Below are positions 1 through 64,000 of a DNA stretch of 64,000 nt, one piece after another. The notes under the pieces were generated by a model. That model was given only the letters and a program-made list of their open reading frames with translations. It did not search any database and had not been told where the DNA came from. The stretch is from positions 186,001-250,000 of the forward strand of contig CANMWQ010000004.1 of NCBI GenBank assembly GCA_947501685.1, read 5' to 3'. Every line of letters starts with the position of its first letter. The first letter of the stretch is position 1. The position numbers were made by a program, and so were the translations under genes. The DNA is from an uncultured Litoreibacter sp. (GTDB taxonomy: Bacteria; Pseudomonadota; Alphaproteobacteria; Rhodobacterales; Rhodobacteraceae).

Positions 1-335
1 AAGGCCTGAATATCCCAATCGGCGGCCAGGATGGTGACCACGCAGCGCTGAACCGCGTTGCACGTGGCACGCAAACCGTGTCCGTCTGGAAAAACAGCGT
101 AGACCTCGGCACAGCCGCCGGTCAGATCGCCGTTGCTCTGGCCAATGGCGCAGCCATGGACGCCATTGAAGGCGCAGGCAAGTTCTCTGGTGGCGCCAAT
201 GGCGTCGAGATGAACGCGATCCTGCTGGATCCAACACCGATCACCAAGGACAACCTGAACTTGGCGATTGATGCGGGTCACATCGCGAAAGACAAAGCCT
301 GCGAAGGCGCAATGGACGGCGTAGCCGGCTGCTAA
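1..335 (+). CDS. xylF: Xylose ABC transporter substrate-binding protein, C-terminal part
   Basis: Partial gene cut by the left window edge; the reading frame is open from base 3 and ends in TAA at 333-335. The visible tail contains GGQDGD followed by ARGTQTVSVWK and a final ITKDNL segment, the pattern of the C-terminal lobe of periplasmic XylF-type sugar-binding proteins. It would bind D-xylose in the periplasm and deliver it to XylH/XylG encoded directly downstream. A perfect hairpin separates it from xylH, as often seen behind binding-protein genes that need higher expression than the membrane parts. The sugar assignment rests mainly on the xylHGB neighbours. Confidence 0.85.
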   Translation, partial: GLNIPIGGQDGDHAALNRVARGTQTVSVWKNSVDLGTAAGQIAVALANGAAMDAIEGAGKFSGGANGVEMNAILLDPTPITKDNLNLAIDAGHIAKDKACEGAMDGVAGC

Positions 336-351
336 ACCTTCGTTGACGACC

Positions 352-381
352 GGCACCGGCGAGCTTCCTCTCGCCGGTGCC
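352..381 (+). terminator. Intercistronic hairpin between xylF and xylH
   Basis: Perfect 12-bp inverted repeat (352-363 with 370-381, arm GGCACCGGCGAG) around a 6-nt loop, 16 nt after the xylF stop. No T-tract follows, so it is more likely an mRNA-stabilising or partial attenuation hairpin than a full terminator, leaving xylF transcript more abundant than xylHG. Confidence 0.6.
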
Positions 382-477
382 ACTTCTAACCCAACCCACA
401 TATGTTTGCCGCGACTACGCCCCGCCCTTTTCCAAGGAGCCGGCTTTTTTGCGTGCACTTTGTCCAAGGCCAAACCA

Positions 478-1809
478 ATGACCGACACACCCGATACCAG
501 CCCCAGCGGCTCTGCTGGAACCGACAAGCGGGAGGGCGCCATAAGCCGCTTTCTGCGCGAAACGGAGGTCGACACCCGGCTTCTAGGAATGCTCGCAGCC
601 CTTGTCTTGATCTGGGGTGGCTTCCACATTTACGGCCAGCTGGTCAACGGGTTTGGCGCGTTCCTGACACCGCGCAACCTGTGGAACCTGTCGGTGCAGA
701 CCTCCTCCATCGGGATCATGGCCACCGGCATGGTGCTGGTCATCGTCACCCGGCATATTGACCTCTCCGTCGGCTCCATGCTCGGCTTCATTGCCATCGT
801 CATGGGGGCGTTGCAGGTCAACATCCTTCCGCAATATCTGGGCCTCGGCCATCCGATGATCTGGGTCCTCGCGATCCTGGCAGGTCTGCTTGTCGGCACG
901 CTGATCGGCGGCTTCCAAGGCTACATGATCGCCTATGGCACCATCCCCGCCTTCATCGTGACCCTTGGCGGCTTGCTTGTCTGGCGCGGCGTCGGCTTCC
1001 TTGTCGCCCGCGGGGAGACCATCTCCCCCGTGGACGCGACCTTCAAACTGCTGGGCGGCGGCCCCTACGGCGCTGTCGGCAACACCGGCAGCTGGATCGT
1101 CGGCATCCTTGGCTGCATCGCCGTGCTCGCTTTGATCATCCTGGGCCGCCGCAAACGCAAAAGCTTTGATCTGCACCTGCGCCCCGTCTGGGCGGAGGGC
1201 TTTCTGGCCGCTGTCGGCTGCGGTGCCGTGATCGGCGCGACCTTGCTGGTCAACGCCTACCCATGGCCCAAAGGCATCGTCAAAAAATACGCCGAGGCCG
1301 AAGGCATCGAAGTACCACCAGAGGGCCTCTTCATTTCGCATGGCTTTGCCATTCCCGTCCTGATCCTTGTGGGCGTCGCCATTGTGATGACCATCATCAT
1401 GTCGCGCACCAAATTTGGCCGCTACGTCTACGCCATCGGCGGCAACCCGGAAGCCGCAGAGCTGGCAGGCATCAACACCCGCTGGATGACCGTCAAAATC
1501 TTTGCGCTGATGGGCTTTCTCACCGGCCTCTCCGCCGTCGTGGCCTCCGCCCGGCTGGGCTCTGCCACGGCCGCACTTGGCACGTTGGACGAGCTTTACG
1601 TCATCGCCGCTGCCGTGATTGGCGGCACTTCGCTGGCAGGTGGTATCGGCACAATCTACGGCGCAATCCTAGGGGCCATCGTCATGCAATCCTTGCAGAC
1701 CGGCATGGTACTCATCGGCTTTGACGCCGCCATTCAACAAGTTGTCGTCGGCTCCGTTCTGGTGCTCGCCGTCTTCCTCGACATCCTGTATCGGAGGAAC
1801 TCGAAATGA
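478..1809 (+). CDS. xylH: Xylose ABC transporter permease XylH
   Basis: Inner-membrane permease of the sugar ABC importer (BPD_transp_2 family), 443 aa from the ATG at 478. The frame is open further upstream to 343, but that extension runs through the xylF hairpin and looks non-coding. After a hydrophilic N-terminus of about 30 residues there are about ten hydrophobic segments. The stretch IVTRHIDLSVGSMLGF and the later YAIGGNPEAAELAGI loop, which contacts the ATPase, are typical of RbsC/XylH permeases. A hydrophilic insert with KKYAEAEGIEVPPEG sits before the last third. It overlaps xylG by 4 bp (ATGA), indicating translational coupling. Confidence 0.9.
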   Translation: MTDTPDTSPSGSAGTDKREGAISRFLRETEVDTRLLGMLAALVLIWGGFHIYGQLVNGFGAFLTPRNLWNLSVQTSSIGIMATGMVLVIVTRHIDLSVGSMLGFIAIVMGALQVNILPQYLGLGHPMIWVLAILAGLLVGTLIGGFQGYMIAYGTIPAFIVTLGGLLVWRGVGFLVARGETISPVDATFKLLGGGPYGAVGNTGSWIVGILGCIAVLALIILGRRKRKSFDLHLRPVWAEGFLAAVGCGAVIGATLLVNAYPWPKGIVKKYAEAEGIEVPPEGLFISHGFAIPVLILVGVAIVMTIIMSRTKFGRYVYAIGGNPEAAELAGINTRWMTVKIFALMGFLTGLSAVVASARLGSATAALGTLDELYVIAAAVIGGTSLAGGIGTIYGAILGAIVMQSLQTGMVLIGFDAAIQQVVVGSVLVLAVFLDILYRRNSK

Positions 1810-2558
1810 GTGATACCCCTCTCGTCCAACTCAAAGACATCTCGATCTCCTTTGGCGGCATCCGCGCTGTGGATCATGTCAGCCTTGACCTCTATCCCGG
1901 CGAAGTCGTGGGCCTTCTGGGCCATAACGGCGCAGGCAAGTCGACGCTGATCAAGATCCTCTCAGGCGCTTACCAAAAGGATGGCGGGGAAATCTTGATC
2001 AACGGCAAACGCGCCGAGATCAACTCCCCCCGCGACGCCCGCGACCACAATATCGAGACGATCTACCAGACCCTCGCGCTGGCCGACAATCTTGATGCCG
2101 CGTCCAACCTGTTCTTGGGTCGGGAGCTGACCTCCCCCTTTGGCTTCGTGGATGACGCCAAGATGGCGGCTGAAACCGCCAAGATCATGGCGCGACTGAA
2201 CCCCAACTTCAAAAAGCTGAAAGAACCCGTCAGCGCGCTGTCAGGTGGCCAACGCCAATCCGTGGCCATCGCCCGCGCGGTCTATTTCAACGCCAAAATC
2301 CTGATCATGGACGAGCCCACCGCTGCGTTGGGTGTGCATGAAACCAAAATGGTGGCCGATCTCATTCAAGAGCTCAAAGCCCAAGGCCTCGGCATCTTCC
2401 TGATCTCACATGATACCCGCGAAATGCTGGAACTCTGCGACCGGGTTTCCGTGATGAAAAACGGCGCGCTTGTTGGCACGGAGCGGGTCGAGGACGTCAC
2501 CGAGGATGACATTCTGTCGATGATCATTATGGGCAAAAACCCCAAGCGGGCGGCCTGA
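1806..2558 (+). CDS. xylG: Xylose ABC transporter ATP-binding protein, single-domain
   Basis: ATPase that powers xylose import, 250 aa. Walker A is GHNGAGKS at residues 39-46, the signature is LSGGQRQ and Walker B is ILIMDEPTAAL. Enteric XylG carries two fused ATPase domains of about 500 aa; this protein has only one, the short form common in alphaproteobacterial sugar importers, so it would act as a homodimer. Start overlaps the xylH stop and the stop lies 1 nt before xylB, so the genes form one operon. Confidence 0.88.
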   Translation: MSDTPLVQLKDISISFGGIRAVDHVSLDLYPGEVVGLLGHNGAGKSTLIKILSGAYQKDGGEILINGKRAEINSPRDARDHNIETIYQTLALADNLDAASNLFLGRELTSPFGFVDDAKMAAETAKIMARLNPNFKKLKEPVSALSGGQRQSVAIARAVYFNAKILIMDEPTAALGVHETKMVADLIQELKAQGLGIFLISHDTREMLELCDRVSVMKNGALVGTERVEDVTEDDILSMIIMGKNPKRAA

Positions 2559-2559
2559 C

Positions 2560-3996
2560 ATGTATCTGGGCATTGATCTGGGCACATCGTCGGTCAAGGC
2601 GCTGCTCATCGGTGCCGACCAGGAGGTCATCGCCGAGGCCCGCGCGCCATTGAACGTGGCCCGGCCCCATCCCGGCTGGTCCGAGCAGACCCCCGCCGAA
2701 TGGCTGGCCGCGACCACGGATGTGATGGCCGCTTTGGGCGGCAAGGCCGATCTGAAAGCCGTCAAAGCCATCGGCCTGTCCGGCCATATGCATGGCGCGA
2801 CGCTGATCGACAAAGCCGGCGACGTGCTGCGCCCCTGCATCTTGTGGAACGACACCCGCAGCCATGCAGAGGCCGCGACGCTCGATGCGGATCCACAGTT
2901 CCGGGCAGTCTCGGGCAATATCGTCTTTCCCGGCTTCACCGCACCGAAACTGGCTTGGGTCCGGCACAACGAGCCAGACGTATTCGCCAAGACCGCGCTG
3001 ATCCTGCTGCCCAAAGACTACCTGCGCCTCTGGCTCACCGGCGAGGCCGTCTCCGAGATGTCAGACGCCGCAGGCACCGCATGGCTCGACGTGGCCGCGC
3101 GCGATTGGTCTGACGACTTGCTCGCCGCCACCGGTCTGGGCCGCGAGAATATGCCAACCCTTGTCGAAGGCTCCGCCCCCTCGGGCGGGCTGCGCGCGCA
3201 TCTGGCGGAAAAATGGGGCATGACCCCCGGCATTCCCATTGCGGGCGGTGGCGGCGACAATGCGGCCACCGCAGTGGGCTGCGGCGTCACCCAGCCGGGT
3301 CAGGCTTTCGTGTCACTGGGTACCTCCGGCGTGCTTTTCGCGGCCACCCCAAGCTACGCGCCAGACGCGGCCAGCGCCGTCCACACCTTCTGCCACGCCC
3401 TGCCCGAGACATGGCATCAGATGGGCGTCATCCTGTCTGCCGCGGACAGTCTGGAATGGTATGCGCGGCTGACCGGGCAAACGGCAGCCAACCTCACCGG
3501 GGCGCTGGACAAGATCAAAGCGCCGGGTCGCGCCTGTTTCCTGCCCTATCTCGGCGGCGAGCGGACCCCGCATAATGACGCGAAAATACGCGGCGCCCTG
3601 ATCGGACTTGAACATCAAACAGACACCGCCCTTGGCACCCGTGCGGTGCTCGAGGGTGTCGCATTCGCTCTGAAAGATTCAGCGGATGCGCTTGGCCAAA
3701 CGGGCACCAAAATCGACAGCCTCATCGCTGTTGGCGGCGGTGCTGCCTCCCACGTTTGGCTTGAGATCATGGCGACCACTCTCGGCCTGCCCATCCAAAT
3801 CCCCGTCTCGGGCGATTTCGGAGCAGCCTTCGGCGCCGCGCGTCTCGGCATGATGGCCGCGACCGGCGACACATCGATTGCCACGCCGCCCAAAATTGCA
3901 GCCACCATCGACCCGGACGCGACGCTGCTGGACGCCTTCAGCGCCGCGCATCAGCGCTACACCAAAACCTACACGGCCCTCAAAGAACTGTCCTAG
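2560..3996 (+). CDS. xylB: Xylulokinase
   Basis: FGGY-family kinase, 478 aa, that phosphorylates D-xylulose to xylulose 5-phosphate for the pentose phosphate pathway. The N-terminus has the phosphate-binding DLGTSSVKALL motif. HPGWSEQTP, the hinge region GGGGDNAATAVG, SLGTSGVLF and the C-terminal AVGGGAASHVW motif complete the FGGY pattern. It begins 1 nt after xylG. Xylose isomerase (xylA) and the regulator are not in the window and probably lie upstream. Confidence 0.9.
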   Translation: MYLGIDLGTSSVKALLIGADQEVIAEARAPLNVARPHPGWSEQTPAEWLAATTDVMAALGGKADLKAVKAIGLSGHMHGATLIDKAGDVLRPCILWNDTRSHAEAATLDADPQFRAVSGNIVFPGFTAPKLAWVRHNEPDVFAKTALILLPKDYLRLWLTGEAVSEMSDAAGTAWLDVAARDWSDDLLAATGLGRENMPTLVEGSAPSGGLRAHLAEKWGMTPGIPIAGGGGDNAATAVGCGVTQPGQAFVSLGTSGVLFAATPSYAPDAASAVHTFCHALPETWHQMGVILSAADSLEWYARLTGQTAANLTGALDKIKAPGRACFLPYLGGERTPHNDAKIRGALIGLEHQTDTALGTRAVLEGVAFALKDSADALGQTGTKIDSLIAVGGGAASHVWLEIMATTLGLPIQIPVSGDFGAAFGAARLGMMAATGDTSIATPPKIAATIDPDATLLDAFSAAHQRYTKTYTALKELS

Positions 3997-4050
3997 GCAG
4001 CCCCGCGCAAAGTTGCTTCACCCGCCGGGCCTGCCTTGGCATAAAGGCGC

Positions 4051-5277
4051 ATGGCCCATGACATCCCCTCCCTGCGCGCCGAGGCGCTGCGGCTCTTTCA
4101 GATCGCACTCAAAGCCGCAGATCCTGCCGCCGCCCTGCGCAGGAATCTCCCGAAACCGCTGAGCGCGCCCGAAGGCCGCGTGATCCTCATCGCCGTCGGC
4201 AAAGCCGCCTGCCCCATGCTCGAGGAAGCCCTGAGCCATGTGGACGGCCCGGTCACCGCATTGGCCGTGACCAACCCTGAAAACCACCGCGACATCCCCG
4301 GCGCGACCGTTCTGCCCGCAGGCCACCCGGTGCCTAACGAAAACGGCCTGACCGCCGCCCGCGCCGTCGCAAAGCTGTTGCACAGCGCCACCGCCTCAGA
4401 CCGCGTCATCGCCCTGATCTCAGGCGGTGGATCGGCCCTGCTGCCCTTACCCGTGCCGGGCGTCAGCCTCGCCGATAAGGCCGCGACAAGTAAAATTCTG
4501 CTCGGGGCCGGATTTGATATCGTACAAATGAACCTGATCCGCCAGCAGCTGAGCCAGCTCAAAGGGGGCGGCATGAATGTGATGGCGGCCCCTGCATCGG
4601 TCGAGGCCCATATCCTTTCCGACGTGGTTGGCGACGACCTGCGCGCCATCGCCAGCGGGCCAACAGCCAGCCCCATCGGCAGCAAATCCGACGCCCGCGC
4701 TGTGCTGAAGGACGTCTGGGACAGCCTGCCCACCTCCGTCCAGTCGGCCCTGTCAGTTGAGACCACCGCGCCGCTGCCCCCTGCCGCCAAGAACCAGTTG
4801 ATCTGTTCGAACCGGATGAGCCTTGAGGCGATGCAAGCGGCGCGCCCCGGCGCGCAAATCATAGATGACCGGCTGGAAGGCAATGTCGCCGAGATCGCGC
4901 CCAGACTGGCCCGGCTCGCCCAAAGCACCCTGCCCGGAGACGTCCTGCTCTTTGGCGGAGAGACCACCGTGACCCTGACGGGCACCGGCAAAGGCGGGCG
5001 CAACCAGGACCTCGCGCTGCGCATGGCCATGGCACAAATCCCCGGCACTTGGGTCTTTCTGTCCGGCGGCACGGATGGGCGGGACGGGCCGACCGATGCG
5101 GCGGGTGGTTTGGTCGACAGCCAAAGCCATGCGCGGATGCTCCAATCTGGGATCGACCCCGCCGCCTTGCTGGCGAATAACGACGCCTATGCGGCGCTGA
5201 AAGCCTCCGATGATCTGATCATCACAGGCGGCACCGGCACCAATGTCGCTGATGTGCAGGTCCTGATCCGTGCCTAA
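4051..5277 (+). CDS. Glycerate 2-kinase (MOFRL family), TtuD/GckA-like
   Basis: 408-aa protein of the DUF4147 plus MOFRL type, annotated in different organisms as glycerate 2-kinase or putative hydroxypyruvate reductase. The N-terminal domain has IAVGKAACPM and the glycine-rich SGGGSALLPLP loop. The C-terminal MOFRL domain has FLSGGTDGRDGPTDAAGG and ends in ITGGTGTNVADVQV. It converts D-glycerate to 2-phosphoglycerate in glyoxylate or tartrate breakdown. It starts 54 nt after xylB on the same strand, so it may be co-transcribed, but a link to xylose metabolism is only inferred. Confidence 0.85.
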   Translation: MAHDIPSLRAEALRLFQIALKAADPAAALRRNLPKPLSAPEGRVILIAVGKAACPMLEEALSHVDGPVTALAVTNPENHRDIPGATVLPAGHPVPNENGLTAARAVAKLLHSATASDRVIALISGGGSALLPLPVPGVSLADKAATSKILLGAGFDIVQMNLIRQQLSQLKGGGMNVMAAPASVEAHILSDVVGDDLRAIASGPTASPIGSKSDARAVLKDVWDSLPTSVQSALSVETTAPLPPAAKNQLICSNRMSLEAMQAARPGAQIIDDRLEGNVAEIAPRLARLAQSTLPGDVLLFGGETTVTLTGTGKGGRNQDLALRMAMAQIPGTWVFLSGGTDGRDGPTDAAGGLVDSQSHARMLQSGIDPAALLANNDAYAALKASDDLIITGGTGTNVADVQVLIRA

Positions 5278-5283
5278 GCCGCC

Positions 5284-5787
5284 CTAGAGGTTCAGCTTCA
5301 AAACAACCCGGTCATGCCCGTCGCCCGTGCCGTCATCCGGCGCGTCCCGAAAGGGCATAAACCCTTCGCGCTCCCAAAACCGGATCGCGTCCGGGTTCTT
5401 CACCAGCACCGCCACTTTCAATGTCTTGGCCCCCGCGCTTTTGGCCAAGGCCTTGACCGCCTCCAGCACGCCCCGCCCCAGCCCCGCGCCGCGCTCGGCC
5501 TCGCAGATCAGCAGCAGGCCGATATACCATTCCGTGGCGGTCTCGTAGCCCGGCGCCATGCCAAGAAGCCCCGACAACCGCCCGTCAGGTTGCTCAACGC
5601 CGAACATCAGAATGTCCTCCTTGGTACGCCCCGGTGGGATGTCGTTGAAAAATCCCTGCACCCAGGTCGCATCCGGCACCCGGCCCGTTTCCAATAGGAT
5701 GTAATCCGCGGAGCGCTCCGCGCAGGCCAGCACCCGCGGGCCGTCGGCCTCTTCGTTCAGCAATGCGAGCTGCCAGTCTCCAGTCAT
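5284..5787 (-). CDS. GNAT family N-acetyltransferase
   Basis: 167-aa single-domain GNAT protein. The acetyl-CoA-binding region is GAGLGRGVLEAV (about residues 100-111), followed by a VLVKNPDAIRFWEREGF segment in which N and FW-REGF are characteristic of the family's C-terminal half. The substrate cannot be read from sequence. It lies 19 nt downstream of the oligopeptide ABC ATPase on the same strand, so it may be the last gene of that operon, and its stop faces the glycerate kinase gene. Confidence 0.8.
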   Translation of the reverse strand: MTGDWQLALLNEEADGPRVLACAERSADYILLETGRVPDATWVQGFFNDIPPGRTKEDILMFGVEQPDGRLSGLLGMAPGYETATEWYIGLLLICEAERGAGLGRGVLEAVKALAKSAGAKTLKVAVLVKNPDAIRFWEREGFMPFRDAPDDGTGDGHDRVVLKLNL

Positions 5788-5806
5788 GATGTCTCCACAC
5801 GTTACG

Positions 5807-7378
5807 TCAGGCCCCCGGCAGCACCGGAACGGCCTCGATCAGGCTCTTGGTATAGGGGTGTTGCGGGTTGGAAAACAGCGCCTCGCTGGGGCCTTGGTCA
5901 ACAATTCTGCCCTGTTTCATGACCAACACACGATCGGTGATGGACCGCACAACAGAAAGGTCATGGCTGATGAACAAATAGGTCAGCCCGTAGCGCTCCG
6001 ACAAATCCGCCAGAAGATCCAGAATTTGCGCCCGGATCGACACATCCAGCGCGGAAACCGCCTCGTCCAAGATGATCAGCTCTGGCTTGATGATGAGCGC
6101 GCGGGCAATGGCGATCCGCTGGCGTTGTCCGCCAGAAAACTCGTGGATATACTTATGCTTATCGGCAGGTGTTAAACCAACCGAGACCAGCGCCTCGTCA
6201 ATCTCCGCCGCCGTCGCCTTGCGCCCCAACAGATGGAACGGCTCAGAGACCAGACGGTCCACCTTATGGCGCGGATTAAACGAGCCATAGGGGTCCTGAA
6301 ATACCACCTGCATCTTGCGCCGCACATCAGCGGAGGCCTGCCCGCCTGACAGAACCTCATCCCCGCCCAGATAGATCCGGCCTGCCTGCGTGGCCTCCAA
6401 CCCCAGAATGGCGCGGGTCAGCGTGGACTTGCCGCATCCGCTTTCGCCAACCAGCCCGACGCTTTCGCCCTTCTGGATCTCGAAACTTACATCATCCACG
6501 GCCAGCACGCGCTTAGCGGTGCCAAAAAGCGACCTGCGCCCCGCCGGGTAGCTGCGCACCAGCCCCTCCACCTTCAGCAAGGGCGCGTCAGGCGCAGGCA
6601 CCGCGCGCTCCGGCTGATGCGACGACGCCGCAAACAAAGACTTGGTGTAGGGGTGCTGCATCTTGTGGTGCAGGCTAGCGCCCCCCCCCTGCTCCACCAC
6701 CGCGCCGTGCCGCATGATGGAGATGCGATCCGCCAAGCCGGTCACCACGGCCAGATCATGGGTGATGAACATCACCGACATGCCGTCCTCGCGCACCAAT
6801 TGCTGGATCAGGCGCAGAATATCGGCCTGCGTGGTCACGTCCAGCGCGGTGGTGGGCTCATCGGCAATCAGCAGCTTCGGGCGCAAAGCAATCGCCATCG
6901 CGATCACCACGCGCTGCCGCTGCCCGCCCGACAATTCATGCGGGTAGCGGCTGAGCGGGAACTGTTCGGGCGGCAACTCGCAGCGGCGCAACACCTTCGC
7001 CGCGCGGGCAAGCGCTTCGGACCGCGAGACGTCCTGATGGATCAAAATCGTCTCAGCCACCTGCGCGCCTATGGTTTGCAACGGGTTCAGCGCAGTCATG
7101 GGCTCCTGAAACACCATCCCCACAGCGTCCCCGCGCATCGCACAAAGCGCAGCCTCATCCGCCTCCAGCACCGAGACACCGTCCAGATGCACCGCCCCCC
7201 GACACTGGCTGCCTTCGGGCAAAAGCTGCATCACCGACAGCGCGGTCATGGATTTGCCCGACCCGCTTTCGCCGATAATGCCGTGGATTTCGCCCTGCCC
7301 GATCTCAAGCGAGACGCCTTTGAGGATCGGCGTGCCGTAAATGTCGAGGTCCAGATTGTCGATCCGCAACAGGCTCAT
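5807..7378 (-). CDS. Oligopeptide-type ABC transporter, fused double ATPase (DppD-DppF/YejF-like)
   Basis: 523 aa with two complete ATPase domains in one chain, corresponding to DppD and DppF. First half: Walker A GESGSGKS at 36-43, LSGGQRQRV, LLIADEPTTALDV. Second half: GESGCGKS near residue 320, FSGGQRQRI, LIILDEAVSALDV. Each half ends in the HPYTKSL element typical of the peptide/nickel importer ATPases. It would drive uptake through the two permeases upstream. The start overlaps the preceding permease stop by 4 bp. Confidence 0.9.
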   Translation of the reverse strand: MSLLRIDNLDLDIYGTPILKGVSLEIGQGEIHGIIGESGSGKSMTALSVMQLLPEGSQCRGAVHLDGVSVLEADEAALCAMRGDAVGMVFQEPMTALNPLQTIGAQVAETILIHQDVSRSEALARAAKVLRRCELPPEQFPLSRYPHELSGGQRQRVVIAMAIALRPKLLIADEPTTALDVTTQADILRLIQQLVREDGMSVMFITHDLAVVTGLADRISIMRHGAVVEQGGGASLHHKMQHPYTKSLFAASSHQPERAVPAPDAPLLKVEGLVRSYPAGRRSLFGTAKRVLAVDDVSFEIQKGESVGLVGESGCGKSTLTRAILGLEATQAGRIYLGGDEVLSGGQASADVRRKMQVVFQDPYGSFNPRHKVDRLVSEPFHLLGRKATAAEIDEALVSVGLTPADKHKYIHEFSGGQRQRIAIARALIIKPELIILDEAVSALDVSIRAQILDLLADLSERYGLTYLFISHDLSVVRSITDRVLVMKQGRIVDQGPSEALFSNPQHPYTKSLIEAVPVLPGA

Positions 7379-8187
7379 CGCGCGCCCCGTCTGAGCTTGG
7401 GGTCGATCAGATCGCGCAAGCCGTCACCCGCAAGGTTCAGGCCCAGCACGGTGAGCAGGATCGCAAATCCGGGAAATAATGTGATGTGAGGCGCCAGCAT
7501 GAACAGCGTCTGGCTATCGGCCAGCATCCGCCCCCAACTTGGCGTCGGCGGCTGCGCGCCAAGGCCCACATAGGACAAGGCGGCCTCCGCCAGAATGCCC
7601 AGCGAAAACTGGATCGTACCCTGCACGATCAGCAGGTTGGTCACGTTCGGCAAGATATGCTCGACAGAGATGCGCAGCGCGCCCTTGCCCGCCACGCGGG
7701 CGGCCAAAACATAGTCCCGTGTCCATAATGACAAAGCCGCGCCGCGGGTCACACGGGCAAAGACGGGGATGTTGAAAATGCCAATCGCGATGATCGCGTT
7801 GACCGCCGAAGGCCCGAAAACGGCCGTGATCATGATCGCGATCAACAGCGACGGGAAGGCGAAGATCAGATCGTTGGAGCGCATGATCACCTCGTCCAGC
7901 AAGCTGCCGCTCTTTGCCGCCGCCAGCAGGCCCAAGGGCACGCCCAGCCCAATGCCAATGCCCACTGCGACAATGGCAACCGCAATCGAGGTCCGCGCCC
8001 CCACCATGATCATCGACAAGATATCGCGCCCCAGATGATCCGTGCCGAACCAATGCGCTAGGCTGGGCGGTTTCAGCTTATTGGCGATCTCAAGTGCTGC
8101 ATGATCGTAAGGCGTCCAGACGAAGGAAACGAGCGCCCCAAGCACGAAAAGAACGGTCAGGCACAGCCCCAGAACAAGGTTTCTCAT
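7375..8187 (-). CDS. Oligopeptide-type ABC transporter permease, DppC-like
   Basis: 270-aa inner-membrane permease of the DppC/OppC type. The N-terminal transmembrane helix is followed by the periplasmic HWFGTDHLGRDILS motif, diagnostic for this subfamily. The cytoplasmic coupling loop reads YVLAARVAGKGALRI, followed by a conserved HILPN. About six membrane segments. It overlaps by 4 bp with both the DppB-like gene upstream and the ATPase downstream, so the three are translationally coupled. Confidence 0.9.
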   Translation of the reverse strand: MRNLVLGLCLTVLFVLGALVSFVWTPYDHAALEIANKLKPPSLAHWFGTDHLGRDILSMIMVGARTSIAVAIVAVGIGIGLGVPLGLLAAAKSGSLLDEVIMRSNDLIFAFPSLLIAIMITAVFGPSAVNAIIAIGIFNIPVFARVTRGAALSLWTRDYVLAARVAGKGALRISVEHILPNVTNLLIVQGTIQFSLGILAEAALSYVGLGAQPPTPSWGRMLADSQTLFMLAPHITLFPGFAILLTVLGLNLAGDGLRDLIDPKLRRGAR

Positions 8188-9131
8188 CTGCGCCCCCGCA
8201 ACCGGGGATCGACCCAGCTATAGGCCAGATCAACGAGGAAATTAACCATGATCACGGCAAAGACCAGCAGCATGACCACGCTTTCCACGACAATCAGGTC
8301 GCGCTGCGAAATGGCCTGAAACACCAAGCGGCCAAGGCCCGGCAGGAAGAACACATTCTCAATGATGATTGCGCCTGCCAGCAGAAACGAGAATTGCAGC
8401 CCAATAATAGTCAGCACCGGAATTAACGCATTTCTGAGCGCATGCCCCCGCAGCGCCTGCCCCTTGGTCAGCCCCTTCGCCCGCGCGGTGCGGATATAGT
8501 CCTGATCCAATGTGTCGAGCAAAGAGGACCGCATCACCCGCGCCAGAATAGACGCCTGCGGCAGAGCCAACGAGATCGCAGGCAAGGTTAATGCCTTCTT
8601 GGAGACCCAGAATCCTTCATCCCATCCGGGAAAGCCGCCTGCTGAAAACCAGCGCAGGTTGATAGCAAAGACCAGCACCATCAGCATCGCGAACCAGAAA
8701 TTCGGGATCGCAATGCCCAGCTGCGTGGCCCCCATCACGGAGATATCCGCGACCGACCCGCGCCGTGTTGCGGCCCAAATGCCCACTGGAAAGGCGATCA
8801 AAATGGTCAGCGCAAGCGCGTACCCGGCCAAGGGCAACGAGATGACCAAGCGCTCCGCCACGATCTCTGCAACCGGCGTGCGGTAGGTGTAGGAGACCCC
8901 CAGATCGCCCTGCACCAGCCCCGTCACCCAGCCCACGTAGCGCGCCCATGGGGAGAGGTTCAGCCCCAGTTCCTCGCGCAGGGCGGCAATGGTCTCGGGC
9001 TGCGCGTTGATGCCCAGCATGAAGGAGGCCGGGTCGCCCGGCACGACCTCAAGGGTGAAGAAAATGACAAGGCTCGCCACGATCAAAGAGATCAGCAGCG
9101 AGCCCGTGCGCAACACCGTGTATCGCAGCAC
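8184..9131 (-). CDS. Oligopeptide-type ABC transporter permease, DppB-like
   Basis: 315-aa inner-membrane permease of the DppB/OppB type. The N-terminal helix is followed by EVVPGDPASFMLG, and the EAA-like loop YIRTARAKGLTKGQALRGHALRNAL is clear (quoted in parts). The C-terminus has FFLPGLGRLVFQAI and the family's final D-L-AYSWVDPRL. It forms the translocation channel with the DppC-like partner. It begins 21 nt after the binding-protein gene. Confidence 0.9.
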   Translation of the reverse strand: MLRYTVLRTGSLLISLIVASLVIFFTLEVVPGDPASFMLGINAQPETIAALREELGLNLSPWARYVGWVTGLVQGDLGVSYTYRTPVAEIVAERLVISLPLAGYALALTILIAFPVGIWAATRRGSVADISVMGATQLGIAIPNFWFAMLMVLVFAINLRWFSAGGFPGWDEGFWVSKKALTLPAISLALPQASILARVMRSSLLDTLDQDYIRTARAKGLTKGQALRGHALRNALIPVLTIIGLQFSFLLAGAIIIENVFFLPGLGRLVFQAISQRDLIVVESVVMLLVFAVIMVNFLVDLAYSWVDPRLRGRR

Positions 9132-9152
9132 CGTCAGGTGCCCCGAGGCATG

Positions 9153-10625
9153 CTATTCTTCCCAGTAAACGGCGGTCAGATCAACGGCCTGCGTCGGCGC
9201 GTCAGGCCAAATGCCTTTCAGCTTGGAGTTGACCACAGAGGTTTGCGCCAACTGGAAAAGATAAGCGTTTACATAATCTTCCGAGATGATCTTCTGAGCT
9301 TCCTGCATCATCTCTGTCCGCTTGGCCGGGTCATTCTCCGCATCCAGATCAGCGATCAATTGCTGGAATTCCGGGTTGTCATATTGGAAGTAATATTCGG
9401 GCCGCGCGTAGATGCCGATATCCATCGGCTCCGTATGCGACACGATGGTCAGGCCGTAATCATAGCCCTTGAAGGCCTGCTCCAGCCATTGGGCCCATTC
9501 GAGATTGCTGATCTCCGTCTCGATGCCAACTTCGCGGAGTTGCGCGGCGATGATCTCCCCCCCGCGGCGGGCATAGGTGGGCGGGGGCAGCTTCAGCGTG
9601 GTGGCAAACCCGTCGGCGAAACCAGCCTCTGCCAGCAGGGCCTTGGCTTTCTCCGGGTCGTAACTGGAATTGCCCGTCAGATCGACATAGGCTGGGTTGT
9701 GCGGTGCGAAATGCGTGCCGATTGGGGTGCCGTAGCCGAACATGGCGCCGTCGATGATGGCGGAGCGGTCAATGGCGTGGCTGACGGCTTGGCGGACCAG
9801 CTTGTTGTCAAACGGCGGCAGCTTGTTGTTCATCGCCATGATCGTCTCGCCCTCCGTGTTGCCGGCGAGGACGGTAAAGCGCGGATCGGCCTCGAACTGT
9901 GCGAGGTTTTCAGGCGCGGGATAGACGTAAAACGCGTCGATATCTTCAGCCATCATCGCCGCAAAAGCGGCCGTGGGGTCGGAGATGAATTTGAACGTCG
10001 CGCCGTCCAGTTTGGCGGCCTCGCCCCAGTAACTCATGTTTTTTTCCAATGAGATAGAGTCGCCCTGCTTCCAGTCAGAGAACTTAAACGCGCCGGTGCC
10101 GACCGGGTTGGACTTGATGTTCTCAATGCTTTCCGGTGCCACAATCACCGCGTCACCCCATGCCATGTTGAACAGGAAATTGCCTTGCGGGTTAGTGAGC
10201 GTGACCTTGATCGTGGTGGCGTCCACGGCCTCGGTGCTGGCGATGTTGGCGAAGAGCGCTTTTTGCGCGTTCACGCTGTCTTCTGCGCGGGCGCGGTCGA
10301 GGGAGAAGGTGACGTCTGTGGCCTCAAAATCGGTGCCGTCATGGAAGGTCACACCGCTGCGCAGGGTGAATGTGTAGGTCAGACCGTCCTCGGAAATCTC
10401 CCAGCTTTCAGCCAGACCGGGACCAACAGAACCATCTGAAGAAAACCGTGTAAGCCCTTCAAATACATTGGAATAAAGAACCTGATCAATCGCGCCAGCG
10501 GCGGCGGACGTTGGGTCCAGATGCGGCGGCTCAAGCTGCATGCCGATGGTGACGTCGCGCGCCTGTGCGGTGGCGCCTGCCAATAATGCTGCTGCTGCAA
10601 CGGTTCCGAAGATGACACGGTTCAT
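9153..10625 (-). CDS. Oligopeptide-type ABC transporter substrate-binding protein (SBP_bac_5)
   Basis: 490-aa periplasmic binding protein of cluster C. The start at 10625 gives a clean signal peptide (MNRVIFGTVAAAALLAGATAQA, split here for length: MNRVIFGTV then hydrophobic then AQA) and is preceded by GGAGGG about 8 nt upstream; the frame is open 29 codons further up without support. Motifs include LEPPHLDPTS, AESWEISEDGLTYTFTLR and LVRQAVSHAIDRSAI, all typical of DppA/OppA-like proteins. The M20 amidohydrolase directly upstream suggests an acylated or peptide-like ligand, but the substrate is unknown. Confidence 0.88.
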   Translation of the reverse strand: MNRVIFGTVAAAALLAGATAQARDVTIGMQLEPPHLDPTSAAAGAIDQVLYSNVFEGLTRFSSDGSVGPGLAESWEISEDGLTYTFTLRSGVTFHDGTDFEATDVTFSLDRARAEDSVNAQKALFANIASTEAVDATTIKVTLTNPQGNFLFNMAWGDAVIVAPESIENIKSNPVGTGAFKFSDWKQGDSISLEKNMSYWGEAAKLDGATFKFISDPTAAFAAMMAEDIDAFYVYPAPENLAQFEADPRFTVLAGNTEGETIMAMNNKLPPFDNKLVRQAVSHAIDRSAIIDGAMFGYGTPIGTHFAPHNPAYVDLTGNSSYDPEKAKALLAEAGFADGFATTLKLPPPTYARRGGEIIAAQLREVGIETEISNLEWAQWLEQAFKGYDYGLTIVSHTEPMDIGIYARPEYYFQYDNPEFQQLIADLDAENDPAKRTEMMQEAQKIISEDYVNAYLFQLAQTSVVNSKLKGIWPDAPTQAVDLTAVYWEE

Positions 10626-10677
10626 GAGAAGCCCTCCAAATTGTTTGGAAAGAGAGTGAAGCCTAACGCGGTTGGGT

Positions 10678-11967
10678 TCAAGCAGGTTGGTCTTTTGGGT
10701 GCAGCAGATCAATCAGCGTGTGGCCCATGACGAGGGCGCTATCGAGCATATCGCGGACACCGACATACTCGTCAGGCTTATGGGCCAGCTCCAAAAGGCC
10801 GGGACCATAGGCGATGCAATTCTTCAGTTTTCCGATCCGGTCAATGTGTTTTTGGTCGTAAGTTCCGGGACTTACGACGTGTTCTGCATCCTTTCCCAGC
10901 ACCTCGCGGATGGCCTTTTCGACGGAGGTGACGACGGGGGCGTCGGTGGCGGTCATGGTGGGGGAGACGCTCCACATCTCATTCAGGTCGTAGGAGAAAT
11001 TTTCGCGCTCGCGGGTGAGCTTGTCGAGGATGTCTGTGACTTCTGCGCGGACCTCGGCTTCCGTCTCCTCGATGAGGTAGCGGCGGTCGATGATCATGCG
11101 GGCGCGATCGGGGACAACGGCGGAAGGCAGGCCCGTGAAGCCCTCTTCCGGCTCTGCCTGACCGCCGTATAAGCTGTTGATATTCATCGTAGAATTCTTC
11201 GCGCCATCCGGCACAACCGGCATCTCCGTGTGCTTTTTCGCAAGCGCTGGAAAGAGCGTTTTTTCCATTTCCGTAAGCACTGCACCCATGTGGCGGACGG
11301 CGCAATCGCCAAGGAAAGGCATGGACCCATGGGCGATTTCGCCGTGGGTTTCGATCTCGGCCCACCAGACGCCGCGGTGGCCTAGGCAGATGCGGTCTTT
11401 GTGGAGGGGCTCGGGGATGATGACGTGATCGACATGGGAAAAGTGTTTCTTTTCAGCAAGATAGGCGACGCCGCCATAGCCTCCGGTCTCCTCGTCAGCG
11501 GTGCCGGAGATCTCGATGGAGCCGCTAAACTCTTGGAATTCCTCGATAAAAGCTTCGGCGGCGATGATGGAAGCGGCCAAACCGCCTTTCATATCGCAGC
11601 TGCCACGGCCATAGATTTTGCCGTCAGCAAGCTCTCCACCAAACGGGTCGCGGGTCCAGCCCTGGCCAATTTCGACCACGTCGATATGGCTGTTAAAGTG
11701 AACGCATTCCCCAGATGTGGTGGCTTCACGCCGCGCAACCACATTCCATCGTGGGTATTTGCGGCTGTCACCGGGCGTGCCTTCGGCGCGGATCAGTTGC
11801 ACTTTGAACCTGGAACGGGCCAAACGGTCGGCGAGATAGCCGCAAATCTCGCGGTAATTTTCGCCGGGAGGGTTGAGGGTTGGGATGCGGATGAGATCTT
11901 GGGTCAAGGCGATTAAATCGTCTTTTTTGCCCTCAATTCGGGCGCTAAGTCTTTGAAAAGGCTTCAT
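10678..11967 (-). CDS. M20 family metallo-amidohydrolase (ArgE/DapE-like)
   Basis: 429 aa from the ATG at 11967. The frame stays open to 12819 but that part overlaps the divergent pqiA gene and is shadow. Zinc-binding motifs are present: HFNSHIDVV (H and D), GRGSCDMKGG and the catalytic pair in TADEETGG, plus a dimerisation domain with MPFLGDCAVRHM. Such enzymes remove acyl groups from amino acids or cleave small peptides in the cytoplasm. It heads the oligopeptide importer operon (52 nt to the binding protein), so it probably processes the imported substrate. Exact substrate unknown. Confidence 0.82.
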   Translation of the reverse strand: MKPFQRLSARIEGKKDDLIALTQDLIRIPTLNPPGENYREICGYLADRLARSRFKVQLIRAEGTPGDSRKYPRWNVVARREATTSGECVHFNSHIDVVEIGQGWTRDPFGGELADGKIYGRGSCDMKGGLAASIIAAEAFIEEFQEFSGSIEISGTADEETGGYGGVAYLAEKKHFSHVDHVIIPEPLHKDRICLGHRGVWWAEIETHGEIAHGSMPFLGDCAVRHMGAVLTEMEKTLFPALAKKHTEMPVVPDGAKNSTMNINSLYGGQAEPEEGFTGLPSAVVPDRARMIIDRRYLIEETEAEVRAEVTDILDKLTRERENFSYDLNEMWSVSPTMTATDAPVVTSVEKAIREVLGKDAEHVVSPGTYDQKHIDRIGKLKNCIAYGPGLLELAHKPDEYVGVRDMLDSALVMGHTLIDLLHPKDQPA

Positions 11968-12068
11968 TGTTACTGGAACCACCCTGCTGAACCCATGAAA
12001 GAGGCGCGTCAGAGGGCAGTGTGACCACGCAAAAGCGGCCTGAACAGCCCGATTTTGGGAGTTTTGTA

Positions 12069-12115
12069 CAAAATGGGGCAAAACTTTTGGGGCCATAACC
12101 CAAAATGGGGCAAAA
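12069..12115. promoter_or_regulatory. Two 15-bp direct repeats in the divergent M20/pqiA promoter region
   Basis: The 15-mer CAAAATGGGGCAAAA occurs exactly at 12069-12083 and again at 12101-12115, a 32-bp spacing that is close to three helical turns. They lie in the 273-bp gap (11968-12240) between the divergent M20 gene and pqiA. Exact repeats on the same DNA face suggest cooperative binding by a regulator of one or both operons. The regulator is unknown. Confidence 0.5.
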
Positions 12116-12240
12116 TATTTCGTTAACAGCGCGGCGCAAACCCTAACAAAACCGCCCCGCCCCTTAACCTTTGGCCACCCCCGGACGAAAGCGCATTTTT
12201 GCGGTGGTTCAGCCCTGGCAACTGGCATTAAACTGACCCC

Positions 12241-12921
12241 ATGCAAGACCGGCTGCCGCCTCAACCTGTGCCCGATCTGATCGTCTGCCCGCAATGCGAT
12301 GCAGCGTATAAATTGGCCCGGCCCGCGTCTGGCGAGCGCGCGGTCTGTGCGCGGTGCCATACGGCGCTGATCACGCCTCGGTCCAAGGCCGGTTTGCAGA
12401 TCATCGCGGTCTCGATTGCGATTGTGGTTCTGGTCATCGCGGCGACGGTGTTTCCGTTCCTGACGATCAAAGTGGCGGGGACGCAAAACTCGGTCTCGAT
12501 CCTTGATGCGGCTTTGGCCTTTTCGGACGGGCCGCTGATTGCGCTGTCGCTGTCGACGGCGGCGCTGATCATTTTCATCCCCCTGCTCCGGGTCCTCTTG
12601 GCGCTTTACGTGCTGATCCCGGTGGTGCTGGACCGGATGCCCGCCAAAGGATCGCGGCAAGCGTTTCGCATGTCGGAGGCGCTGCGGCCTTGGTCCATGG
12701 CGGAGATCTTTGCGATTGGTTGCGCCGTGGCCCTGGTGAAGATCACGGATTTGGCGGATGTGACCTTCGGGCCTGCCTTCTGGATGTTCGCCATTCTGGT
12801 GGTGCTGGTCGTGGCACAAGACAATTTCATGTGCCGCTGGACAGTGTGGAAATCGCTCGACGGGCTCAGAAAAGATGGGCTTAGAAAAGACGGGCTGCGC
12901 AAACCGGAGCGCGACACGTGA
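12241..12921 (+). CDS. PqiA-type membrane protein, N-terminal half (split PqiA, part 1)
   Basis: 226-aa paraquat-inducible protein A family member. It begins with a zinc-ribbon-like CPQC-(x)n-CARC four-cysteine module (residues 18-40), followed by about four transmembrane helices. In enteric PqiA/LetA one chain contains two such cysteine-plus-membrane units; here the units are separate genes, the next starting 4 bp before this stop. It is the inner-membrane part of an MCE lipid-transport system with the PqiB and PqiC genes downstream. The tail carries a short repeat, GLRKDGLRKDGLRK. Confidence 0.85.
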   Translation: MQDRLPPQPVPDLIVCPQCDAAYKLARPASGERAVCARCHTALITPRSKAGLQIIAVSIAIVVLVIAATVFPFLTIKVAGTQNSVSILDAALAFSDGPLIALSLSTAALIIFIPLLRVLLALYVLIPVVLDRMPAKGSRQAFRMSEALRPWSMAEIFAIGCAVALVKITDLADVTFGPAFWMFAILVVLVVAQDNFMCRWTVWKSLDGLRKDGLRKDGLRKPERDT

Positions 12922-13559
12922 GCGGGACCCCGATCATCACCGCCCGCGAGATGGGCGTGGTGGGGTGTCGCGGCTGCACGCAGGTCTGGCCGCAAGGAAC
13001 GCAGATCTGCGGGCGCTGTGGCAAGCGGTTGCAGCTGCGCGATCACAAGAGCCTGCAACGGGTCTGGGCGTGGTGGATTGTCGGCATGCTGTGCTACATC
13101 CCGGCGAACCTCTACCCGATGCTCCGCACAAGGACGCTGCTCACGGTGCAGCAGGACACGATCGTGGGCGGCGCGATTGAGCTGTTCACCCATGGCGCGC
13201 CTTTTGTGGCGGCGATCATTCTGTTTGCCAGCGTCGTCATTCCCTTGGGCAAGTTCTTTGCGATTGCCTATCTGGCGATCTCCGTGCAGCGGCGGAGTGC
13301 GGCTTCCTTCGGGCAGCGGCATCTGCTTTATGAGGTGGTCGAATATATCGGGCGCTGGTCGATGATTGACATCTTTGTCGTTGCGATCCTGTCCTCACTT
13401 GTGCAACTCAGAACCCTCGCGGCGATTGATCCCGGACCTGCCAGTCTGTTCTTTGCCTTGTCGGTGATCTTCACGATGCTGTCGGCGCAAAGCTTCGACT
13501 CTCGGCTGATCTGGGACGTCCAAAGCCGCGATATGGGGGAGGCCAAGAGTGGTCACTGA
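12918..13559 (+). CDS. PqiA-type membrane protein, C-terminal half (split PqiA, part 2)
   Basis: 213 aa, the second PqiA unit. It has its own C-x2-C...C-x2-C module (CRGCTQVW and CGRCGKRL, residues 15-40) and about four hydrophobic segments, with the conserved YIPANLYPML helix start, in which P and N are characteristic of the family. It starts with ATG/GTG overlap on the first unit (4 bp) and overlaps the MCE gene by 11 bp, so all are translationally coupled. The two PqiA halves probably assemble in the inner membrane. Confidence 0.85.
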   Translation: MSGTPIITAREMGVVGCRGCTQVWPQGTQICGRCGKRLQLRDHKSLQRVWAWWIVGMLCYIPANLYPMLRTRTLLTVQQDTIVGGAIELFTHGAPFVAAIILFASVVIPLGKFFAIAYLAISVQRRSAASFGQRHLLYEVVEYIGRWSMIDIFVVAILSSLVQLRTLAAIDPGPASLFFALSVIFTMLSAQSFDSRLIWDVQSRDMGEAKSGH

Positions 13560-15633
13560 CGCACCAGAAGTCACGATTGAGCCACGGCGCAAATCCGTGC
13601 TGAGCCGGGTGTCCTTTGTCTGGCTGATCCCCATCGCGGCACTTATCATTGCGCTGGGCGTGGCCTGGGACAGCTATTCCAGCCAAGGGCCGCTGATCAC
13701 GTTGGAATTCCAGAACGGCGCGGGCATCGCCAAGGACGAGACCGCCCTGAAATACCGCGACATTACCGTCGGCGTGGTCGAGGATGTGGGCTTTTCAGAG
13801 GGGCTCAACACCGTGCTGGTGACCGTGCGCGTCAACAAGGACGTGGCCCCCTATATAGACACAGGCGCCAATTTCTGGGTGGTCCGGCCCGAGCTGACCG
13901 CGCGCGGTGTCAGCGGGTTGGACACGGTGCTGTCGGGCGTGTTCATCGAGGGGGTCTGGGACAACGACATTGGCGCGCCAGAAACGCGGTTCAACGGCTT
14001 GGAAGACGCGCCGCTGTTTCGCCCCTCCAAGCCGGGTCTGGAGATTGCGCTGCGCGCCACCGCCAATGGGCAGCTGACCGAAAACGCGCCGATCTTCTTT
14101 CACGGCATCGAGGTGGGCCGGGTCGGCAAGGCGCGGATTTCGCCTGTGACGAATTTCGCGATTGCCGAGGCGATTATCTACGAGCCCCATGGGCGGCTGA
14201 TCAACAACTCCACCCGGTTCTGGGACACGTCCGGGTTCAGCGTCAATATCGGCGCGACGGGGGCGGAGATTGATTTCACCTCGCTGGCCACGCTTGTCTC
14301 GGGCGGGATCTCCTTTGACACCGTGGTCTCGGGGGGCGAGCGGATTTCGGATGGCGAAGTGTTCCAGATTTACGAGGATGAGGAGACGGCGCGCAATTCC
14401 GTGTTCAACGCCTCCGAAGTAGAGACGCTGGAGCTGAGCGCGATCTTTGAGGACAATATTGCCGGGCTGCGCGTGGGCGCGGATGTGGAGCTGGCGGGGC
14501 TGAAAATCGGCGAGGTGCAAAGCGTGTCGGGCGTGATCGACCGCGCGACCTTTGGCGACAGCCGGGTGCGGCTGAACGCGATCCTGTCCATTCAGCCCGC
14601 GCGGCTGGGGCTGGAAGTGCAGGCCTCTCCGGCGGCTGCGCTGAATTTCATGGCCGGGCGGGTGCGCGACGGATTGCGCGCGCGGCTGGCCTCGGCGGGA
14701 TTGCTGGCAGGCGGTTTGAAGGTGGAGCTGGTCGAATCCGGGCAACCGGGCGCGCTGAGCATCCCCGACATGACCGCCACCATCCCGCAAATCCCCACGG
14801 CCGAAAGCAAGATGGGCGACGCGGGCGCCAGCGTGGAAGGCGTGATCACCCGCGTGAGCAACCTGCCCATTGAAGAGCTGATGGCCTCCGCGATTGATTT
14901 CCTGAACAGCGCGCAGGACTTCGTGGCCTCCGACGAATTGCGCGGCGTGCCCGAAGAAGCCGTGGGGCTGCTGGAGGACGTGCGCGGGTTGGTGGGCTCC
15001 GACGAGGTGCAGAACGTGCCGGTGCTGCTGGCCGCAACCTTGACCCGGCTGGAAGCGGTGATGGCCCAGCTGGAAGAGCAACAGCTGGTGGCCCGGCTGG
15101 TGGGCGCGGTGGATGCCGCGGCTGAGGCGGCGGCGGGCGTGGACAGCGCGGTGGAAGGCGTGCCGGAGCTGGTGGCCTCCCTGCAAGGCGTCGCGGCCAA
15201 GGCCGAAGGGCTGGCGCTGGAAGAACTGGTCGAGGAGATCAACCTGCTGGCGGGCAACGCCGCGCGCGTCATTGGCACCGACGCCTTCAACGCGCTGCCC
15301 GCAGACCTGAGCGCCGCCTTGGGCAGCTTGCAGGCGACCTTGAGCGATGTGCGCGACGGCGGTGTGATCGAGAACGCGAATGCGGCACTGGCCTCCGCGC
15401 GCTCGGCGGCCGATGCGGTAGCGGATGCGGCGGATGATTTGCCGGCACTGGTCACGCGCATGACGGGCGTGCTGGATCAGGCGGCGCGCACGATCCGGGG
15501 CTATGACCGTGGCGACGAGCTGGGCCGCGACGTCGAAAGCGCTTTGCGCGAAATTCAGGAGGCGGCGCGGGCCCTGGCCTCGCTGGCGAAAACCATTGAG
15601 CGCAACCCAAGCGCCCTGATCCGAGGACGGTAG
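13549..15633 (+). CDS. pqiB: PqiB-type MCE protein with three MCE domains
   Basis: 694-aa MCE (MlaD) family protein. GTG start at 13549 with GGGGGAGG upstream, overlapping the previous gene. A cytoplasmic tail and one transmembrane helix (about residues 25-42) precede three MCE domains, near residues 45-140, 160-255 and 285-390. Each shows the G-x-V/I-x-y-r/h-G-i-x-V-G core (for example YRDITVGVVEDVGF and HGIEVGRVGKARI). The remaining ~290 residues are Ala/Leu/Glu-rich helices likely forming the periplasm-spanning needle. It would shuttle lipids between inner and outer membranes. Confidence 0.88.
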   Translation: MVTDAPEVTIEPRRKSVLSRVSFVWLIPIAALIIALGVAWDSYSSQGPLITLEFQNGAGIAKDETALKYRDITVGVVEDVGFSEGLNTVLVTVRVNKDVAPYIDTGANFWVVRPELTARGVSGLDTVLSGVFIEGVWDNDIGAPETRFNGLEDAPLFRPSKPGLEIALRATANGQLTENAPIFFHGIEVGRVGKARISPVTNFAIAEAIIYEPHGRLINNSTRFWDTSGFSVNIGATGAEIDFTSLATLVSGGISFDTVVSGGERISDGEVFQIYEDEETARNSVFNASEVETLELSAIFEDNIAGLRVGADVELAGLKIGEVQSVSGVIDRATFGDSRVRLNAILSIQPARLGLEVQASPAAALNFMAGRVRDGLRARLASAGLLAGGLKVELVESGQPGALSIPDMTATIPQIPTAESKMGDAGASVEGVITRVSNLPIEELMASAIDFLNSAQDFVASDELRGVPEEAVGLLEDVRGLVGSDEVQNVPVLLAATLTRLEAVMAQLEEQQLVARLVGAVDAAAEAAAGVDSAVEGVPELVASLQGVAAKAEGLALEELVEEINLLAGNAARVIGTDAFNALPADLSAALGSLQATLSDVRDGGVIENANAALASARSAADAVADAADDLPALVTRMTGVLDQAARTIRGYDRGDELGRDVESALREIQEAARALASLAKTIERNPSALIRGR

Positions 15634-15636
15634 CTG

Positions 15637-16215
15637 ATGATGAGACACTCTGTTTGGACAAGTGTGATGGCGCTGGGCCTGTTGGCGGGCTGCGCCACCG
15701 GCACGGCGGAGCGCTATTCGGTGCCGCCCGCGCAGGCCAGTGAACGGGTGAGCATCCGCTACGGCTCCGTGGAGATACGCGACGTGACCCTGCCCAGCTA
15801 CGCCGCCGCCGAAGAGATCACCAGCCAAGCGCCGGGCGGCGTGCTGACCAGCAACACCAGCGTGCTTTGGGCCGACGCGCCAGAGCGCGCGATTGCTCTG
15901 GAGCTGGTGCGGCATCTCGCGACGCTGACGGGCGCGCGGGTGGCCTCCGACCCCTGGCCCTTCGAGGCGTTTCCGGATGCGACATTGGAAGTGCGGTTCG
16001 AGCAGCTTTTGGCGGGCGCGGATGGCGTGTTTCGCGCCACGGGGCAGTTCTTCGTGGCCGTGGAGGAAGGCCGGGAGCGCAGCGGCTTGTTTGATCTGAG
16101 CGTGCCTCTGGGTGCGGAGGTCAGCGCGGAGGCTAGCCCGGCGGCGATTGCCACGGCGCGGGGCCAGATCATTCTGGATCTGGCAGCGTTCATCGCCAAA
16201 AACGGGCTCTCCTAG
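15637..16215 (+). CDS. pqiC: PqiC/YmbA-type lipoprotein of the MCE system
   Basis: 192-aa lipoprotein (ABC-type transport auxiliary, DUF330 family). Signal peptide ends in the lipobox LLAGC with the acylated Cys near residue 22. The ATG at 15640 is an equally possible start. The family pattern of a YSVPPA start, a middle VTLPSYAAAEEI and a C-terminal IILDLAAFI helix is present. It should sit on the inner leaflet of the outer membrane as the dock for the PqiB needle. Last gene of the pqi operon, followed by a good terminator. Confidence 0.8.
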   Translation: MMRHSVWTSVMALGLLAGCATGTAERYSVPPAQASERVSIRYGSVEIRDVTLPSYAAAEEITSQAPGGVLTSNTSVLWADAPERAIALELVRHLATLTGARVASDPWPFEAFPDATLEVRFEQLLAGADGVFRATGQFFVAVEEGRERSGLFDLSVPLGAEVSAEASPAAIATARGQIILDLAAFIAKNGLS

Positions 16216-16240
16216 GCCTGGCTATCCTCAAAACGAGTAT

Positions 16241-16278
16241 GGCCCGCCAGCTGTAATGCAACTGACGGGCCGTCTTTT
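16241..16278 (+). terminator. Rho-independent terminator of the pqi operon
   Basis: Stem GGCCCGCCAG (16241-16250) with CTGACGGGCC (16262-16271), one mismatch, followed by TCTTTT. It lies 26 nt after the pqiC stop. Confidence 0.85.
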
Positions 16279-16698
16279 CAGGAAGATGGTCGGCCAACGG
16301 GATGGGGGAGAAATCGTTTAGAGCTTAAATACTGGATACGTGGCAACTTGGTAAGGAGACATCCCACCGACCTGATCGGCTGTAATTACCGATAACACCA
16401 GTGTGAACGAGGCCCGTGAAAGCAGCGTGAATTTCCCTAAGGGAAACCGTTAAGAAAATGTGAATCTGAAAAGAAATCTCGCAGACCCCCTGTTTACGCG
16501 CACGTCAAGCTCGGGAATGGGGCGGTTTTGTGCTTTTGAAGCGTCTGGCCGCTGGATTTGGTGGCGGCGCGTAAGGTGTCACGCGTTTTGCGCTCCTTTG
16601 ATTCGGAGTGCTGTTTGCAGAACACGGGCGCGACGTGATCCGCCTGCCCCGCGCTTTTGCCCGTTTCAAAACGCCGCGCGGTTGCGTAGACGGGCCGC
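16279..16698. promoter_or_regulatory. 420-bp gap upstream of the exoA-like gene
   Basis: No supported gene. The first part (16310-16480) is AT-richer than its surroundings and holds a perfect 7-1-7 palindrome, TTTCCCTAAGGGAAA at 16432-16446. Several GTGAA pentamers surround it (near 16403, 16416, 16427 and 16460). This may be a promoter/operator region for the exopolysaccharide glycosyltransferase starting at 16699, although it lies about 250 nt upstream. Confidence 0.4.
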
Positions 16699-17703
16699 AT
16701 GCAAAGCCCCGGACAGACCAACAACGCCACCCGTGCCAGCCAGATCATCGTGGCTGTGCCCGCATTGAACGAGGCGGGATTTATTGCCGACTGCCTGACC
16801 TCACTGGGGATCGACGCGCCCGAGATGGCCGACGTGATCTTCGTGGTGGCCGATGGCGGCAGCACGGATGGCACGCAAGGGATTGTCACCGAGATGGCGC
16901 GCGGGCGCGGAAACCTGCACCTGCTCGACAACAAGGCAAAGCTGCAATCGGCGGGGGTGAATGCGGTGGCGGGCTCAGAGTTGGCGCAGGGTCGCCGCAT
17001 CCTCGTGCGCTGCGACGCGCATGCGGTCTACCCGGAGGGGTTCGTGCAGGATTTGGCCGCAAGCCTTGAGGCCTCCGAGGCCGCCAGCGTGGTCGTGGCG
17101 ATGGATGCCGCCGGAAAAACCTGCTTTGCCAAAGGCGCGGCCTGGATCGTGGACACGCCGCTGGGCTCGGGCGGGGCCAGCCACCGGGGCGGCACGCGGT
17201 CGCGCTTTGTCGATCACGGGCATCACGCGGCCTTTGACCTGGAACGCTTCACTGCTGTTGGCGGCTATGACGCGGCATTCTCGCATAATGAAGACGCCGA
17301 ATATGACCGGCGATTGGGAGAGGCGGGCGGGCGGATATGGCTCGATGCTGACGTGCGGCTGACCTATTTCATGCGCCCCACCCCGCGCGGTCTGGCGCGG
17401 CAATATTACAATTACGGGCGCGGCCGGATGCGCACGCTGCTCAAACATGGCGACCGCCCGAAGCTGCGCCAAATGCTGCCCGTGGTGTTGCTCGCGATCT
17501 GCGTGCTGAGCCTGCTTGGCGGCGCATTGGTCCACCCATGGGGCTTTGCAGGTGTCTTGGGTTACGCCCTGATCCTGCTGGCCGCCTCGCTTTGCGTTGC
17601 CGCGCAAAAACGCTCCCTTTGCGGGCTATGGGCGGGGGTCGCGCTGGGCGTCATGCATCTGAGCTGGGCCGTAGGGGCCGTGCGGATGTGGGTCGGCCGA
17701 TAA
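16699..17703 (+). CDS. Glycosyltransferase family 2, ExoA-like
   Basis: 334 aa. GT-A nucleotide-sugar domain: IIVAVPALNEAGFIADCL at the start, VADGGSTDGT, then the metal-binding RCDAHA (DxD-like) and an acceptor region with DRRLGEAGGRIWL. Three to four hydrophobic segments at the C-terminus anchor it in the inner membrane. This architecture matches succinoglycan ExoA-type transferases that extend a lipid-linked repeat unit. Its 3' end overlaps the convergent GT4 gene by 53 bp. Sugar and linkage cannot be predicted. Confidence 0.82.
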   Translation: MQSPGQTNNATRASQIIVAVPALNEAGFIADCLTSLGIDAPEMADVIFVVADGGSTDGTQGIVTEMARGRGNLHLLDNKAKLQSAGVNAVAGSELAQGRRILVRCDAHAVYPEGFVQDLAASLEASEAASVVVAMDAAGKTCFAKGAAWIVDTPLGSGGASHRGGTRSRFVDHGHHAAFDLERFTAVGGYDAAFSHNEDAEYDRRLGEAGGRIWLDADVRLTYFMRPTPRGLARQYYNYGRGRMRTLLKHGDRPKLRQMLPVVLLAICVLSLLGGALVHPWGFAGVLGYALILLAASLCVAAQKRSLCGLWAGVALGVMHLSWAVGAVRMWVGR

Positions 17704-18802
17704 GGCGCGTGTAGAGCGCGGCGGTCCGCTGGCCGATCTCAGACCAATCCGTGCCGATGCGGCCCGCGCCCAGTGTTTTTCCAATGCTGTCCGAGAGCGC
17801 TTGTGCGAGGGCGGCGGCATCGCCGGGGGCCACGAGATGACCGGTCTCTTGCGTGATCTCGTCCCCGAACGCGCCGAGATCGGAGGCGATGATCCATTTG
17901 CCCAAACCCTTGGTCAGGTAATAGACGCCGCTGGCCTCGATCCTGCGATAGGGAAACAGAAGCGCGTCGGCCTCCAGCATCAGATCGGCCATTTGCGCGT
18001 CAGAGAGCCAGCCCAGACGCCACTCGACGGGCAGGTTTTCACGCTGTGCTTTGGCCTGTACGGGGGCAAGATCACAAAACGGCTCGCCTGCGATGATGAC
18101 GCGAATGGCGTCACGGGTGTCTTGCGGCAGCTGCGCCAGCGCGTCGATCAGCACATCGACGCCTTTGTAATCCTGCAAGCGGCCAAAGAGCACAAAGGTC
18201 CAGCACGGGTCGCGCGGATTTGGGGCATAGGCGGCGCTGAGATCCAGCGTGAAGGGTCCGTGCGGGATGACGGAGAGCTTGGCCTCTGGGCAGCCCGCTT
18301 GGCGCAGGGCGGCGTGGCCGCGCGAGGTGTGGACGATGACGTGATCGACCTCCGACAGGACCCGGTCGAACCCCATGACTTGCAGCTTGGAGGTTGGGTT
18401 GCCGTTGAAAGGCGTGGTGTCATGCACGGTGAGCACCACAGGAGCGCGGTCGCGCAGCTTGCGGATGGCACGCAGGTCGGCGGCGGGCAGCACGGACCAT
18501 TGGAAATGCACGATGTCAGCGGGCCAGTCCTGCGCCAGCGTGATCAGCCGCTTGGCTGAGCTGACATGCGACATGGCCTTGCGCAGCTTGGCCAGCGCGC
18601 CGCCTTTCTTGGCGGAGGCCTCAAAGCCGGGGTAGAATATCGGCGCGGTCTGGGTCTCGGGCAGATCGGCCGCCTCGCCCTCGCGCAGCCCGCGCGTGGC
18701 CCACAGCGTGGTGACACCGGCGCGGTTCAGCCCGGTATTGAGGGCCGCGTCATAGGGGGCGGTGAAGAGCGACGGGTCCACCAGCAGCGCATTAATCGCC
18801 AT
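17651..18802 (-). CDS. Glycosyltransferase family 4 (GT-B)
   Basis: 383-aa GT-B transferase. N-terminal acceptor domain, then the donor domain beginning near WTFVLFGRLQDYKGVDVLIDAL, a typical GT4 motif. ALLFPYRRIEASGVYYL holds the E-x7-E-like site and precedes the nucleotide-binding helix. Last gene of the leftward exopolysaccharide operon (22885-23874 through here), overlapping the GT2 gene upstream by 11 bp and the convergent exoA-like gene by 53 bp. The extreme C-terminus (RPLRPSSDA) is thus encoded antisense to the end of the neighbour. Confidence 0.8.
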   Translation of the reverse strand: MAINALLVDPSLFTAPYDAALNTGLNRAGVTTLWATRGLREGEAADLPETQTAPIFYPGFEASAKKGGALAKLRKAMSHVSSAKRLITLAQDWPADIVHFQWSVLPAADLRAIRKLRDRAPVVLTVHDTTPFNGNPTSKLQVMGFDRVLSEVDHVIVHTSRGHAALRQAGCPEAKLSVIPHGPFTLDLSAAYAPNPRDPCWTFVLFGRLQDYKGVDVLIDALAQLPQDTRDAIRVIIAGEPFCDLAPVQAKAQRENLPVEWRLGWLSDAQMADLMLEADALLFPYRRIEASGVYYLTKGLGKWIIASDLGAFGDEITQETGHLVAPGDAAALAQALSDSIGKTLGAGRIGTDWSEIGQRTAALYTRLIGRPTSARPLRPSSDA

Positions 18803-19673
18803 AATGTGCGCCTTCCTTCAGCGACAGACAGCCCGCCACCACGCCGCGGTGCAACGCGGCGCGCAAACGCCAGAACATGCGCCGGTCGGTGTTGAACATA
18901 TGGACCAGCGCCATGGCGCTGGACAGCGTGGCCTTGAGGGCCGCGAGCGTGCCAAGCTTCAGCTTGGCCCCGGTACTGGTGGCCGAGACCGCGTAGCTTT
19001 GCCCGGAGCGGTATTTGCGGGTGCGCAGCCAGTCATAGGTCAGGCGCGCAGGGGCGACTTCCTCATAGACGGTGGCCTCCCAGGCGACAGCATAGCGGGC
19101 GCCCAAGCGGTGCAGGCGGAAGAAAAACTCGGTATCCTCGCCGCCGGTTTGACCGCGGGAGAGATCGAAGCGTTCCAGATACCAAGGGCTGTCCGCCCAG
19201 CGCAGAAGCGCGTTGCAGGTGTGGCCGGTGAGGACCTCCCCGCCACGGGTTTCGGGCAGGTTGGAATGGTAGTCCTGCGCCACCATCCATGCAGGCGCTG
19301 CTGCGCTGTAGATCGCGCGCGCCGGACCGAACACGGCGTCGGCCCCGCTGGCCTGCGCCTCGGCGATGAGCAGTTGCAACCAGTCGGGCTCCGCCAGCTC
19401 GTCATCGTCGATGAAAGCTACCCAATCCGCGTCAGAGGCCTCAAGACAGGCATTGCGCGCGATGGAGATGTTGCGCGACGGGGCGTGGATATAGCCCACG
19501 GGCGTCTCACCGGGTTGGGTTTCGATCAGGGCGCGCGCGGCGTCGGTCTCGTCATTATCGGCGACCAGAATGCGCAACGTCACCTCAGGCGGGACGACCA
19601 AAGCCTGAAGGCTGGCAAGGGTTCGCACGATATGGCGCCTGCGAAAGGTGCAGACGCAAATATCGACCAGCAT
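18792..19673 (-). CDS. Glycosyltransferase family 2
   Basis: 293 aa from the ATG at 19673, which shares its A with the upstream stop codon (TGATG); the frame is open 24 codons further but inside the Wzc-like gene. GT-A features: VDICVCTFRRRHIV at the start, ILVADND, and WVAFIDDDELAEPDWL with the metal-binding D-D-D. ARAIYS and a Glu-Asp pair (GGEDTEFFFRL) fit the catalytic base region. Cytoplasmic or membrane-associated transferase of the exopolysaccharide pathway; donor sugar unknown. Confidence 0.85.
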   Translation of the reverse strand: MLVDICVCTFRRRHIVRTLASLQALVVPPEVTLRILVADNDETDAARALIETQPGETPVGYIHAPSRNISIARNACLEASDADWVAFIDDDELAEPDWLQLLIAEAQASGADAVFGPARAIYSAAAPAWMVAQDYHSNLPETRGGEVLTGHTCNALLRWADSPWYLERFDLSRGQTGGEDTEFFFRLHRLGARYAVAWEATVYEEVAPARLTYDWLRTRKYRSGQSYAVSATSTGAKLKLGTLAALKATLSSAMALVHMFNTDRRMFWRLRAALHRGVVAGCLSLKEGAHYGD

Positions 19674-21634
19674 CACGCCGTCCCGGATTTTTTCAACGCC
19701 AGCATACGCACTTTCTGATGGTAGGGCGTGAGCATGTTCATGCACTCATCCACCATGTCGCGGCGCAGATCGAGGCTGTCGATGATCAGCAGCACGTCAT
19801 CCGCGATCTCGAACCAATAGGTGCCGACAACACCCGGCTGCGAGGCCGAGACCGGGGCCAGAGTGGTCGTGTCCGGCATGCGGATCGAGGTGGGCAGGCG
19901 CGAGCTGGCGACGCTCATCACGGTGCCAGCACTTTGGGCCACGCCGTCCTCATTGCCTTTCATCTCGCCATCCGCCGCGCTGGGATCAACATTGTAATTG
20001 ACGTCCACAACCATCGCGGATTGACCGAACTCCCCCGCAGCATCCGCCAGCACGCGGGCCAGATCATCCGAAGTGGCCCGCGGTGTCAGGGACAGCACCA
20101 CGACCACCCGACCCTCGGCGCGGTACTGCTCGGGCGCGTTGTGATAAAGCAGCATGGAGACATATTGCGAGGCCAGCTGCCATTCGGTGTCGGGATTGGC
20201 GAGGACCAGCTGCTTGTCGGGCAAGGTGCCCACGGGCAGCAACCCGTAGGAGGTCTCGAGATCCCGCAGCCCGCGGTAATCCTTGCGAAACAGCTCTTTG
20301 AGCGCGATCCAGACGCAGGCGAAAATACCGCCCAACACGCCTGCCACAAAGCTCAGCGAGCGCACTGGCGGGCCGGAGGCACGGGTGGGAATGCTGGCCT
20401 CCGCCAGAAGCCGCGCGTCAGGTGTGGCCAGCTCACGCTGGGCCGCGATCTCGGAGCGGCGAGTCAGCACGCTGGCATAGACATTCATCAAAGCCGCGGC
20501 CCTTTGCTGGTAGCGCGCCACTTCGCGGTCCGCCGCCTGCGCGCCAATGAGCGTGTCGCCTGCATCCGACAAGAGCAGCTCGAACCGCTCGCCGCGCGTG
20601 CGCAGCGTTTCCTGAAGCGCTTGATTGCTGCGAATTTCGCGACTCACCACCTCGTTAAGCGCGACCTGAGCGCTGTTGACCCGCGACCGCAGACTGTTGC
20701 TTTCCACGCTGTTGGGGCCGCTATTGGCAATGCTTTCATCGAGGCTGGCCTGCAACCCGGCAAGGCGGCCACGCCGGTCGGTCACGACCTGAATGTCAAT
20801 CGCCTCCGGCGTGTTGATGTCGGAGGCCTGCTGTAGCCAGTCGCCGACGGCCTCGGCCTTGGCCAGCTCGGTACGCACCGAGAGCAGCTCTGCGGTCAGC
20901 TGGTTAATGCTGCCTGCGGCCGATTGGGTGGTTTGGTTATCATTGTCAAAAAACCGCTGTGACGCCTCGGTCAGCTGATCGCCTGCTTCCGCAATTTCGG
21001 CCTCCAGCGACGTGATCTCCACATTGATCCCTTGCAGCGCGTCGTCAGCAATCGCCACCTTCGCTTCGCGCTGAAATTCCAGATAGGTGTTGGCCACCAG
21101 ATTGGCCACATAGGTGGCCCAAACGCGGTCCGGGGCAGTCACCGAGATATCGGCAATGAAGCTGTCCGTGCGGCGGCTGACATCCAGAAGCCGGCGCAGA
21201 TAGATCACGTTTTCGGCCACCTCATCGGATTCGCGCACCGCAGGGCTGCGCAGATCCACTACTTCTTCCTCCGCGTCGGCTTCGTCGGGGGCTTCAGGCT
21301 CAGACCCACGCGGATAGAGCACGTCGCGCCGCATCAATTCGCGGACCACCGATGTCAGCACCGGCTGCGATAGGATCACCCCGATCTCGGTGTAGATCTG
21401 CTCCTGTGCGGGCTGCACCCCTGCGGTCAGCGCAGCGATATCGCCCAGATCAATCTCCGCATTGTCGATAACCACCTGCGCGGAGGCCGTGAATTCCCGC
21501 GGCTTGGCCGCCATGAAGAAATAGACCAGCACCAAAGGAACCAGCACCGCGACCAATATCCAAGGCCAGCGTCTGGTGAACGGGCGAAAGGTCGCGCGTA
21601 GATCAACGGAAGGGGTTCGGTCAGTATCGGTCAT
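19673..21634 (-). CDS. Polysaccharide chain-length determinant (Wzc/ExoP-like) with degenerate kinase-like domain
   Basis: 653 aa. A first transmembrane helix (about residues 26-46, WILVAVLVPLVLVYFFM) is followed by a Wzz domain with ASAQVVIDN and long helical/coiled-coil periplasmic segments. A second helix lies near residues 425-445 (SFVAGVLGGIFACVWIAL). The ~200 C-terminal residues sit where Wzc has its BY-kinase. The strand VVVVLSLTPRATSDDLARVL aligns with the Walker A strand but has no GKS/T, and MVVDVN stands at Walker A'. There is no Tyr-rich tail. It probably controls polymer length without kinase activity. Confidence 0.8.
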   Translation of the reverse strand: MTDTDRTPSVDLRATFRPFTRRWPWILVAVLVPLVLVYFFMAAKPREFTASAQVVIDNAEIDLGDIAALTAGVQPAQEQIYTEIGVILSQPVLTSVVRELMRRDVLYPRGSEPEAPDEADAEEEVVDLRSPAVRESDEVAENVIYLRRLLDVSRRTDSFIADISVTAPDRVWATYVANLVANTYLEFQREAKVAIADDALQGINVEITSLEAEIAEAGDQLTEASQRFFDNDNQTTQSAAGSINQLTAELLSVRTELAKAEAVGDWLQQASDINTPEAIDIQVVTDRRGRLAGLQASLDESIANSGPNSVESNSLRSRVNSAQVALNEVVSREIRSNQALQETLRTRGERFELLLSDAGDTLIGAQAADREVARYQQRAAALMNVYASVLTRRSEIAAQRELATPDARLLAEASIPTRASGPPVRSLSFVAGVLGGIFACVWIALKELFRKDYRGLRDLETSYGLLPVGTLPDKQLVLANPDTEWQLASQYVSMLLYHNAPEQYRAEGRVVVVLSLTPRATSDDLARVLADAAGEFGQSAMVVDVNYNVDPSAADGEMKGNEDGVAQSAGTVMSVASSRLPTSIRMPDTTTLAPVSASQPGVVGTYWFEIADDVLLIIDSLDLRRDMVDECMNMLTPYHQKVRMLALKKSGTA

Positions 21635-22881
21635 GTGAAGCGCCTCTTGGGCTTGAGACGCCGGGCCAAATCAGCCAGCGCCTGACGGCCATTGGGCCGG
21701 GTGAGAGTGGTAAGATTTTCAGGCGGCACCACCGCCGGGCGCACGGCCTGCGACAGCGGCTCAAAGCCTGTTTCCAATGTCTTGGCGACGCCTATCGGCC
21801 CCGCCTCCTGAATGGATAGCGTCAATTCTGTGATGTGCAATGCAAAATCCGGAGGCGGGAAATGCGGCCGGTTTTGCGAGAGTGCGGCGGCCAGCTCTGC
21901 CAGCCCGGCCACCATATCCATACGCCCCGCTGCCGCCTCCTGCTGGCCTGCGCCAGACACCTGGCTGACCGTCTGGGCATTTGCCCCCAAGAGCCAGCGC
22001 ATCACCCGCGAGCCGCCAAAGCGGCTTTCGCGCACCGACAATCGGTGCCAATCCATCGCCTCATAGGTGACGGGGGCGGTGTAGTCCTTGTAGGTGGGCA
22101 GCGTCAGCACCCCGCTCTCGCCGATGACCCGCGCCGACTGGTCGCGCGGCGCGGCAATGGAGCAGGTCAACCGCCCCACCACGCCGGAGGCAAATTGCAA
22201 ACAGGCCACGGAGAAATCAGCTGTCGCCAGCGGCGGGTTGGTTTTTTGCGGCGTGACCACCTGACTGAACGCCGTCATCGAAGTGACAGGGCCAAAGAGC
22301 GCGCACATCCATGTCAGATGGTAGCCCGCATGTTCGCGCGTGCAGCCGGTCTCGTATTCCTCCATCACGGGCCACGGAGCGCCGCTGGGCGAGACCCATG
22401 TTTCGGGGCGCATCAGGTGGATGGGGCCGTCGTCAAACTCCGCATAGACCAGCCGAGGCGCGCCAATGAGCCCATTTTCAACCCCTGATTGCAGCGTCCG
22501 CACCGCAGAGCTGAGCGCATTGGCGGGAGCCACAGAGAGGCGCAGGCCTTTCTCTTCGGCCAGCTTGAACAACGCCTTGGCCGCCGGCACGCTACGCGCC
22601 AGCGGCTTTTCGGAGTAAACATGCTTGCCCGCCATTAGGGCCGCGCGGGTGACCTCTTCATGGGCGTCGAGGGGCGTGAAATTGGCGATCGTGTCGATCT
22701 GCGGATCGGCCAGCATCTCGGCCTCGCTGGCATAGACATGCGCGCCGTAATGATTGACCACCGCATAAAGCCTGCCGCTATCCGTGTCCCAGACGCCCGC
22801 CAACTCCACCTCCGGGTGGCTGGCCCAAGTGGCCATGTAGAGATCAAACACAAAGCCGCAGCCGATGACGCCTACTTTCAT
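21631..22881 (-). CDS. Gfo/Idh/MocA family NAD(P)-dependent oxidoreductase
   Basis: 416 aa. N-terminal Rossmann fold starting MKVGVIGCGFV (GxGxxx), then IANFTPLDAHEEV and the family's EKPLARS at about residues 95-101, where the Lys is catalytic. The C-terminal substrate domain includes EYETGCTREHAGYHLTW with the His usually involved in catalysis. These enzymes oxidise or reduce sugars or nucleotide sugars; within this operon it probably makes a modified sugar precursor. It overlaps the Wzc-like gene by 4 bp and follows the GT2 gene by 3 nt. Confidence 0.85.
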   Translation of the reverse strand: MKVGVIGCGFVFDLYMATWASHPEVELAGVWDTDSGRLYAVVNHYGAHVYASEAEMLADPQIDTIANFTPLDAHEEVTRAALMAGKHVYSEKPLARSVPAAKALFKLAEEKGLRLSVAPANALSSAVRTLQSGVENGLIGAPRLVYAEFDDGPIHLMRPETWVSPSGAPWPVMEEYETGCTREHAGYHLTWMCALFGPVTSMTAFSQVVTPQKTNPPLATADFSVACLQFASGVVGRLTCSIAAPRDQSARVIGESGVLTLPTYKDYTAPVTYEAMDWHRLSVRESRFGGSRVMRWLLGANAQTVSQVSGAGQQEAAAGRMDMVAGLAELAAALSQNRPHFPPPDFALHITELTLSIQEAGPIGVAKTLETGFEPLSQAVRPAVVPPENLTTLTRPNGRQALADLARRLKPKRRFT

Positions 22882-22884
22882 GGC

Positions 22885-23874
22885 TCAGGCCTTCTTCTTT
22901 TGTGTTGTGGGGACGTCGGGCCGAAGCGACGAATGACGCCGCGACAGCGCCCGCGCATAGCCGCGCTGCCCCAGCAGCATCGGCATCATCGCCCGCAGCA
23001 GCGTGCGCGCGGTCATATGCGATTTGACACTCTCGAACAGCGCTGTGCGCGCCAAGGCGCGCTCGCCCTGCGCCGCATAGGCCGCCGCCAGCTGAAACTG
23101 CCCGCCGCTAAGATCGCGCGCCACCTGACGCCGCTGCGCAGGCGACAAGGCAGGGTGCGCCAGCAGTGTTTCATTTGAGCGGACGCGTGACATGTAGAAA
23201 GGGATGGGCTTGGAGCGCTCCCAGTCCATCAGGGCAAAGGTATCGCCCTCGATGCGGCGATAGCTCGACAAGACGTCGCCTGTCACCAGCCACGCACCTT
23301 GCAGCGCCAGCAGCCGGAACAGCAGCACATCCTCATGAATTGGCAGCGTTTCGTCAAACCCGCCAATGGCCCGTACCGCGGAGGCACGCGGCGTCGAGCA
23401 GCTCAGGAAGGGGCCCGGTATCTTGCCGTCAAACGGCGCTGGCAGATGCGTTGCCCCGCCCTTGGGGTAGTCGACGCCTGCCGCGTCAAAGGCCTCCTCG
23501 CTAGTGCCTTCAAAGACCAGATTGCCGACATGGGCGACCACATCGTCTTTGGCCGTTTCGATGTCGCGCAGGAAGGTTTCGATGCGGCCCGGAAACCAGA
23601 TGTCGTCTGAGTCGAGGAAGGCCAGCCACTCGCCGCGCGCCTCGCGGATGCCGAGATTGCGCGCCGCCGCCGCCCCGCCATTGGGCTGGGTCAGCACCCG
23701 GATCCGGTCGCCATATTGCGCCAGCACGGCGGCCGTGTCATCGGTCGAGCCGTCATCAACCACCAGCACCTCGTCAGGCGCAGGCACCTGCGACAAAATA
23801 GAGTCGATTGCCTGTGCAATCACCCCGGCCCGATTATATGTCGGGACAATGGCGCTGATGGTGGGCCCGCTCAT
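22885..23874 (-). CDS. Glycosyltransferase family 2
   Basis: 329 aa. Classic GT2 start ISAIVPTYNRAGVIAQAIDS, then VLVVDDGSTDDTAAVL and ARNLGIREARGEWLAFLDSDD with the DxD metal site. The C-terminal 90 residues are helical and basic, ending in KKKA. It is the first gene of the leftward five-gene exopolysaccharide operon (GT2, Gfo/Idh, Wzc-like, GT2, GT4), all with spacing of 3 nt or overlap. Confidence 0.88.
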   Translation of the reverse strand: MSGPTISAIVPTYNRAGVIAQAIDSILSQVPAPDEVLVVDDGSTDDTAAVLAQYGDRIRVLTQPNGGAAAARNLGIREARGEWLAFLDSDDIWFPGRIETFLRDIETAKDDVVAHVGNLVFEGTSEEAFDAAGVDYPKGGATHLPAPFDGKIPGPFLSCSTPRASAVRAIGGFDETLPIHEDVLLFRLLALQGAWLVTGDVLSSYRRIEGDTFALMDWERSKPIPFYMSRVRSNETLLAHPALSPAQRRQVARDLSGGQFQLAAAYAAQGERALARTALFESVKSHMTARTLLRAMMPMLLGQRGYARALSRRHSSLRPDVPTTQKKKA

Positions 23875-24190
23875 CTGTGTCTGCTCTTTGTCAAGCTTTT
23901 GGTAAAAGGCGTAGACTCTGCCTTTCTTGCGGCAGGCTTCGCATAGATTCCGGTGTCACGCTAGTATGTTAACGGAGTTTTCGCACCTTTCAGGCGGCTT
24001 TTAGCGCTGCAGAGGCGGTAAGTTGCCAACCTGCATCAACACACATGTCCGCTGACCTTTGGGTCACCCGACCAGCCAAACTCGGCCCATTTCCGGTCTG
24101 GCCAAAAGACCAATGGTTGACGCGGTGTACATCCGGGGGGCAAAAGCCCTGCACGGCACACTCCGAACCCGCAGATTGCAGAAAGCCCGC
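23875..24190. promoter_or_regulatory. 316-bp divergent promoter region inside the exopolysaccharide locus
   Basis: Separates the leftward GT2 operon from the rightward epimerase operon. No gene is supported here; the frame open upstream of the epimerase (from 24059) lacks coding character. The region 23880-24060 is less GC-rich than its flanks, as expected for two divergent promoters, but I see no operator with clear symmetry. Confidence 0.4.
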
Positions 24191-25171
24191 ATGACGTTAC
24201 ACGACAGCTTGGCAAAAACCGGAGTGGCATCTGTCCTGGTGACTGGCGCGGGCGGGTTTATCGGCGGGCATGTGGTGCGCAGCTTGGCGGAGCGCGGCCA
24301 CCCGGTGATAGCAGGCCTGCGCAGCGACGCGGAAGTGGACCCGCGGGCCACCCCGGTGCTGGCGGATATTTGCAACACGCAAGACGTGAGCCGCGCCATG
24401 CAGGGATGCGGCGCGGTGGTGCACGCGGCCTCCGGCCCGCCGGAGGTGATTGTCGAGGGGATGAAAGCGGTGCTCGCGGCGGCTGGAACGTCAGCAGGGG
24501 CGGCGAAAGTCGTGCATTTAAGCTCGGTTTCGGTTTACGGCGCGGCCGATGGCCGCTTTGAGGAAGACACGCCCGCCGCCGGCCCGCTCGACGCTTACGG
24601 CGCAGCCAAACAAGAGGCAGAAGCGCTGTGCCGCGAGGCCGCCGGGCGCGGAGCTGACGTGGTGATCCTGCGGCCCGGCATCGTCACGGGCTCGGGGTCG
24701 AGCCTGTGGGTGCAGGACCTCGCAGCGCGCATCGCGCAAGGCGGCGCAACCGATTTTGGTAACGCAGGCATGGGATGGTCTAAGCCCATTCACTGGCGCG
24801 ACCTGTGTGCGGCCATCGCCGCCGCGCTGGCGTTGCCACCTCAAGGACCAACGCCGAGCGTCTTCAATGTCAGCGGCGCAGAGCGGATCAACTGGAACAC
24901 ATACATGACCCGGCTGGCCGAGGCGCTGAACCTGCCTAAGCATTGCACCGGGCCTGTGGGGCTGGGCCTGTCGAAACTGGGAAAACTGACCGGCAAGTTT
25001 GGCCTGCCTTTAGGACGCCCCTCGCCCAGCGGGTCCGAAATGGCGGTGTTTGCACGCAAGGCTGATTATCCTTCGACACGGCTGCAACAGGCCACGGGCT
25101 GGCGCGCCGAGATGAGCCTCGACGACATTTTCGCGGAAATTGCGTCCCAAAGCATGAAGGCTGAGGCATGA
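24191..25171 (+). CDS. NAD-dependent epimerase/dehydratase (extended SDR)
   Basis: 326 aa from the ATG at 24191. SDR hallmarks: VLVTGAGGFIGGHVV (GxxGxxG) at the N-terminus, then VHLSSVSVYGAADG, and the catalytic YGAAKQEAE (Y-x3-K) around residue 135, followed by LRPGIVTG. It likely interconverts a nucleotide sugar for the exopolysaccharide, possibly acting as a UDP-hexose epimerase, but the substrate is not determinable. It overlaps the next gene by 4 bp. Confidence 0.82.
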   Translation: MTLHDSLAKTGVASVLVTGAGGFIGGHVVRSLAERGHPVIAGLRSDAEVDPRATPVLADICNTQDVSRAMQGCGAVVHAASGPPEVIVEGMKAVLAAAGTSAGAAKVVHLSSVSVYGAADGRFEEDTPAAGPLDAYGAAKQEAEALCREAAGRGADVVILRPGIVTGSGSSLWVQDLAARIAQGGATDFGNAGMGWSKPIHWRDLCAAIAAALALPPQGPTPSVFNVSGAERINWNTYMTRLAEALNLPKHCTGPVGLGLSKLGKLTGKFGLPLGRPSPSGSEMAVFARKADYPSTRLQQATGWRAEMSLDDIFAEIASQSMKAEA

Positions 25172-25683
25172 CGGCGCGCTCCCCCGCACTGGCACCGCAA
25201 GCATTGGCACAGCAAGGGCCACGGCGCGTGCAGTTTGGCCCAGACACTGCTTGGGCTGAAACCCACAGGCAGGACGCTGAAGAAATTTTGCGTTATCAGG
25301 TGCTTGGAGAGCGGTCTTCAGGGACAAGCGACCAGGACACTCTGTTTGCCAGTCACCCGTTTCTGCGCCACGCCAAATCACCCGGCTTTATGAGCCTGAC
25401 CAACCGCGCGTGCAATTATGTCTTTGTCCGGTTTGAGGAGGTCCGCGTCGACCCTGAGGCCTTTGTCGAGATGCTGCATCAGGAATTTGGCGTTCTACGC
25501 ACAACGCCGTTCAAATCTGTTGAGACATGGCTGGGCACCCTGCCCCCGGACCAAGAGATACGGCAATCAGGTGCCAGCTCCGAGGCAATCAGCGATGACG
25601 ACCTGAACTTTGTGTGCGACACGCTAGATGCGGCTCTTGAGGCGCAGGTGGGCTACACCTTACCCGAGCGCGCGGCGTCATGA
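25168..25683 (+). CDS. Hypothetical protein, resembling the C-terminal part of a sulfotransferase
   Basis: 171 aa, no confident family. The stretch YVFVRFEEVRVDPEAFVEML and the end LEAQVGYTLP resemble the region of sulfotransferases that follows the PAPS 3'-phosphate site, where a v-R-y-E-d-l-x-x-D-P-e motif and a final GY are common. No N-terminal 5'-PSB loop (such as a PRSGTT-like motif) is visible. It may be a truncated or divergent sulfotransferase, or an unrelated accessory protein. It overlaps the epimerase and GH16 genes by 4 bp on both sides, so it is a real, translated member of the operon. Confidence 0.6.
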   Translation: MTARSPALAPQALAQQGPRRVQFGPDTAWAETHRQDAEEILRYQVLGERSSGTSDQDTLFASHPFLRHAKSPGFMSLTNRACNYVFVRFEEVRVDPEAFVEMLHQEFGVLRTTPFKSVETWLGTLPPDQEIRQSGASSEAISDDDLNFVCDTLDAALEAQVGYTLPERAAS

Positions 25684-26636
25684 TCCGCCGGATCTTGATT
25701 ATGGTCCTGTCCTGCGCAGCACTTGGTGCGAATGCGGTCTTGGCCGCATCCCCTGAACGCCACCGCATCAATACAACGCCCGAAGCTCTGGTGCTCGACA
25801 CACCGGAGCGCGGGCCAGCCCCCGCCGAAATGACCAAAGTGTCGCGCACGGGTGGGACGGTCACGCTGAGGCGCACATTTCTTGACGACTTTTCCAGTTT
25901 CACCCCGAATGCCCCGCCTTGGCGGCACCATTTCGACCACGGGCCCTACGACAAAATCTGGGCCCGCACCCTGACCAGCAATCTTGAGCAGCAGATCAAT
26001 GTTGATCCGGGCTTTGCAGGAACAGGCACCCGCCCGCTGCGGCTCAACCCATTCTCGGTGGAGGATGGCATCCTTCAGATCACCGGCAGCGCCGCGCCGA
26101 AAGCGACACAACCCCAGCTGGACGGCTATGAATACGTGTCGGGAATGCTATCGAGCGCTGGGTCCTTTGAGCAGAAATACGGCTTTTTCGAAGCTCGGCT
26201 GCGGGTTCCCTCAGGCAAAGGCTTGTGGCCTGCCTTCTGGCTGAAACGCGATGCGCGCTATGCGCCGGAGGGCACGTCCTCTTGGCCGCCCGAGATCGAC
26301 GTGATGGAACATATTGGCGCGCCTGCCAGCTATCATGTGACGACCCATTGGGGGCTTTCCCCGGACAATGAACGCAGCGGGCTGAAAGTGCCCGTAGAGG
26401 CGCCCACGCAGCGGTTTCACACCTATGGCGTGCTTTGGGACGAAGAGCGCACGGTCTTTTATCTCGACCGTCAACCGGTCGCGCAGATCGAGACCAAACC
26501 GAATCACCATGTGGCAATGTTCATGCTGATCAACCTGGCACTTGGCGGACATTGGCCGGGCCCTGTGGACCCGGCAACGCTGCCCGCGACATATGGAATC
26601 GACTGGGTCGCCGTGTGGCAGTTTTCTGATCAATAA
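25680..26636 (+). CDS. Glycoside hydrolase family 16, ExoK-like secreted beta-glycanase
   Basis: 318 aa with a signal peptide (cleavage after about residue 24, AVLAA). The GH16 catalytic motif E-I-D-V-M-E lies at residues 205-210, nucleophile E205 and acid/base E210. Supporting family features are GFFEARLRVPSGKGLWPAFWL upstream (quoted in part: YGFFEARLRVPSG) and a C-terminal YGIDWVAVW. Such enzymes cut beta-1,3/1,4-glucans or galactans. In an exopolysaccharide operon the likely role is trimming or releasing the polymer in the periplasm or outside, as ExoK does for succinoglycan. A terminator follows. Confidence 0.87.
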   Translation: MIRRILIMVLSCAALGANAVLAASPERHRINTTPEALVLDTPERGPAPAEMTKVSRTGGTVTLRRTFLDDFSSFTPNAPPWRHHFDHGPYDKIWARTLTSNLEQQINVDPGFAGTGTRPLRLNPFSVEDGILQITGSAAPKATQPQLDGYEYVSGMLSSAGSFEQKYGFFEARLRVPSGKGLWPAFWLKRDARYAPEGTSSWPPEIDVMEHIGAPASYHVTTHWGLSPDNERSGLKVPVEAPTQRFHTYGVLWDEERTVFYLDRQPVAQIETKPNHHVAMFMLINLALGGHWPGPVDPATLPATYGIDWVAVWQFSDQ

Positions 26637-26648
26637 ACACCCAGCCGG

Positions 26649-26688
26649 GGCATTGTTATCATTTTGGAACCAACACAATGCCGTTTTT
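26649..26688 (+). terminator. Rho-independent terminator after the GH16 gene
   Basis: Perfect 8-bp stem GGCATTGT (26649-26656) with ACAATGCC (26675-26682), an 18-nt loop and an immediate GTTTTT tail, 12 nt after the GH16 stop. It separates the epimerase-GH16 operon from the exoY-like gene, which then needs its own promoter in the AT-rich 26690-26912 stretch. Confidence 0.75.
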
Positions 26689-26912
26689 GAGGACTAGAAA
26701 AGCCTGTAAAAAATGCGGTTTGACGCATTACCGCCCAAGAATCGGCATGTTTTAGCGCAATACATACAATTAACGAAAAACTGTTCGGAAATCCCCGAGC
26801 AATCAGACATGTACGGCCTACCCATCGCTGGGCAATCTGTTTGTTTTTGGATGTTCAGAGCTTCGTGGATTTACAGCAGCCGGGGGGCTGTCGCTATTGA
26901 AAGAGACTGAAA

Positions 26913-27611
26913 ATGCTCAAGACCAATTCACAGGTTTTATCGCGCGTAGATCGCACATCTTACAAAGCATTCACATCTCGCACCGACCTGCCTTTGGGCG
27001 GACGGCTGAAGCGGCTCTTCGATGTCTTGTTTGCAATGGTCTCACTGGCAGCGACCTCCATTCTTTTCGTGATCGTGGCCTTGGTTATCCGACTGACCAG
27101 CAAGGGCCCAGTTTTCTTTACGCACACCCGTGTGGGCCAAGGCGGCAAGGAGTTTCCCTGCCTCAAGTTCCGCACCATGCGCACCGACGCGGATGATGTT
27201 TTGAACAAGCTGATCTCGGAAGACCCTGAGGCCAAAGAAGAGTTCCAGAAATACCAAAAGCTGCGCAATGACCCGAGGGTGCTGCCCTTCGTGGGCGCGT
27301 TTTTGCGCAAGACCAGCCTCGACGAGCTGCCCCAGTTTATCAATGTGTTGCGGGGCGAGATGAGCGTTGTGGGGCCGCGCCCCGTCACCCGCTCGGAGCT
27401 AACCGAGAATTACGGCGTCTACGCGCAAGAGGTGCTCAAAAGCCGCCCCGGCATTACGGGGCTGTGGCAAGTCTCTGGCCGCAGCGAGCTGTCCTATGAA
27501 GAGCGCGTGCAACTGGACCGCCGCTACATCCGCAACTGGTCATTTTGGAGCGATGTGATGCTGGTGATCCGCACATTTGCGGTCCTGCTGTCCCGCAAAG
27601 GCGCGTATTAA
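26913..27611 (+). CDS. exoY: Sugar-phosphate priming transferase, ExoY/WbaP-like
   Basis: 232 aa, bacterial sugar transferase family. One N-terminal hydrophobic hairpin (about residues 40-62), then the cytoplasmic catalytic domain: GPVFFTHTRVGQGGKEF, LKFRTMRTDAD, RKTSLDELPQF with the catalytic D-E, VVGPRPVTRSEL and SRPGITGLWQVSGRS. It transfers a hexose-1-phosphate to undecaprenyl phosphate, starting repeat-unit assembly. It is preceded by an AT-rich 220-bp promoter region and starts with ATG after a weak AAGAGA site. It faces the wzy-like gene, separated by 21 nt. Confidence 0.9.
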   Translation: MLKTNSQVLSRVDRTSYKAFTSRTDLPLGGRLKRLFDVLFAMVSLAATSILFVIVALVIRLTSKGPVFFTHTRVGQGGKEFPCLKFRTMRTDADDVLNKLISEDPEAKEEFQKYQKLRNDPRVLPFVGAFLRKTSLDELPQFINVLRGEMSVVGPRPVTRSELTENYGVYAQEVLKSRPGITGLWQVSGRSELSYEERVQLDRRYIRNWSFWSDVMLVIRTFAVLLSRKGAY

Positions 27612-27632
27612 CCGCGTTCTCCCTGAAAGCCT

Positions 27633-28931
27633 TTAAGAATGTGACGCCGCCCATGGGCGGCGTTTGACGTTTTTGGGCAACAACTTTCCGGCGCGAGACG
27701 CATTCTGGCCGCGCGCCAGAACGATGAGAATGAAGGCCACCGACACATTGTAGCCGTCACCATCTTCGGCCATGGCTCTGAGCAAGAGTACGAAAGACAG
27801 AGCAGACGCCAGCACCGCCCATTCGGACCGATTGCGAAACGGCGACACCAGCATGATCCACAAATGGCCTCCTACAAACAGGATCACACCGACAACGCCC
27901 ACCTCTCCAAGCAGCGCGATATAGAGATTATGCGGCAGGCCGACATCTCCGCCCCCAGCCAATGCCCCCGTGATATCACGGCCGCGCTCCTTGAGCGTTG
28001 AAAACAACCCCGCCCCCTGCCCGAGCGCGATCCGGTCGCCGAAATAATTCAGGTAGCCCTCCCACAACAAGGTGCGTCCGGACAGCGTCGCACTGCGGCC
28101 CAAAAGTCCTGTGGCCCATTCCAGCGCAAAGATCACCGTGAGCGTGCTGACGATAAGGAGCGCCAGCAAAAGGACCACAAAAGGCAGGTGAAATTGCGGG
28201 TATGGCACGACACTGCGCAGCGCCAAGACATAGATTGTGCCCGTCACCCCGACCGCCAGCGCCGCCGCCGATCCACTGCCCACAACCCCCGCCCATAGCA
28301 ATGCCAGCATGGCAAGACCGCGCAGCGTCTTGTACCGGTTCAAAGCCACCAAAACTATTCCGCCAAGCGCAGAAAAATAGCCAAACGTATTCTTATGCCC
28401 GAAAAACCCGCGCATGACCGGGTCACCAAAATGATAGTCAGTGGCGATGTCGGGCAGAAGCAAATAAGCGAGAAAGCTGGCACCCACGCCGCCGACAAAA
28501 AGCGTCACCAGCACCCGCCTGAGCCGATCAGGCGAGAGCTGCGCGCTGGCCGCAGCAAGGGCAAAAAACACCAGCGACCAGTTGAACAGGACCTTTGCGC
28601 TTTCCGCCTTGGAAATACTCCAGACCATCGCCAACAGGCCAAACAGGAAGAATGGCAAAAGCGGCGCCAGCGTGATCAAGACCCGCTTGATCAGATCGAA
28701 CCGCCCCAGCCCGAACGCACCGAGAAAGCTGAGGAGCAGCGCCAGTCTCAGCAGTTGACGAAACGGCCCGGAAAACGGGCGATTATTAACCAACGCCGCG
28801 CTATCGGAGACGTTCCAGTACCAAAAGCCGCTGTTTTCAATGAACGCCATCGCTGTGGCGACCACCGCGATCAGAATCACCGCGCGACGCATCACCGTGT
28901 AAGGCGCGGGGAGAGTTGCTGTGACTGTCAT
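27633..28931 (-). CDS. O-antigen ligase/Wzy-type polymerase, ExoQ-like
   Basis: 432-aa polytopic membrane protein with about 10-11 hydrophobic segments. The large periplasmic loop contains TLSGRTLLWEGYLNYF and GQGAGLF and then LPHNLYIALLGEVGVVG, the region with the conserved H-N of the Wzy_C (O-antigen ligase) superfamily. It should polymerise repeat units on the periplasmic side. Start supported by GAGAGG about 5 nt upstream. It lies 36 nt after the flippase gene in the same direction, giving a wzx-wzy operon. Confidence 0.82.
   Translation of the reverse strand: MTVTATLPAPYTVMRRAVILIAVVATAMAFIENSGFWYWNVSDSAALVNNRPFSGPFRQLLRLALLLSFLGAFGLGRFDLIKRVLITLAPLLPFFLFGLLAMVWSISKAESAKVLFNWSLVFFALAAASAQLSPDRLRRVLVTLFVGGVGASFLAYLLLPDIATDYHFGDPVMRGFFGHKNTFGYFSALGGIVLVALNRYKTLRGLAMLALLWAGVVGSGSAAALAVGVTGTIYVLALRSVVPYPQFHLPFVVLLLALLIVSTLTVIFALEWATGLLGRSATLSGRTLLWEGYLNYFGDRIALGQGAGLFSTLKERGRDITGALAGGGDVGLPHNLYIALLGEVGVVGVILFVGGHLWIMLVSPFRNRSEWAVLASALSFVLLLRAMAEDGDGYNVSVAFILIVLARGQNASRAGKLLPKNVKRRPWAASHS
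27644..27663. terminator. Palindrome at the convergent exoY/wzy ends
   Basis: Perfect 20-bp palindrome (arm ACGCCGCCCA) inside the last codons of the wzy-like gene, 33 nt beyond the exoY stop, followed on the + strand by TTGACGTTTTT. It may act as the terminator for exoY. Confidence 0.55.
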
Positions 28932-28967
28932 ACTGCCTCTCCTCGTCCCGTGGATTTATGGGCCTTG

Positions 28968-30254
28968 CTACGGCGCACCCGGCACCTGCCTTAAGAACAA
29001 TATCCAAAGCACGGCCGCCGTGCCAACGGCCGTGGCCACCAGCGCCCAAGCTGCCCCAATCATGCCAATCGCGCTGACGCCCGCATAGATTGCGACAACC
29101 AAGAAGACCAGCGCAACGCCATAGACCAAAGTTCGCAGCCTTTGACGGTCGAGCGCCGTCAACGCGTCGGCCGCGGGGATTTGCAGCGCCGTGAAGGGCG
29201 GCACCAGCGCGATGACGAGGCCCACTTCGGTGACGCCGTCAAAGCCTTCGCCCACCAAGAGCGGCAACCCGAAAGCCAAGGCGGCCATAACGGCAGCGCT
29301 GATCAGGCCCACAAAGAGCGTCACCGGCACGCAGGCCCGCATATAGAAGCGCAGCGCACCGGGGCTTTCAAGCGCGGATTTGAAGTAGCCGGGGTGATAC
29401 ATCCGCGAGACCCAGAGGTTGCCCATATTGCCCAGGAGTTGCAGCCGGGTGCCGGCGGAATAGATCCCGACATCGCGAGCCGGCACCATTTGGCCAAGCA
29501 GAATCTTGTCAAGATTGTTTTGCGCCATCTGCATGAAGAGGTTGAGCATCAACAGCACCCCGAAGCCAAGATCTCTGCGAATGATACCCATCTGCGGCAC
29601 CCCAAAGCGGCGCGACACGATGACGGCGACGGCGACGGCTGTCAGCGCGGCCTGGACGGAGATCACGGCCAGCCAGACGGACAGCTCGGTAACGCCCCAG
29701 ACATAGAAGACCAGCACGGCGACAAGCGCGCGAAGGGCCACAGCGACAAACTCGAGCACGCTGGCATGGACCATCATTTCATGGGCCACGTAGACGGCAG
29801 AACCCGACGACACCGCCCGACCAGTGAGCATTTCACCCGCAATCGCAGCGGCGATGAGCCAGAAGGGGATGCTCAGATCAAAGGCGCTGAGCGAGACGTA
29901 ACACAGCGCGACGGCGGCGAGCCATGCGACAGGAAAGGCTAGCGCGGTGACGCTGAGCACATGGCCCCACGCCCGAGAAAAAGTGGCCGTGCCACGCGAG
30001 ACGGTGCGCACGATGGTCAGGTCCGCGCCCATCGCTCCAAGGGCGGAAAACAGGATGCTTGTGGCAAAGATGATGGAAAGCACGCCGAACGCCTCCGGCC
30101 CCAGCGCACGTGAGGTCAGGGCGAAGGCCAAGACCTGCAACACCGCCGCGCCGCCGGCGCCGCCCAGCGAGGCCAATAGCCGCCGCGGCAACTTTAGCTT
30201 CGAGAGCACCAGAGCCACGTTTTTCCAAGGATCACCAGCACCGTTTTGCCTCAT
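28968..30254 (-). CDS. Polysaccharide flippase, Wzx family
   Basis: 428 aa with 12 or so hydrophobic segments in the MATE-like Polysacc_synt arrangement. It begins with a short basic cytoplasmic tail, then GGAGGAAVLQVLAFALTSRALG and PEAFGVLSIIFA, the usual first-helix pattern of Wzx proteins (quoted in parts). A mid-protein NNLDKILLGQMVPARDVGIY segment is also typical. It moves undecaprenyl-linked repeat units across the inner membrane for the Wzy polymerase encoded next. Good context support; sequence conservation is low in this family. Confidence 0.85.
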   Translation of the reverse strand: MRQNGAGDPWKNVALVLSKLKLPRRLLASLGGAGGAAVLQVLAFALTSRALGPEAFGVLSIIFATSILFSALGAMGADLTIVRTVSRGTATFSRAWGHVLSVTALAFPVAWLAAVALCYVSLSAFDLSIPFWLIAAAIAGEMLTGRAVSSGSAVYVAHEMMVHASVLEFVAVALRALVAVLVFYVWGVTELSVWLAVISVQAALTAVAVAVIVSRRFGVPQMGIIRRDLGFGVLLMLNLFMQMAQNNLDKILLGQMVPARDVGIYSAGTRLQLLGNMGNLWVSRMYHPGYFKSALESPGALRFYMRACVPVTLFVGLISAAVMAALAFGLPLLVGEGFDGVTEVGLVIALVPPFTALQIPAADALTALDRQRLRTLVYGVALVFLVVAIYAGVSAIGMIGAAWALVATAVGTAAVLWILFLRQVPGAP

Positions 30255-30353
30255 CGCTTTTGGTCTTGTTTTGCCGTTTCAGTTGCACGTCTGCCCCCGC
30301 AGAACAAGGGAGGTCGCGCATTCCGTCCGTCTCTGTGGCCTTGTGAACCGCCG

Positions 30354-31865
30354 CTAGAGCAAAATGTCAAACTGGCCACGAATGGCAGCATCCTGCTCGG
30401 GGGTGAGGTATTCTGGCCGGTGATTGGCCAGAATGTCTTTCGCTTTCGCCCTTGCGCGGGTCCAGGCGTCTTGGGCGCCGGACTGGGCCCATGTGCGGGG
30501 CTCGGTGCGGTCGGCGAGGGGTGGGTAGAAATAATCGCGCTCCATGGCGGCGAGGGTGTGGGCGCCTCCCAAGAAATGCCCGTCGCCAAGGACCGCCTCG
30601 CAGATGGCGTCATAGCCTAGGTTTTCATCCGTGACCTCGACGCCGCGCAGGGCGCGGTAGGTGTGGGAGTGCATCTCGTCATCAAGCACGAAGGCCTCGA
30701 AACTGGCACCCAGCAGCGAGGCGGTCATGCCGGAGCTTTCATAGATCAGGTTGCCGCCTGCGGTGGCGGCGGCAAAGGAGGTCATGGCTTTTTCGACCCC
30801 GTATTGCGCATCGATGGCCTTGGCGTCGGTCATGGAGCTGGCCACGCCGGAGGGCAGGCCCAGCCAGTTGCTCAGCTGCGCGGAGGCGGCGTTGAGGAGC
30901 GCGGTTTCTCCAGAGCCGCCGGAAAAGGCGCCGGAACGCAGATCAATCACCAGCGGCCAGTTGGAAAAGACCATGGGGAAACCGGGGTGGATGACATTGA
31001 CCATGACGAGGCTTGCCAGCGTTTCAGCGAGGGACTGCGCCAGGAACCCGGCCAGTGTGGCAGGGGCCGTGGCCCCGGCCTGGGCGGCGGTGATGCAGGA
31101 GATTGGGATGTTATGGGCGATGCAGGCGTAAACCACATCGACGGCGTCTTCGCCAAAGCGCATGGGGGAAATCACTGGGCTGATATGGGTTTTCATGGAG
31201 GGCCTTTCGGCGAAGGCCCCCGGCCCGCCTGCGGCAATGTCGAGCATTTTGACGATGGGCGCGATATGTTCGGCCAGCGTGAAGGCCGTGGCGGTGGGCT
31301 TGGTGGTGTTGGCCAGAAGCGCGTAGGCGGTGTTGACGTCGAGCGGGTATTCCCCGGCCACGTCGGTGGCGATGCAGCAGCGGGTGAACCAGCTGATATT
31401 GGCAAGGCTGTCTTGCAGCCGGGTGAAGTTATGCAGGTCTTGCAAGGTCGCCGGGCGGTAGGTGGCGGTGTCGATATCGAGCGTTTGCACGGCGGCCCCG
31501 CCAGTGCCGAAATAGACGTTTTGCCCACCCACGGTGATGGAGCGCGCGGAGTCGCGGCCATGCAGGGTGAAGCTTTTCGCGGCATGGGTGATCGCGCGCT
31601 GCACCATGGCGCGGGGGAATTGCAGGCGGTCTCCGGCTCGGATTGCCCCGGCATGCAGCAGGTCTTTTGCGAGGCGGTCGGGGACCTCCCCCATGCCCAA
31701 AGTTTCAAGCAGGCGCAGGGCGGTGTCATAGATGGCGTTGAGATCCGCGTCGCTAAGCGGGCGGTATTGGCCGCCCAATTGGCCCGGCGGGCATGGGTCA
31801 TAGGCGGGCGGGGCCGCGCGTTTGGCCAGACGGGCTTGCCGCCCGGATGTTTTGCTTCGGCTCAT
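30354..31865 (-). CDS. Trimethylamine methyltransferase (MttB) family protein, non-pyrrolysine
   Basis: 503 aa from ATG at 31865; the frame stays open upstream but overlaps the divergent gene. MttB superfamily features: LRLLETLGMGEVPD near the N-terminus, then repeated barrel segments including VYFGTGGAAVQTLDID and PCTCIATDV-like HD/SNWPLVIDLR regions. The C-terminal region has LLGDGHFLG-type AVLGDGHFLGG. It has no internal UAG, so it is not the pyrrolysine trimethylamine enzyme but a relative, of which several demethylate glycine betaine, proline betaine or carnitine to a corrinoid protein. No corrinoid protein is next to it. Divergent from a dimethylglycine-dehydrogenase-like gene, which supports a role in methylated amine breakdown. 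Confidence 0.8.
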   Translation of the reverse strand: MSRSKTSGRQARLAKRAAPPAYDPCPPGQLGGQYRPLSDADLNAIYDTALRLLETLGMGEVPDRLAKDLLHAGAIRAGDRLQFPRAMVQRAITHAAKSFTLHGRDSARSITVGGQNVYFGTGGAAVQTLDIDTATYRPATLQDLHNFTRLQDSLANISWFTRCCIATDVAGEYPLDVNTAYALLANTTKPTATAFTLAEHIAPIVKMLDIAAGGPGAFAERPSMKTHISPVISPMRFGEDAVDVVYACIAHNIPISCITAAQAGATAPATLAGFLAQSLAETLASLVMVNVIHPGFPMVFSNWPLVIDLRSGAFSGGSGETALLNAASAQLSNWLGLPSGVASSMTDAKAIDAQYGVEKAMTSFAAATAGGNLIYESSGMTASLLGASFEAFVLDDEMHSHTYRALRGVEVTDENLGYDAICEAVLGDGHFLGGAHTLAAMERDYFYPPLADRTEPRTWAQSGAQDAWTRARAKAKDILANHRPEYLTPEQDAAIRGQFDILL

Positions 31866-32056
31866 GGCGCTGCCTCCCTTCCCTGTTCGGGCCTGTGGCG
31901 GCAGCTTTGCCGAAAATGCCCGCGCCGTCTTGCAAAAACATGCCCGTATTTGGTGAAACTTCGGCTTTGGAAAGCTGAAACTCCGCGCGCCCCTATTGCG
32001 CCCCCCTGCCCGCCTGTCGCAGGTTTTGCGCGAGGATCCATGAAAGGTGCGCCGCG

Positions 32057-34492
32057 ATGAAATCGAGAACCAAAGTTGTTGTGATTGGCGGCGGGATTGC
32101 CGGATGCTCGACGCTGTATCATCTGACGGAGGAAGGCTGGTCCGACGTGGTGCTGATCGAGCGCGACGAGTTGACCTCTGGGACCACATGGCACTCGGCG
32201 GCGCAGGTGACGAATTTCGGGATGACCCAGACGATGGTGGGGCTGAAGTCGCACTCGATTGCGCTTTACAAAAAGCTGCGTGACGACCCGGACTACCCCG
32301 TCGGCTATCACCACGGCGATGGCGGCATCCGGCTGGCCAACACGGAAGCGCAGATGCAGGGCTACAGGCATTTTTCGTCGATGGCGCGGGGCATGGGCGT
32401 GGAGTTCGAGGTGATTGACGCGCAGGAATGCGCGCGCAGGCATCCGTTGATCTCGACCGAGAACCTTGTGGGCGGTTTGTGGGACGGGGAGGACGGCGAT
32501 ATTGACCCCGCGCAGCTGTGCCAAGCTTTGGCCTTTCATGCGCGCAAGGCGGGCGCGGAAGTGTACCGGCACACGGCGGTGACGGGGCTGGTGCAGAAGG
32601 CGGATGACACATGGACCGTGCAGACCGATAAGGGCGAGATTGACGCCGACATCGTGGTCAACGCAGGCGGCTACCGGGTCAATGAGGTGGGCGCGATGAT
32701 GGGGGTGCATCACCCGGTGGCCTCGATGGAGCACCAGTATTTCGTGACCGAAGACATCCCCGCGATTGTTGAGGCGGGCCACAGGATGCCTCTGCTGCGC
32801 TGCCCGATTTCGGATTATTATTCGCGGCAGGAAAAGAACGGCTTGCTGGTGGGGTTCTACGAGCAGGATTGCCGGACATGGGGGCTGGACGGGATATCGC
32901 CCAGCTTTGCCAATGACCTCTGCCCCGACGATCTGGACCGGGTGATGGATGTGCTGGAGGGCGCGTTTGAGCGGATGCCTGCACTGACCGAGGTGGGCAT
33001 CAAGCGGGTCGTCAACGGGCCTATCACTTACACGATTGACGGCGCGCCGCTGGTGGGTCCGATCCCCGGCAAGCGCAACGCGTTTTGCATCATCGGGCTA
33101 CGGGCGGGCGTTGGCGAAGGCGGCGGGCATGGCTGGCTGCTGGCGCAACAGATCGTGCATGGCGAGGCCTGCTACGACACATGGGGCTTGGACCCGCGGA
33201 GGTTCACCGGACACACGAATGTCGAGCTGACGGCGTTGAAGGCCATCGAGGATTACCAGAACGAGTTCCGCTTCCATTTCCCGCATGAGCACCGCCCTGC
33301 GGGGCGCAATGCCAAGACCACGCCGCTGACCCCTGTTTGGGCCGCGATGGGCGCGGAATTTACCGTGGTGAATGGCTGGGAGCGGGTGGATTACATCAAG
33401 CCGTCTGCTGAGTTCCACCCCACACTGGGCTTCGGCTTTGACGAGGCGTTTGACGTGGTGGGCGCGGAGGTCGCCAATGTGCAGACCGGCGTCGGCATCG
33501 CTGAGGTGAACGGGTTCAACCGGATCGAGATCACCGGCGCGGACCGGCATACGTTCCTCGACCGGATGATCTGCGGTCGAGTGACCCAGAAAGACGGGCG
33601 CGTGGGTTTGGGCTATTTGCTGAACCATCACGGCATGATCAAGGCGGAGGCCACAGTGGCCAATATTCCGACCTCTGACCGGGGGCCTGCGCGGGTCTGG
33701 TACGGCTCGGCGGCGGCCTCGGAATATCACGATATGGATTGGTTGCAGGCGCATCTGCGCGACGACGAGGACGTGTCGTTGCGCTCCCTGACCAATGACA
33801 TGACCATCCTTGTGCTGGCCGGGCCAAAGGCGCGCGATTTGCTGTCGGGCTGCGCACGCGGCGACTGGTCGAAGGCGGCGTTCCCGTGGCTCTCCTTGCG
33901 CGACTGTTTCATCGGCTTTGCGCCTGCGACGGTGATGGGGGTCAGCTTCTCGGGCGAGCTGGCCTATGAGATACATGTGCCAAACGCGCATCTTTATGCG
34001 GCGTGGCTGGCCTTGCAGGAGGCGGGTGCCGCGCATGGGTTGAAACCCTTTGGCGCACGGGCCGTGGACGCGATGCGGATGGAGAAAGGGTTCCTGCATT
34101 GGAAGGCCGACCTGCTGACGGAGTTCGACCCGTTCGAGACCGGGCTGGACCGGTTCGTGAAGATGGACAAGGGCGATTTCGTGGGCCGCGAGGCTTTGCT
34201 GGTGCGGCAATCGGGCGGGGTCCGCAAACAGCTGGTCTCCCTGAAGATCGACGCGCGCCACGCCCCCGCCCATGGCGGCGCGTCCCTGATGCAGGGCGAC
34301 CGGGTGGTCGGCACCGTGACCTCCGGAGACTGGGGCCACCGGGTGGGCATGAACCTCGCCTACGCCTTCGTAGAGCCCGGCCTGGCGCGGGTCGGCACGC
34401 AGATGGCGCTGGATTTATGCGGAGACATGATCGGCGCAGAGGTGATTGCCCCCTGCCCGTATGACCCGGGGTTTGAGCGGATGCGGGGGTAG
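32057..34492 (+). CDS. Dimethylglycine/sarcosine dehydrogenase-like FAD-GcvT fusion protein
   Basis: 811 aa. N-terminal FAD domain starts VVVIGGGIAGCSTLYHL (GxGxxG), with ERDELTSGTTWHSA where the His is the usual covalent FAD attachment site. The DAO fold ends around residue 370. An FAO_M segment follows and then a GcvT aminomethyltransferase domain (about 430-800) with MRMEKGFLHW and the C-terminal barrel. It oxidatively demethylates an N-methyl amine and passes the C1 unit to tetrahydrofolate. GAAAGG lies 8 nt before the ATG. Divergent to the MttB-like gene with a shared 191-bp promoter region. Confidence 0.88.
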   Translation: MKSRTKVVVIGGGIAGCSTLYHLTEEGWSDVVLIERDELTSGTTWHSAAQVTNFGMTQTMVGLKSHSIALYKKLRDDPDYPVGYHHGDGGIRLANTEAQMQGYRHFSSMARGMGVEFEVIDAQECARRHPLISTENLVGGLWDGEDGDIDPAQLCQALAFHARKAGAEVYRHTAVTGLVQKADDTWTVQTDKGEIDADIVVNAGGYRVNEVGAMMGVHHPVASMEHQYFVTEDIPAIVEAGHRMPLLRCPISDYYSRQEKNGLLVGFYEQDCRTWGLDGISPSFANDLCPDDLDRVMDVLEGAFERMPALTEVGIKRVVNGPITYTIDGAPLVGPIPGKRNAFCIIGLRAGVGEGGGHGWLLAQQIVHGEACYDTWGLDPRRFTGHTNVELTALKAIEDYQNEFRFHFPHEHRPAGRNAKTTPLTPVWAAMGAEFTVVNGWERVDYIKPSAEFHPTLGFGFDEAFDVVGAEVANVQTGVGIAEVNGFNRIEITGADRHTFLDRMICGRVTQKDGRVGLGYLLNHHGMIKAEATVANIPTSDRGPARVWYGSAAASEYHDMDWLQAHLRDDEDVSLRSLTNDMTILVLAGPKARDLLSGCARGDWSKAAFPWLSLRDCFIGFAPATVMGVSFSGELAYEIHVPNAHLYAAWLALQEAGAAHGLKPFGARAVDAMRMEKGFLHWKADLLTEFDPFETGLDRFVKMDKGDFVGREALLVRQSGGVRKQLVSLKIDARHAPAHGGASLMQGDRVVGTVTSGDWGHRVGMNLAYAFVEPGLARVGTQMALDLCGDMIGAEVIAPCPYDPGFERMRG

Positions 34493-34632
34493 TTGGGGGT
34501 TTGTTTGGGGGAGGGGCCGGTTTGAGGCCGGAATGACGGATGCTGCGAGATGCACCAATGTCGGTTTTGCCGGACTTAAATTAGGCGCATTCTTGTACTA
34601 TGGGCTTTCGAGAATTTCAGGATTGAGCAAAA

Positions 34633-36252
34633 TTGTTATACGCCATTATCCGATATTTCGCAGTAGGACTTGCCGCGGCAATGCTTGTCTTCCTAACTTT
34701 GACGTTTTCGCCGGGAGTCCGCGCTGAGAGTGCCAAATTCACAGGATGCAGAAATGAAATTTCATCGCAATGTTTGACAGATCTAGGCGTAGAAGTCGCA
34801 ATGGATGCTCGTTCTCTACCGCCATACATGCGTGAAGTTGGAATGTTGGCCCAGATGGGTCGAATAGAGGAAGCTTTCGCGCTGGAGCTGCGCATCTTAA
34901 GTGAAAAAGAGCGGCCTCGGGGGGACATAGAAGCAGCTGTCAATCGAAGATTGGCCAGCCATCGGATAACTGCCGCAATCCAAGATGGTATGGACTTAGA
35001 CGCGGCTATAAATAGGACGCCAGATGTGGCCCCTAGTGTCCTATGGATCAGCGCTCTCGGCCTGCTTGGCCGTAACCCATACGGCGTTTCGATTGGGCCA
35101 AGGATCAGACCTGATGAACGAGTGCTTGTCGTCGTTTCAGATATGGCAGAGCGGATAGCCAGAATGGCGGAAGAGGAGTTAGAACGTCCCCAGATACGCC
35201 ACCTTATGTATGCCGCTGAGCTGCAAGCCGCCTTAGGGAACCGCGCCCGCGCGATCCAATTGCTCGAAGCGTTGCCACAAACTGAAAACCCTCGTATAAA
35301 CCCCTCTGAAGACCTCATGCGGCTCGTCGGTTCACAGAATATATTGCGCCTTTACCGCGAGGCTGGCGGGAGTCGTCCCAACATCCTTTTGACCGCAGCT
35401 TCGGCTGAAACAGACATGAGCCGTGCAGCGGAGTACTTGGAAAGGGCATTCTCTGAGTTTTCCTCAGAAGAGCCATGGCCGGACTTCGGTTGGATGGAAC
35501 GTGCCGCTGAACGCGCTGCAAATCTTGGGCTGGAAGAACTCGCTTTGCAATTGGCACGCGAGCTCGCAGATCAAGCGGAAACGGCACCGTCAGCCTTCCC
35601 AGCATTTCCCCATATCAAAGCAGCGCGCGCACTCACGGCTGCTGGAGCTGGTGAGCACGAAATTCAGGAAAGCCTTGCACTGGCGCAGAGCTTTTTTCCT
35701 AGAAACGAAAGGGAGATCGTAGGCATAGGCGTTGTAAGCGGAGCCATCGTTTGGGGCAGCTCTGGGCTAGATGCTGAGGCGCGGCGTGAGATTGCAAATT
35801 TGAGAGCACGACTGGGAGAGATAGACGCCGCCATCCAAATGATGGACGGAATAGACGATCCTGTGTTCGCGTGGAACGATATGCTGACATCCGATATTCC
35901 TCTTGAGAACTTGAGCGGCCTTTTGGACACCGCAAACGGCGTTCTTTCCAGAGAAGAGCATGCCTATATCAGGGCGCAACATGCACAAGAGCTACTTTTC
36001 TTCGGTGGAGCTGAGCATCAACGATCCTGGGCGCGTACGACCGCAACGAACCTCTTGGATGCAGCGCAACTAAACGGGGATCGTTCGGTTCTGATTTATA
36101 GCTCACTGACAAGGGTTGGAGCTAAGTTAGAAGACCAGGATATCCAGCGTTTAGCTTTGGCGAGAATGGCTGAAGCCGCTCTTGACTCCCGAGACTTCAG
36201 TGATCTGATAACTGCTGGATTTCACTGGTTCCGATCGGACTACACACCTTAA
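34633..36252 (+). CDS. Unrecognised exported, mainly helical protein
   Basis: 539 aa, family not recognised. It seems to start at TTG 34633, which gives a plausible signal peptide (basic residue at 7, hydrophobic core, PGVRA-ES cleavage near residue 31). The in-frame ATG at 34681 would lose the basic N-terminus. The mature part begins with a Cys pair (CRNEISSQC), then a long run of amphipathic helices with Ala/Leu/Glu spacing suggestive of TPR-like helical repeats. Base composition is visibly lower in GC and codon use more A/T-ending than its neighbours, suggesting later acquisition. A palindromic element follows its stop by about 60 nt. Confidence 0.7.
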   Translation: MLYAIIRYFAVGLAAAMLVFLTLTFSPGVRAESAKFTGCRNEISSQCLTDLGVEVAMDARSLPPYMREVGMLAQMGRIEEAFALELRILSEKERPRGDIEAAVNRRLASHRITAAIQDGMDLDAAINRTPDVAPSVLWISALGLLGRNPYGVSIGPRIRPDERVLVVVSDMAERIARMAEEELERPQIRHLMYAAELQAALGNRARAIQLLEALPQTENPRINPSEDLMRLVGSQNILRLYREAGGSRPNILLTAASAETDMSRAAEYLERAFSEFSSEEPWPDFGWMERAAERAANLGLEELALQLARELADQAETAPSAFPAFPHIKAARALTAAGAGEHEIQESLALAQSFFPRNEREIVGIGVVSGAIVWGSSGLDAEARREIANLRARLGEIDAAIQMMDGIDDPVFAWNDMLTSDIPLENLSGLLDTANGVLSREEHAYIRAQHAQELLFFGGAEHQRSWARTTATNLLDAAQLNGDRSVLIYSSLTRVGAKLEDQDIQRLALARMAEAALDSRDFSDLITAGFHWFRSDYTP

Positions 36253-36275
36253 AGCAGACATTGGAATTCTTAGCA

Positions 36276-36296
36276 TGAATGTCCGCTTCGTCCCGC
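36276..36296 (-). repeat. Dispersed short repeat, copy 1 (inverted)
   Basis: The minus strand reads GCGGGACGAAGCGGACATTCA. It shares GCGGGACGAAG with 58176-58186 and the wider pattern GCGG(G)ACGAAG-n3-CCGTTCG with 57969-57988. It sits just left of the first palindromic element. Confidence 0.45.
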
Positions 36297-36313
36297 AAAC
36301 TGCCCTCCCCTAG

Positions 36314-36478
36314 CCGGGCGGGCGCAAGACCGTGGGGTGGCGCTGCAACGGTCATTCGACAGTACTTTATGGAGGCCAAGCACATCTTCCGAATATGTGA
36401 AGCACAAAGATGGCAAAGCGCCAGCCCGCTGGGACGGTCTTGCGCTCGCCCGGCGCCTGCGGCTTGCTTCCGGGCGGG
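36314..36478 (+). repeat. Structured palindromic element, copy A (candidate ncRNA or MITE-like repeat)
   Basis: Outer arms 36314-36333 and 36434-36453 pair over 20 bp with one G-U (on + strand RNA). Inner arms 36338-36344 (TGGCGCT) and 36417-36423 (AGCGCCA) pair perfectly. The 72-nt loop holds TCATTCGACAG (36352), CTTTATGG (36365) and CATCTTCC (36383). A 3' hairpin follows, CCCGG (36449) with CCGGG (36470). Copy B at 57993-58153 has the same order of parts with different but still complementary stems. Not recognised as any named family; orientation given from the G-U pair. Confidence 0.7.
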
Positions 36479-36533
36479 TCAGCGCGTTGAACAACTGTTT
36501 ACTAAGAGCCCGACCCGAAAAAGGGCCCCGCCC

Positions 36534-37946
36534 CTAACCCAAAATCAGCGCATCCGCCTTGGCCGTGGCTTTATCCGCCTGTGACCGATTGCCAAGACCC
36601 GCATGGGCGCGGGCGACGCAGCGCCAGTTTTGGGCGGAGGTGGGTTTTCCGGCGGCGCGCTCGTTGGCGAGGCTGAGGGCGAGGTCGAATTGGCGGTCGC
36701 GCAGGGCGGCTTCCAGAAGGGTCCAGCCGACGATGTCGCGCTGTGCGAAGCTGCCGCCCAGCATGTGGGTTTTGTAGCGGACCGACAAAAGGTAGTCGAC
36801 GCATTTTCCGTATTGGTCGTTTTTGAAGGCCTGCATCGCCAGACAGAAAGGCAGACCGATCTCGCGGCTCATGGCGACATTGGCGTCAGAGGCGGATTCG
36901 AGATAGCGCTCATTGGCCGAGAGCAGCTTTTCCTGCGCCTCCACCCTTCCATCGGAGACGAAGGACATCATCGCGTGGACGTCGTTGAAGGCGTAAAGCG
37001 TGTCCTCGGCGGAGGGCTCCCATTTATCGGCCAGATGGTTCCAGCGGTCACCGGATTCGAGCCCCATCAGGTTCATGCGCCACAAAAGTGCGGCGGCGTC
37101 GAGCTCTTCATATTTGTCGCCGGTGGAGCGGCGGGAATCGAGATGGGTGTCAAAGATCTCGAAGACCTGATCGGTCTGCTCGATATCGAGGTGATAGAGC
37201 CCGGTATGCCACCACAGATGATTGCAAAAATTCGATTTGCCCCATTCCTTGGCGCGGTCGGCCATGAAACGGATGCCGCCTGCTTGACGACCGCGCATCT
37301 CCATCACGTGGCTGACGGAGTGGACGGCATAGGGGTGGTCGGGGCGCATGGCGAGGGCGTGGCGGGCGAGCTCCTCGGCATGGGAGAAGTCGCGGTTTTC
37401 CTCAAGCCCGAAGCTGTAAAAGCCAAGGATGAACTCGTATCCCGGCGTGCTTTCATTCCACAGATCAAACACCCGCGCCACGATATCGCGCTGGCCTGCG
37501 ACGTCGCCCAGAAGGACATTGGTGTAATGCACAAGGGCGATGGCCAGCAGGTCGTGGGGGTATTTGACGACGACATCTTCCCAGCAGCGCACCGCACCGT
37601 GAAAATCGCCGTTGATCCAAGCCTTGACGGCGGCGTGATGGCCGCGCTCGCGCTCATTGGCATTTGCCATAGTGCTCTCGGCCTGCTCCAGCGCGTTGAC
37701 CATGGCGCCGTAGATGCGGGTCTCCATGGCTTGGGTCATCCAGGCGGCTTTGAACAGCCAGCCCATGGTGAAGTCGGGATGCTCTTGCAGGGTTTTGTTG
37801 ATGAGGCCCATCGGGTCTCCACCAAAGGCGAGCGCCTGTTCAATCGCGCTGTCCAGCGCGGCCACGGCTTGGGCGCTGTGATGGGTGACGGCCACCCCGC
37901 GCACGTCATGCTGCATCGGGCTATGGCTGCGGGTGTGAACGTTCAT
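36534..37946 (-). CDS. TTC38-like tetratricopeptide protein
   Basis: 470 aa from the ATG at 37946, chosen because GAAGGA lies 8 nt upstream; the frame is open 14 codons further. All-helical protein resembling the tetratricopeptide repeat protein 38 family, with HPDFTMGWLFKAAWM, KYPHDLLAIALVHY, HAEELARHALAMRPDHPYAVHSV and the HLWWHTGLYHLD block. Bacterial members have no established function and are cytoplasmic. Repeats run through most of the length. It stands alone between the palindromic element and the acyl-CoA dehydrogenase. Confidence 0.75.
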   Translation of the reverse strand: MNVHTRSHSPMQHDVRGVAVTHHSAQAVAALDSAIEQALAFGGDPMGLINKTLQEHPDFTMGWLFKAAWMTQAMETRIYGAMVNALEQAESTMANANERERGHHAAVKAWINGDFHGAVRCWEDVVVKYPHDLLAIALVHYTNVLLGDVAGQRDIVARVFDLWNESTPGYEFILGFYSFGLEENRDFSHAEELARHALAMRPDHPYAVHSVSHVMEMRGRQAGGIRFMADRAKEWGKSNFCNHLWWHTGLYHLDIEQTDQVFEIFDTHLDSRRSTGDKYEELDAAALLWRMNLMGLESGDRWNHLADKWEPSAEDTLYAFNDVHAMMSFVSDGRVEAQEKLLSANERYLESASDANVAMSREIGLPFCLAMQAFKNDQYGKCVDYLLSVRYKTHMLGGSFAQRDIVGWTLLEAALRDRQFDLALSLANERAAGKPTSAQNWRCVARAHAGLGNRSQADKATAKADALILG

Positions 37947-38162
37947 CGGGGGCATCCTTCGGTCATCGTCACGAGATTTACGGGGCAAACGGGGCCGGGG
38001 CGGCCCGGATGCCCTGCTCAGTATTTAATGAAACGGCGCGATTTTGGAATGTCTGCACGGCGACCTCACCTATATGTGAATTTTCGCGACCGGACACGCC
38101 TTTAGGGCCTGTCCCGCGCTGATCGGCGGGAGGCCGCTTTGTGTTCGTTTGTGCTGCCCCGC

Positions 38163-39350
38163 CTAACGGCGTTGCGATATCTTCATGCCCAACAGGCTGC
38201 CCGCGACCTGCGTTTTGAGGATCTGCGCGGTGCCGCCGCCGATGGTGAACATGCGCACGTCGCGGTACATCCGCTCGAGCGGCTCCTTGTCGCCATAGCC
38301 GCGCGCGCCGAAAATTTGCAGCGCATTGTCGACCACCTTGATGGCCTGCTCGGAGGCGAAGGCCTTGGCGCGGGCGGCCATCATCATGTCTGGGAAAGCG
38401 TGGCCAGTAGTGCCGCGCGATTTGGCGGCCTCATGCAGCATCAGGCGCGAGGCGTGGACGGCCATGTCCATATCGGCGAGCATCCATTGCAGGCCTTGGA
38501 ACTCGCCGATGGGCCGCCCGAACTGGTGGCGTTCCTTGAGGTAGCGCTTGGCATGCTCCAGCGCGCCCGCGGCCACACCCATGGCGATGGTGCCTGCGCC
38601 GACGCGCTGCGAATTATAGGCGGTCATCAGATCGGCAAAACCGCGTTTCAGCCCCGAGGGCGGCAGGATCAGCATCTCGGCGGGGACGCGGAGGTTGTCG
38701 AAGCGCAGCTCGGCCTCCGGCATGCCGCACAGGCCCATCGTGTGCTCCCGGCCGATGATATGGAAGCCCTTGGGGGCCACGCCACAAACCGGGTCGTGAT
38801 GCACGAGGAATGCGGCGATGCCTTGCGAGGTGTCAGTGTCACCCAGCACCTGCGCGAAGATCAGATAGAGCTTGGAGACCCCGCCCCCCGTGATCCAATG
38901 CTTGGTGCCGTTGAGAATGTAGTGATCGCCGTCACGTCGCGCGGTGGTTTGCATGTCGGTGGCGGCACTGCCCGCCTCGGGCTCGGTGATGCAGATGGCG
39001 GGTTTGTCGCCTGCCAGCACGATCGGGGCCGCAAAAGCGCGCTGCGCGTCGGTGCCATAGGCCATCACGGCGCTGATGCCGCCCATATTGGCCTCCACCA
39101 GAATGCGGGCGGAGAGCGTGCAAGCCTTGGCGATTTCCTCGACCACAGTGACCACATCAAAGAAGGAGGCCCCCTGCCCGCCAAACGCACGCGGGATGGT
39201 CATGCCCATGAGGCCTGCATCGGTCATCGCGGCGACATTGGGCCAGGGGTAGCTGCGGGTCTTGTCCCACTCGGCGGCGCGCGGGGCAAATTGCTGGGCC
39301 AGCTCGACGCCGATGGCGCGGTAGGTCTCGGTCGATCTGAGATGTTCCAT
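38163..39350 (-). CDS. Acyl-CoA dehydrogenase
   Basis: 395 aa from ATG 39350 (GAAAGG 8 nt upstream; a GTG three codons earlier also fits). Domain order is standard: N-terminal helices, beta domain with ICITEPEAGSAATDMQT and HWITGGG, then the C-terminal helical domain with RYLKERHQFGRPIGEFQGLQ (quoted in part: ERHQFGRPIGEFQGLQ) and QIFGARGYGDKEPLERMYRD. The usual catalytic Glu position is filled in the C-terminal IFGARGY-x-PLERMYRD region or nearby. Soluble FAD enzyme making a 2,3-enoyl-CoA. Divergent LysR gene likely controls it. Substrate not predictable. Confidence 0.87.
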   Translation of the reverse strand: MEHLRSTETYRAIGVELAQQFAPRAAEWDKTRSYPWPNVAAMTDAGLMGMTIPRAFGGQGASFFDVVTVVEEIAKACTLSARILVEANMGGISAVMAYGTDAQRAFAAPIVLAGDKPAICITEPEAGSAATDMQTTARRDGDHYILNGTKHWITGGGVSKLYLIFAQVLGDTDTSQGIAAFLVHHDPVCGVAPKGFHIIGREHTMGLCGMPEAELRFDNLRVPAEMLILPPSGLKRGFADLMTAYNSQRVGAGTIAMGVAAGALEHAKRYLKERHQFGRPIGEFQGLQWMLADMDMAVHASRLMLHEAAKSRGTTGHAFPDMMMAARAKAFASEQAIKVVDNALQIFGARGYGDKEPLERMYRDVRMFTIGGGTAQILKTQVAGSLLGMKISQRR

Positions 39351-39451
39351 GGCGCGCACCTTTCGTGAAGCTCACGCTTCCGTGATAGGCCTTGCTTATC
39401 TTCACGACAACGTAATAAAATTGCATTTTAAATACAGAAACTGTGAAGTAT
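39351..39451. promoter_or_regulatory. Divergent promoter with inverted repeats, acyl-CoA dehydrogenase / LysR
   Basis: CGTGAAG at 39364-39370 is mirrored by CTTCACG at 39400-39406, and GTGAAGCTCAC at 39365-39375 is itself nearly palindromic. The right half (39405-39450) is AT-rich. This fits LysR-type control of the divergent acyl-CoA dehydrogenase and of the regulator itself. Confidence 0.5.
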
Positions 39452-40315
39452 ATGAACATACGCGCCCTTGAGACCCTTGTGCAGCTGCTGGTGCAGCCCT
39501 CTTTCAGCGCCGTGGCGGAGGCGCGTAACATGACGCTGTCGGCGGTCTCAATGCAGATGAAGGCGCTGGAAAAGGAGCTGAACGCGGCGCTGTTTGACCG
39601 CCAGTCCCGCCCCCCGCGCCTGACCCCGCTGGGGCGCAAAGTGGCCGAGCAGGCGCGATTGGTGCTGGCGGAGCGTGACGACCTGCAAGCGCTGTGCCAA
39701 AGCAATCAGGGGCTGACGGGGCAATTTCTGATCGGCTTCATCCAGACCGCCAGCGTGCGGGTCCTGCCGCATTTTCTGGCCAATGCGCGGGCGCAGACGC
39801 CGCAGGCCACATTCCAATTTGCCGCTGGCCTCTCGGAGACCCTGTCCGACGACGTGGCCGAAGGGCGGCTCGACGCCGCCGTGGTCACGCAGGTGGAGCG
39901 CGAGGTGGCGCAGCTGCGCTTTCAACCTTTGGCGACGGAGGCGATGGTGATGGCCCTGCCCGCCTCCCATGCGGGGCTGGACCGCGACGCGCTGAGCGCA
40001 ACCCTGCCGCTGATCCGCTTCAGGCCCAGTTCGGGGATCGGGCGGCTGATCTCCACCTCGCTGGCCAAGGCGGGGCATGTGCCTGAGCAACAGCTGATCC
40101 TCGACAGTATCGAAGGCACGCTGGAATGCGTGAAACTGGGGCTGGGCTACACGCTGCTGCCCGAGCCGGATGTCGCGCGCTATGCAGATAGCCGGATCGT
40201 GACCCGCGCCGTTCCCGGCGACGATCCGGGGCGCGATCTGGTGCTGGTGACGCGGGACGACAAGACCAGCGCGAAATGGCGCGATGAGGTGTTTGCGTTG
40301 ATGAAACTGGGGTGA
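39452..40315 (+). CDS. LysR family transcriptional regulator
   Basis: 287 aa from ATG 39452 (a GTG three codons upstream is possible). N-terminal winged HTH: ALETLVQLLVQPSFSAVAEA, NMTLSAVSMQMKALEKEL, LFDRQSRPPRLTPLGRKV. C-terminal periplasmic-binding-like effector domain from about residue 90 with FLIGFIQTASVRVLP, ending in a LLPEPDVAR segment. Divergently placed next to the acyl-CoA dehydrogenase, its likely target. The ligand is unknown. Confidence 0.88.
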   Translation: MNIRALETLVQLLVQPSFSAVAEARNMTLSAVSMQMKALEKELNAALFDRQSRPPRLTPLGRKVAEQARLVLAERDDLQALCQSNQGLTGQFLIGFIQTASVRVLPHFLANARAQTPQATFQFAAGLSETLSDDVAEGRLDAAVVTQVEREVAQLRFQPLATEAMVMALPASHAGLDRDALSATLPLIRFRPSSGIGRLISTSLAKAGHVPEQQLILDSIEGTLECVKLGLGYTLLPEPDVARYADSRIVTRAVPGDDPGRDLVLVTRDDKTSAKWRDEVFALMKLG

Positions 40316-40331
40316 GGCGCGCACTCCTAGT

Positions 40332-40346
40332 TTAGAATAATTCTAA
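40332..40346. promoter_or_regulatory. Irr-box-like palindrome upstream of dps
   Basis: Perfect 7-1-7 palindrome TTAGAATAATTCTAA, 105 nt before the dps start. It matches the general TTAGAA-n-TTCTAA form described for alphaproteobacterial Irr (ICE) boxes. A ferritin-like target fits iron control. Assigned by pattern memory, not by search. Confidence 0.6.
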
Positions 40347-40450
40347 TAAGTGGTTGGAAATTCCCGGCGCGACGTTATGTTTGAAGAGGCGAGCAAGCGG
40401 CCCCGCCAGCCGGCATGAAATTGACACCATAAGCCACGCAGGAGATCGGC

Positions 40451-40921
40451 ATGACCCAGACAGCCCTCACCCTTACAAAGAACGCCTCCACCGCCATTGT
40501 CGAGGCGCTGAACCAATGCGTCGCAGAGACAGCCGTGACGACGATGCTGGCGCAGAATTTTCACTGGAACGTCACCGGCATGGCCTTTGGCCCGCTGCAT
40601 GAGCTGTTCCAGACGATTTATGAGGATCACTTTACCGCGCAAGACGATCTGGCAGAGCGGATCAAGGCGCTGGACGGCCATGCGGAAGGCACTTTGGCGG
40701 GCATGCTGGACCGCTCCAAAGTGTCCGAGCATGAGGGTGAGGCCAGCGATAAAGAGATGATCGAGGCGATGATGAAGGCGCAGCAGACGCTGGCCGCTAC
40801 GCTGGCTGGATGCGGCGAGATCGCAGCGGAGCATGGCGACGCGCTGACCGAAGACCTGTGCATCGCACGTGGTCAGGAGCACGAAAAATTCGCATGGTTC
40901 CTGCGCGCGCATCTGCGCTAA
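40451..40921 (+). CDS. dps: Dps family DNA-protection/ferritin-like protein
   Basis: 156 aa, usual Dps length. Four-helix bundle with the ferroxidase signature: H38 in NFHWNVTG, H50 in FGPLHELF and the DDLAERI motif around residues 65-71 (Asp and Glu ligands). It forms a dodecamer that oxidises and stores iron with peroxide and protects DNA. RBS AGGAG 6 nt before the ATG (GGAGATCGGC). The Irr-like box upstream suggests expression when iron is sufficient. Confidence 0.9.
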   Translation: MTQTALTLTKNASTAIVEALNQCVAETAVTTMLAQNFHWNVTGMAFGPLHELFQTIYEDHFTAQDDLAERIKALDGHAEGTLAGMLDRSKVSEHEGEASDKEMIEAMMKAQQTLAATLAGCGEIAAEHGDALTEDLCIARGQEHEKFAWFLRAHLR

Positions 40922-40934
40922 GCTGAGCTGACGA

Positions 40935-41183
40935 TTAGCCAAGATTGAAGGGCAATGTGACGCCCTTCTTCTTGAGCTTCTTGGCGTAAGCCACGGCCCA
41001 GCCATCATATTTGCCCATCGCAGCCTGCTGGGAGAGCAACATTTCCACGAATGCCAAGCGGTGCTTGTCCTTCTTCAATTCCTTGAAGAGGGATTTTTGC
41101 GCCTTGGTCATTGAGCAGCCGATGCAACGGCCCTCGCGCTTGTATTTGCACACGTCAATACAGGGGCTGGGGGTCTTGCTCAT
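40935..41183 (-). CDS. DUF1289 family protein
   Basis: 82-aa small protein with the DUF1289 cysteine pattern SPCIDVCKYKREGRCIGC: four cysteines in the first 25 residues that probably bind a metal. The rest is basic and helical. Function of the family is unknown. Its stop faces dps, 13 nt apart. Confidence 0.85.
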   Translation of the reverse strand: MSKTPSPCIDVCKYKREGRCIGCSMTKAQKSLFKELKKDKHRLAFVEMLLSQQAAMGKYDGWAVAYAKKLKKKGVTLPFNLG

Positions 41184-41266
41184 CGTCTCGTTGCCTTGCG
41201 CCTTAGGGAGGGGCCTACCGCGCCCACCTTCTAGCTAGGTGATTTGGAGGCCAATGCAACGGCGGC

Positions 41267-41365
41267 TTACTTGGTCACGATCAGTTTCCCCGCGCGGGTG
41301 ATGCGCAGCATGTAGTCCGTCCCATCGGGCACAATCTGCGCCTTATCTCTTGCAGATGGATTAAA
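41267..41365 (-). pseudogene. hemP: hemP (hemin uptake protein) C-terminal remnant
   Basis: The minus strand encodes ...AQIVPDGTDYMLRITRAGKL then IVTK and TAA (stop at 41267-41269). The Y-x-LRIT-x-x-GKL-I-x-TK ending is the core of the small HemP family (normally about 50-65 aa). There is no usable start: reading upstream, the frame runs F-N-P-S-A-R-D-K straight into the TAA stop of the araC gene (41366-41368), in the same frame. Only a GTG 21 codons from the end could start. It therefore looks like the tail of a hemP gene truncated by a deletion that joined it to araC. Confidence 0.65.
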
Positions 41366-42316
41366 TTACGACCGCGTGGCCGCGCTCTGCCGTCGAAATT
41401 CGGCAGGCGTTTGGCCGGTTTCCTTCTTGAAAGCACGGGTGAACGCGGAGTTAGAGGCATAGCCCGCGCTCTCTGCTGCGTCTGTCAGGGAGGTTTTGGG
41501 CTGCTGCAGGGTCCTTTTGGCGATCTCCATCCGCCATGTCGTCACATATTCCATCGGCGACATGCGCATCTGTTTCTGGAACTGTGCGGCAAAGCCTGCC
41601 CGAGACATCCCGGCGGTGTTTGCCAGCGATTCAACCGTCCACCGTGCAGCGGGGGCTTTGTGAAACGCGTCCATCGCCCGGCTTAGATTCTTGTCGGTAA
41701 AGGCCCCCAACGCAAATTCATCGGCGTCATTGCTTTCCACAAAATACCGGATGGCCTGCGCCAAAATCACCTCCGACATCCGCAGCGCGATCAGGTCGCC
41801 GCCCATTTTGCGCCCCCCCGCTTCCTCACCGATCATCTGCAAACTGGCCTCCATCCACCGCCCTGCATGTTCGCCATAATTCGTGATGTGAATAAAGGGT
41901 GGCAGACGTTCCAGAAGAATGTGCCGCGCTGTTTGATCGAAGGTGAAATGGCCGCAGATCAGCTGAGATTCGCTCTGCGGTTCTTCACCGCCAAAGACAA
42001 GGACGCCAGATCCATCATAGCCGGATTCTTTCAAAACCGCATCCAACGGCATGACAGTCAGCTCCGGGTCACCCCCGCTATAAAGCTGATGCGACGCCCC
42101 ATGTGGGATGATCACAAGATCGCCTTGCGCAAGGAAAACAGGGTCAGGCACACCGCTGACGCTCACGTAACAACTGCCGCGATGCGCGAAGTGAAACCGC
42201 GCCACATTTTGGTAGCTCGGGACCTCAACGCCCCATGGTTTTGTGAATGATGTCCGGAAATAAAGCGTTCCGCGCACCGACAGGCTGGTCAGGATATCAC
42301 TGAGAAAGTCAAGCAT
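41366..42316 (-). CDS. AraC family transcriptional regulator with cupin N-domain
   Basis: 316 aa. N-terminal cupin_6-type sensing domain (residues about 10-190) with RFHFAHRGSCYVSV and GDLVIIPHGASHQL. C-terminal double HTH: WTVESLANTAGMSRAGFAAQF, then SLTDAAESAGYASNSAFTRAFKKETGQTPAEFRR (quoted in parts: AAESAGYASNSAFTRAF). Divergent from the DUF4142-cupredoxin pair across a gap containing a perfect palindrome. Its 3' end is fused in frame, after one stop codon, to a hemP tail. Confidence 0.88.
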   Translation of the reverse strand: MLDFLSDILTSLSVRGTLYFRTSFTKPWGVEVPSYQNVARFHFAHRGSCYVSVSGVPDPVFLAQGDLVIIPHGASHQLYSGGDPELTVMPLDAVLKESGYDGSGVLVFGGEEPQSESQLICGHFTFDQTARHILLERLPPFIHITNYGEHAGRWMEASLQMIGEEAGGRKMGGDLIALRMSEVILAQAIRYFVESNDADEFALGAFTDKNLSRAMDAFHKAPAARWTVESLANTAGMSRAGFAAQFQKQMRMSPMEYVTTWRMEIAKRTLQQPKTSLTDAAESAGYASNSAFTRAFKKETGQTPAEFRRQSAATRS

Positions 42317-42332
42317 AGGCCGATCATATATA

Positions 42333-42350
42333 TGTAAACTTTAGTTTACA
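42333..42350. promoter_or_regulatory. 18-bp perfect palindrome between araC and the DUF4142 gene
   Basis: TGTAAACTTTAGTTTACA, 8-2-8 without mismatch, 17 nt upstream of the araC start and about 107 nt upstream of the DUF4142 start. AraC proteins usually bind direct repeats, so this symmetric operator more likely serves another dimeric regulator (TetR or MarR type) controlling one or both directions. Confidence 0.6.
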
Positions 42351-42456
42351 GCCCACTGTACCATCTGCATGACAGTTTGGACAGTAGAGCATTTTTAAAA
42401 GCAGTGTCTTGGCGCGATACTCGGAACTCAACGTCCTTCCCTCTGGAGCTTCCAAG

Positions 42457-42981
42457 ATGAAAAACCTTCTTTCTGCATTCACAATCGCACTGGCAATGAC
42501 CGGCGTTCAGGCCTCGGCCCAGGATGTGGCCGCCATGAACGACCTCGAATTTGCGCATATCGCATACACGGCTGACAACATCGACATCCGCTATGCGCAT
42601 CTTGCACTGGCTTTGTCCGACAACCCCAAAATTCATGAATTCGCGAACACAATGATCCGCGACCATACTGCGGTGAACGAAGCCGCTTTGGGCCTTCTTG
42701 AAAAGCTGGGCGCGACGGCTCAGGACAATGCCGTCAGCCAGTCGCTGAACGCAAACGCAGAAGAGATCATCGACGGGTTCGTCAAGCTGCGCGGCGCGGA
42801 GTTTGATGCCGCCTATGCCGCCAATGAACTGGCCTATCATCAGTCGGTGAATGATCTCGTAGAGAATACGATGATCCCGAATATCGACAATGCCGAAGTC
42901 AAAGCGCTCTTTGTGGAGGGGCTCGAAATCTTCAAGGCGCATGAAACGCACGCTGAAATGATGGTCAAGGCGCTGAAGTGA
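42457..42981 (+). CDS. DUF4142 family exported protein
   Basis: 174 aa from ATG 42457, preceded by CTGGAGC; the frame is open to 42409 without support. Signal peptide MKNLLSAFTIALAMTGVQASA is followed by a helical DUF4142 domain with IAYTADNIDIRYAHLAL, KIHEFANTMIRDHTAVN and the end ETHAEMMVKALK. The domain is ferritin-like in arrangement and periplasmic, but has no established role. Its stop shares an A with the next start (TGATG), so it is coupled to the cupredoxin. Confidence 0.8.
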   Translation: MKNLLSAFTIALAMTGVQASAQDVAAMNDLEFAHIAYTADNIDIRYAHLALALSDNPKIHEFANTMIRDHTAVNEAALGLLEKLGATAQDNAVSQSLNANAEEIIDGFVKLRGAEFDAAYAANELAYHQSVNDLVENTMIPNIDNAEVKALFVEGLEIFKAHETHAEMMVKALK

Positions 42982-43322
42982 TGCAAAGGGTCTATTCACG
43001 CCGCAACGTGGTAGCGAGGGCGGCTGCATCAGCAGTCGTCCTGACCGCCCTGCCCCTCCGGGCACAAGACCCGGTCATCCATGACGTCCAGATCAAAGCC
43101 TTCAAATTCGATCCTAAAGTGGTCCAGGTGCAGATCGGCGACACGATCCGTTGGACCAACCAAGACCTTGCCCCGCATACCGCAACTGCGGATGAGTTTG
43201 GCTGGGACACCGAAGAAATTGCGAAAGGTGAGACCGGCGAGGTTGTTGTCACCAAAGACATGGAAACATCCTACTTCTGCGCCTTTCACACCCACATGAA
43301 AGGGACAATTGAGATTTTGTAA
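42981..43322 (+). CDS. Cupredoxin (amicyanin/pseudoazurin-like blue copper protein)
   Basis: 113 aa. N-terminus has twin arginines (SRRNVVARAAA) and a hydrophobic stretch ending PLRAQ, suggesting Tat export. Type-1 copper ligands are present: H66 in LAPHTAT and the C100-x2-H103-x2-M106 loop in YFCAFHTHM. FKFDP-x-IGDTIRWTNQD is the usual strand pattern. It is a periplasmic electron carrier; the partner is unknown. Coupled to the DUF4142 gene. Confidence 0.85.
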   Translation: MQRVYSRRNVVARAAASAVVLTALPLRAQDPVIHDVQIKAFKFDPKVVQVQIGDTIRWTNQDLAPHTATADEFGWDTEEIAKGETGEVVVTKDMETSYFCAFHTHMKGTIEIL

Positions 43323-43805
43323 CCCCAGAGGGTCGTTCCAAAAAATGGTCCACCAATCAACCCTTGGCAGGCGACCGGACGACATGGCCGACTTCGTTGA
43401 AGCCGGAACTGCCCGTGCAAACGGGCTTGCCCATTAGGCCGGTCACTCGTTTGGTGACCTTTCGACCCTTGCCCCACCCTCTCGGGTTGGCGGCTGCCGT
43501 CACATGGCATTCGTCTGATCTCGAGGGTGGCTGGTCGCGCAGCTTGCGGGCCCATGCTGGCCATACTTGCCACACTTCCGAGCAAGCATCCGGTCAGCAT
43601 GCCCCCCCTGCGCGACCTCCTAACACTCCGGCATGGAGCGCGGCATCAACCGCGGCATCAACATGGGGATGAAGCCCCTGCCTCGCCATGCACGCAGAGC
43701 GCCCAGCGCCCCGTCGCGCCGGAATGAGCCACCACAAGGCACAGGCATACTTGAACGAGATGAGGCGCCGACGGCCATCTTATCAACCTTGCAAGATGGG
43801 TATCG
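43323..43805. other. 483-bp gap between the cupredoxin gene and tRNA-Ser
   Basis: No supported gene. Short frames on both strands (for example minus 43357-43575) have no recognisable family or RBS. CCCGTGCAAACGGG near 43410 is a small hairpin, and a 12-mer CGCGGCATCAAC is repeated in tandem at 43639-43650 and 43651-43662. It may hold a decayed gene. Confidence 0.35.
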
Positions 43806-43895
43806 TGGCGGAGGAGGTGGGATTCGAACCCACGGTAGACTTTCACCTACGTCGGTTTTCAAGACCGGTGCATTCGACCACTCTGCCACTCCTCC
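43806..43895 (-). tRNA. tRNA-Ser (anticodon UGA)
   Basis: 90 nt including encoded CCA (complement TGG at 43806-43808). Acceptor stem GGAGGAG pairs with CTCCTCC. Anticodon loop CTTGAAA gives UGA; the long variable arm marks a class II tRNA, and the T-loop GGTTCGAATCC is intact. Confidence 0.95.
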
Positions 43896-44150
43896 GACAG
43901 GGCGTGCTTAATGGCCTATCCGCGATTCTGGAAGGTTGAATGCGCGCCGCCGGGGCCAAAACTTCGGCACAGTTCACCGAAACTTTCCGGGCCAAATCCC
44001 GCCGAATGCGGGCACCGGGCTTTGCAAAACGCGCATGGTTGCATATGGTGCGCAAAAGAAAACTGGTGGAACCGCTTCAGCACGCTCAAAAGACGTGTGA
44101 CCCGCGGCCGGAAAATGCGCGCAGAACGCATATTATGAGGGGCAAAAACT

Positions 44151-45086
44151 ATGGCTATCGCTTTCAAAAAATCACGTGCGGGATTGGCTCTCGCCATGCT
44201 TGTCGGGCTGGCGGCCTGCGAGGATTTTGAGGGATTGGACTTCCTGAATGGAGCCGGGGCGGAAGAGGAAGTCTCCGCCGTGACCCCTGTTGCGGGCGAC
44301 GTGACCGAACGCGATGTGGAAGCCCCCGAAATCTTCTCCGCCAACGAGCCCGGACTTTGGGACGGACGGCCTTCGCTGGGCGGCGTCTGGGTTGCCTATC
44401 CGGGCATCAAAGACCCTGAGCGGGTGATCATCCGCAACACCGAGAACGACCAGTTCGTGATCGGCGCATTGTTCCGCCGGGAGCGCGAGAACCCCGGCCC
44501 GAAACTACAAATGAGCTCGGATGCGGCCCAGGCGCTGGGCATGTTGGCAGGCCAGCCAGCGGAGATTTCCGTGGTTGCCCTGCGCAAAGAAGAAGTGGCC
44601 CCGGTGCTGAACACCGACACTGAGGCGCTGGACGCGGCAGCCGAAGAGGGGCTCGACGCGGATGCAGTGCTGGCGGGCGTGCCCGCGGCCGAGACGATTG
44701 ACGCCACAACCCTCGGCACTGTGGAGGCCGCCACGGCTGCCATTGACCGCGCCGACAGCGCGGCGGTGGAGGTCGCAACGGCTGCCCCCGCAGCCCCTTC
44801 AGCCGCAGCCCCCACACCAGTGGCGGCAACGCCTGCGCCAAGCGCGGGCGCGCTTGAAAAATCCTTCATCCAGATCGGCATCTTCTCGGTCAAGGGCAAC
44901 GCCGACAATACCGCTGCCAGCCTGCGCGGCGCGGGTGTGTTGCCCATCGTCAAAGAGCAAGAGAACCAAGGCAAGCCGTTCTACCGGGTGCTTGTCGGCC
45001 CTGCGACCAACAAAAGCGAACGCGCCACTTTGCTTAAGACCGTCAAAGGACTAGGTTACAACGACGCTTATTTCGTTACGAACTGA
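44151..45086 (+). CDS. SPOR-domain lipoprotein
   Basis: 311 aa. Lipoprotein signal with lipobox LAAC (Cys about residue 24). A middle Ala/Pro/Thr-rich linker (about 160-235) joins an N-terminal region to a C-terminal SPOR domain (about 235-311) starting SFIQIGIFSVKGNADNTA and ending YNDAYFVTN. SPOR domains bind denuded glycan strands at the division septum. It precedes the D,D-carboxypeptidase gene by 21 nt, which supports a role in peptidoglycan remodelling. Confidence 0.83.
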   Translation: MAIAFKKSRAGLALAMLVGLAACEDFEGLDFLNGAGAEEEVSAVTPVAGDVTERDVEAPEIFSANEPGLWDGRPSLGGVWVAYPGIKDPERVIIRNTENDQFVIGALFRRERENPGPKLQMSSDAAQALGMLAGQPAEISVVALRKEEVAPVLNTDTEALDAAAEEGLDADAVLAGVPAAETIDATTLGTVEAATAAIDRADSAAVEVATAAPAAPSAAAPTPVAATPAPSAGALEKSFIQIGIFSVKGNADNTAASLRGAGVLPIVKEQENQGKPFYRVLVGPATNKSERATLLKTVKGLGYNDAYFVTN

Positions 45087-45107
45087 CCCCCTAGAGGAGC
45101 TTGATCC

Positions 45108-46271
45108 GTGACCCGTCTTGCCTCGTTTCTATTCGCGCTGTTGCTCAGCACCCTGCCCGGCTGGGCCTTTGACACCGCCGCCAAATCGGCGATCGTGCTG
45201 GATGTGCGCACCAACCAGACGCTGATGGAAAAGAACGCCGATATGGCGCAGCCGCCTGCGTCGATGTCCAAGCTGATGACGCTGAATATGGTGTTTGAGG
45301 CACTGGATGACGGACGGCTAACGCTCGACAGGCCGCTGCCTGTTTCGGCCCATGCGGCCTCCTTCGGGGGCTCGACCATGTTTTTGCGTGAAGGCGACCG
45401 CCCCACAGTCGAAGACCTGATCCGCGGTGTGATCGTACTTTCAGGCAACGACTCCAGCGTCGTGCTGGGCGAAGCCCTCGCGGGCTCGGAGCCTGCCTTC
45501 GCACAACAGATGACGATCCGCGCCCAAGAGTTGGGGATGACGGCCTCTACCTTCGCCAATGCAAGCGGCTGGCCCGCCGCAGGCCACCGCATGTCGATGC
45601 GCGATCTGGCGGTATTGGGCAAACGGCTGATCACCGAATTTCCGCAATATTACGGCTATTTCGCCGAGACCGAGTTCCAATATGAAGACAGCCCCGTGGC
45701 CAACCGCTTCAACCGCAACCCGCTGCTGAAACTCAATATCGGCGCGGACGGTCTGAAAACTGGCCACACCCAAGAGGCAGGCTACGGGCTGGTTGGCTCT
45801 GCCGTCCAAAACGGGCGGCGGATCGTGTTCGTGTTCTCCGGTCTCAACAGCGAGGCGCAGCGTGCGCAGGAAGCCGAACGCCTCACCAACTGGGCCTTTA
45901 ACCAGTTTGTCGAGCGCCAACTGGCCGAAGAAGGCGTGATCCTGACCCAAGCGGAGGTCTGGATGGGCGAGGCTGCCAGCGTTGGCATGGCCACCACCAA
46001 AGACGTCACCGCGCTGATCCCGGTGCTGGGGCGCGACGGGGTGAAGGCGAAGATCAACTATGTGGGCCCCCTCTCCGCGCCGATTGAGGCGGGCGACGAG
46101 GTGGCGCAGCTGATCGTGACCGTACCCGGCTTTGACGACGTGTCGCACCCGTTGGTTGCCACGGAAACCGTCCCTGCGGGCGGCTTTGTCGTGCGCGTGC
46201 GCACCGCCGCCACCGTGCTGTTTCGTCAGCTGACGGGCCGGTTGCAGACCCAAGCCGAAACCCTCTTTTAG
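45108..46271 (+). CDS. dacC: D-alanyl-D-alanine carboxypeptidase (PBP5/6 type)
   Basis: 387 aa with signal peptide ending GWAF. Active-site motifs: S52-M-S-K55 (nucleophile Ser and Lys), S112-G-N114 and K217-T-G. The C-terminal PBP5_C beta domain (about 280-370) and an amphipathic end follow, as in low-molecular-weight PBPs. It trims terminal D-Ala from periplasmic peptidoglycan peptides. GAGGAG 7 nt before the GTG at 45108. tmk starts directly after its stop. Confidence 0.9.
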   Translation: MTRLASFLFALLLSTLPGWAFDTAAKSAIVLDVRTNQTLMEKNADMAQPPASMSKLMTLNMVFEALDDGRLTLDRPLPVSAHAASFGGSTMFLREGDRPTVEDLIRGVIVLSGNDSSVVLGEALAGSEPAFAQQMTIRAQELGMTASTFANASGWPAAGHRMSMRDLAVLGKRLITEFPQYYGYFAETEFQYEDSPVANRFNRNPLLKLNIGADGLKTGHTQEAGYGLVGSAVQNGRRIVFVFSGLNSEAQRAQEAERLTNWAFNQFVERQLAEEGVILTQAEVWMGEAASVGMATTKDVTALIPVLGRDGVKAKINYVGPLSAPIEAGDEVAQLIVTVPGFDDVSHPLVATETVPAGGFVVRVRTAATVLFRQLTGRLQTQAETLF

Positions 46272-46883
46272 GTGTTCATCACCTTTGAGGGCATTGATGG
46301 GTCGGGCAAGTCCACCCAAGCGCGGCTGTTGGCCGGCAAGCTCAAACAAGAGGGCCGCCGCGTGGTGCTGACCCGCGAGCCGGGAGGGTCTCCGGGGGCT
46401 GAGGAAATCCGCCGCTTGCTGGTGGAGGGCGACCCGGACCGCTGGTCGGCTGAGACCGAAATTCTGCTTTTCACCGCCGCGCGGCGCGACCATCTGGAGC
46501 GGCGCATCCAGCCCGCTTTGGAGGCGGGATCAGTGGTAATTTCGGACCGTTTCGCGGATTCCACGCGGGTCTATCAAGGGGCCACGCGCGGCGACCTGCG
46601 CGCCATGGTAGACGCGCTGCATACCCAGATGATCGCGCGCGAGCCCGACCTGACGCTGATCATCGACATGGACCCCGACGCGGCCTTGGAACGCGGACTG
46701 GCCCGCAGCTCAGGCGAGGACCGCTTCGAGGAGTTTGGCGCCGCCTTCCAGCACAAGCTGCGCGCAGGGTTTCTGGCGCTGGCCGAGGAATACGCCGACC
46801 GCTGCGTGGTGATCGACGGCGCGCGCGGGGCGGATGAAGTGGGTGCAGAGGTTGCAAAGGCTGTGCTAGACCGCCTGTCATGA
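46272..46883 (+). CDS. tmk: Thymidylate kinase
   Basis: 203 aa. GTG start immediately after the dacC stop. P-loop FEGIDGSGKST (residues 5-15), DR-x motif in VVISDRFADSTRVYQG, and the lid region with RSSGEDRFEEFG. It phosphorylates dTMP to dTDP. It overlaps holB by 4 bp, a pairing common in bacteria. Confidence 0.95.
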   Translation: MFITFEGIDGSGKSTQARLLAGKLKQEGRRVVLTREPGGSPGAEEIRRLLVEGDPDRWSAETEILLFTAARRDHLERRIQPALEAGSVVISDRFADSTRVYQGATRGDLRAMVDALHTQMIAREPDLTLIIDMDPDAALERGLARSSGEDRFEEFGAAFQHKLRAGFLALAEEYADRCVVIDGARGADEVGAEVAKAVLDRLS

Positions 46884-47998
46884 GCGATGACGACCTGCCA
46901 CAACCAGACCAGATCGACGGCGCACCCCACCCGCGCGAAACCCCTGTTCTGATTGGCCAAGCCACGGCGGAGGCCGCCTTTCTGGAGGCCTTCAACAGCG
47001 ACCGGCTGCATCACGGCTGGCTTCTGACCGGCCCGCAAGGCGTCGGCAAAGCGACGCTCGCCTGGCGCATTGCGCGCTTCCTGCTGGCCACGCCGAAAGA
47101 CGATGGCGGCATGTTTGCCGCTCCCACGCCCGAGACGCTTGAGATCGCGCCGGACCACCCCGTGAATGCCCGGTTGCAAGCCCTGTCAGAGCCGTCCCTG
47201 TTTTTACTGCGGCGCGGCTGGGATGAGAAAACCAAGAAGCTGAAATCCGTGATCACCGTCGACGAGGTGCGCAAACTGCGCGGCTTTTTCGCCATGTCAA
47301 ACCCCGATGGCGGGCGGCGCGTGGTGATTGTGGATGCCGCCGACGAGATGAACATCTCGGCCGCCAATGCGCTGCTGAAAGTGCTCGAAGAGCCGCCCGC
47401 CGATTGCATCTTGCTGCTGATTGCCCACCAGCCCACGCGGCTGCTGCCCACAATCCGCTCGCGCTGCCGCGAGCTGCGCTGCCGCACGCTGGCGCCAGAC
47501 GAAATGGCGCAAGCGCTGAGTGCGGCGGGCACCGATGGCGAGGCGCATGCGGTGGCCTTGTCGGAGCTGTCCGGCGGCTCCGTCGGGGAGGCGATGCGGC
47601 TGCTGACCCTTGATGGGCTCACGCTTTACAAGGACGTGATGGGCGTGCTCGACACCCTGCCCCGGCTGGACCGCGGCGCGGCGTTGAAACTGGCCGAAAA
47701 AGCCGCCGCGCGCGGGGTCGAGGGACGGCTGGACCTGATGCTGCGGCTCTTTGATGTGGCGCTGTCCCGGCTGGCCCGCGCGGGGCTCGGCGCGGTGGAC
47801 GCGCAGGCCTTGCAGGGCGAATTGCTGACCCTCGCGCGGCTGTCCCCCAATGAGGATGCGGCGCGGGCCTGGGCAGAGCTGGCCGCGCAAAGCTCGGCGC
47901 GGGCGCGACATGGGCAGGCGGTGAACCTTGACCCCTCCTCGCTGATCCTAGATATGCTTTTAAGCATGAATGACGTGGCGCGTCGCACCGCCGCTTGA
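46880..47998 (+). CDS. holB: DNA polymerase III subunit delta'
   Basis: 372 aa, clamp-loader AAA+ subunit. N-terminal LIGQATAEAAFLEAF, P-loop-like GPQGVGKATLAWRIA, then VVIVDAADEMNISAANALLKVLEEPP, the classical delta' helix, and RSRCRELRCRTL at the position of the arginine-finger (SRC) motif. It works with the delta and tau/gamma subunits to load the beta clamp. Coupled to tmk by 4-bp overlap. Confidence 0.93.
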   Translation: MSDDDLPQPDQIDGAPHPRETPVLIGQATAEAAFLEAFNSDRLHHGWLLTGPQGVGKATLAWRIARFLLATPKDDGGMFAAPTPETLEIAPDHPVNARLQALSEPSLFLLRRGWDEKTKKLKSVITVDEVRKLRGFFAMSNPDGGRRVVIVDAADEMNISAANALLKVLEEPPADCILLLIAHQPTRLLPTIRSRCRELRCRTLAPDEMAQALSAAGTDGEAHAVALSELSGGSVGEAMRLLTLDGLTLYKDVMGVLDTLPRLDRGAALKLAEKAAARGVEGRLDLMLRLFDVALSRLARAGLGAVDAQALQGELLTLARLSPNEDAARAWAELAAQSSARARHGQAVNLDPSSLILDMLLSMNDVARRTAA

Positions 47999-48006
47999 GA
48001 GGCGCA

Positions 48007-48807
48007 ATGACCACCCCCCACATCGCTCCCCAGATCACCGACAGCCATTGCCATCTGGACTTCCCCGATTTCGACGATGATCGCGACGCGCTGATCGCGC
48101 GCGCGCATGAGGCGGGCGTGACCCGCATGGTGACGATCTGCACCAAGCTGCGGCTGGAGCCCAATATTCGCGCCTTGGCGGAGCGCTATGACAGCGTGTT
48201 TTACGCCGCAGGCACCCACCCGATGAGCGCCGCCGACGAGCCGATGGCCAAGGTGGATGAACTGGTGGCCTTGGCGCAGCACCCGAAATTCGTGGGCATT
48301 GGCGAGACCGGGCTGGACTATCATTACACCGCCGACAGCAAAGCCGTGCAGCAAGAGAGCCTTGCCGTGCATATCGAGGCCGCGCGGCAAACCGGCCTGC
48401 CGCTGATCATCCACGCGCGTGCCGCTGATGACGATATGGCACGCATTCTAGGCGACGCGCATCGCGCAGGCGCGTTTTCCTGCGTCATGCATTGCTTTTC
48501 GTCGAGCCGCGCCTTGGCGGAGGCGGCGCTTGATCTGGGGTTCTATCTGTCGATGTCCGGCATCTCCGCCTTCCCGAAAAGCCAAGATCTGTGCGACATT
48601 TTTGCAGCCGCGCCGAAAGAGCGCATCTTGGTCGAAACCGACGCCCCCTATCTGGCCCCGCCACCCCATCGCGGCAAGCGCAACGAGCCTGCCTACACGG
48701 CCCACACCGCGCGCGTCGGCGCGGAGCTGTTCGGGATGGACTACGCCGATTTCGCCGCTCAAACGCAGACGAATTTCGAGCGGCTCTTTACCAAGGCCGC
48801 CGCATGA
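48007..48807 (+). CDS. tatD: TatD family metal-dependent hydrolase
   Basis: 266 aa from ATG 48007 (GAGAGG just upstream; a TTG four codons earlier overlaps holB). Metal ligands: DSHCHLDFPDF (HxH), GIGETGLDYHY (Glu), two His in LIIHAR and VMHCFSS, and VETDAPYLAP (Asp). TatD proteins are 3'-5' DNases or D-amino-acyl hydrolases of the amidohydrolase fold. It overlaps the next gene by 4 bp. Confidence 0.92.
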   Translation: MTTPHIAPQITDSHCHLDFPDFDDDRDALIARAHEAGVTRMVTICTKLRLEPNIRALAERYDSVFYAAGTHPMSAADEPMAKVDELVALAQHPKFVGIGETGLDYHYTADSKAVQQESLAVHIEAARQTGLPLIIHARAADDDMARILGDAHRAGAFSCVMHCFSSSRALAEAALDLGFYLSMSGISAFPKSQDLCDIFAAAPKERILVETDAPYLAPPPHRGKRNEPAYTAHTARVGAELFGMDYADFAAQTQTNFERLFTKAAA

Positions 48808-49598
48808 CCCGACGGTTCACCATATTGGGCTGCGGCTCCTCGGGCGGCGTGCCGCGCATTGGCGGACATTGGGGCGAATGCGACCCGGACAATCCCAAGA
48901 ACCGACGGCGGCGCTGCTCGCTTCTGATCGAACAAGACGGCCCGGACGGCACTACATCCGTGCTGATCGACACCTCGCCCGATATGCGCGAGCAGCTTCT
49001 GGACGCGGGCGTCACCCGGCTGGACGGGGTGGTGTATACGCATCCGCATGCCGATCATGTCCACGGGATTGATGATTTGCGGATGGTGGCGATCAACATG
49101 CGCGACCGGGTGCAGGTCTGGGCCGATAGCCCGACCTCGGACGCGCTGATGGCGCGGTTTGGCTACGTGTTTCGCACGCCGCCGGGTTCAGGCTACCCGC
49201 CGATTTTGAAGATGAACCTGATTGACGGCGACGTGGTCATAGACGGGCCCGGCGGGGCAATCACGCTGAGCCCGTTCGAGGTGCAGCACGGCACGATCCG
49301 CGCGCTGGGGTTTCGGATGGGTGACGTGGCCTATCTGCCCGACGTGTCCGATCTGGACAGCGGCAAACTGGCGCTGCACGGGTTGGAGCTGCTGATCATC
49401 GACGCGCTGCGCCGCACGGAGCATCCCAGCCACTCGCATCTGGACAACACCCTGAAATGGATCGCCGAGCTGGAGCCCGCCCGCGCGGTGCTGACCAACA
49501 TGCATATCGACCTTGATTACGAGACCGTGGCCGCCGAGACGCCGGATCATGTGACCCCCGCCTATGACGGGATGGTGCTTGAGGTGCCTACCGCGTGA
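48804..49598 (+). CDS. Metallo-beta-lactamase fold hydrolase, PhnP-like
   Basis: 264 aa from ATG 48804 (frame open upstream inside tatD). Motifs: LGCGSSGGVPRIGG at the N-terminus, VVYTHPHADHVHGIDDLR (HxHxDH zinc site), LPDVSDLD and HSHLDNTLKW with further ligands. The closest known type is PhnP, a cyclic phosphodiesterase, but genes of this kind sitting next to tatD are widespread and probably have another phosphodiester substrate. Coupled on both sides by 4-bp overlaps. Confidence 0.88.
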   Translation: MTRRFTILGCGSSGGVPRIGGHWGECDPDNPKNRRRRCSLLIEQDGPDGTTSVLIDTSPDMREQLLDAGVTRLDGVVYTHPHADHVHGIDDLRMVAINMRDRVQVWADSPTSDALMARFGYVFRTPPGSGYPPILKMNLIDGDVVIDGPGGAITLSPFEVQHGTIRALGFRMGDVAYLPDVSDLDSGKLALHGLELLIIDALRRTEHPSHSHLDNTLKWIAELEPARAVLTNMHIDLDYETVAAETPDHVTPAYDGMVLEVPTA

Positions 49599-50524
49599 GC
49601 GCGTTGCTGGAGATCATCCTGCCGGTCTTTCTGGTGATCGGCGCGGGATATCTGGCGGTCAAATTCAAGCTCTTCCCCGAAAGCGGCGTCGATGGGTTGA
49701 TGAAGTTTACCCAGCAATTCGCGATCCCCTGTCTGCTGTTCAAAGCCATTGCGGAGCTGGAGCTGGGCGTCTATTTCACCCCGGCCCTGCTGGCCTCTTA
49801 TTATGTGCCCGCGATCCTCATGTTCGCGCTGGGCAGCTTTGGCGCGCGGCTGCTTTTTGGCAGACCGTGGGAGGACAGCATCGCCATTGGCTTTGCCTGC
49901 ATGTTCGCCAATTCGGTGCTTCTGGGCCTGCCCATCACGGAGCGCGCCTATGGCGCATCGGCGCTTGATCCCAACTACGCGCTGGTCGCGGTGAACGCGC
50001 CGATTTGCTACGGGCTGGGCATCACGGTGATGGAGCTCGTCAAACATCGGGGCGAGGCCCCGATGGCCACCGTGCGCGCCGTGATCCGGGCGATTTTCCA
50101 CAACGCGCTGATCCTCGGGCTGGCCATGGGGTTTGCGGTGAACCTGAGCGGGCTGACCCTGCCCAACGTGGCCAGCGACGCGCTGGACCTGATGATCCGA
50201 GCCGCGCTGCCTGCGGCGATCTTTGGGCTTGGCGGGGTATTGGCGCAGTACAAATTCGAGGGCGATCTGGGCCCGGTTCTGATGATCTGCGCGCTGTGCC
50301 TGCTGGTGCGCCCGGCGCTGTCTTACGGGTTTGCAGGACCCTTGGGGCTGGATCAAGGCGCGCTGCGATCCTCTGTGCTGACGGCCTCCATGGCGCCGGG
50401 GGTCAACGCCTATATCTTTGCCAATATGTACGGCGTGGCCAAACGGGTGACCGCCTCCGCCGTGTTGGCGGCGACGGCCCTGTCGGTGCTGAGCGTGACC
50501 GGCTGGCTGCTGATCCTGCCTTAG
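49595..50524 (+). CDS. AEC family transporter (auxin efflux carrier-like)
   Basis: 309-aa membrane protein with about 10 hydrophobic segments; GTG start within the previous stop (4-bp overlap). Family pattern: LPVFLVIGAGYLAVKFKLFPE at the start (quoted in part), FTQQFAIPCLLFKAIAEL, and NSVLLGLPITERAYG, and a C-terminal ASMAPGVNAYIFANMYG. Secondary exporter or carrier of organic acids; substrate not predictable. Last gene of the run starting at 44151. Confidence 0.88.
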   Translation: MSALLEIILPVFLVIGAGYLAVKFKLFPESGVDGLMKFTQQFAIPCLLFKAIAELELGVYFTPALLASYYVPAILMFALGSFGARLLFGRPWEDSIAIGFACMFANSVLLGLPITERAYGASALDPNYALVAVNAPICYGLGITVMELVKHRGEAPMATVRAVIRAIFHNALILGLAMGFAVNLSGLTLPNVASDALDLMIRAALPAAIFGLGGVLAQYKFEGDLGPVLMICALCLLVRPALSYGFAGPLGLDQGALRSSVLTASMAPGVNAYIFANMYGVAKRVTASAVLAATALSVLSVTGWLLILP

Positions 50525-50534
50525 CTTTAGACGT

Positions 50535-51446
50535 CTAGCCCGGAGAGATGCCCCGCAGCCGCTCAGAACGGCGGCGCAGCAGCTCCACCGTGGTCAGAAG
50601 CAAGATCGAGATGATGACCAGAATGGTCGCCACCGACAGGATGGCCGGGCTGATCTGCTCGCGGATGCCGTTCCACATCTGGCGCGGAATGGTTTGCTGG
50701 TCATGGGCGGCCACGAAGAGCACTACGACGACCTCATCAAAGCTGGTGACGAATGCAAAGAGCGCGCCGGAGATCACGCCGGGCAGGATCAGCGGCATGG
50801 TGATCTTGAAAAAGGTGGTGGTCGGGTTGGCCCCAAGATTGGCCGCCGCCCGCGTCAGCGAATGGTCGAACCCCACCAGCGTTGCCGTCACGGTGATGAT
50901 CACAAACGGAATGCCCAACGTGGCATGGGCCATGATGATCCCGACATAGCTATTGGCCAGCCCCGTCGCCGAATAGAAGAAGAACAACCCCGTCGCGGTG
51001 ATGATGATCGGCACGATCATGGGCGAGATCAGAATGGCCATGATCGCCCGGCGGTAGGGCATCTCCGGGCGCGACAGGCCAAGGGCCGCGATGGTGCCGA
51101 GCACCGTGGCCAGCAGGGTCGAGAAAAAGCCGATGATAACCGAGTTTTTTGCAGCCCCGATCCACGCCGAGTTGGCCCATGCATCCGCCCACCAACTGCC
51201 ATCGCGCGGCACGTCCGGCGCGTTCATCCCGAAGGTCAAAAGCAGATCATACCAGCGGGCCGAATAGCCGGTGGGGTCGAATTTCAGCATTTTCTCGGTG
51301 AAGGTGAAATAGGGCTCCGCGTTGAAGCTGAGCGGGATCACGATCAGGATTGGCGCGATCAGAAACAGGAAGATCAGCCCGCAGATCACCAGATAGGTAT
51401 AGTGCCAGACGCGTTCGAGCGTGGAGGCGTGGGTTGGCAGGGCCAT
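50535..51446 (-). CDS. Polyamine-type ABC transporter permease, PotC-like
   Basis: 303-aa inner-membrane permease. N-terminal helix LVICGLIFLFLIAPILIV followed by PLSFNAEPYFTF, five further helices, and the EAA loop AAANLGANPTTTFFKITMPL ending before LPGVISGALFAF. Second permease of a spermidine/putrescine-class importer, encoded 105 nt after the PotB-like gene. It ends convergently with the AEC transporter gene. Confidence 0.88.
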   Translation of the reverse strand: MALPTHASTLERVWHYTYLVICGLIFLFLIAPILIVIPLSFNAEPYFTFTEKMLKFDPTGYSARWYDLLLTFGMNAPDVPRDGSWWADAWANSAWIGAAKNSVIIGFFSTLLATVLGTIAALGLSRPEMPYRRAIMAILISPMIVPIIITATGLFFFYSATGLANSYVGIIMAHATLGIPFVIITVTATLVGFDHSLTRAAANLGANPTTTFFKITMPLILPGVISGALFAFVTSFDEVVVVLFVAAHDQQTIPRQMWNGIREQISPAILSVATILVIISILLLTTVELLRRRSERLRGISPG

Positions 51447-51551
51447 CAGAACGCTCCTTTGGCTTGGGTCGGAGTTGAGTATTTGGAACCAAATGGAAAC
51501 AGGGTGGTGTGTCTCTGCTCCGAGGGCGCGCGCGTTAACCTTAACATCGGA

Positions 51552-52868
51552 TTATCCTAGCTTCAGATTGTCGATGCCCACCAGCCGGTCATAAAGCCAG
51601 TAGAGGATCAGCACGCCGCCCAGCAGGATTGAGGCCAGCGCTGCGGCAAGGCTCCAGTTCAGCGATTTTTGCATATGGAAGGCGATCAGGTTGGAGATCA
51701 GCTGGCCATCCGCCCCACCGACAAGCGCAGGCGTAATGTAATAGCCCACCGCGAGGATAAACACCAAAAGCGCCCCTGCCCCGATGCCCGGGACCGTTTG
51801 CGGAAAGTAGATGCGCCTGAACGCGGTCCAACTGGTGGCACCAAGCGAGCGCGCGGCGCGCACATAGCTGGGGTTGATCGGCCGCATGACGGAGTAGAGC
51901 GGCAGCACCATGAAGGGCAGCAGGATATGGACCATCGCCACAATCGTGCCGGTCTGGTTATACATCATCTGGATGCGGTTCTCGTCTGCCAGCACCCCGG
52001 AGGCCACCAGCGCGTCATTGACCACGCCCTGGCTTTGCAACAGCACCATCCAACTTGTGGTGCGCACCAGGAGCGACGTCCAGAAGGGCAAGAGCACGAA
52101 GATCATCAGCAGGTTGGAATACCTCAAGGGCAGCGTCGCCAGCAGATGGGCAATGGGGTAGGCCAGCACGAAACAGAGAAAGGTGATCAACAGCGATAAG
52201 AAGAGCGTGCGTTGAAACAGCGTCACATAGACCTGCCGCTTGGGGTCAACCTGCGTCACGCTGCCATCCAGACCGACGGTCCGGTCAATCGCCGCATAGT
52301 AGAAATTCAGCGTATAGGCCGATGAGGCACCGCGCATGGCGGACCACATTTCCGGGTCGGCCCAATCCTCGTCGAGATCGAGCATGGCCTCTTTAAAGGG
52401 CGGCTCCAGCTTTTCGGCGCGGCGGGCAGCTTTGGTGAACATCGAGCGCGAGCCGGAGCGCTCATAATTGATCCGTGTGCCCACGGAGCCCGGCGCCTTC
52501 AACTCGCGCAACAGCACAAGGTCGGAGGCAAGGGCCGCATAGGCGGCCTCGTCCGGTTCGGTCCCGCGTGGGTTTTCGTCAAACCACGCGCGCAGCTCGA
52601 CCATGATCGGCGTCTGCACTTTGGTGCCCAGATCGGTATGGGTGGTGAAGCCCGGATTATGCACTGAGCGGTAGAGAAGCTGGCCAATCGGGGCCACGAA
52701 GGTGAAGAGCACGAACAAAAACAGCGGCGCGACCAGAAAGAAGGCCCGCCAGCGCGCCTTGGACTGCGCCGCGTTCAGCGCCGCCTTGAGCGGCATGCCA
52801 TCGGCGGTGGTCAGCGTGCCTGCGGCCCCCTCAGCCCCTTGTGGCCCGCTATAGGTTGCGTCGGCCAT
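51552..52868 (-). CDS. Polyamine-type ABC transporter permease, PotB-like, with long periplasmic insert
   Basis: 438 aa, longer than enteric PotB (about 280). After the first helix (FFLVAPLFLFVLFTFVAPIG) there is a hydrophilic periplasmic insert of roughly 150 residues before the second helix at VTLFQRTLFLSLLITFLCF, which accounts for the extra length. The EAA loop RAARSLGATSWTAFRRIYFPQ is intact, ending VPGIGAGALLVF. Long-insert PotB homologues are frequent in alphaproteobacteria. Starts 1 nt from the DUF1330 gene stop. Confidence 0.87.
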   Translation of the reverse strand: MADATYSGPQGAEGAAGTLTTADGMPLKAALNAAQSKARWRAFFLVAPLFLFVLFTFVAPIGQLLYRSVHNPGFTTHTDLGTKVQTPIMVELRAWFDENPRGTEPDEAAYAALASDLVLLRELKAPGSVGTRINYERSGSRSMFTKAARRAEKLEPPFKEAMLDLDEDWADPEMWSAMRGASSAYTLNFYYAAIDRTVGLDGSVTQVDPKRQVYVTLFQRTLFLSLLITFLCFVLAYPIAHLLATLPLRYSNLLMIFVLLPFWTSLLVRTTSWMVLLQSQGVVNDALVASGVLADENRIQMMYNQTGTIVAMVHILLPFMVLPLYSVMRPINPSYVRAARSLGATSWTAFRRIYFPQTVPGIGAGALLVFILAVGYYITPALVGGADGQLISNLIAFHMQKSLNWSLAAALASILLGGVLILYWLYDRLVGIDNLKLG

Positions 52869-53156
52869 TCAGGTGCCCTCCACGACAACGATGTCGCTGT
52901 CTGAGTTGGCCATTCGGATCCGTGCGGCGGCCAGATAATCGTCGGAATGGTAGCAATCGAGTGCGGCCTGAAAGCTGGGGAATTCCACCACAACATGGCG
53001 GTCTTTCTGCGGAGCCTCTGGAGCCTCAGACGTGCCGCCGCGCACCAGAAACTTGCCGCCGAACCGCTCCACGATGGGGGTGTCGAGGCGGACATATTCC
53101 GCGTAATTCTCTGGATTGGTGACGGTGACATGCACCATCCAATAGCCTTTGGCCAT
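52869..53156 (-). CDS. DUF1330 family protein inside the polyamine ABC operon
   Basis: 95-aa dimeric alpha/beta-barrel type protein of the DUF1330 family: GYWMVHVTVTNPENYAEYV, FLVRGGT, and HVVVEFPSFQAALDCYHSDDY. Members are small cytoplasmic ferredoxin-like folds with no general function. It lies between the binding-protein gene (75 nt upstream, across a hairpin) and the PotB-like gene (adjacent), so it is co-transcribed with the importer and may act on the imported compound. Confidence 0.85.
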   Translation of the reverse strand: MAKGYWMVHVTVTNPENYAEYVRLDTPIVERFGGKFLVRGGTSEAPEAPQKDRHVVVEFPSFQAALDCYHSDDYLAAARIRMANSDSDIVVVEGT

Positions 53157-53193
53157 TCCGCGTCCCCACTGGATGAATTCGGCAAAATAGGTC

Positions 53194-53223
53194 GGCGGCG
53201 CCCCCCTCCCAAAGGGCGCCGCC
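53194..53223 (-). terminator. Hairpin after the binding-protein gene
   Basis: Perfect 10-bp stem GGCGGCGCCC (53194-53203) with GGGCGCCGCC (53214-53223), 10-nt loop, 8 nt beyond the stop at 53232 on the minus strand. The tail on the transcript is GACCTATTTT. It is probably a partial terminator giving more binding protein than permease. Confidence 0.65.
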
Positions 53224-53231
53224 AGGCTGGC

Positions 53232-54302
53232 TTATTGAGCCAGCCAAGCGTTGAAGCGCTCGTTCAACTCAGCGTCCCGGTCGACCCAGAACTCAAAGTT
53301 GTTGACCAGGGCATTGCCCAGGTTGGCTTCCGCTGTTGGCATGTGAGGTGCCATCTCGGTTTTACCGTCGTTGAACATCCCAACCAGCGCGCCGGAGGAC
53401 TTACGGGCCGGGCCGTAGGAAATCCAGGAGGCCTGATCCGCCAGACGCTGCGTGTCGGTCGAGAATTTGATGAAATCCAACGCCGCCTCTTTGTTCGGCG
53501 CACCTTTCGGGATCACGAAGAGGTCGAAGTCGAGGATTTGGCCATCCCAGACAACTTCCAGCGGCTGACCTTCGGCCACGGCGGCGTTGAAGATACGGCC
53601 GTTATAGGCGGTCGACATGCTGACCTCGCCGTCAGCCAGCAATTGTGGAGGCTGCGCGCCAGCTTCCCACCAGACGATGTCGTCCTTGATGGTGTCCAGC
53701 TTGGCAAATGCGCGGTCAACGCCTTCATCTGTTTCCAGCAGGTCGTAAACCTCGGCAGCCGGAACGCCGTCACCCATCAGGGCCATTTCCAGCGTGGCTT
53801 TGGCCGACTTGCGCAGGCCGCGCTTGCCGGGGAAGTCCGCCGTGTTGAAGAAATCGTCAATGCTGTCTGGCGCGGTTGGGTTATTGTCTTTGTTATAGGC
53901 AAAGACGGTGGACCAAACGATGTTCGCCACGGCGCAATCTTGCAAAGCGCCTTCAATGAAGTCGTCAGCCGCAGCTGTGCCATCGGGCGCTGCCGGCAGC
54001 GCGGAGGTGTCGATTTCTTCCAGCAGACCTTCATCACACAGACGCACAGCGTCGGAGAACTCAACGTCGGCCACGTCAACAGTCACGTTGCCAGCTTCCA
54101 CTTGCGCCTTGATCGGTGTCGCAGGGTTGTCGCTGTCCACGGAGTTGATCTTGATGCCAGTCTCAGCCGTGAACGGCTTGTGATAGGCTTCAACCTGGCT
54201 CTTGGTGTAGGCGCCGCCCCAGCTCATGACGGTCACTTCAGCAGCGTTTGCTGCGAAAGCTGTGCCGACAAGCGCAGTTGTCAGGATAAGTGTCTTTTTC
54301 AT
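53232..54302 (-). CDS. Polyamine-type ABC transporter substrate-binding protein, PotD-like
   Basis: 356 aa from ATG 54302 (GGGAGA upstream). Signal peptide MKKTLILTTALVGTAFA-ANA. Mature protein starts EVTVMSWGGAYTKSQVEAY, the standard SBP_bac_8/PotD opening, with TPIKAQVEAGNVTVDVADVE, AYNKDNN and WISYGPA later. It binds spermidine, putrescine or a related small cation in the periplasm. Located between the ATPase and permease genes of the same operon. Confidence 0.88.
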   Translation of the reverse strand: MKKTLILTTALVGTAFAANAAEVTVMSWGGAYTKSQVEAYHKPFTAETGIKINSVDSDNPATPIKAQVEAGNVTVDVADVEFSDAVRLCDEGLLEEIDTSALPAAPDGTAAADDFIEGALQDCAVANIVWSTVFAYNKDNNPTAPDSIDDFFNTADFPGKRGLRKSAKATLEMALMGDGVPAAEVYDLLETDEGVDRAFAKLDTIKDDIVWWEAGAQPPQLLADGEVSMSTAYNGRIFNAAVAEGQPLEVVWDGQILDFDLFVIPKGAPNKEAALDFIKFSTDTQRLADQASWISYGPARKSSGALVGMFNDGKTEMAPHMPTAEANLGNALVNNFEFWVDRDAELNERFNAWLAQ

Positions 54303-54332
54303 TTCATAGTCTCCCAGTTGGTCTTCTTTTGA

Positions 54333-54352
54333 GCCGCGCACTATAGCGCGGC
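54333..54352 (-). other. Intercistronic hairpin between potA-like and potD-like genes
   Basis: Perfect 7-bp stem GCCGCGC (54333-54339) with GCGCGGC (54346-54352) and a 6-nt loop, in the 63-nt gap. No T-tract follows in the minus direction. Probably an mRNA processing or stability element. Confidence 0.5.
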
Positions 54353-54365
54353 GGTCGTGTACTGA

Positions 54366-55499
54366 TCAGAGGGCATCAAGCGCGCGGGCGTCCTCGGACG
54401 CCCACGAGATCTTGGTGGTTTCCCCCACTGACAGGTGTTCGTGGCCGGCCGAGTTCGGCACTTTCACCACAAATTCATCATTTCCGTGGACGTTGAGGCG
54501 GCAGCGGATGTGGTCGCCCAGATAGATCAACTCTTTCACATGCGCCTCGGTCACATTGGCCCCTTTGCCGCCGATTTTGACCCGCTCCGGGCGGATCGAA
54601 ATCAGCGTGTCGCTGCCCGCCGGGCCGCAATTCACCGCCAGCGCCTTGGTGGTCTTGCCATTGGCCAGCTCAACCGTCGCCACATCTTTGGAGACCGACT
54701 TAACTTTACCCGCCAACTTGTTGTTTTCACCAATGAACTGCGCCACAAAACTATTATCCGGGCGTTCATAGAGGTCCTCTGGCGGGGCCAATTGCTGGAT
54801 GCGCCCGTCCTCAAACACGGCCACCCGGTCCGACATGGTCAGCGCCTCGGTCTGGTCATGGGTTACATAGACGACGGTCACACCCAGCTGGTGCGAAATA
54901 TTGGTGATCTCAAACTGCATTTGCTCGCGCAACTGCTTGTCGAGCGCGCCCAAGGGCTCATCCATCAGCACCAGCTCCGGCTCGAACACCAGCGCGCGCG
55001 ACAAGGCCACCCGCTGCTGCTGACCACCGGACAATTGCGCCGGGCGGCGGGCGGCAAAATCGCCCAGCTCCACCATCTCCAGCGCGCGTTTCACCTTTTG
55101 CTCACGCTCATCCTTGCCCATGCCGCGCACTTCGAGCGGGAAGGCCAAGTTCTCGCCAACTGTCATATGCGGGAAGAGCGCGTAATTCTGAAAGACCATG
55201 CCAATGCCGCGCTTATGGGGCGGGATGTTGTTGATCTCCCGCCCGTCGAGGCGAATCTCGCCATGGGTGGCGGTCTCAAACCCGGCCAGCATCATCAGGC
55301 AGGTGGTCTTGCCCGAGCCCGATGGCCCCAGCATGGTCAGAAATTCGCCTTTTGGCATGTTGAGGTTCAGGTCTTTGACGACCAGAGTTTCGCCGTCATA
55401 GCTCTTTTGCACACGGTCAAACGCAACAAAGGCGTCATCAGAACTTGTATCCAGCAAAATGTGCCCCTTGGTATTTTCGACAGCGACGTTGGCTTTCAC
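54366..55499 (-). CDS. Polyamine-type ABC transporter ATPase, PotA-like
   Basis: 377 aa from GTG 55499, chosen for the GGGAGA site 5 nt upstream; the frame continues to a TTG at 55559. Walker A GPSGSGKT at 58-65, QNYALFPHMTV, LSGGQQQRVALSRAL, LVLMDEPLGALD, and switch His in VTHDQTEA. A C-terminal TOBE_2 domain (about 290-377) follows. First gene of the five-gene importer operon. Divergent from the fatty acid desaturase gene, sharing a 184-bp promoter region. Confidence 0.9.
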   Translation of the reverse strand: MKANVAVENTKGHILLDTSSDDAFVAFDRVQKSYDGETLVVKDLNLNMPKGEFLTMLGPSGSGKTTCLMMLAGFETATHGEIRLDGREINNIPPHKRGIGMVFQNYALFPHMTVGENLAFPLEVRGMGKDEREQKVKRALEMVELGDFAARRPAQLSGGQQQRVALSRALVFEPELVLMDEPLGALDKQLREQMQFEITNISHQLGVTVVYVTHDQTEALTMSDRVAVFEDGRIQQLAPPEDLYERPDNSFVAQFIGENNKLAGKVKSVSKDVATVELANGKTTKALAVNCGPAGSDTLISIRPERVKIGGKGANVTEAHVKELIYLGDHIRCRLNVHGNDEFVVKVPNSAGHEHLSVGETTKISWASEDARALDAL

Positions 55500-55683
55500 G
55501 CGGATCTCCCGACCGCGCTCAGCAGAGGTTAAGCGGGGATGTGCATCGGTTTCAACCAAGTTTTCTTCGGAGGGCCGGTTGGCCTTTCACCAAGGTCGTT
55601 CACGGCATGAATGCGTCGCGGCAGCCCAAGACGAAGCCACGAGCGCAACGCCTCCCTTTACTTCCGCGCCACGCCGCGCCCAA

Positions 55684-56586
55684 ATGAAGTCCATGACAGA
55701 CCACGTGACCGCCCTCGCCAGCATTCCCAAAAGCGCCATGGCCAGCCTCACCGACACGTCCAGCCGGGAGGGGCTTTGGCATCTCGCAGGCCATCTCGGG
55801 TTGATCACGGCCAGCTCGGCCCTGATCATCGCGCAGGTGCCGTTCTGGGGGATGCTTCTGCCGGTGCAAGGGCTGCTCTTGGTATTCTTATTCGCGCTGC
55901 AACACGAAACGACGCATCAGACCCCCTTCGCCAACACGCGGCTCAACGAATGGGTCGGGCGTCTCTGCGGTGTGGTGCTGCTCGTGCCTTTTACATGGTT
56001 TCGGTACTTCCATCTGGCCCATCATCGCCACACCAACGACCCCGAACGTGACCCGGAGCTGGCCTCAGGCCCCAAACCGCAAGACAGGCGCGGCTACCTG
56101 ATCCATGTCTCCGGCCTGCCCTATTGGAAGGCCATCACGCGCCAGCTGTTGATCAACGCGCGCGGCTTGGCGGACGCGCCCTACCTGCCAAACTCCGCAC
56201 TGCCCCGCATCAAGACGGAGGCCCGCTGGATGCTCGCCCTCTACGCTTTGGCTCTGGCCAGCTTGCTTGTATCGCCGCTGGCGCTGTGGCTCTGGATTGT
56301 CCCGTTGCTGATAGGCCAGCCCGCCCTGCGGCTCTACTTGCTGGCCGAACATGACCGCTGCGCATTTGTCAGCAACATGCTGCAAAACACTCGGACCACT
56401 TACACCAACCGCGTCATCCGCTATCTCGCCTGGAACATGCCCTACCACGCCGAGCATCACGCCGCCCCGCAGGTCCCGTTCCACAAGCTCCCCGCTCTGA
56501 ACGCGCATCTGCAAGACGTGCTCGAAGAAACCTCAAACGGATACGCACCCTACACCCGCGCCCATTTCAAGAGCCTGCGCCCCTGA
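55684..56586 (+). CDS. Membrane fatty acid desaturase family protein
   Basis: 300 aa from ATG 55684 (ATG 55693 also possible). Three di-iron histidine clusters: HETTH, HLAHHRH and HAEHH, in the order and spacing of the FA_desaturase superfamily, with two pairs of hydrophobic segments. It inserts a double bond or hydroxyl into an acyl or related hydrocarbon chain in the membrane. The exact substrate (phospholipid, carotenoid or other) cannot be told. Followed by the 29-bp palindromic repeats. Confidence 0.85.
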   Translation: MKSMTDHVTALASIPKSAMASLTDTSSREGLWHLAGHLGLITASSALIIAQVPFWGMLLPVQGLLLVFLFALQHETTHQTPFANTRLNEWVGRLCGVVLLVPFTWFRYFHLAHHRHTNDPERDPELASGPKPQDRRGYLIHVSGLPYWKAITRQLLINARGLADAPYLPNSALPRIKTEARWMLALYALALASLLVSPLALWLWIVPLLIGQPALRLYLLAEHDRCAFVSNMLQNTRTTYTNRVIRYLAWNMPYHAEHHAAPQVPFHKLPALNAHLQDVLEETSNGYAPYTRAHFKSLRP

Positions 56587-56613
56587 CTTTCCATGTTCAA
56601 AAATATCCCGGGG

Positions 56614-56700
56614 GTTTGGGGGCTGGCCCCCAGTAAGTGTTCGTTTGGGGGCCAGCCCCCAATATATACTCGTTTGGGGGCTGGCCCCAAAAAGATCCAA
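56614..56700. repeat. Three tandem 29-bp units with internal palindromes
   Basis: Units start at 56614, 56643 and 56672, exactly 29 bp apart. Each opens GTTTGGGGGC(TG/CA)GCCCC, a self-complementary core (56617-56632, 56645-56662, 56674-56690), followed by about 10 variable AT-richer bases. A preceding AAATATCCCGGG (56601-56612) is a motif I associate with Rhodobacterales intergenic repeats. It lies between the desaturase stop and the 3' end of tRNA-Leu, so it may terminate transcription from both sides. Confidence 0.7.
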
Positions 56701-56720
56701 GACTGTTCGAGAAAAACCCT

Positions 56721-56807
56721 TGGTGCGGTCGGAGGGACTCGAACCCTCACTCTTGTTACAGAACAGCGACCTCAACGCTGCGCGTCTACCAATTCCGCCA
56801 CGACCGC
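56721..56807 (-). tRNA. tRNA-Leu (anticodon GAG)
   Basis: 87 nt including CCA (complement TGG at 56721-56723). Acceptor GCGGTCG pairs with CGACCGC; anticodon stem CAGCG/CGCTG closes loop TTGAGGT, anticodon GAG. Long variable arm and intact T-loop GGTTCGAGTCC. Confidence 0.95.
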
Positions 56808-57126
56808 GAGCCTAGGCTGGTGGCGGGGGTGTAGCCGAGCGTCCGGTTCTTGTGAAGGGCAAAAATGCGGCCCCACAGAAAGAGGCGGGGGGCGCTATTG
56901 CACCCGGCCTCATCAACGCGTTGCGCCCCATATTGCCGGGGTTGAAGACCGGCGCGCCCCGGGGGCGGCGCAGTGATCGCTTGGCTGGCCACCACCCCAC
57001 CGCAAAGCCACTTGAGCCGGCAGCAATCCGAGCCGTTGTAATATGCTTGAAAACCATGCAAATCCTCTTTGACCAAGAACAACTGCCGCAGCGCGACGTG
57101 GCTTTTTCGAATTCGGTGAGGAAAAC
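56808..57126. other. 319-bp gap between tRNA-Leu and lipB
   Basis: No convincing gene. The left end must hold the tRNA-Leu promoter (leftward) and the right end the lipB promoter; GTGAGGAAAAC just before 57127 is the lipB RBS. Frames crossing here are shadows without family resemblance. Confidence 0.4.
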
Positions 57127-57810
57127 ATGTCAGACCCCGCGCCCGAATGGATCACCTCACCTGCTCCTGTCGCCTATGACGCGGCCGTGGCGTGGATGGA
57201 GGCGCGCGCGAACGCGATTGCAAATGGCACCGCACGGGAGGCGATCTGGCTGTTGGAACACCCGCCGCTTTACACTGCCGGCACCTCCGCCAAGCCCGAG
57301 GACCTCACCGACCCCGACCGCTTCCCCGTGCACGCCACACGGCGCGGCGGGCAATACACCTATCACGGCCCCGGCCAGCGGGTGGCTTACGTGCTTTTGG
57401 ACCTCAACACCCGAGGCAAGGACGTACGGGCCTTTGTGCAAAAGCTCGAAAGCTGGGTCATTGCCACCTTGGCCGAATTCAACGTGACCGGCGAGATTCG
57501 CCCCGGCCGCGTGGGCGTCTGGGTGCCGCGTCCCGAAAAGCCCCCCCTGCCCGACGGCACCCCGCGCGAAGACAAGATCGCTGCCATCGGGGTGCGCCTG
57601 CGCAAATGGGTCAGCTTCCACGGGCTGTCGATCAATGTGGAGCCTGACTTAAGCCATTTCGACGGCATCGTGCCTTGCGGGATCAGCGATCAGGGCGTCA
57701 CGTCCTTGGTCGACCTCGGCCTGCCCGTGACACTGGAGGATGTGGACGACGCATTAAAGCGCAGCTTCGAGGCGCATTTCCCACCCCTGACCGAGACGCA
57801 CGTTCGTTAG
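57127..57810 (+). CDS. lipB: Lipoyl(octanoyl) transferase
   Basis: 227 aa. Motifs: [18 protein letters not shown], the signature [22 protein letters not shown], and the catalytic pair K150 (DKIAAIGVR) and C184 (IVPCGI). [18 protein letters not shown] is typical. It moves octanoyl from acyl-carrier protein to lipoate-dependent enzymes such as pyruvate dehydrogenase. Good RBS GAGGAA. Appears monocistronic. Confidence 0.95.
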
Positions 57811-57968
57811 GCAAAGCACCACGAAAGCACTTGCGTGGGGTCGCCCCTCGCCCAAAAGCCGACCTCACATTGACCGAGCCAGAGCAGCAGCCGCTCTACA
57901 AGCGTACTTAGCGTCATCGTGCTGGTAGTCAGTCAGGTAACGGGTATTCTCGGGACAAGCTTGGCTTT

Positions 57969-58196
57969 GCGGACGAAGGGGCCGTTCGATGAGGGCGTTG
58001 CCAGACCGCGGGATGGCGATCCAAAAGCTCATTCGACAGCGCTTTATGGCAGCAATGTCATCTTCCACATATTCGCAGCGCCAAACTCAACCAAATCGCC
58101 AGCCCTGACGGGCGGTCTGGCAATGCCCGGGGCCTGCGGCCTGTTAACCGGGCTGTGGCGCTAAAGGACGGGCATGCGGGACGAAGTAACCGTTCG
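57969..58196 (+). repeat. Imperfect direct repeats flanking palindromic element B
   Basis: Left copy 57969-57988 and right copy 58176-58196 share GCGG(G)ACGAAG-n3-CCGTTCG in the same orientation, about 207 bp apart, bracketing the palindromic element. A third, inverted copy lies at 36276-36296 beside element A. They could be remnants of target duplication or a further dispersed repeat. The rest of the 57811-58298 gap has no gene. Confidence 0.45.
57993..58153 (+). repeat. Structured palindromic element, copy B (candidate ncRNA or MITE-like repeat)
   Basis: Outer arms 57993-58009 and 58112-58128 pair over 17 bp with one G-U on the + strand. Inner arms 58014-58020 (TGGCGAT) and 58095-58101 (ATCGCCA) pair perfectly. 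The loop holds TCATTCGACAG (58029), CTTTATGG (58042) and CATCTTCC (58059), as in copy A at 36314-36478. The 3' hairpin is CCCGG with CCGGG (58148-58152) around GGCCTGCGGCCTGTTAA. Stem changes relative to copy A are compensatory. Confidence 0.7.
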
Positions 58197-58298
58197 GCGA
58201 GTGTGAAATGCTGCATACTCCACTGCCAAGGATCGCTGAGTGTATATCGAAAGCTTCGGTGTTTTACATAGGGCCAAAATTCATATTAATACGGCGAA

Positions 58299-58595
58299 AT
58301 GATTTTTTTGCTCCCTACCATTTGGCTACCAATATTGAGCCTAGTAGTGCTTATGGCTTTGGCGCGTTGGACGCAGATGCCAAGACACGTTTTCTCGTCA
58401 GTGGGATGGCTCTTTTTGAGTATTGGATTGCTGCTTGCGGTAATCGGTATGAGTGTCCGTGCCGCAATAATCCCGGGAGACTACATTGGGTGGAGCAAAT
58501 GGCAGATTTGGACGGACCAAGCAATCATAGCAGCTGTCATGGGTGGAGCTCCGATTGCAGTCGGACTTTTGTGCGTTTTGCGGATAGGAAAATAG
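58299..58595 (+). CDS. Small hydrophobic membrane protein, unrecognised
   Basis: 98 aa, no family recognised. Three hydrophobic segments (about 2-20, 32-52 and 75-94) separated by short polar loops, with a WSKWQIWTDQ loop rich in Trp before the last helix. Composition is AT-richer than the neighbours, like the surrounding 58200-58780 stretch, which suggests acquired or poorly conserved DNA. RBS is weak. The clear topology argues for a real gene, but it could be chance. Confidence 0.5.
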   Translation: MIFLLPTIWLPILSLVVLMALARWTQMPRHVFSSVGWLFLSIGLLLAVIGMSVRAAIIPGDYIGWSKWQIWTDQAIIAAVMGGAPIAVGLLCVLRIGK

Positions 58596-58916
58596 TCGGT
58601 AGCGAATGTCGAATTGGGCTCAAACCGGACTGCTCGCAAACATCTCGTTCTCAGGCCGAGCACTCCATTCATGCTCAAACTGATGCCAAAGCTCGGTCTG
58701 CAAGCCTATACACGCAGTCCGATCTCAAAACCCGACAATAAACCCTGCACAAACTGCAGACAAGCCGCGACATTTTTTCCACCCCTGCGACGGGTTGGAA
58801 CATTGCCCTGCCCGCTCCGAGGCACTAAACCAACACGTGACGCCCGGATTCCATTTGGATACCTCTTGGACATGGGCTCTTGTCGAGACTGAATTACAAA
58901 GAATTGGGAGACACCC
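58596..58916. promoter_or_regulatory. 321-bp region upstream of ctaD
   Basis: No supported gene; frames here are shadows. The ctaD promoter should lie within it, and TTGGGAGACACCC just before 58917 contains the RBS GGGAGA. I see no clear operator. Confidence 0.4.
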
Positions 58917-60584
58917 ATGGCGGACGCAGCCATCGAGGGACACGATCACGACGAGCGGGGCTTCTTCACCCGTTGGTTCATGTCCACCAACCACAAAGAC
59001 ATTGGTATTCTATACCTGTTCACCGCCGCCCTGATGGGCTTCATCTCCGTTGCTTTCACCGTCTACATGCGGCTCGAGCTGATGAATCCCGGCGTCCAGT
59101 ATATGTGCCTTGAAGGGGCACGCTTCATTGCTCAAGACGTGGCCAATTGTACGCCAAATGGCCACCTCTGGAACGTGTTGATCACTGGCCACGGCATCTT
59201 GATGATGTTCCTCGTGGTCATCCCGGCGCTGTTTGGCGGCTTCGGCAACTACTTCATGCCGCTACAAATCGGCGCGCCAGATATGGCCTTCCCGCGCATG
59301 AACAACCTGTCCTACTGGATGTATGTTGTCGCCTGTGCATTGGCCGTGGCCTCGCTTTTGACACCGGGTGGCAATGACCAGCTGGGGTCCGGCGTGGGCT
59401 GGGTGCTCTACGCGCCGCTCTCGACCTCTGAGGCCGGCATGTCGATGGACTTCGCTATCTTCGCGGTTCACATGTCGGGCGCCTCGTCGATCCTTGGCGC
59501 GATCAACATGATCACCACCTTCTTGAACATGCGGACACCGGGCATGACGCTGCACAAAGTGCCGCTGTTTGCGTGGTCGATCTTTGTCACGGCATGGCTG
59601 ATCCTTCTGGCCCTGCCCGTTCTGGCCGGCGCCATCACCATGCTGCTGACCGACCGCAACTTCGGGACCACCTTCTTTGACGCCGCAGGCGGCGGGGACC
59701 CGGTCCTCTATCAGCACCTGCTGTGGTTCTTCGGACACCCGGAAGTGTATATCGTGGTTGTGCCGGGCTTCGGCATCATCTCCCACGTGATTGCGACCTT
59801 CTCGCGCAAACCGATCTTTGGCTACCTGCCGATGGTCTACGCGATGGTCGCCATCGGCGCGCTGGGCTTCGTGGTCTGGGCGCACCACATGTACACGGTG
59901 GGCATGTCGCTGACGCAGCAATCCTACTTCATGCTGGCCACGATGGTCATCGCGGTGCCAACTGGCATCAAGATCTTCTCCTGGATCGCGACGATGTGGG
60001 GCGGCTCGATCGAGTTCAAAACTCCCATGCTCTGGGCCTTCGGCTTCCTGTTCCTGTTCACCGCAGGCGGGGTCACCGGCATCGTGCTGAGCCAAGCGGG
60101 CATCGACCGGGCCTACCATGACACCTATTATGTGGTTGCTCACTTCCACTATGTGATGTCACTCGGGGCCGTTTTCGCCATCTTCGCGGGTATCTACTTC
60201 TACCTGCCGAAAATGTCGGGTCGCATGTATCCTGAATGGGCAGGCAAGCTGCACTTCTGGGCCATGTTCATCGGCGCAAACATCACCTTCTTCCCGCAGC
60301 ACTTCCTCGGGAGACAAGGGATGCCACGTCGCTACATCGACTACCCTGAGGCCTTCGCCTACTGGAACTACGTCTCGAGCTGGGGCGCGTTCCTTAGCTT
60401 CGCGTCGTTCCTGTTCTTCATCGGCGTCATGGTCTGGACCTTGGGCTGGGGCCGCCGTGTGACGGAAGCCAACCCGTGGAACGAATATGCCGACACGCTG
60501 GAATGGACTTTGCCGTCCCCTCCACCGGAGCACACATTCGAAATCCTGCCAAAGCAGGAAGAGTGGGATAAGGCGCATCACTAA
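58917..60584 (+). CDS. ctaD: Cytochrome c oxidase subunit I (aa3 type)
   Basis: 555 aa, usual length, 12 transmembrane helices. Key residues: GHGILMMF (heme a His), [17 protein letters not shown] with the CuB His and cross-linked Tyr, WAHHMYTVG (CuB His pair), and [15 protein letters not shown] (heme a3 and heme a ligands). NWxxN proton-channel sites are consistent. Heme-copper terminal oxidase of the aerobic respiratory chain. As is common in this group, subunits II and III are encoded elsewhere. DUF2244 gene follows directly. Confidence 0.97.
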
Positions 60585-61112
60585 GTGCCCATCCAACGTA
60601 TAGACCTTACTGGAAGGGCCTCGGATTACCCCGAGGCCCTTTCTACATATAGCGACACGACGCCCAAATGGCGGGTGCTGCTCTACCCGCACCGCTCCCT
60701 GCCCGCGACGGGGTTTGTCTGGGTGATCATCCTGCTCTCCGCCGGGCTAGCCCTACCGCTACTGGGCGTGTTTGGCACCAACGTGCTGTGGGGCGTTCTG
60801 CCTTTCATGATGCTGACCGTGGCGGGCACATGGTATTTCATCATGCGCAGCTACCAAGACGGGCAAATCGTGGAGGAGCTGTCTTTATGGAACGACCAGT
60901 TGACCCTCGTCCGCGTGGAGCCAAAGGGTGCACGCAAAGACTGGCAAGCCAACCCCTATTGGGTTCAGGTCGCGGAACGCGATGAACCCGTCAAACACTA
61001 CCTGACACTGAAAGGCGGCCCCCGCGAGGTCGAGCTGGGCGCGTTCTTATCTGCCGACGAACGGCTAGAGCTGAAAACCATGCTGGAGCGCGAAATCCTG
61101 CAACTGGCCTGA
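60585..61112 (+). CDS. DUF2244 family membrane protein
   Basis: 175 aa, GTG start at 60585 right after the ctaD stop. Two transmembrane helices (about 45-65 and 67-87) then a cytoplasmic domain with WNDQLTLVRVEPKG, WQANPYWVQV and an EVELGAFLSADERLEL end, the DUF2244 pattern. Constant neighbourhood with ctaD in alphaproteobacteria suggests a role in oxidase assembly, but this is inference. Confidence 0.88.
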   Translation: MPIQRIDLTGRASDYPEALSTYSDTTPKWRVLLYPHRSLPATGFVWVIILLSAGLALPLLGVFGTNVLWGVLPFMMLTVAGTWYFIMRSYQDGQIVEELSLWNDQLTLVRVEPKGARKDWQANPYWVQVAERDEPVKHYLTLKGGPREVELGAFLSADERLELKTMLEREILQLA

Positions 61113-61118
61113 GGCCAC

Positions 61119-61577
61119 TCAGCCCAAGCGCGCTTTGACCATGGGGCCCACTGCGCCAAAGTCGACCTGGCCGGTATATTTGCCCTTCAGGACACCCATC
61201 ACCTTGCCCATATCGCGGATCGAGCTGGCCCCTGTGTCCGTGATGGCCGCCTCTACAGCGGCCTCGGTCTCCGCCTCGCTCAGCTGCGCGGGGAGGTAGT
61301 CGTTGATCACCTTGATCTCGGCCTGCTCCCGCTCCGCCAGCTCCAGCCTGCCGCCTTCTTCATAGGCTTTCGCGCTTTCCTGGCGTTGTTTGACCATCTT
61401 GCCGAGGATCGCGAGGATATCCGCGTCTGAAACCTCGCCGCCCGCCTCGCGATTGGCAATCTCACGGTCCTTGATGGCCGCATTGATCAGCCGCAACGTG
61501 CCAAGACGCATCGTGTCTTTGGCCTTCATCGCCTCTTTCAGCGCGTCGGTGATTTCGGTGCGTTTGTCTTTCGACAT
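61119..61577 (-). CDS. yqeY: GatB/YqeY domain protein
   Basis: 152 aa from ATG 61577 (GAGG upstream; a TTG two codons before is less likely). Helical protein with LKEAMKAKDTMRLGTLRLINAAIK at the N-terminus (quoted in part), then KMVKQRQESAKAYEEGGR and the conserved SIRDMGKVMGVLKGKY. The domain is shared with the tail of GatB, but free-standing YqeY has no firmly assigned role. Ends 6 nt from the convergent DUF2244 stop and is divergent from carA. Confidence 0.9.
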   Translation of the reverse strand: MSKDKRTEITDALKEAMKAKDTMRLGTLRLINAAIKDREIANREAGGEVSDADILAILGKMVKQRQESAKAYEEGGRLELAEREQAEIKVINDYLPAQLSEAETEAAVEAAITDTGASSIRDMGKVMGVLKGKYTGQVDFGAVGPMVKARLG

Positions 61578-61599
61578 GAGCAAGCCTCAAAGCTGTTTC

Positions 61600-61614
61600 A
61601 GAACGCGGCGTTCT
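61600..61614. promoter_or_regulatory. 15-bp palindrome in the yqeY/carA intergenic region
   Basis: AGAACGCGGCGTTCT, perfect 7-1-7, 22 nt upstream of the yqeY start. It does not match the GTTC-N7-GTTC form of alphaproteobacterial LexA boxes. Could be an operator or part of a promoter hairpin; no regulator assigned. Confidence 0.4.
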
Positions 61615-61756
61615 AGCCTGTTGCGGCCTGTATCACAAGGGCGGATCGGTACCACTCGCGAAAGCCCGTGACGGCGTCGAGTTGCGGTTGACCCCGCCTG
61701 CCCCGCTCCTTAGGTTCCGTCAAATTTCGCCAAAATCAGCCCCGAGAGGAATCGCT

Positions 61757-62902
<1,146 letters not shown>

Positions 62903-62929
62903 ACTACAAAAGCGCTCCCTAAGCCTTTG

Positions 62930-62945
62930 TTAACGTGGATTTAAC
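62930..62945 (+). promoter_or_regulatory. Full CtrA box upstream of the GspE-N/glycosyltransferase gene
   Basis: TTAACGTGGATTTAAC reads TTAA-N7-TTAAC, an exact match to the alphaproteobacterial CtrA consensus. It ends 53 nt before the start codon at 62999 and lies in the 96-bp gap after carA. Suggests cell-cycle/CtrA regulation of the downstream gene. Confidence 0.65.
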
Positions 62946-62998
62946 TATGTCCCGTCACCTTGAGCCAGAGTTTGGTCCGAGCCAGAGTGACGCCCACG

Positions 62999-64000
62999 AT
63001 GAACGCCCCGCTTTTCCATTTGCGCGCCTACCGCGCACCGCGCCATGAGGCCGTCACGCTCTCCCCCGCGCCCGCCCGTCTGGGAGAGGTCCTGCTCGAC
63101 ACCGGCGCGCTGACCGAGCCGCAGCTGACCGCCGCCCTGCGCGACCAACGCAAACAGGCCGCCCCTTTGGGGGAGATCGTCGTGGGCGCAGGCATGGTCA
63201 GCCGATCCGCCATCACCCGCGCCCTGTCGCAGATGCATGGCACGGCGATCCTTGATCTCGACAGCGCTCCACCCGACCCAAGGCTTTCGGGCGTGCTCAG
63301 CGCAGATCTGTGCATCGACAACAAGATCGTCCCTTGGCGCAGGCAGGGGGCCACCACTATTTTCGCCTGCGCCCATCCCAACAAAGCCGCCGAGCTGCTG
63401 CGCAGCCTGCCCCGCGAGGTTCAACCCGCCCGCGCCGCTTTGGCCGATGAGCGCCAGCTCGAACGCGTCATCGCGGAGCAATTCCCCGAGGCCCTGAGCA
63501 CCCGCGCCGAAACACGCACCCCGGCCGCGCAGAGCTGCCGGGGATGGTCAGCACAAAAAGGTGCGCTGCTGTGTGCCTTGCTGCTCGGTTGCGTGCTGCT
63601 GGGCCTGTTTGCGCCGGTTGGCACAGCACTGTTCTGGCTGGCCACGGGCTCGCTGATGATCAACACCCTGCTCAAGATCGCCTGCCTTGCGCGCGCGCCG
63701 CGCGGGGCCAAGCCGGTCACAGGCTTTGCGCACCGCCCCTTTGCCAAGGAAGGCAGGCTGCCCAAGATCTCCATCCTCGTGCCGCTGTATAATGAAGCAA
63801 ATATCGCGGCCTCCCTGATCCGCCGCCTGCGCAAACTGGACTACCCCGCGCCGCTGCTGGAGATTTGCCTGATCACCGAGGCCGATGATCATGTCACAAA
63901 ACGCGCGCTGCGCGACATCAAACTGCCCCACGGCATGCGCGCGATCAGCGTGCCGATGGGCACGCTCAAGACCAAACCGCGCGCGATGAATTACGCGCTG
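62999..64000 (+). CDS. Glycosyltransferase family 2 with N-terminal GspE-N (MshEN) domain, partial
   Basis: Starts ATG 62999 and runs open off the right edge (334 codons visible). Residues about 20-150 form a GspE/PilB N-terminal-type domain: RLGEVLLDTGALTEPQLTAAL, QAAPLGEIVVGAGMVS, and a second module around ILDLDS (first quoted in parts). Two hydrophobic segments follow (about 185-225). A GT2 domain then begins KISILVPLYNEANIAASLI, with EADDHVT as the probable metal site and KPRAMNYAL at the edge. Membrane glycosyltransferases with this fused sensor-like domain occur in Rhodobacteraceae. Product unknown; probably a secreted polysaccharide. Confidence 0.8.
   Translation, partial: MNAPLFHLRAYRAPRHEAVTLSPAPARLGEVLLDTGALTEPQLTAALRDQRKQAAPLGEIVVGAGMVSRSAITRALSQMHGTAILDLDSAPPDPRLSGVLSADLCIDNKIVPWRRQGATTIFACAHPNKAAELLRSLPREVQPARAALADERQLERVIAEQFPEALSTRAETRTPAAQSCRGWSAQKGALLCALLLGCVLLGLFAPVGTALFWLATGSLMINTLLKIACLARAPRGAKPVTGFAHRPFAKEGRLPKISILVPLYNEANIAASLIRRLRKLDYPAPLLEICLITEADDHVTKRALRDIKLPHGMRAISVPMGTLKTKPRAMNYAL

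Follow-up and report, generated by a model that had tools for sequence, protein, structure and literature searches.

ERIC-like sequences and RIME are intergenic repeats of a small size class that occur in many copies. Integron attC sites are imperfect palindromes that accompany the single, sparsely distributed genes of cassettes. REPINs are inverted REP doublets thought to be moved by a RAYT transposase, and the available portion of PMC3116915 describes both a 'hairpin' and a 'clover' fold for them. RU-1, of 127 bp, is presented as a small mobile sequence in the available portion of PMC2759123.

The stretch of uncultured Litoreibacter DNA analysed here (64,000 nt, hereafter the window) contains two copies, A and B, of what is apparently an undescribed covarying dispersed palindrome of the Rhodobacteraceae. 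Compared with REPINs as the available portion of PMC3116915 describes them, the element likewise has two inverted, individually palindromic ends around a spacer, can fold as a long hairpin or as two end hairpins, carries compensatory changes and is dispersed between genes. The hairpin-forming inverted ends of a REPIN are present, and end hairpins are supported at four of seven arm quartets; by eye, no GTAG or CGTC tag tetranucleotide is apparent at the consensus ends. The element differs from REPINs in that its arm sequences vary between subfamilies, that it has an extra 3' hairpin, conserved loop islands and a core of about 165 nt, that it is in some cases kept at the same locus across species, and that the element-bearing genomes examined have no Y1/RAYT gene (8 of 8). 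It works like a REPIN, yet its genomes lack the REPIN enzyme where tested. Like attC, it is an imperfect palindrome beside single, sparsely distributed genes, with some copies in tandem; unlike the situation in integrons, its orientation to a given cargo is not fixed, its genomes have no integron integrase above cut-off, and attC R-box motifs are not seen by eye. We know of no cargo seam or arm coupling in ERIC-like sequences or RIME. The element shares with these and with RU-1 its size class, its many intergenic copies and a likeness to MITEs (available portion of PMC2759123), a comparison by description only, with sequences of other taxa.

On balance we hold, by a narrow preference, that A and B are copies of a non-autonomous, REPIN-like mobile palindromic repeat moved by a putative trans-acting enzyme.

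Structure of elements A and B

The initial annotation described A as a palindrome with outer and inner stems and a 3' hairpin. This structure is confirmed: the outer arms (36313-36333 and 36434-36454) are 21 nt long and 95% complementary, the inner arms are 11 nt long and 91% complementary, and a 7-bp hairpin stem lies 3' of the paired arms (Table 1). The arms of B are 17 nt (94% complementary) and 11 nt (91%). Compensatory changes from A to B are present as reported, an inner C-G pair becoming A-T and the innermost outer T-A pair becoming C-G, and the sole non-Watson-Crick outer pair of A is indeed G-U. RNA folding gives -85.6 kcal/mol for A (z -4.7) and a z of -3.3 for B, and 0 of 200 shuffles are as good in either case.

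Table 1. Features of elements A and B, of their surroundings and of the S10 operon. Coordinates are window positions unless a locus is named.
Feature	Coordinates	Strand	Remarks
Element A, family core	36312..36475	+	Covariance-model ends; 182.2 bits, E 1.6e-38 in own genome; one of the 13 copies used to build model R1
Extended unit A: core, subfamily-I 5' extension (GTCCCGCAAAC...) and 3' extension (GGGTCAGCGCGTTGAA)	36286..36494	+	Ends approximate, from flank alignments among own-genome copies
Outer stem 5' arm, element A	36320..36333	+	Partner 36434-36447
Outer stem 3' arm, element A	36434..36447	+	Site of optional extra hairpin in other copies
Inner stem 5' arm GGG.TGGCGCT, element A	36334..36344	+	Alternative local partner, outer 5' arm
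Inner stem 3' arm AGCGCCA.CCC, element A	36417..36427	+	Alternative local partner, outer 3' arm
Internal loop with conserved islands (CTTTAT...GCCAA...CACATCTTCC), element A	36345..36416	+	
3' hairpin, element A	36448..36475	+	Contains nested small hairpin GCC-TGC-GGC
Short inverted repeat AAGCAGACATT/AATGTCCGCTT	36252..36288	+	Between cargo ORF and element A
Cargo ORF, 539 aa	34633..36252	+	Lowered-GC stretch, 5' of element A
Element B, second subfamily	57988..58153	+	142.8 bits
Cargo ORF, 98 aa	58299..58595	+	Lowered-GC stretch, 3' of element B; hydrophobic by eye
Segment between lipB and conserved DNA before ctaD	57811..58763	.	Contains element B and the 98-aa ORF
lipB	57127-57810		Gene name by NCBIfam
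ctaD	58917-60584		Gene name by NCBIfam
S10 operon, inserted DNA	L090:5361-5525		
S10 operon, inserted DNA	L090:8642-8805		

Between copies that share a genome (45 listed rows), similarity mostly stops 17-58 bp past the 5' end of the core and within 59 bp of its 3' end; the exceptions are one pair alike for 170 bp at the 5' side and another for 96 bp at the 3' side. A second motif near the elements, made of AANGNCNGCT half-sites or of GAANGRCNGCTTTGAGCCC, was set aside as too weak (7 matches against 3 with the reversed pattern), as were half-site pairs (3 against 0 in reversed sequence over 401 kb). Half-site patterns related to the short inverted repeat beside A are without clear enrichment near elements.

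Family size and distribution

A and B had been taken for a two-copy family, which proves too small: the 3.3-Mb own genome has 28 copies at E ≤ 1.7e-10. Copies in this genome were first found by DNA search, and 13 of them were aligned to give the covariance model R1 used for the count; six weaker R1 rows are opposite-strand shadows of listed copies. At E ≤ 0.01, R1 matches are present in 23 of 41 genomes, own genome included. They occur in 18 of the 20 other genomes of the genus, in all four genomes of other Rhodobacteraceae genera and in 0 of 16 from other families; within the genus their number ranges from 0 to 31 per genome (shadows included). In a family-wide sample, 149 of 295 genomes, representing 149 of 294 genera, match at E ≤ 1e-5, with the best nine candidates scored per genome, so that copy numbers are lower bounds. 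A class-wide sample, with the best seven candidates scored per genome, yields matches in 4 of 385 genomes, own included, and all four are Rhodobacteraceae.

A pattern scan of titled contigs gives 22 stretches, from Litoreibacter, Tateyamaria, Seohaeicola, Pseudooceanicola, Roseobacter and uncultured Rhodobacteraceae, and five plasmid records (Salipiger, Leisingera, Pacificitalea) contain a partial DNA match. Carriage by phages was considered and set aside on 0 matches among phage records in the DNA search. The initial annotation could name no family, and none is found in Rfam: at gathering threshold the whole window gives two tRNAs only, and positions 36250-36530 have no match at E ≤ 10. The open-licence literature searched, including the available portions of PMC3116915 and PMC12306157, contains no description of the element.

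Stem covariation and strand

Covariation was examined in rows that are related and that were all aligned to the model structure, which biases them towards it; in the first set, of 105 rows (104 distinct, five of them own-genome copies, a few of them weak opposite-strand rows), 92.7% of pairs are standard, compared with 80.3% in shuffles and 32-42% when the arms are slid. Both sides change in 26 of 33 pairs, and in 13 of the 14 pairs of outer-stem helix 1; none of 500 shuffles reaches any of these measures. Of a further 55 rows, 30 come from elsewhere and 25 from the own genome; this set includes all 13 copies that built R1, shares five rows with the first and gives 94.0% standard pairs and both-side changes in 30 of 33. 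The initial annotation was right about covariation, which is very strong in the stems of the family. Conservation per position is 1.26-1.30 bits in the inner stem and 3' hairpin and 0.94-0.98 bits in the outermost arms; the loop averages 0.80 bits, with 14 of its 73 positions above 1.3 bits.

Strong covariation and conserved loop islands would also suit a plus-strand structured RNA that sits in 3' UTRs or between the genes of an operon, has multiplied together with the genes upstream of it and acts in stability, processing or as a two-state switch. This alternative we consider rather unlikely. The initial annotation favoured a plus-strand RNA or an RNA-level palindromic repeat on the grounds that the G-U pair would be an A-C mismatch on the minus strand. 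G-U cells do exceed A-C cells on the plus strand (113 against 71, in the first 97 of the 105 rows), an excess that a pure DNA cruciform does not predict and that weakens the mobile interpretation to that extent. It leans only weakly to the plus strand, with 20 of the 71 A-C cells coming from a single stem-end pair, and as an argument about strand it carries little weight on this larger set.

The small 3' hairpin also weakens the strand argument. Its loop is cTNCg on the plus strand in 76 of 146 rows, a count that rules out a UNCG tetraloop, considered as a candidate, in favour of a triloop; on the minus strand the same loop is cGNAg, a loop of exceptional stability in DNA. The hairpin's folding energies separate neither the two strands nor DNA from RNA. 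No promoter-like site is found at A or B, nor is there, on the plus strand, a GC stem with the trailing T run of an intrinsic terminator. Minus-strand terminator sites number two near A, one of them within the element, against 0.4 expected, and one inside B against 0.3, and A and B may thus have minus-strand terminator activity, weak if any. Optional extra hairpins occur at two fixed 3'-side sites, with compensatory changes by eye among 20 aligned long copies, and speak for the RNA alternative; the missing promoter-like site and Rfam family and the weak strand bias speak against it. The selected form may be RNA or single-stranded DNA. Partial complementarity among the four arms, dispersed near-identical copies and the lack of a promoter-like site make a mobile REPIN-like palindrome fit at least as well as a free-standing RNA.

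Copies from several species, among them L048, L052, L053, L167, L169 and L173, have one optional hairpin, CCTCTCGGCGATTGC..GCAATCGCCTGTCGGTC, within the outer 3' arm; this hairpin may form a separate, nested repeat family.

Four-arm complementarity and alternative folds

The outer and inner arms covary with each other beyond the pairing across each stem (covariation scan, 145 rows), and their order along the element resembles ATCGCC, GGCGAT, ATCGCC, GGCGAT. At columns 11/32/108/135, TATA is found in 58 rows, GCGC in 39 and ATAT in 7 (n=139); all four pairings hold in 108 of the 139, whereas shuffles average 50 and reach 68 at most. The quartet from column 13 reaches 127 (shuffled at most 119), that from column 14 reaches 103 (at most 97) and that from column 16 reaches 81 (at most 68), the last with 20 rows (TTAA) that break the local pairs. 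Four of the seven arm quartets thus exceed every shuffle, and for those from columns 10, 12 and 15 coupling is not above the shuffles. With two end hairpins as the alternative fold, 81.2% of positions pair, against 71.6% shuffled and 28-44% slid. With four arms that can all pair with one another, and that covary in part, the element can form either a single long hairpin or a hairpin at each end. Maintenance of the long hairpin is clear; that of the end hairpins, which have partial support, is at least partial. Two competing folds are also compatible with a plus-strand RNA.

Template switching at quasi-palindromes homogenises complementary arms, and mutually complementary arms could accordingly be kept so in a passive old palindrome that has neither its own function nor its own enzyme and accumulates where gaps are under little constraint; insertions are tolerated in gaps close to convergent gene ends. 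Such a repeat is very unlikely to be the explanation, as it would account neither for the conserved loop islands nor for 97% identical copies at unrelated loci. The mobile, REPIN-like interpretation is strengthened by the covariation, the four-arm coupling and the folds of REPIN type (available portion of PMC3116915). It is weakened by the three uncoupled quartets and by the lower conservation of the outermost arms.

Dispersal and search for a mobilising enzyme

Copies L139 and L140 of one genome (G006) lie at unrelated loci and are 97.4% identical over 235 bp; their similarity ends 34-35 bp past the core on each side and is the sole match between the two 5-kb loci. Such identity implies recent dispersal. 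In seven multi-copy genomes the nearest relative of a row is within the same genome in 23 of 73 cases, a set that includes only five own-genome copies. The near-identity at unrelated loci, the 28 own-genome copies and the uneven number per genome strengthen the view that the element is mobile.

The longest flank repeat averages 5.81 nt compared with 5.66 shuffled over 126 of the 135 listed copies, and repeats of at least 9 nt flank four of these copies against 1.1 expected; no general target-site duplication is seen over the 126. This result, and the lack of a promoter-like site at A and B, also favour the mobile repeat. Against it stands the failure to find a mobilising enzyme. The Y1 (RAYT-type) transposase PF01797 is found at E ≤ 1e-5 in 0 of 8 element-bearing genomes, and in 5 of 14 control genomes. 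None of 10 genomes has an integron integrase (TIGR02249) over cut-off; all 10 give weak matches, and so do 13 of 14 control genomes. The mobile interpretation is also weakened in that no case was seen of the element by itself having cleanly entered a site left as it was. A precise insertion footprint at A was considered and rejected, because in relatives where both flanks find a match these matches lie apart.

Base composition and gene orientation around the elements

A 400-bp flank below 50% GC adjoins 40 of 79 elements, compared with 1 of 79 windows 2 kb away (Wilcoxon p 1e-11), counted on the 79 of 92 elements in L118-L193 with full flanks and against a distal control that is imperfect because intergenic gaps are lower in GC than genes. 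Both flanks are low in GC at only one of the 79. In the own genome the figures are 12 of 24 against 1 of 24 (p 1.4e-4; 24 of the 28 copies), and at other loci, mostly of other genera, 8 of 18 flanks are below 52% GC against 2 of 18 distal windows (p 0.047; the 18 of 29 elements with full flanks). In the genus, about half of the copies thus show the low-GC association, and in other genera it is weaker. Among the 12 window gaps of at least 150 bp, those of A and B are the lowest in GC (0.505 and 0.5225), and none of the 10 element-free gaps is below 0.54. Lowered GC is also seen at window positions 26501-27000 and 42001-43000, where there is no element.

Neighbouring genes are convergent at 33, tandem at 50 and divergent at 8 of 91 elements (rough gene calls; 91 of the 92 elements in L118-L193), and the avoidance of divergent pairs, 8 as against 33 convergent, strengthens the mobile interpretation. 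For the plus-strand RNA, gene orientation gives a divided answer. Where one flank is clearly lower in GC, the host gene has its 3' end towards the element in 40 of 57 cases, which favours the RNA. Against it, the same 57 are divided between host genes 5' of the element (27) and host genes 3' of it (30), and the copies in the S10 operon are antisense.

Cargo genes and variable gaps

The 539-aa cargo ORF beside A has 0 matches in Pfam, PADLOC, NCBIfam and plasmids, and the 98-aa ORF beside B belongs to no known family in Pfam or NCBIfam. Among 20 element-adjacent ORFs, 10 match a Pfam family (DUF4440, cupin, pyrophosphatase, COX1, GIY-YIG, barstar, glyoxalase, TerB, FGE-sulfatase and GNAT) and the remaining 10 match none. 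The GIY-YIG ORF matches the defence protein PD-T4-3 at 7e-48 (PADLOC), and nine further ORFs searched in PADLOC have 0 matches. This PD-T4-3-like gene (L043:1676-2413, minus strand) has an element on one side and a second tuf gene on the other. Tandem elements are found at L092:7195-7916, L119:2538-3122 and L122:2319-2699; one pair flanks a barstar-family ORF, and the others are merely 16-32 bp apart.

The lipB-ctaD gap that holds B is about 950 bp in the own genome, about 20-80 bp in G005, G008 and G012, and larger in other relatives, up to about 9 kb (G006). S10 operons are normally compact. In this genus the S10 operon carries inserts that differ from species to species, located in the rplW-rplB and rpsJ-tuf gaps. 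An element is present in 9 of 10 intact rplW-rplB gaps (not in G015), all from genomes chosen for having element matches. In the nine species compared, with loci selected for carrying an element and turnover figures that therefore cover element-bearing gaps only, only the gene edges and the element are alike at the nucleotide level, the single exception being a 3'-side ORF common to G001 and G010. Many full-length element matches start and stop within 8 nt of the model ends, and copies with internal indels match only in part. The intervening DNA is unrelated by tblastx apart from the shared ORF and a few stretches of 15-25 residues. G001 and G010 share 98.7% identity over 75 bp at the rplB edge, 91.6% over the element and 95.8% over the 3' part that they have in common; their 5' cargoes (688 and 678 bp) are nevertheless unrelated, with the break 26 bp ahead of the element. 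For elements in this gap, the closest relative is the same-gap element of another species in 8 of 9 cases. Retention of some copies at one locus across species could mean a host function and weakens the mobile interpretation.

Like edges and elements around mostly unrelated cargo would suit a site of cassette exchange, at which cargo genes are swapped beside the element in an integron-like manner without an integron integrase. The element would then be a two-state palindrome serving as the recombination site of an undescribed Rhodobacteraceae gene-cassette exchange system. We regard this as distinctly unlikely, although several observations agree with it. The low-GC flanks fit, as do cargo types such as GNAT, cupin, barstar, glyoxalase and PD-T4-3, and the same cargo occurs at otherwise unlike loci: a GNAT cargo is 90.8% identical between the own genome (L057) and G017 (L146, with an element on either side of it), and a 122-aa cargo is 88% identical between L040 and L141, with a 66% relative at L118 that is also beside an element. 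Both are rare, the GNAT cargo being in 2 of 21 genus genomes (E ≤ 1e-15) and the 122-aa cargo in 2 of 198 family genomes (E ≤ 1e-6), besides G005 and G006 outside that sample. Other observations oppose it. The same end of the 122-aa cargo faces the 3' end of the element in L040 and the 5' end in L141; its homologue in G194 (L228) has no element within the 2.5 kb examined, which counts against a strict link between cargo and element; about half of the copies have no low-GC flank; no integron integrase exceeds cut-off; and the rplB-rplW loci were picked for carrying an element. Were the cassette interpretation correct, the elements would be docking sites, gaps in ribosomal protein operons among them, at which species exchange individual genes for defence, toxin immunity and metabolism.

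Proposed mode of dispersal and significance

For the preferred REPIN-like mobile repeat, the following course is proposed. The unit consists of two near-palindromic ends, inverted around a loop of about 73 nt, together with the 3' hairpin; such ends allow one long hairpin or a hairpin at each end. The substrate recognised by a trans-acting enzyme may be single-stranded DNA folded in one of these ways, as proposed for REPINs, and this putative enzyme would copy or move the unit. Copies are placed mainly downstream of genes, in many cases where a core gene meets exchangeable low-GC cargo, and some persist at a locus across species splits. The element may also have a part in cargo turnover, either driving gene exchange or only marking it.

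About half of the genera sampled from a major family of marine bacteria have this covarying element, which lacks an Rfam match. If it is mobile, it implies an unknown enzyme, as the genomes tested have no RAYT. The covariance model lists copies genome by genome, so the questions of strand and enzyme are directly testable. If the element is active in cargo exchange, it would help to explain why the gaps of the S10 operon hold different genes in each species.
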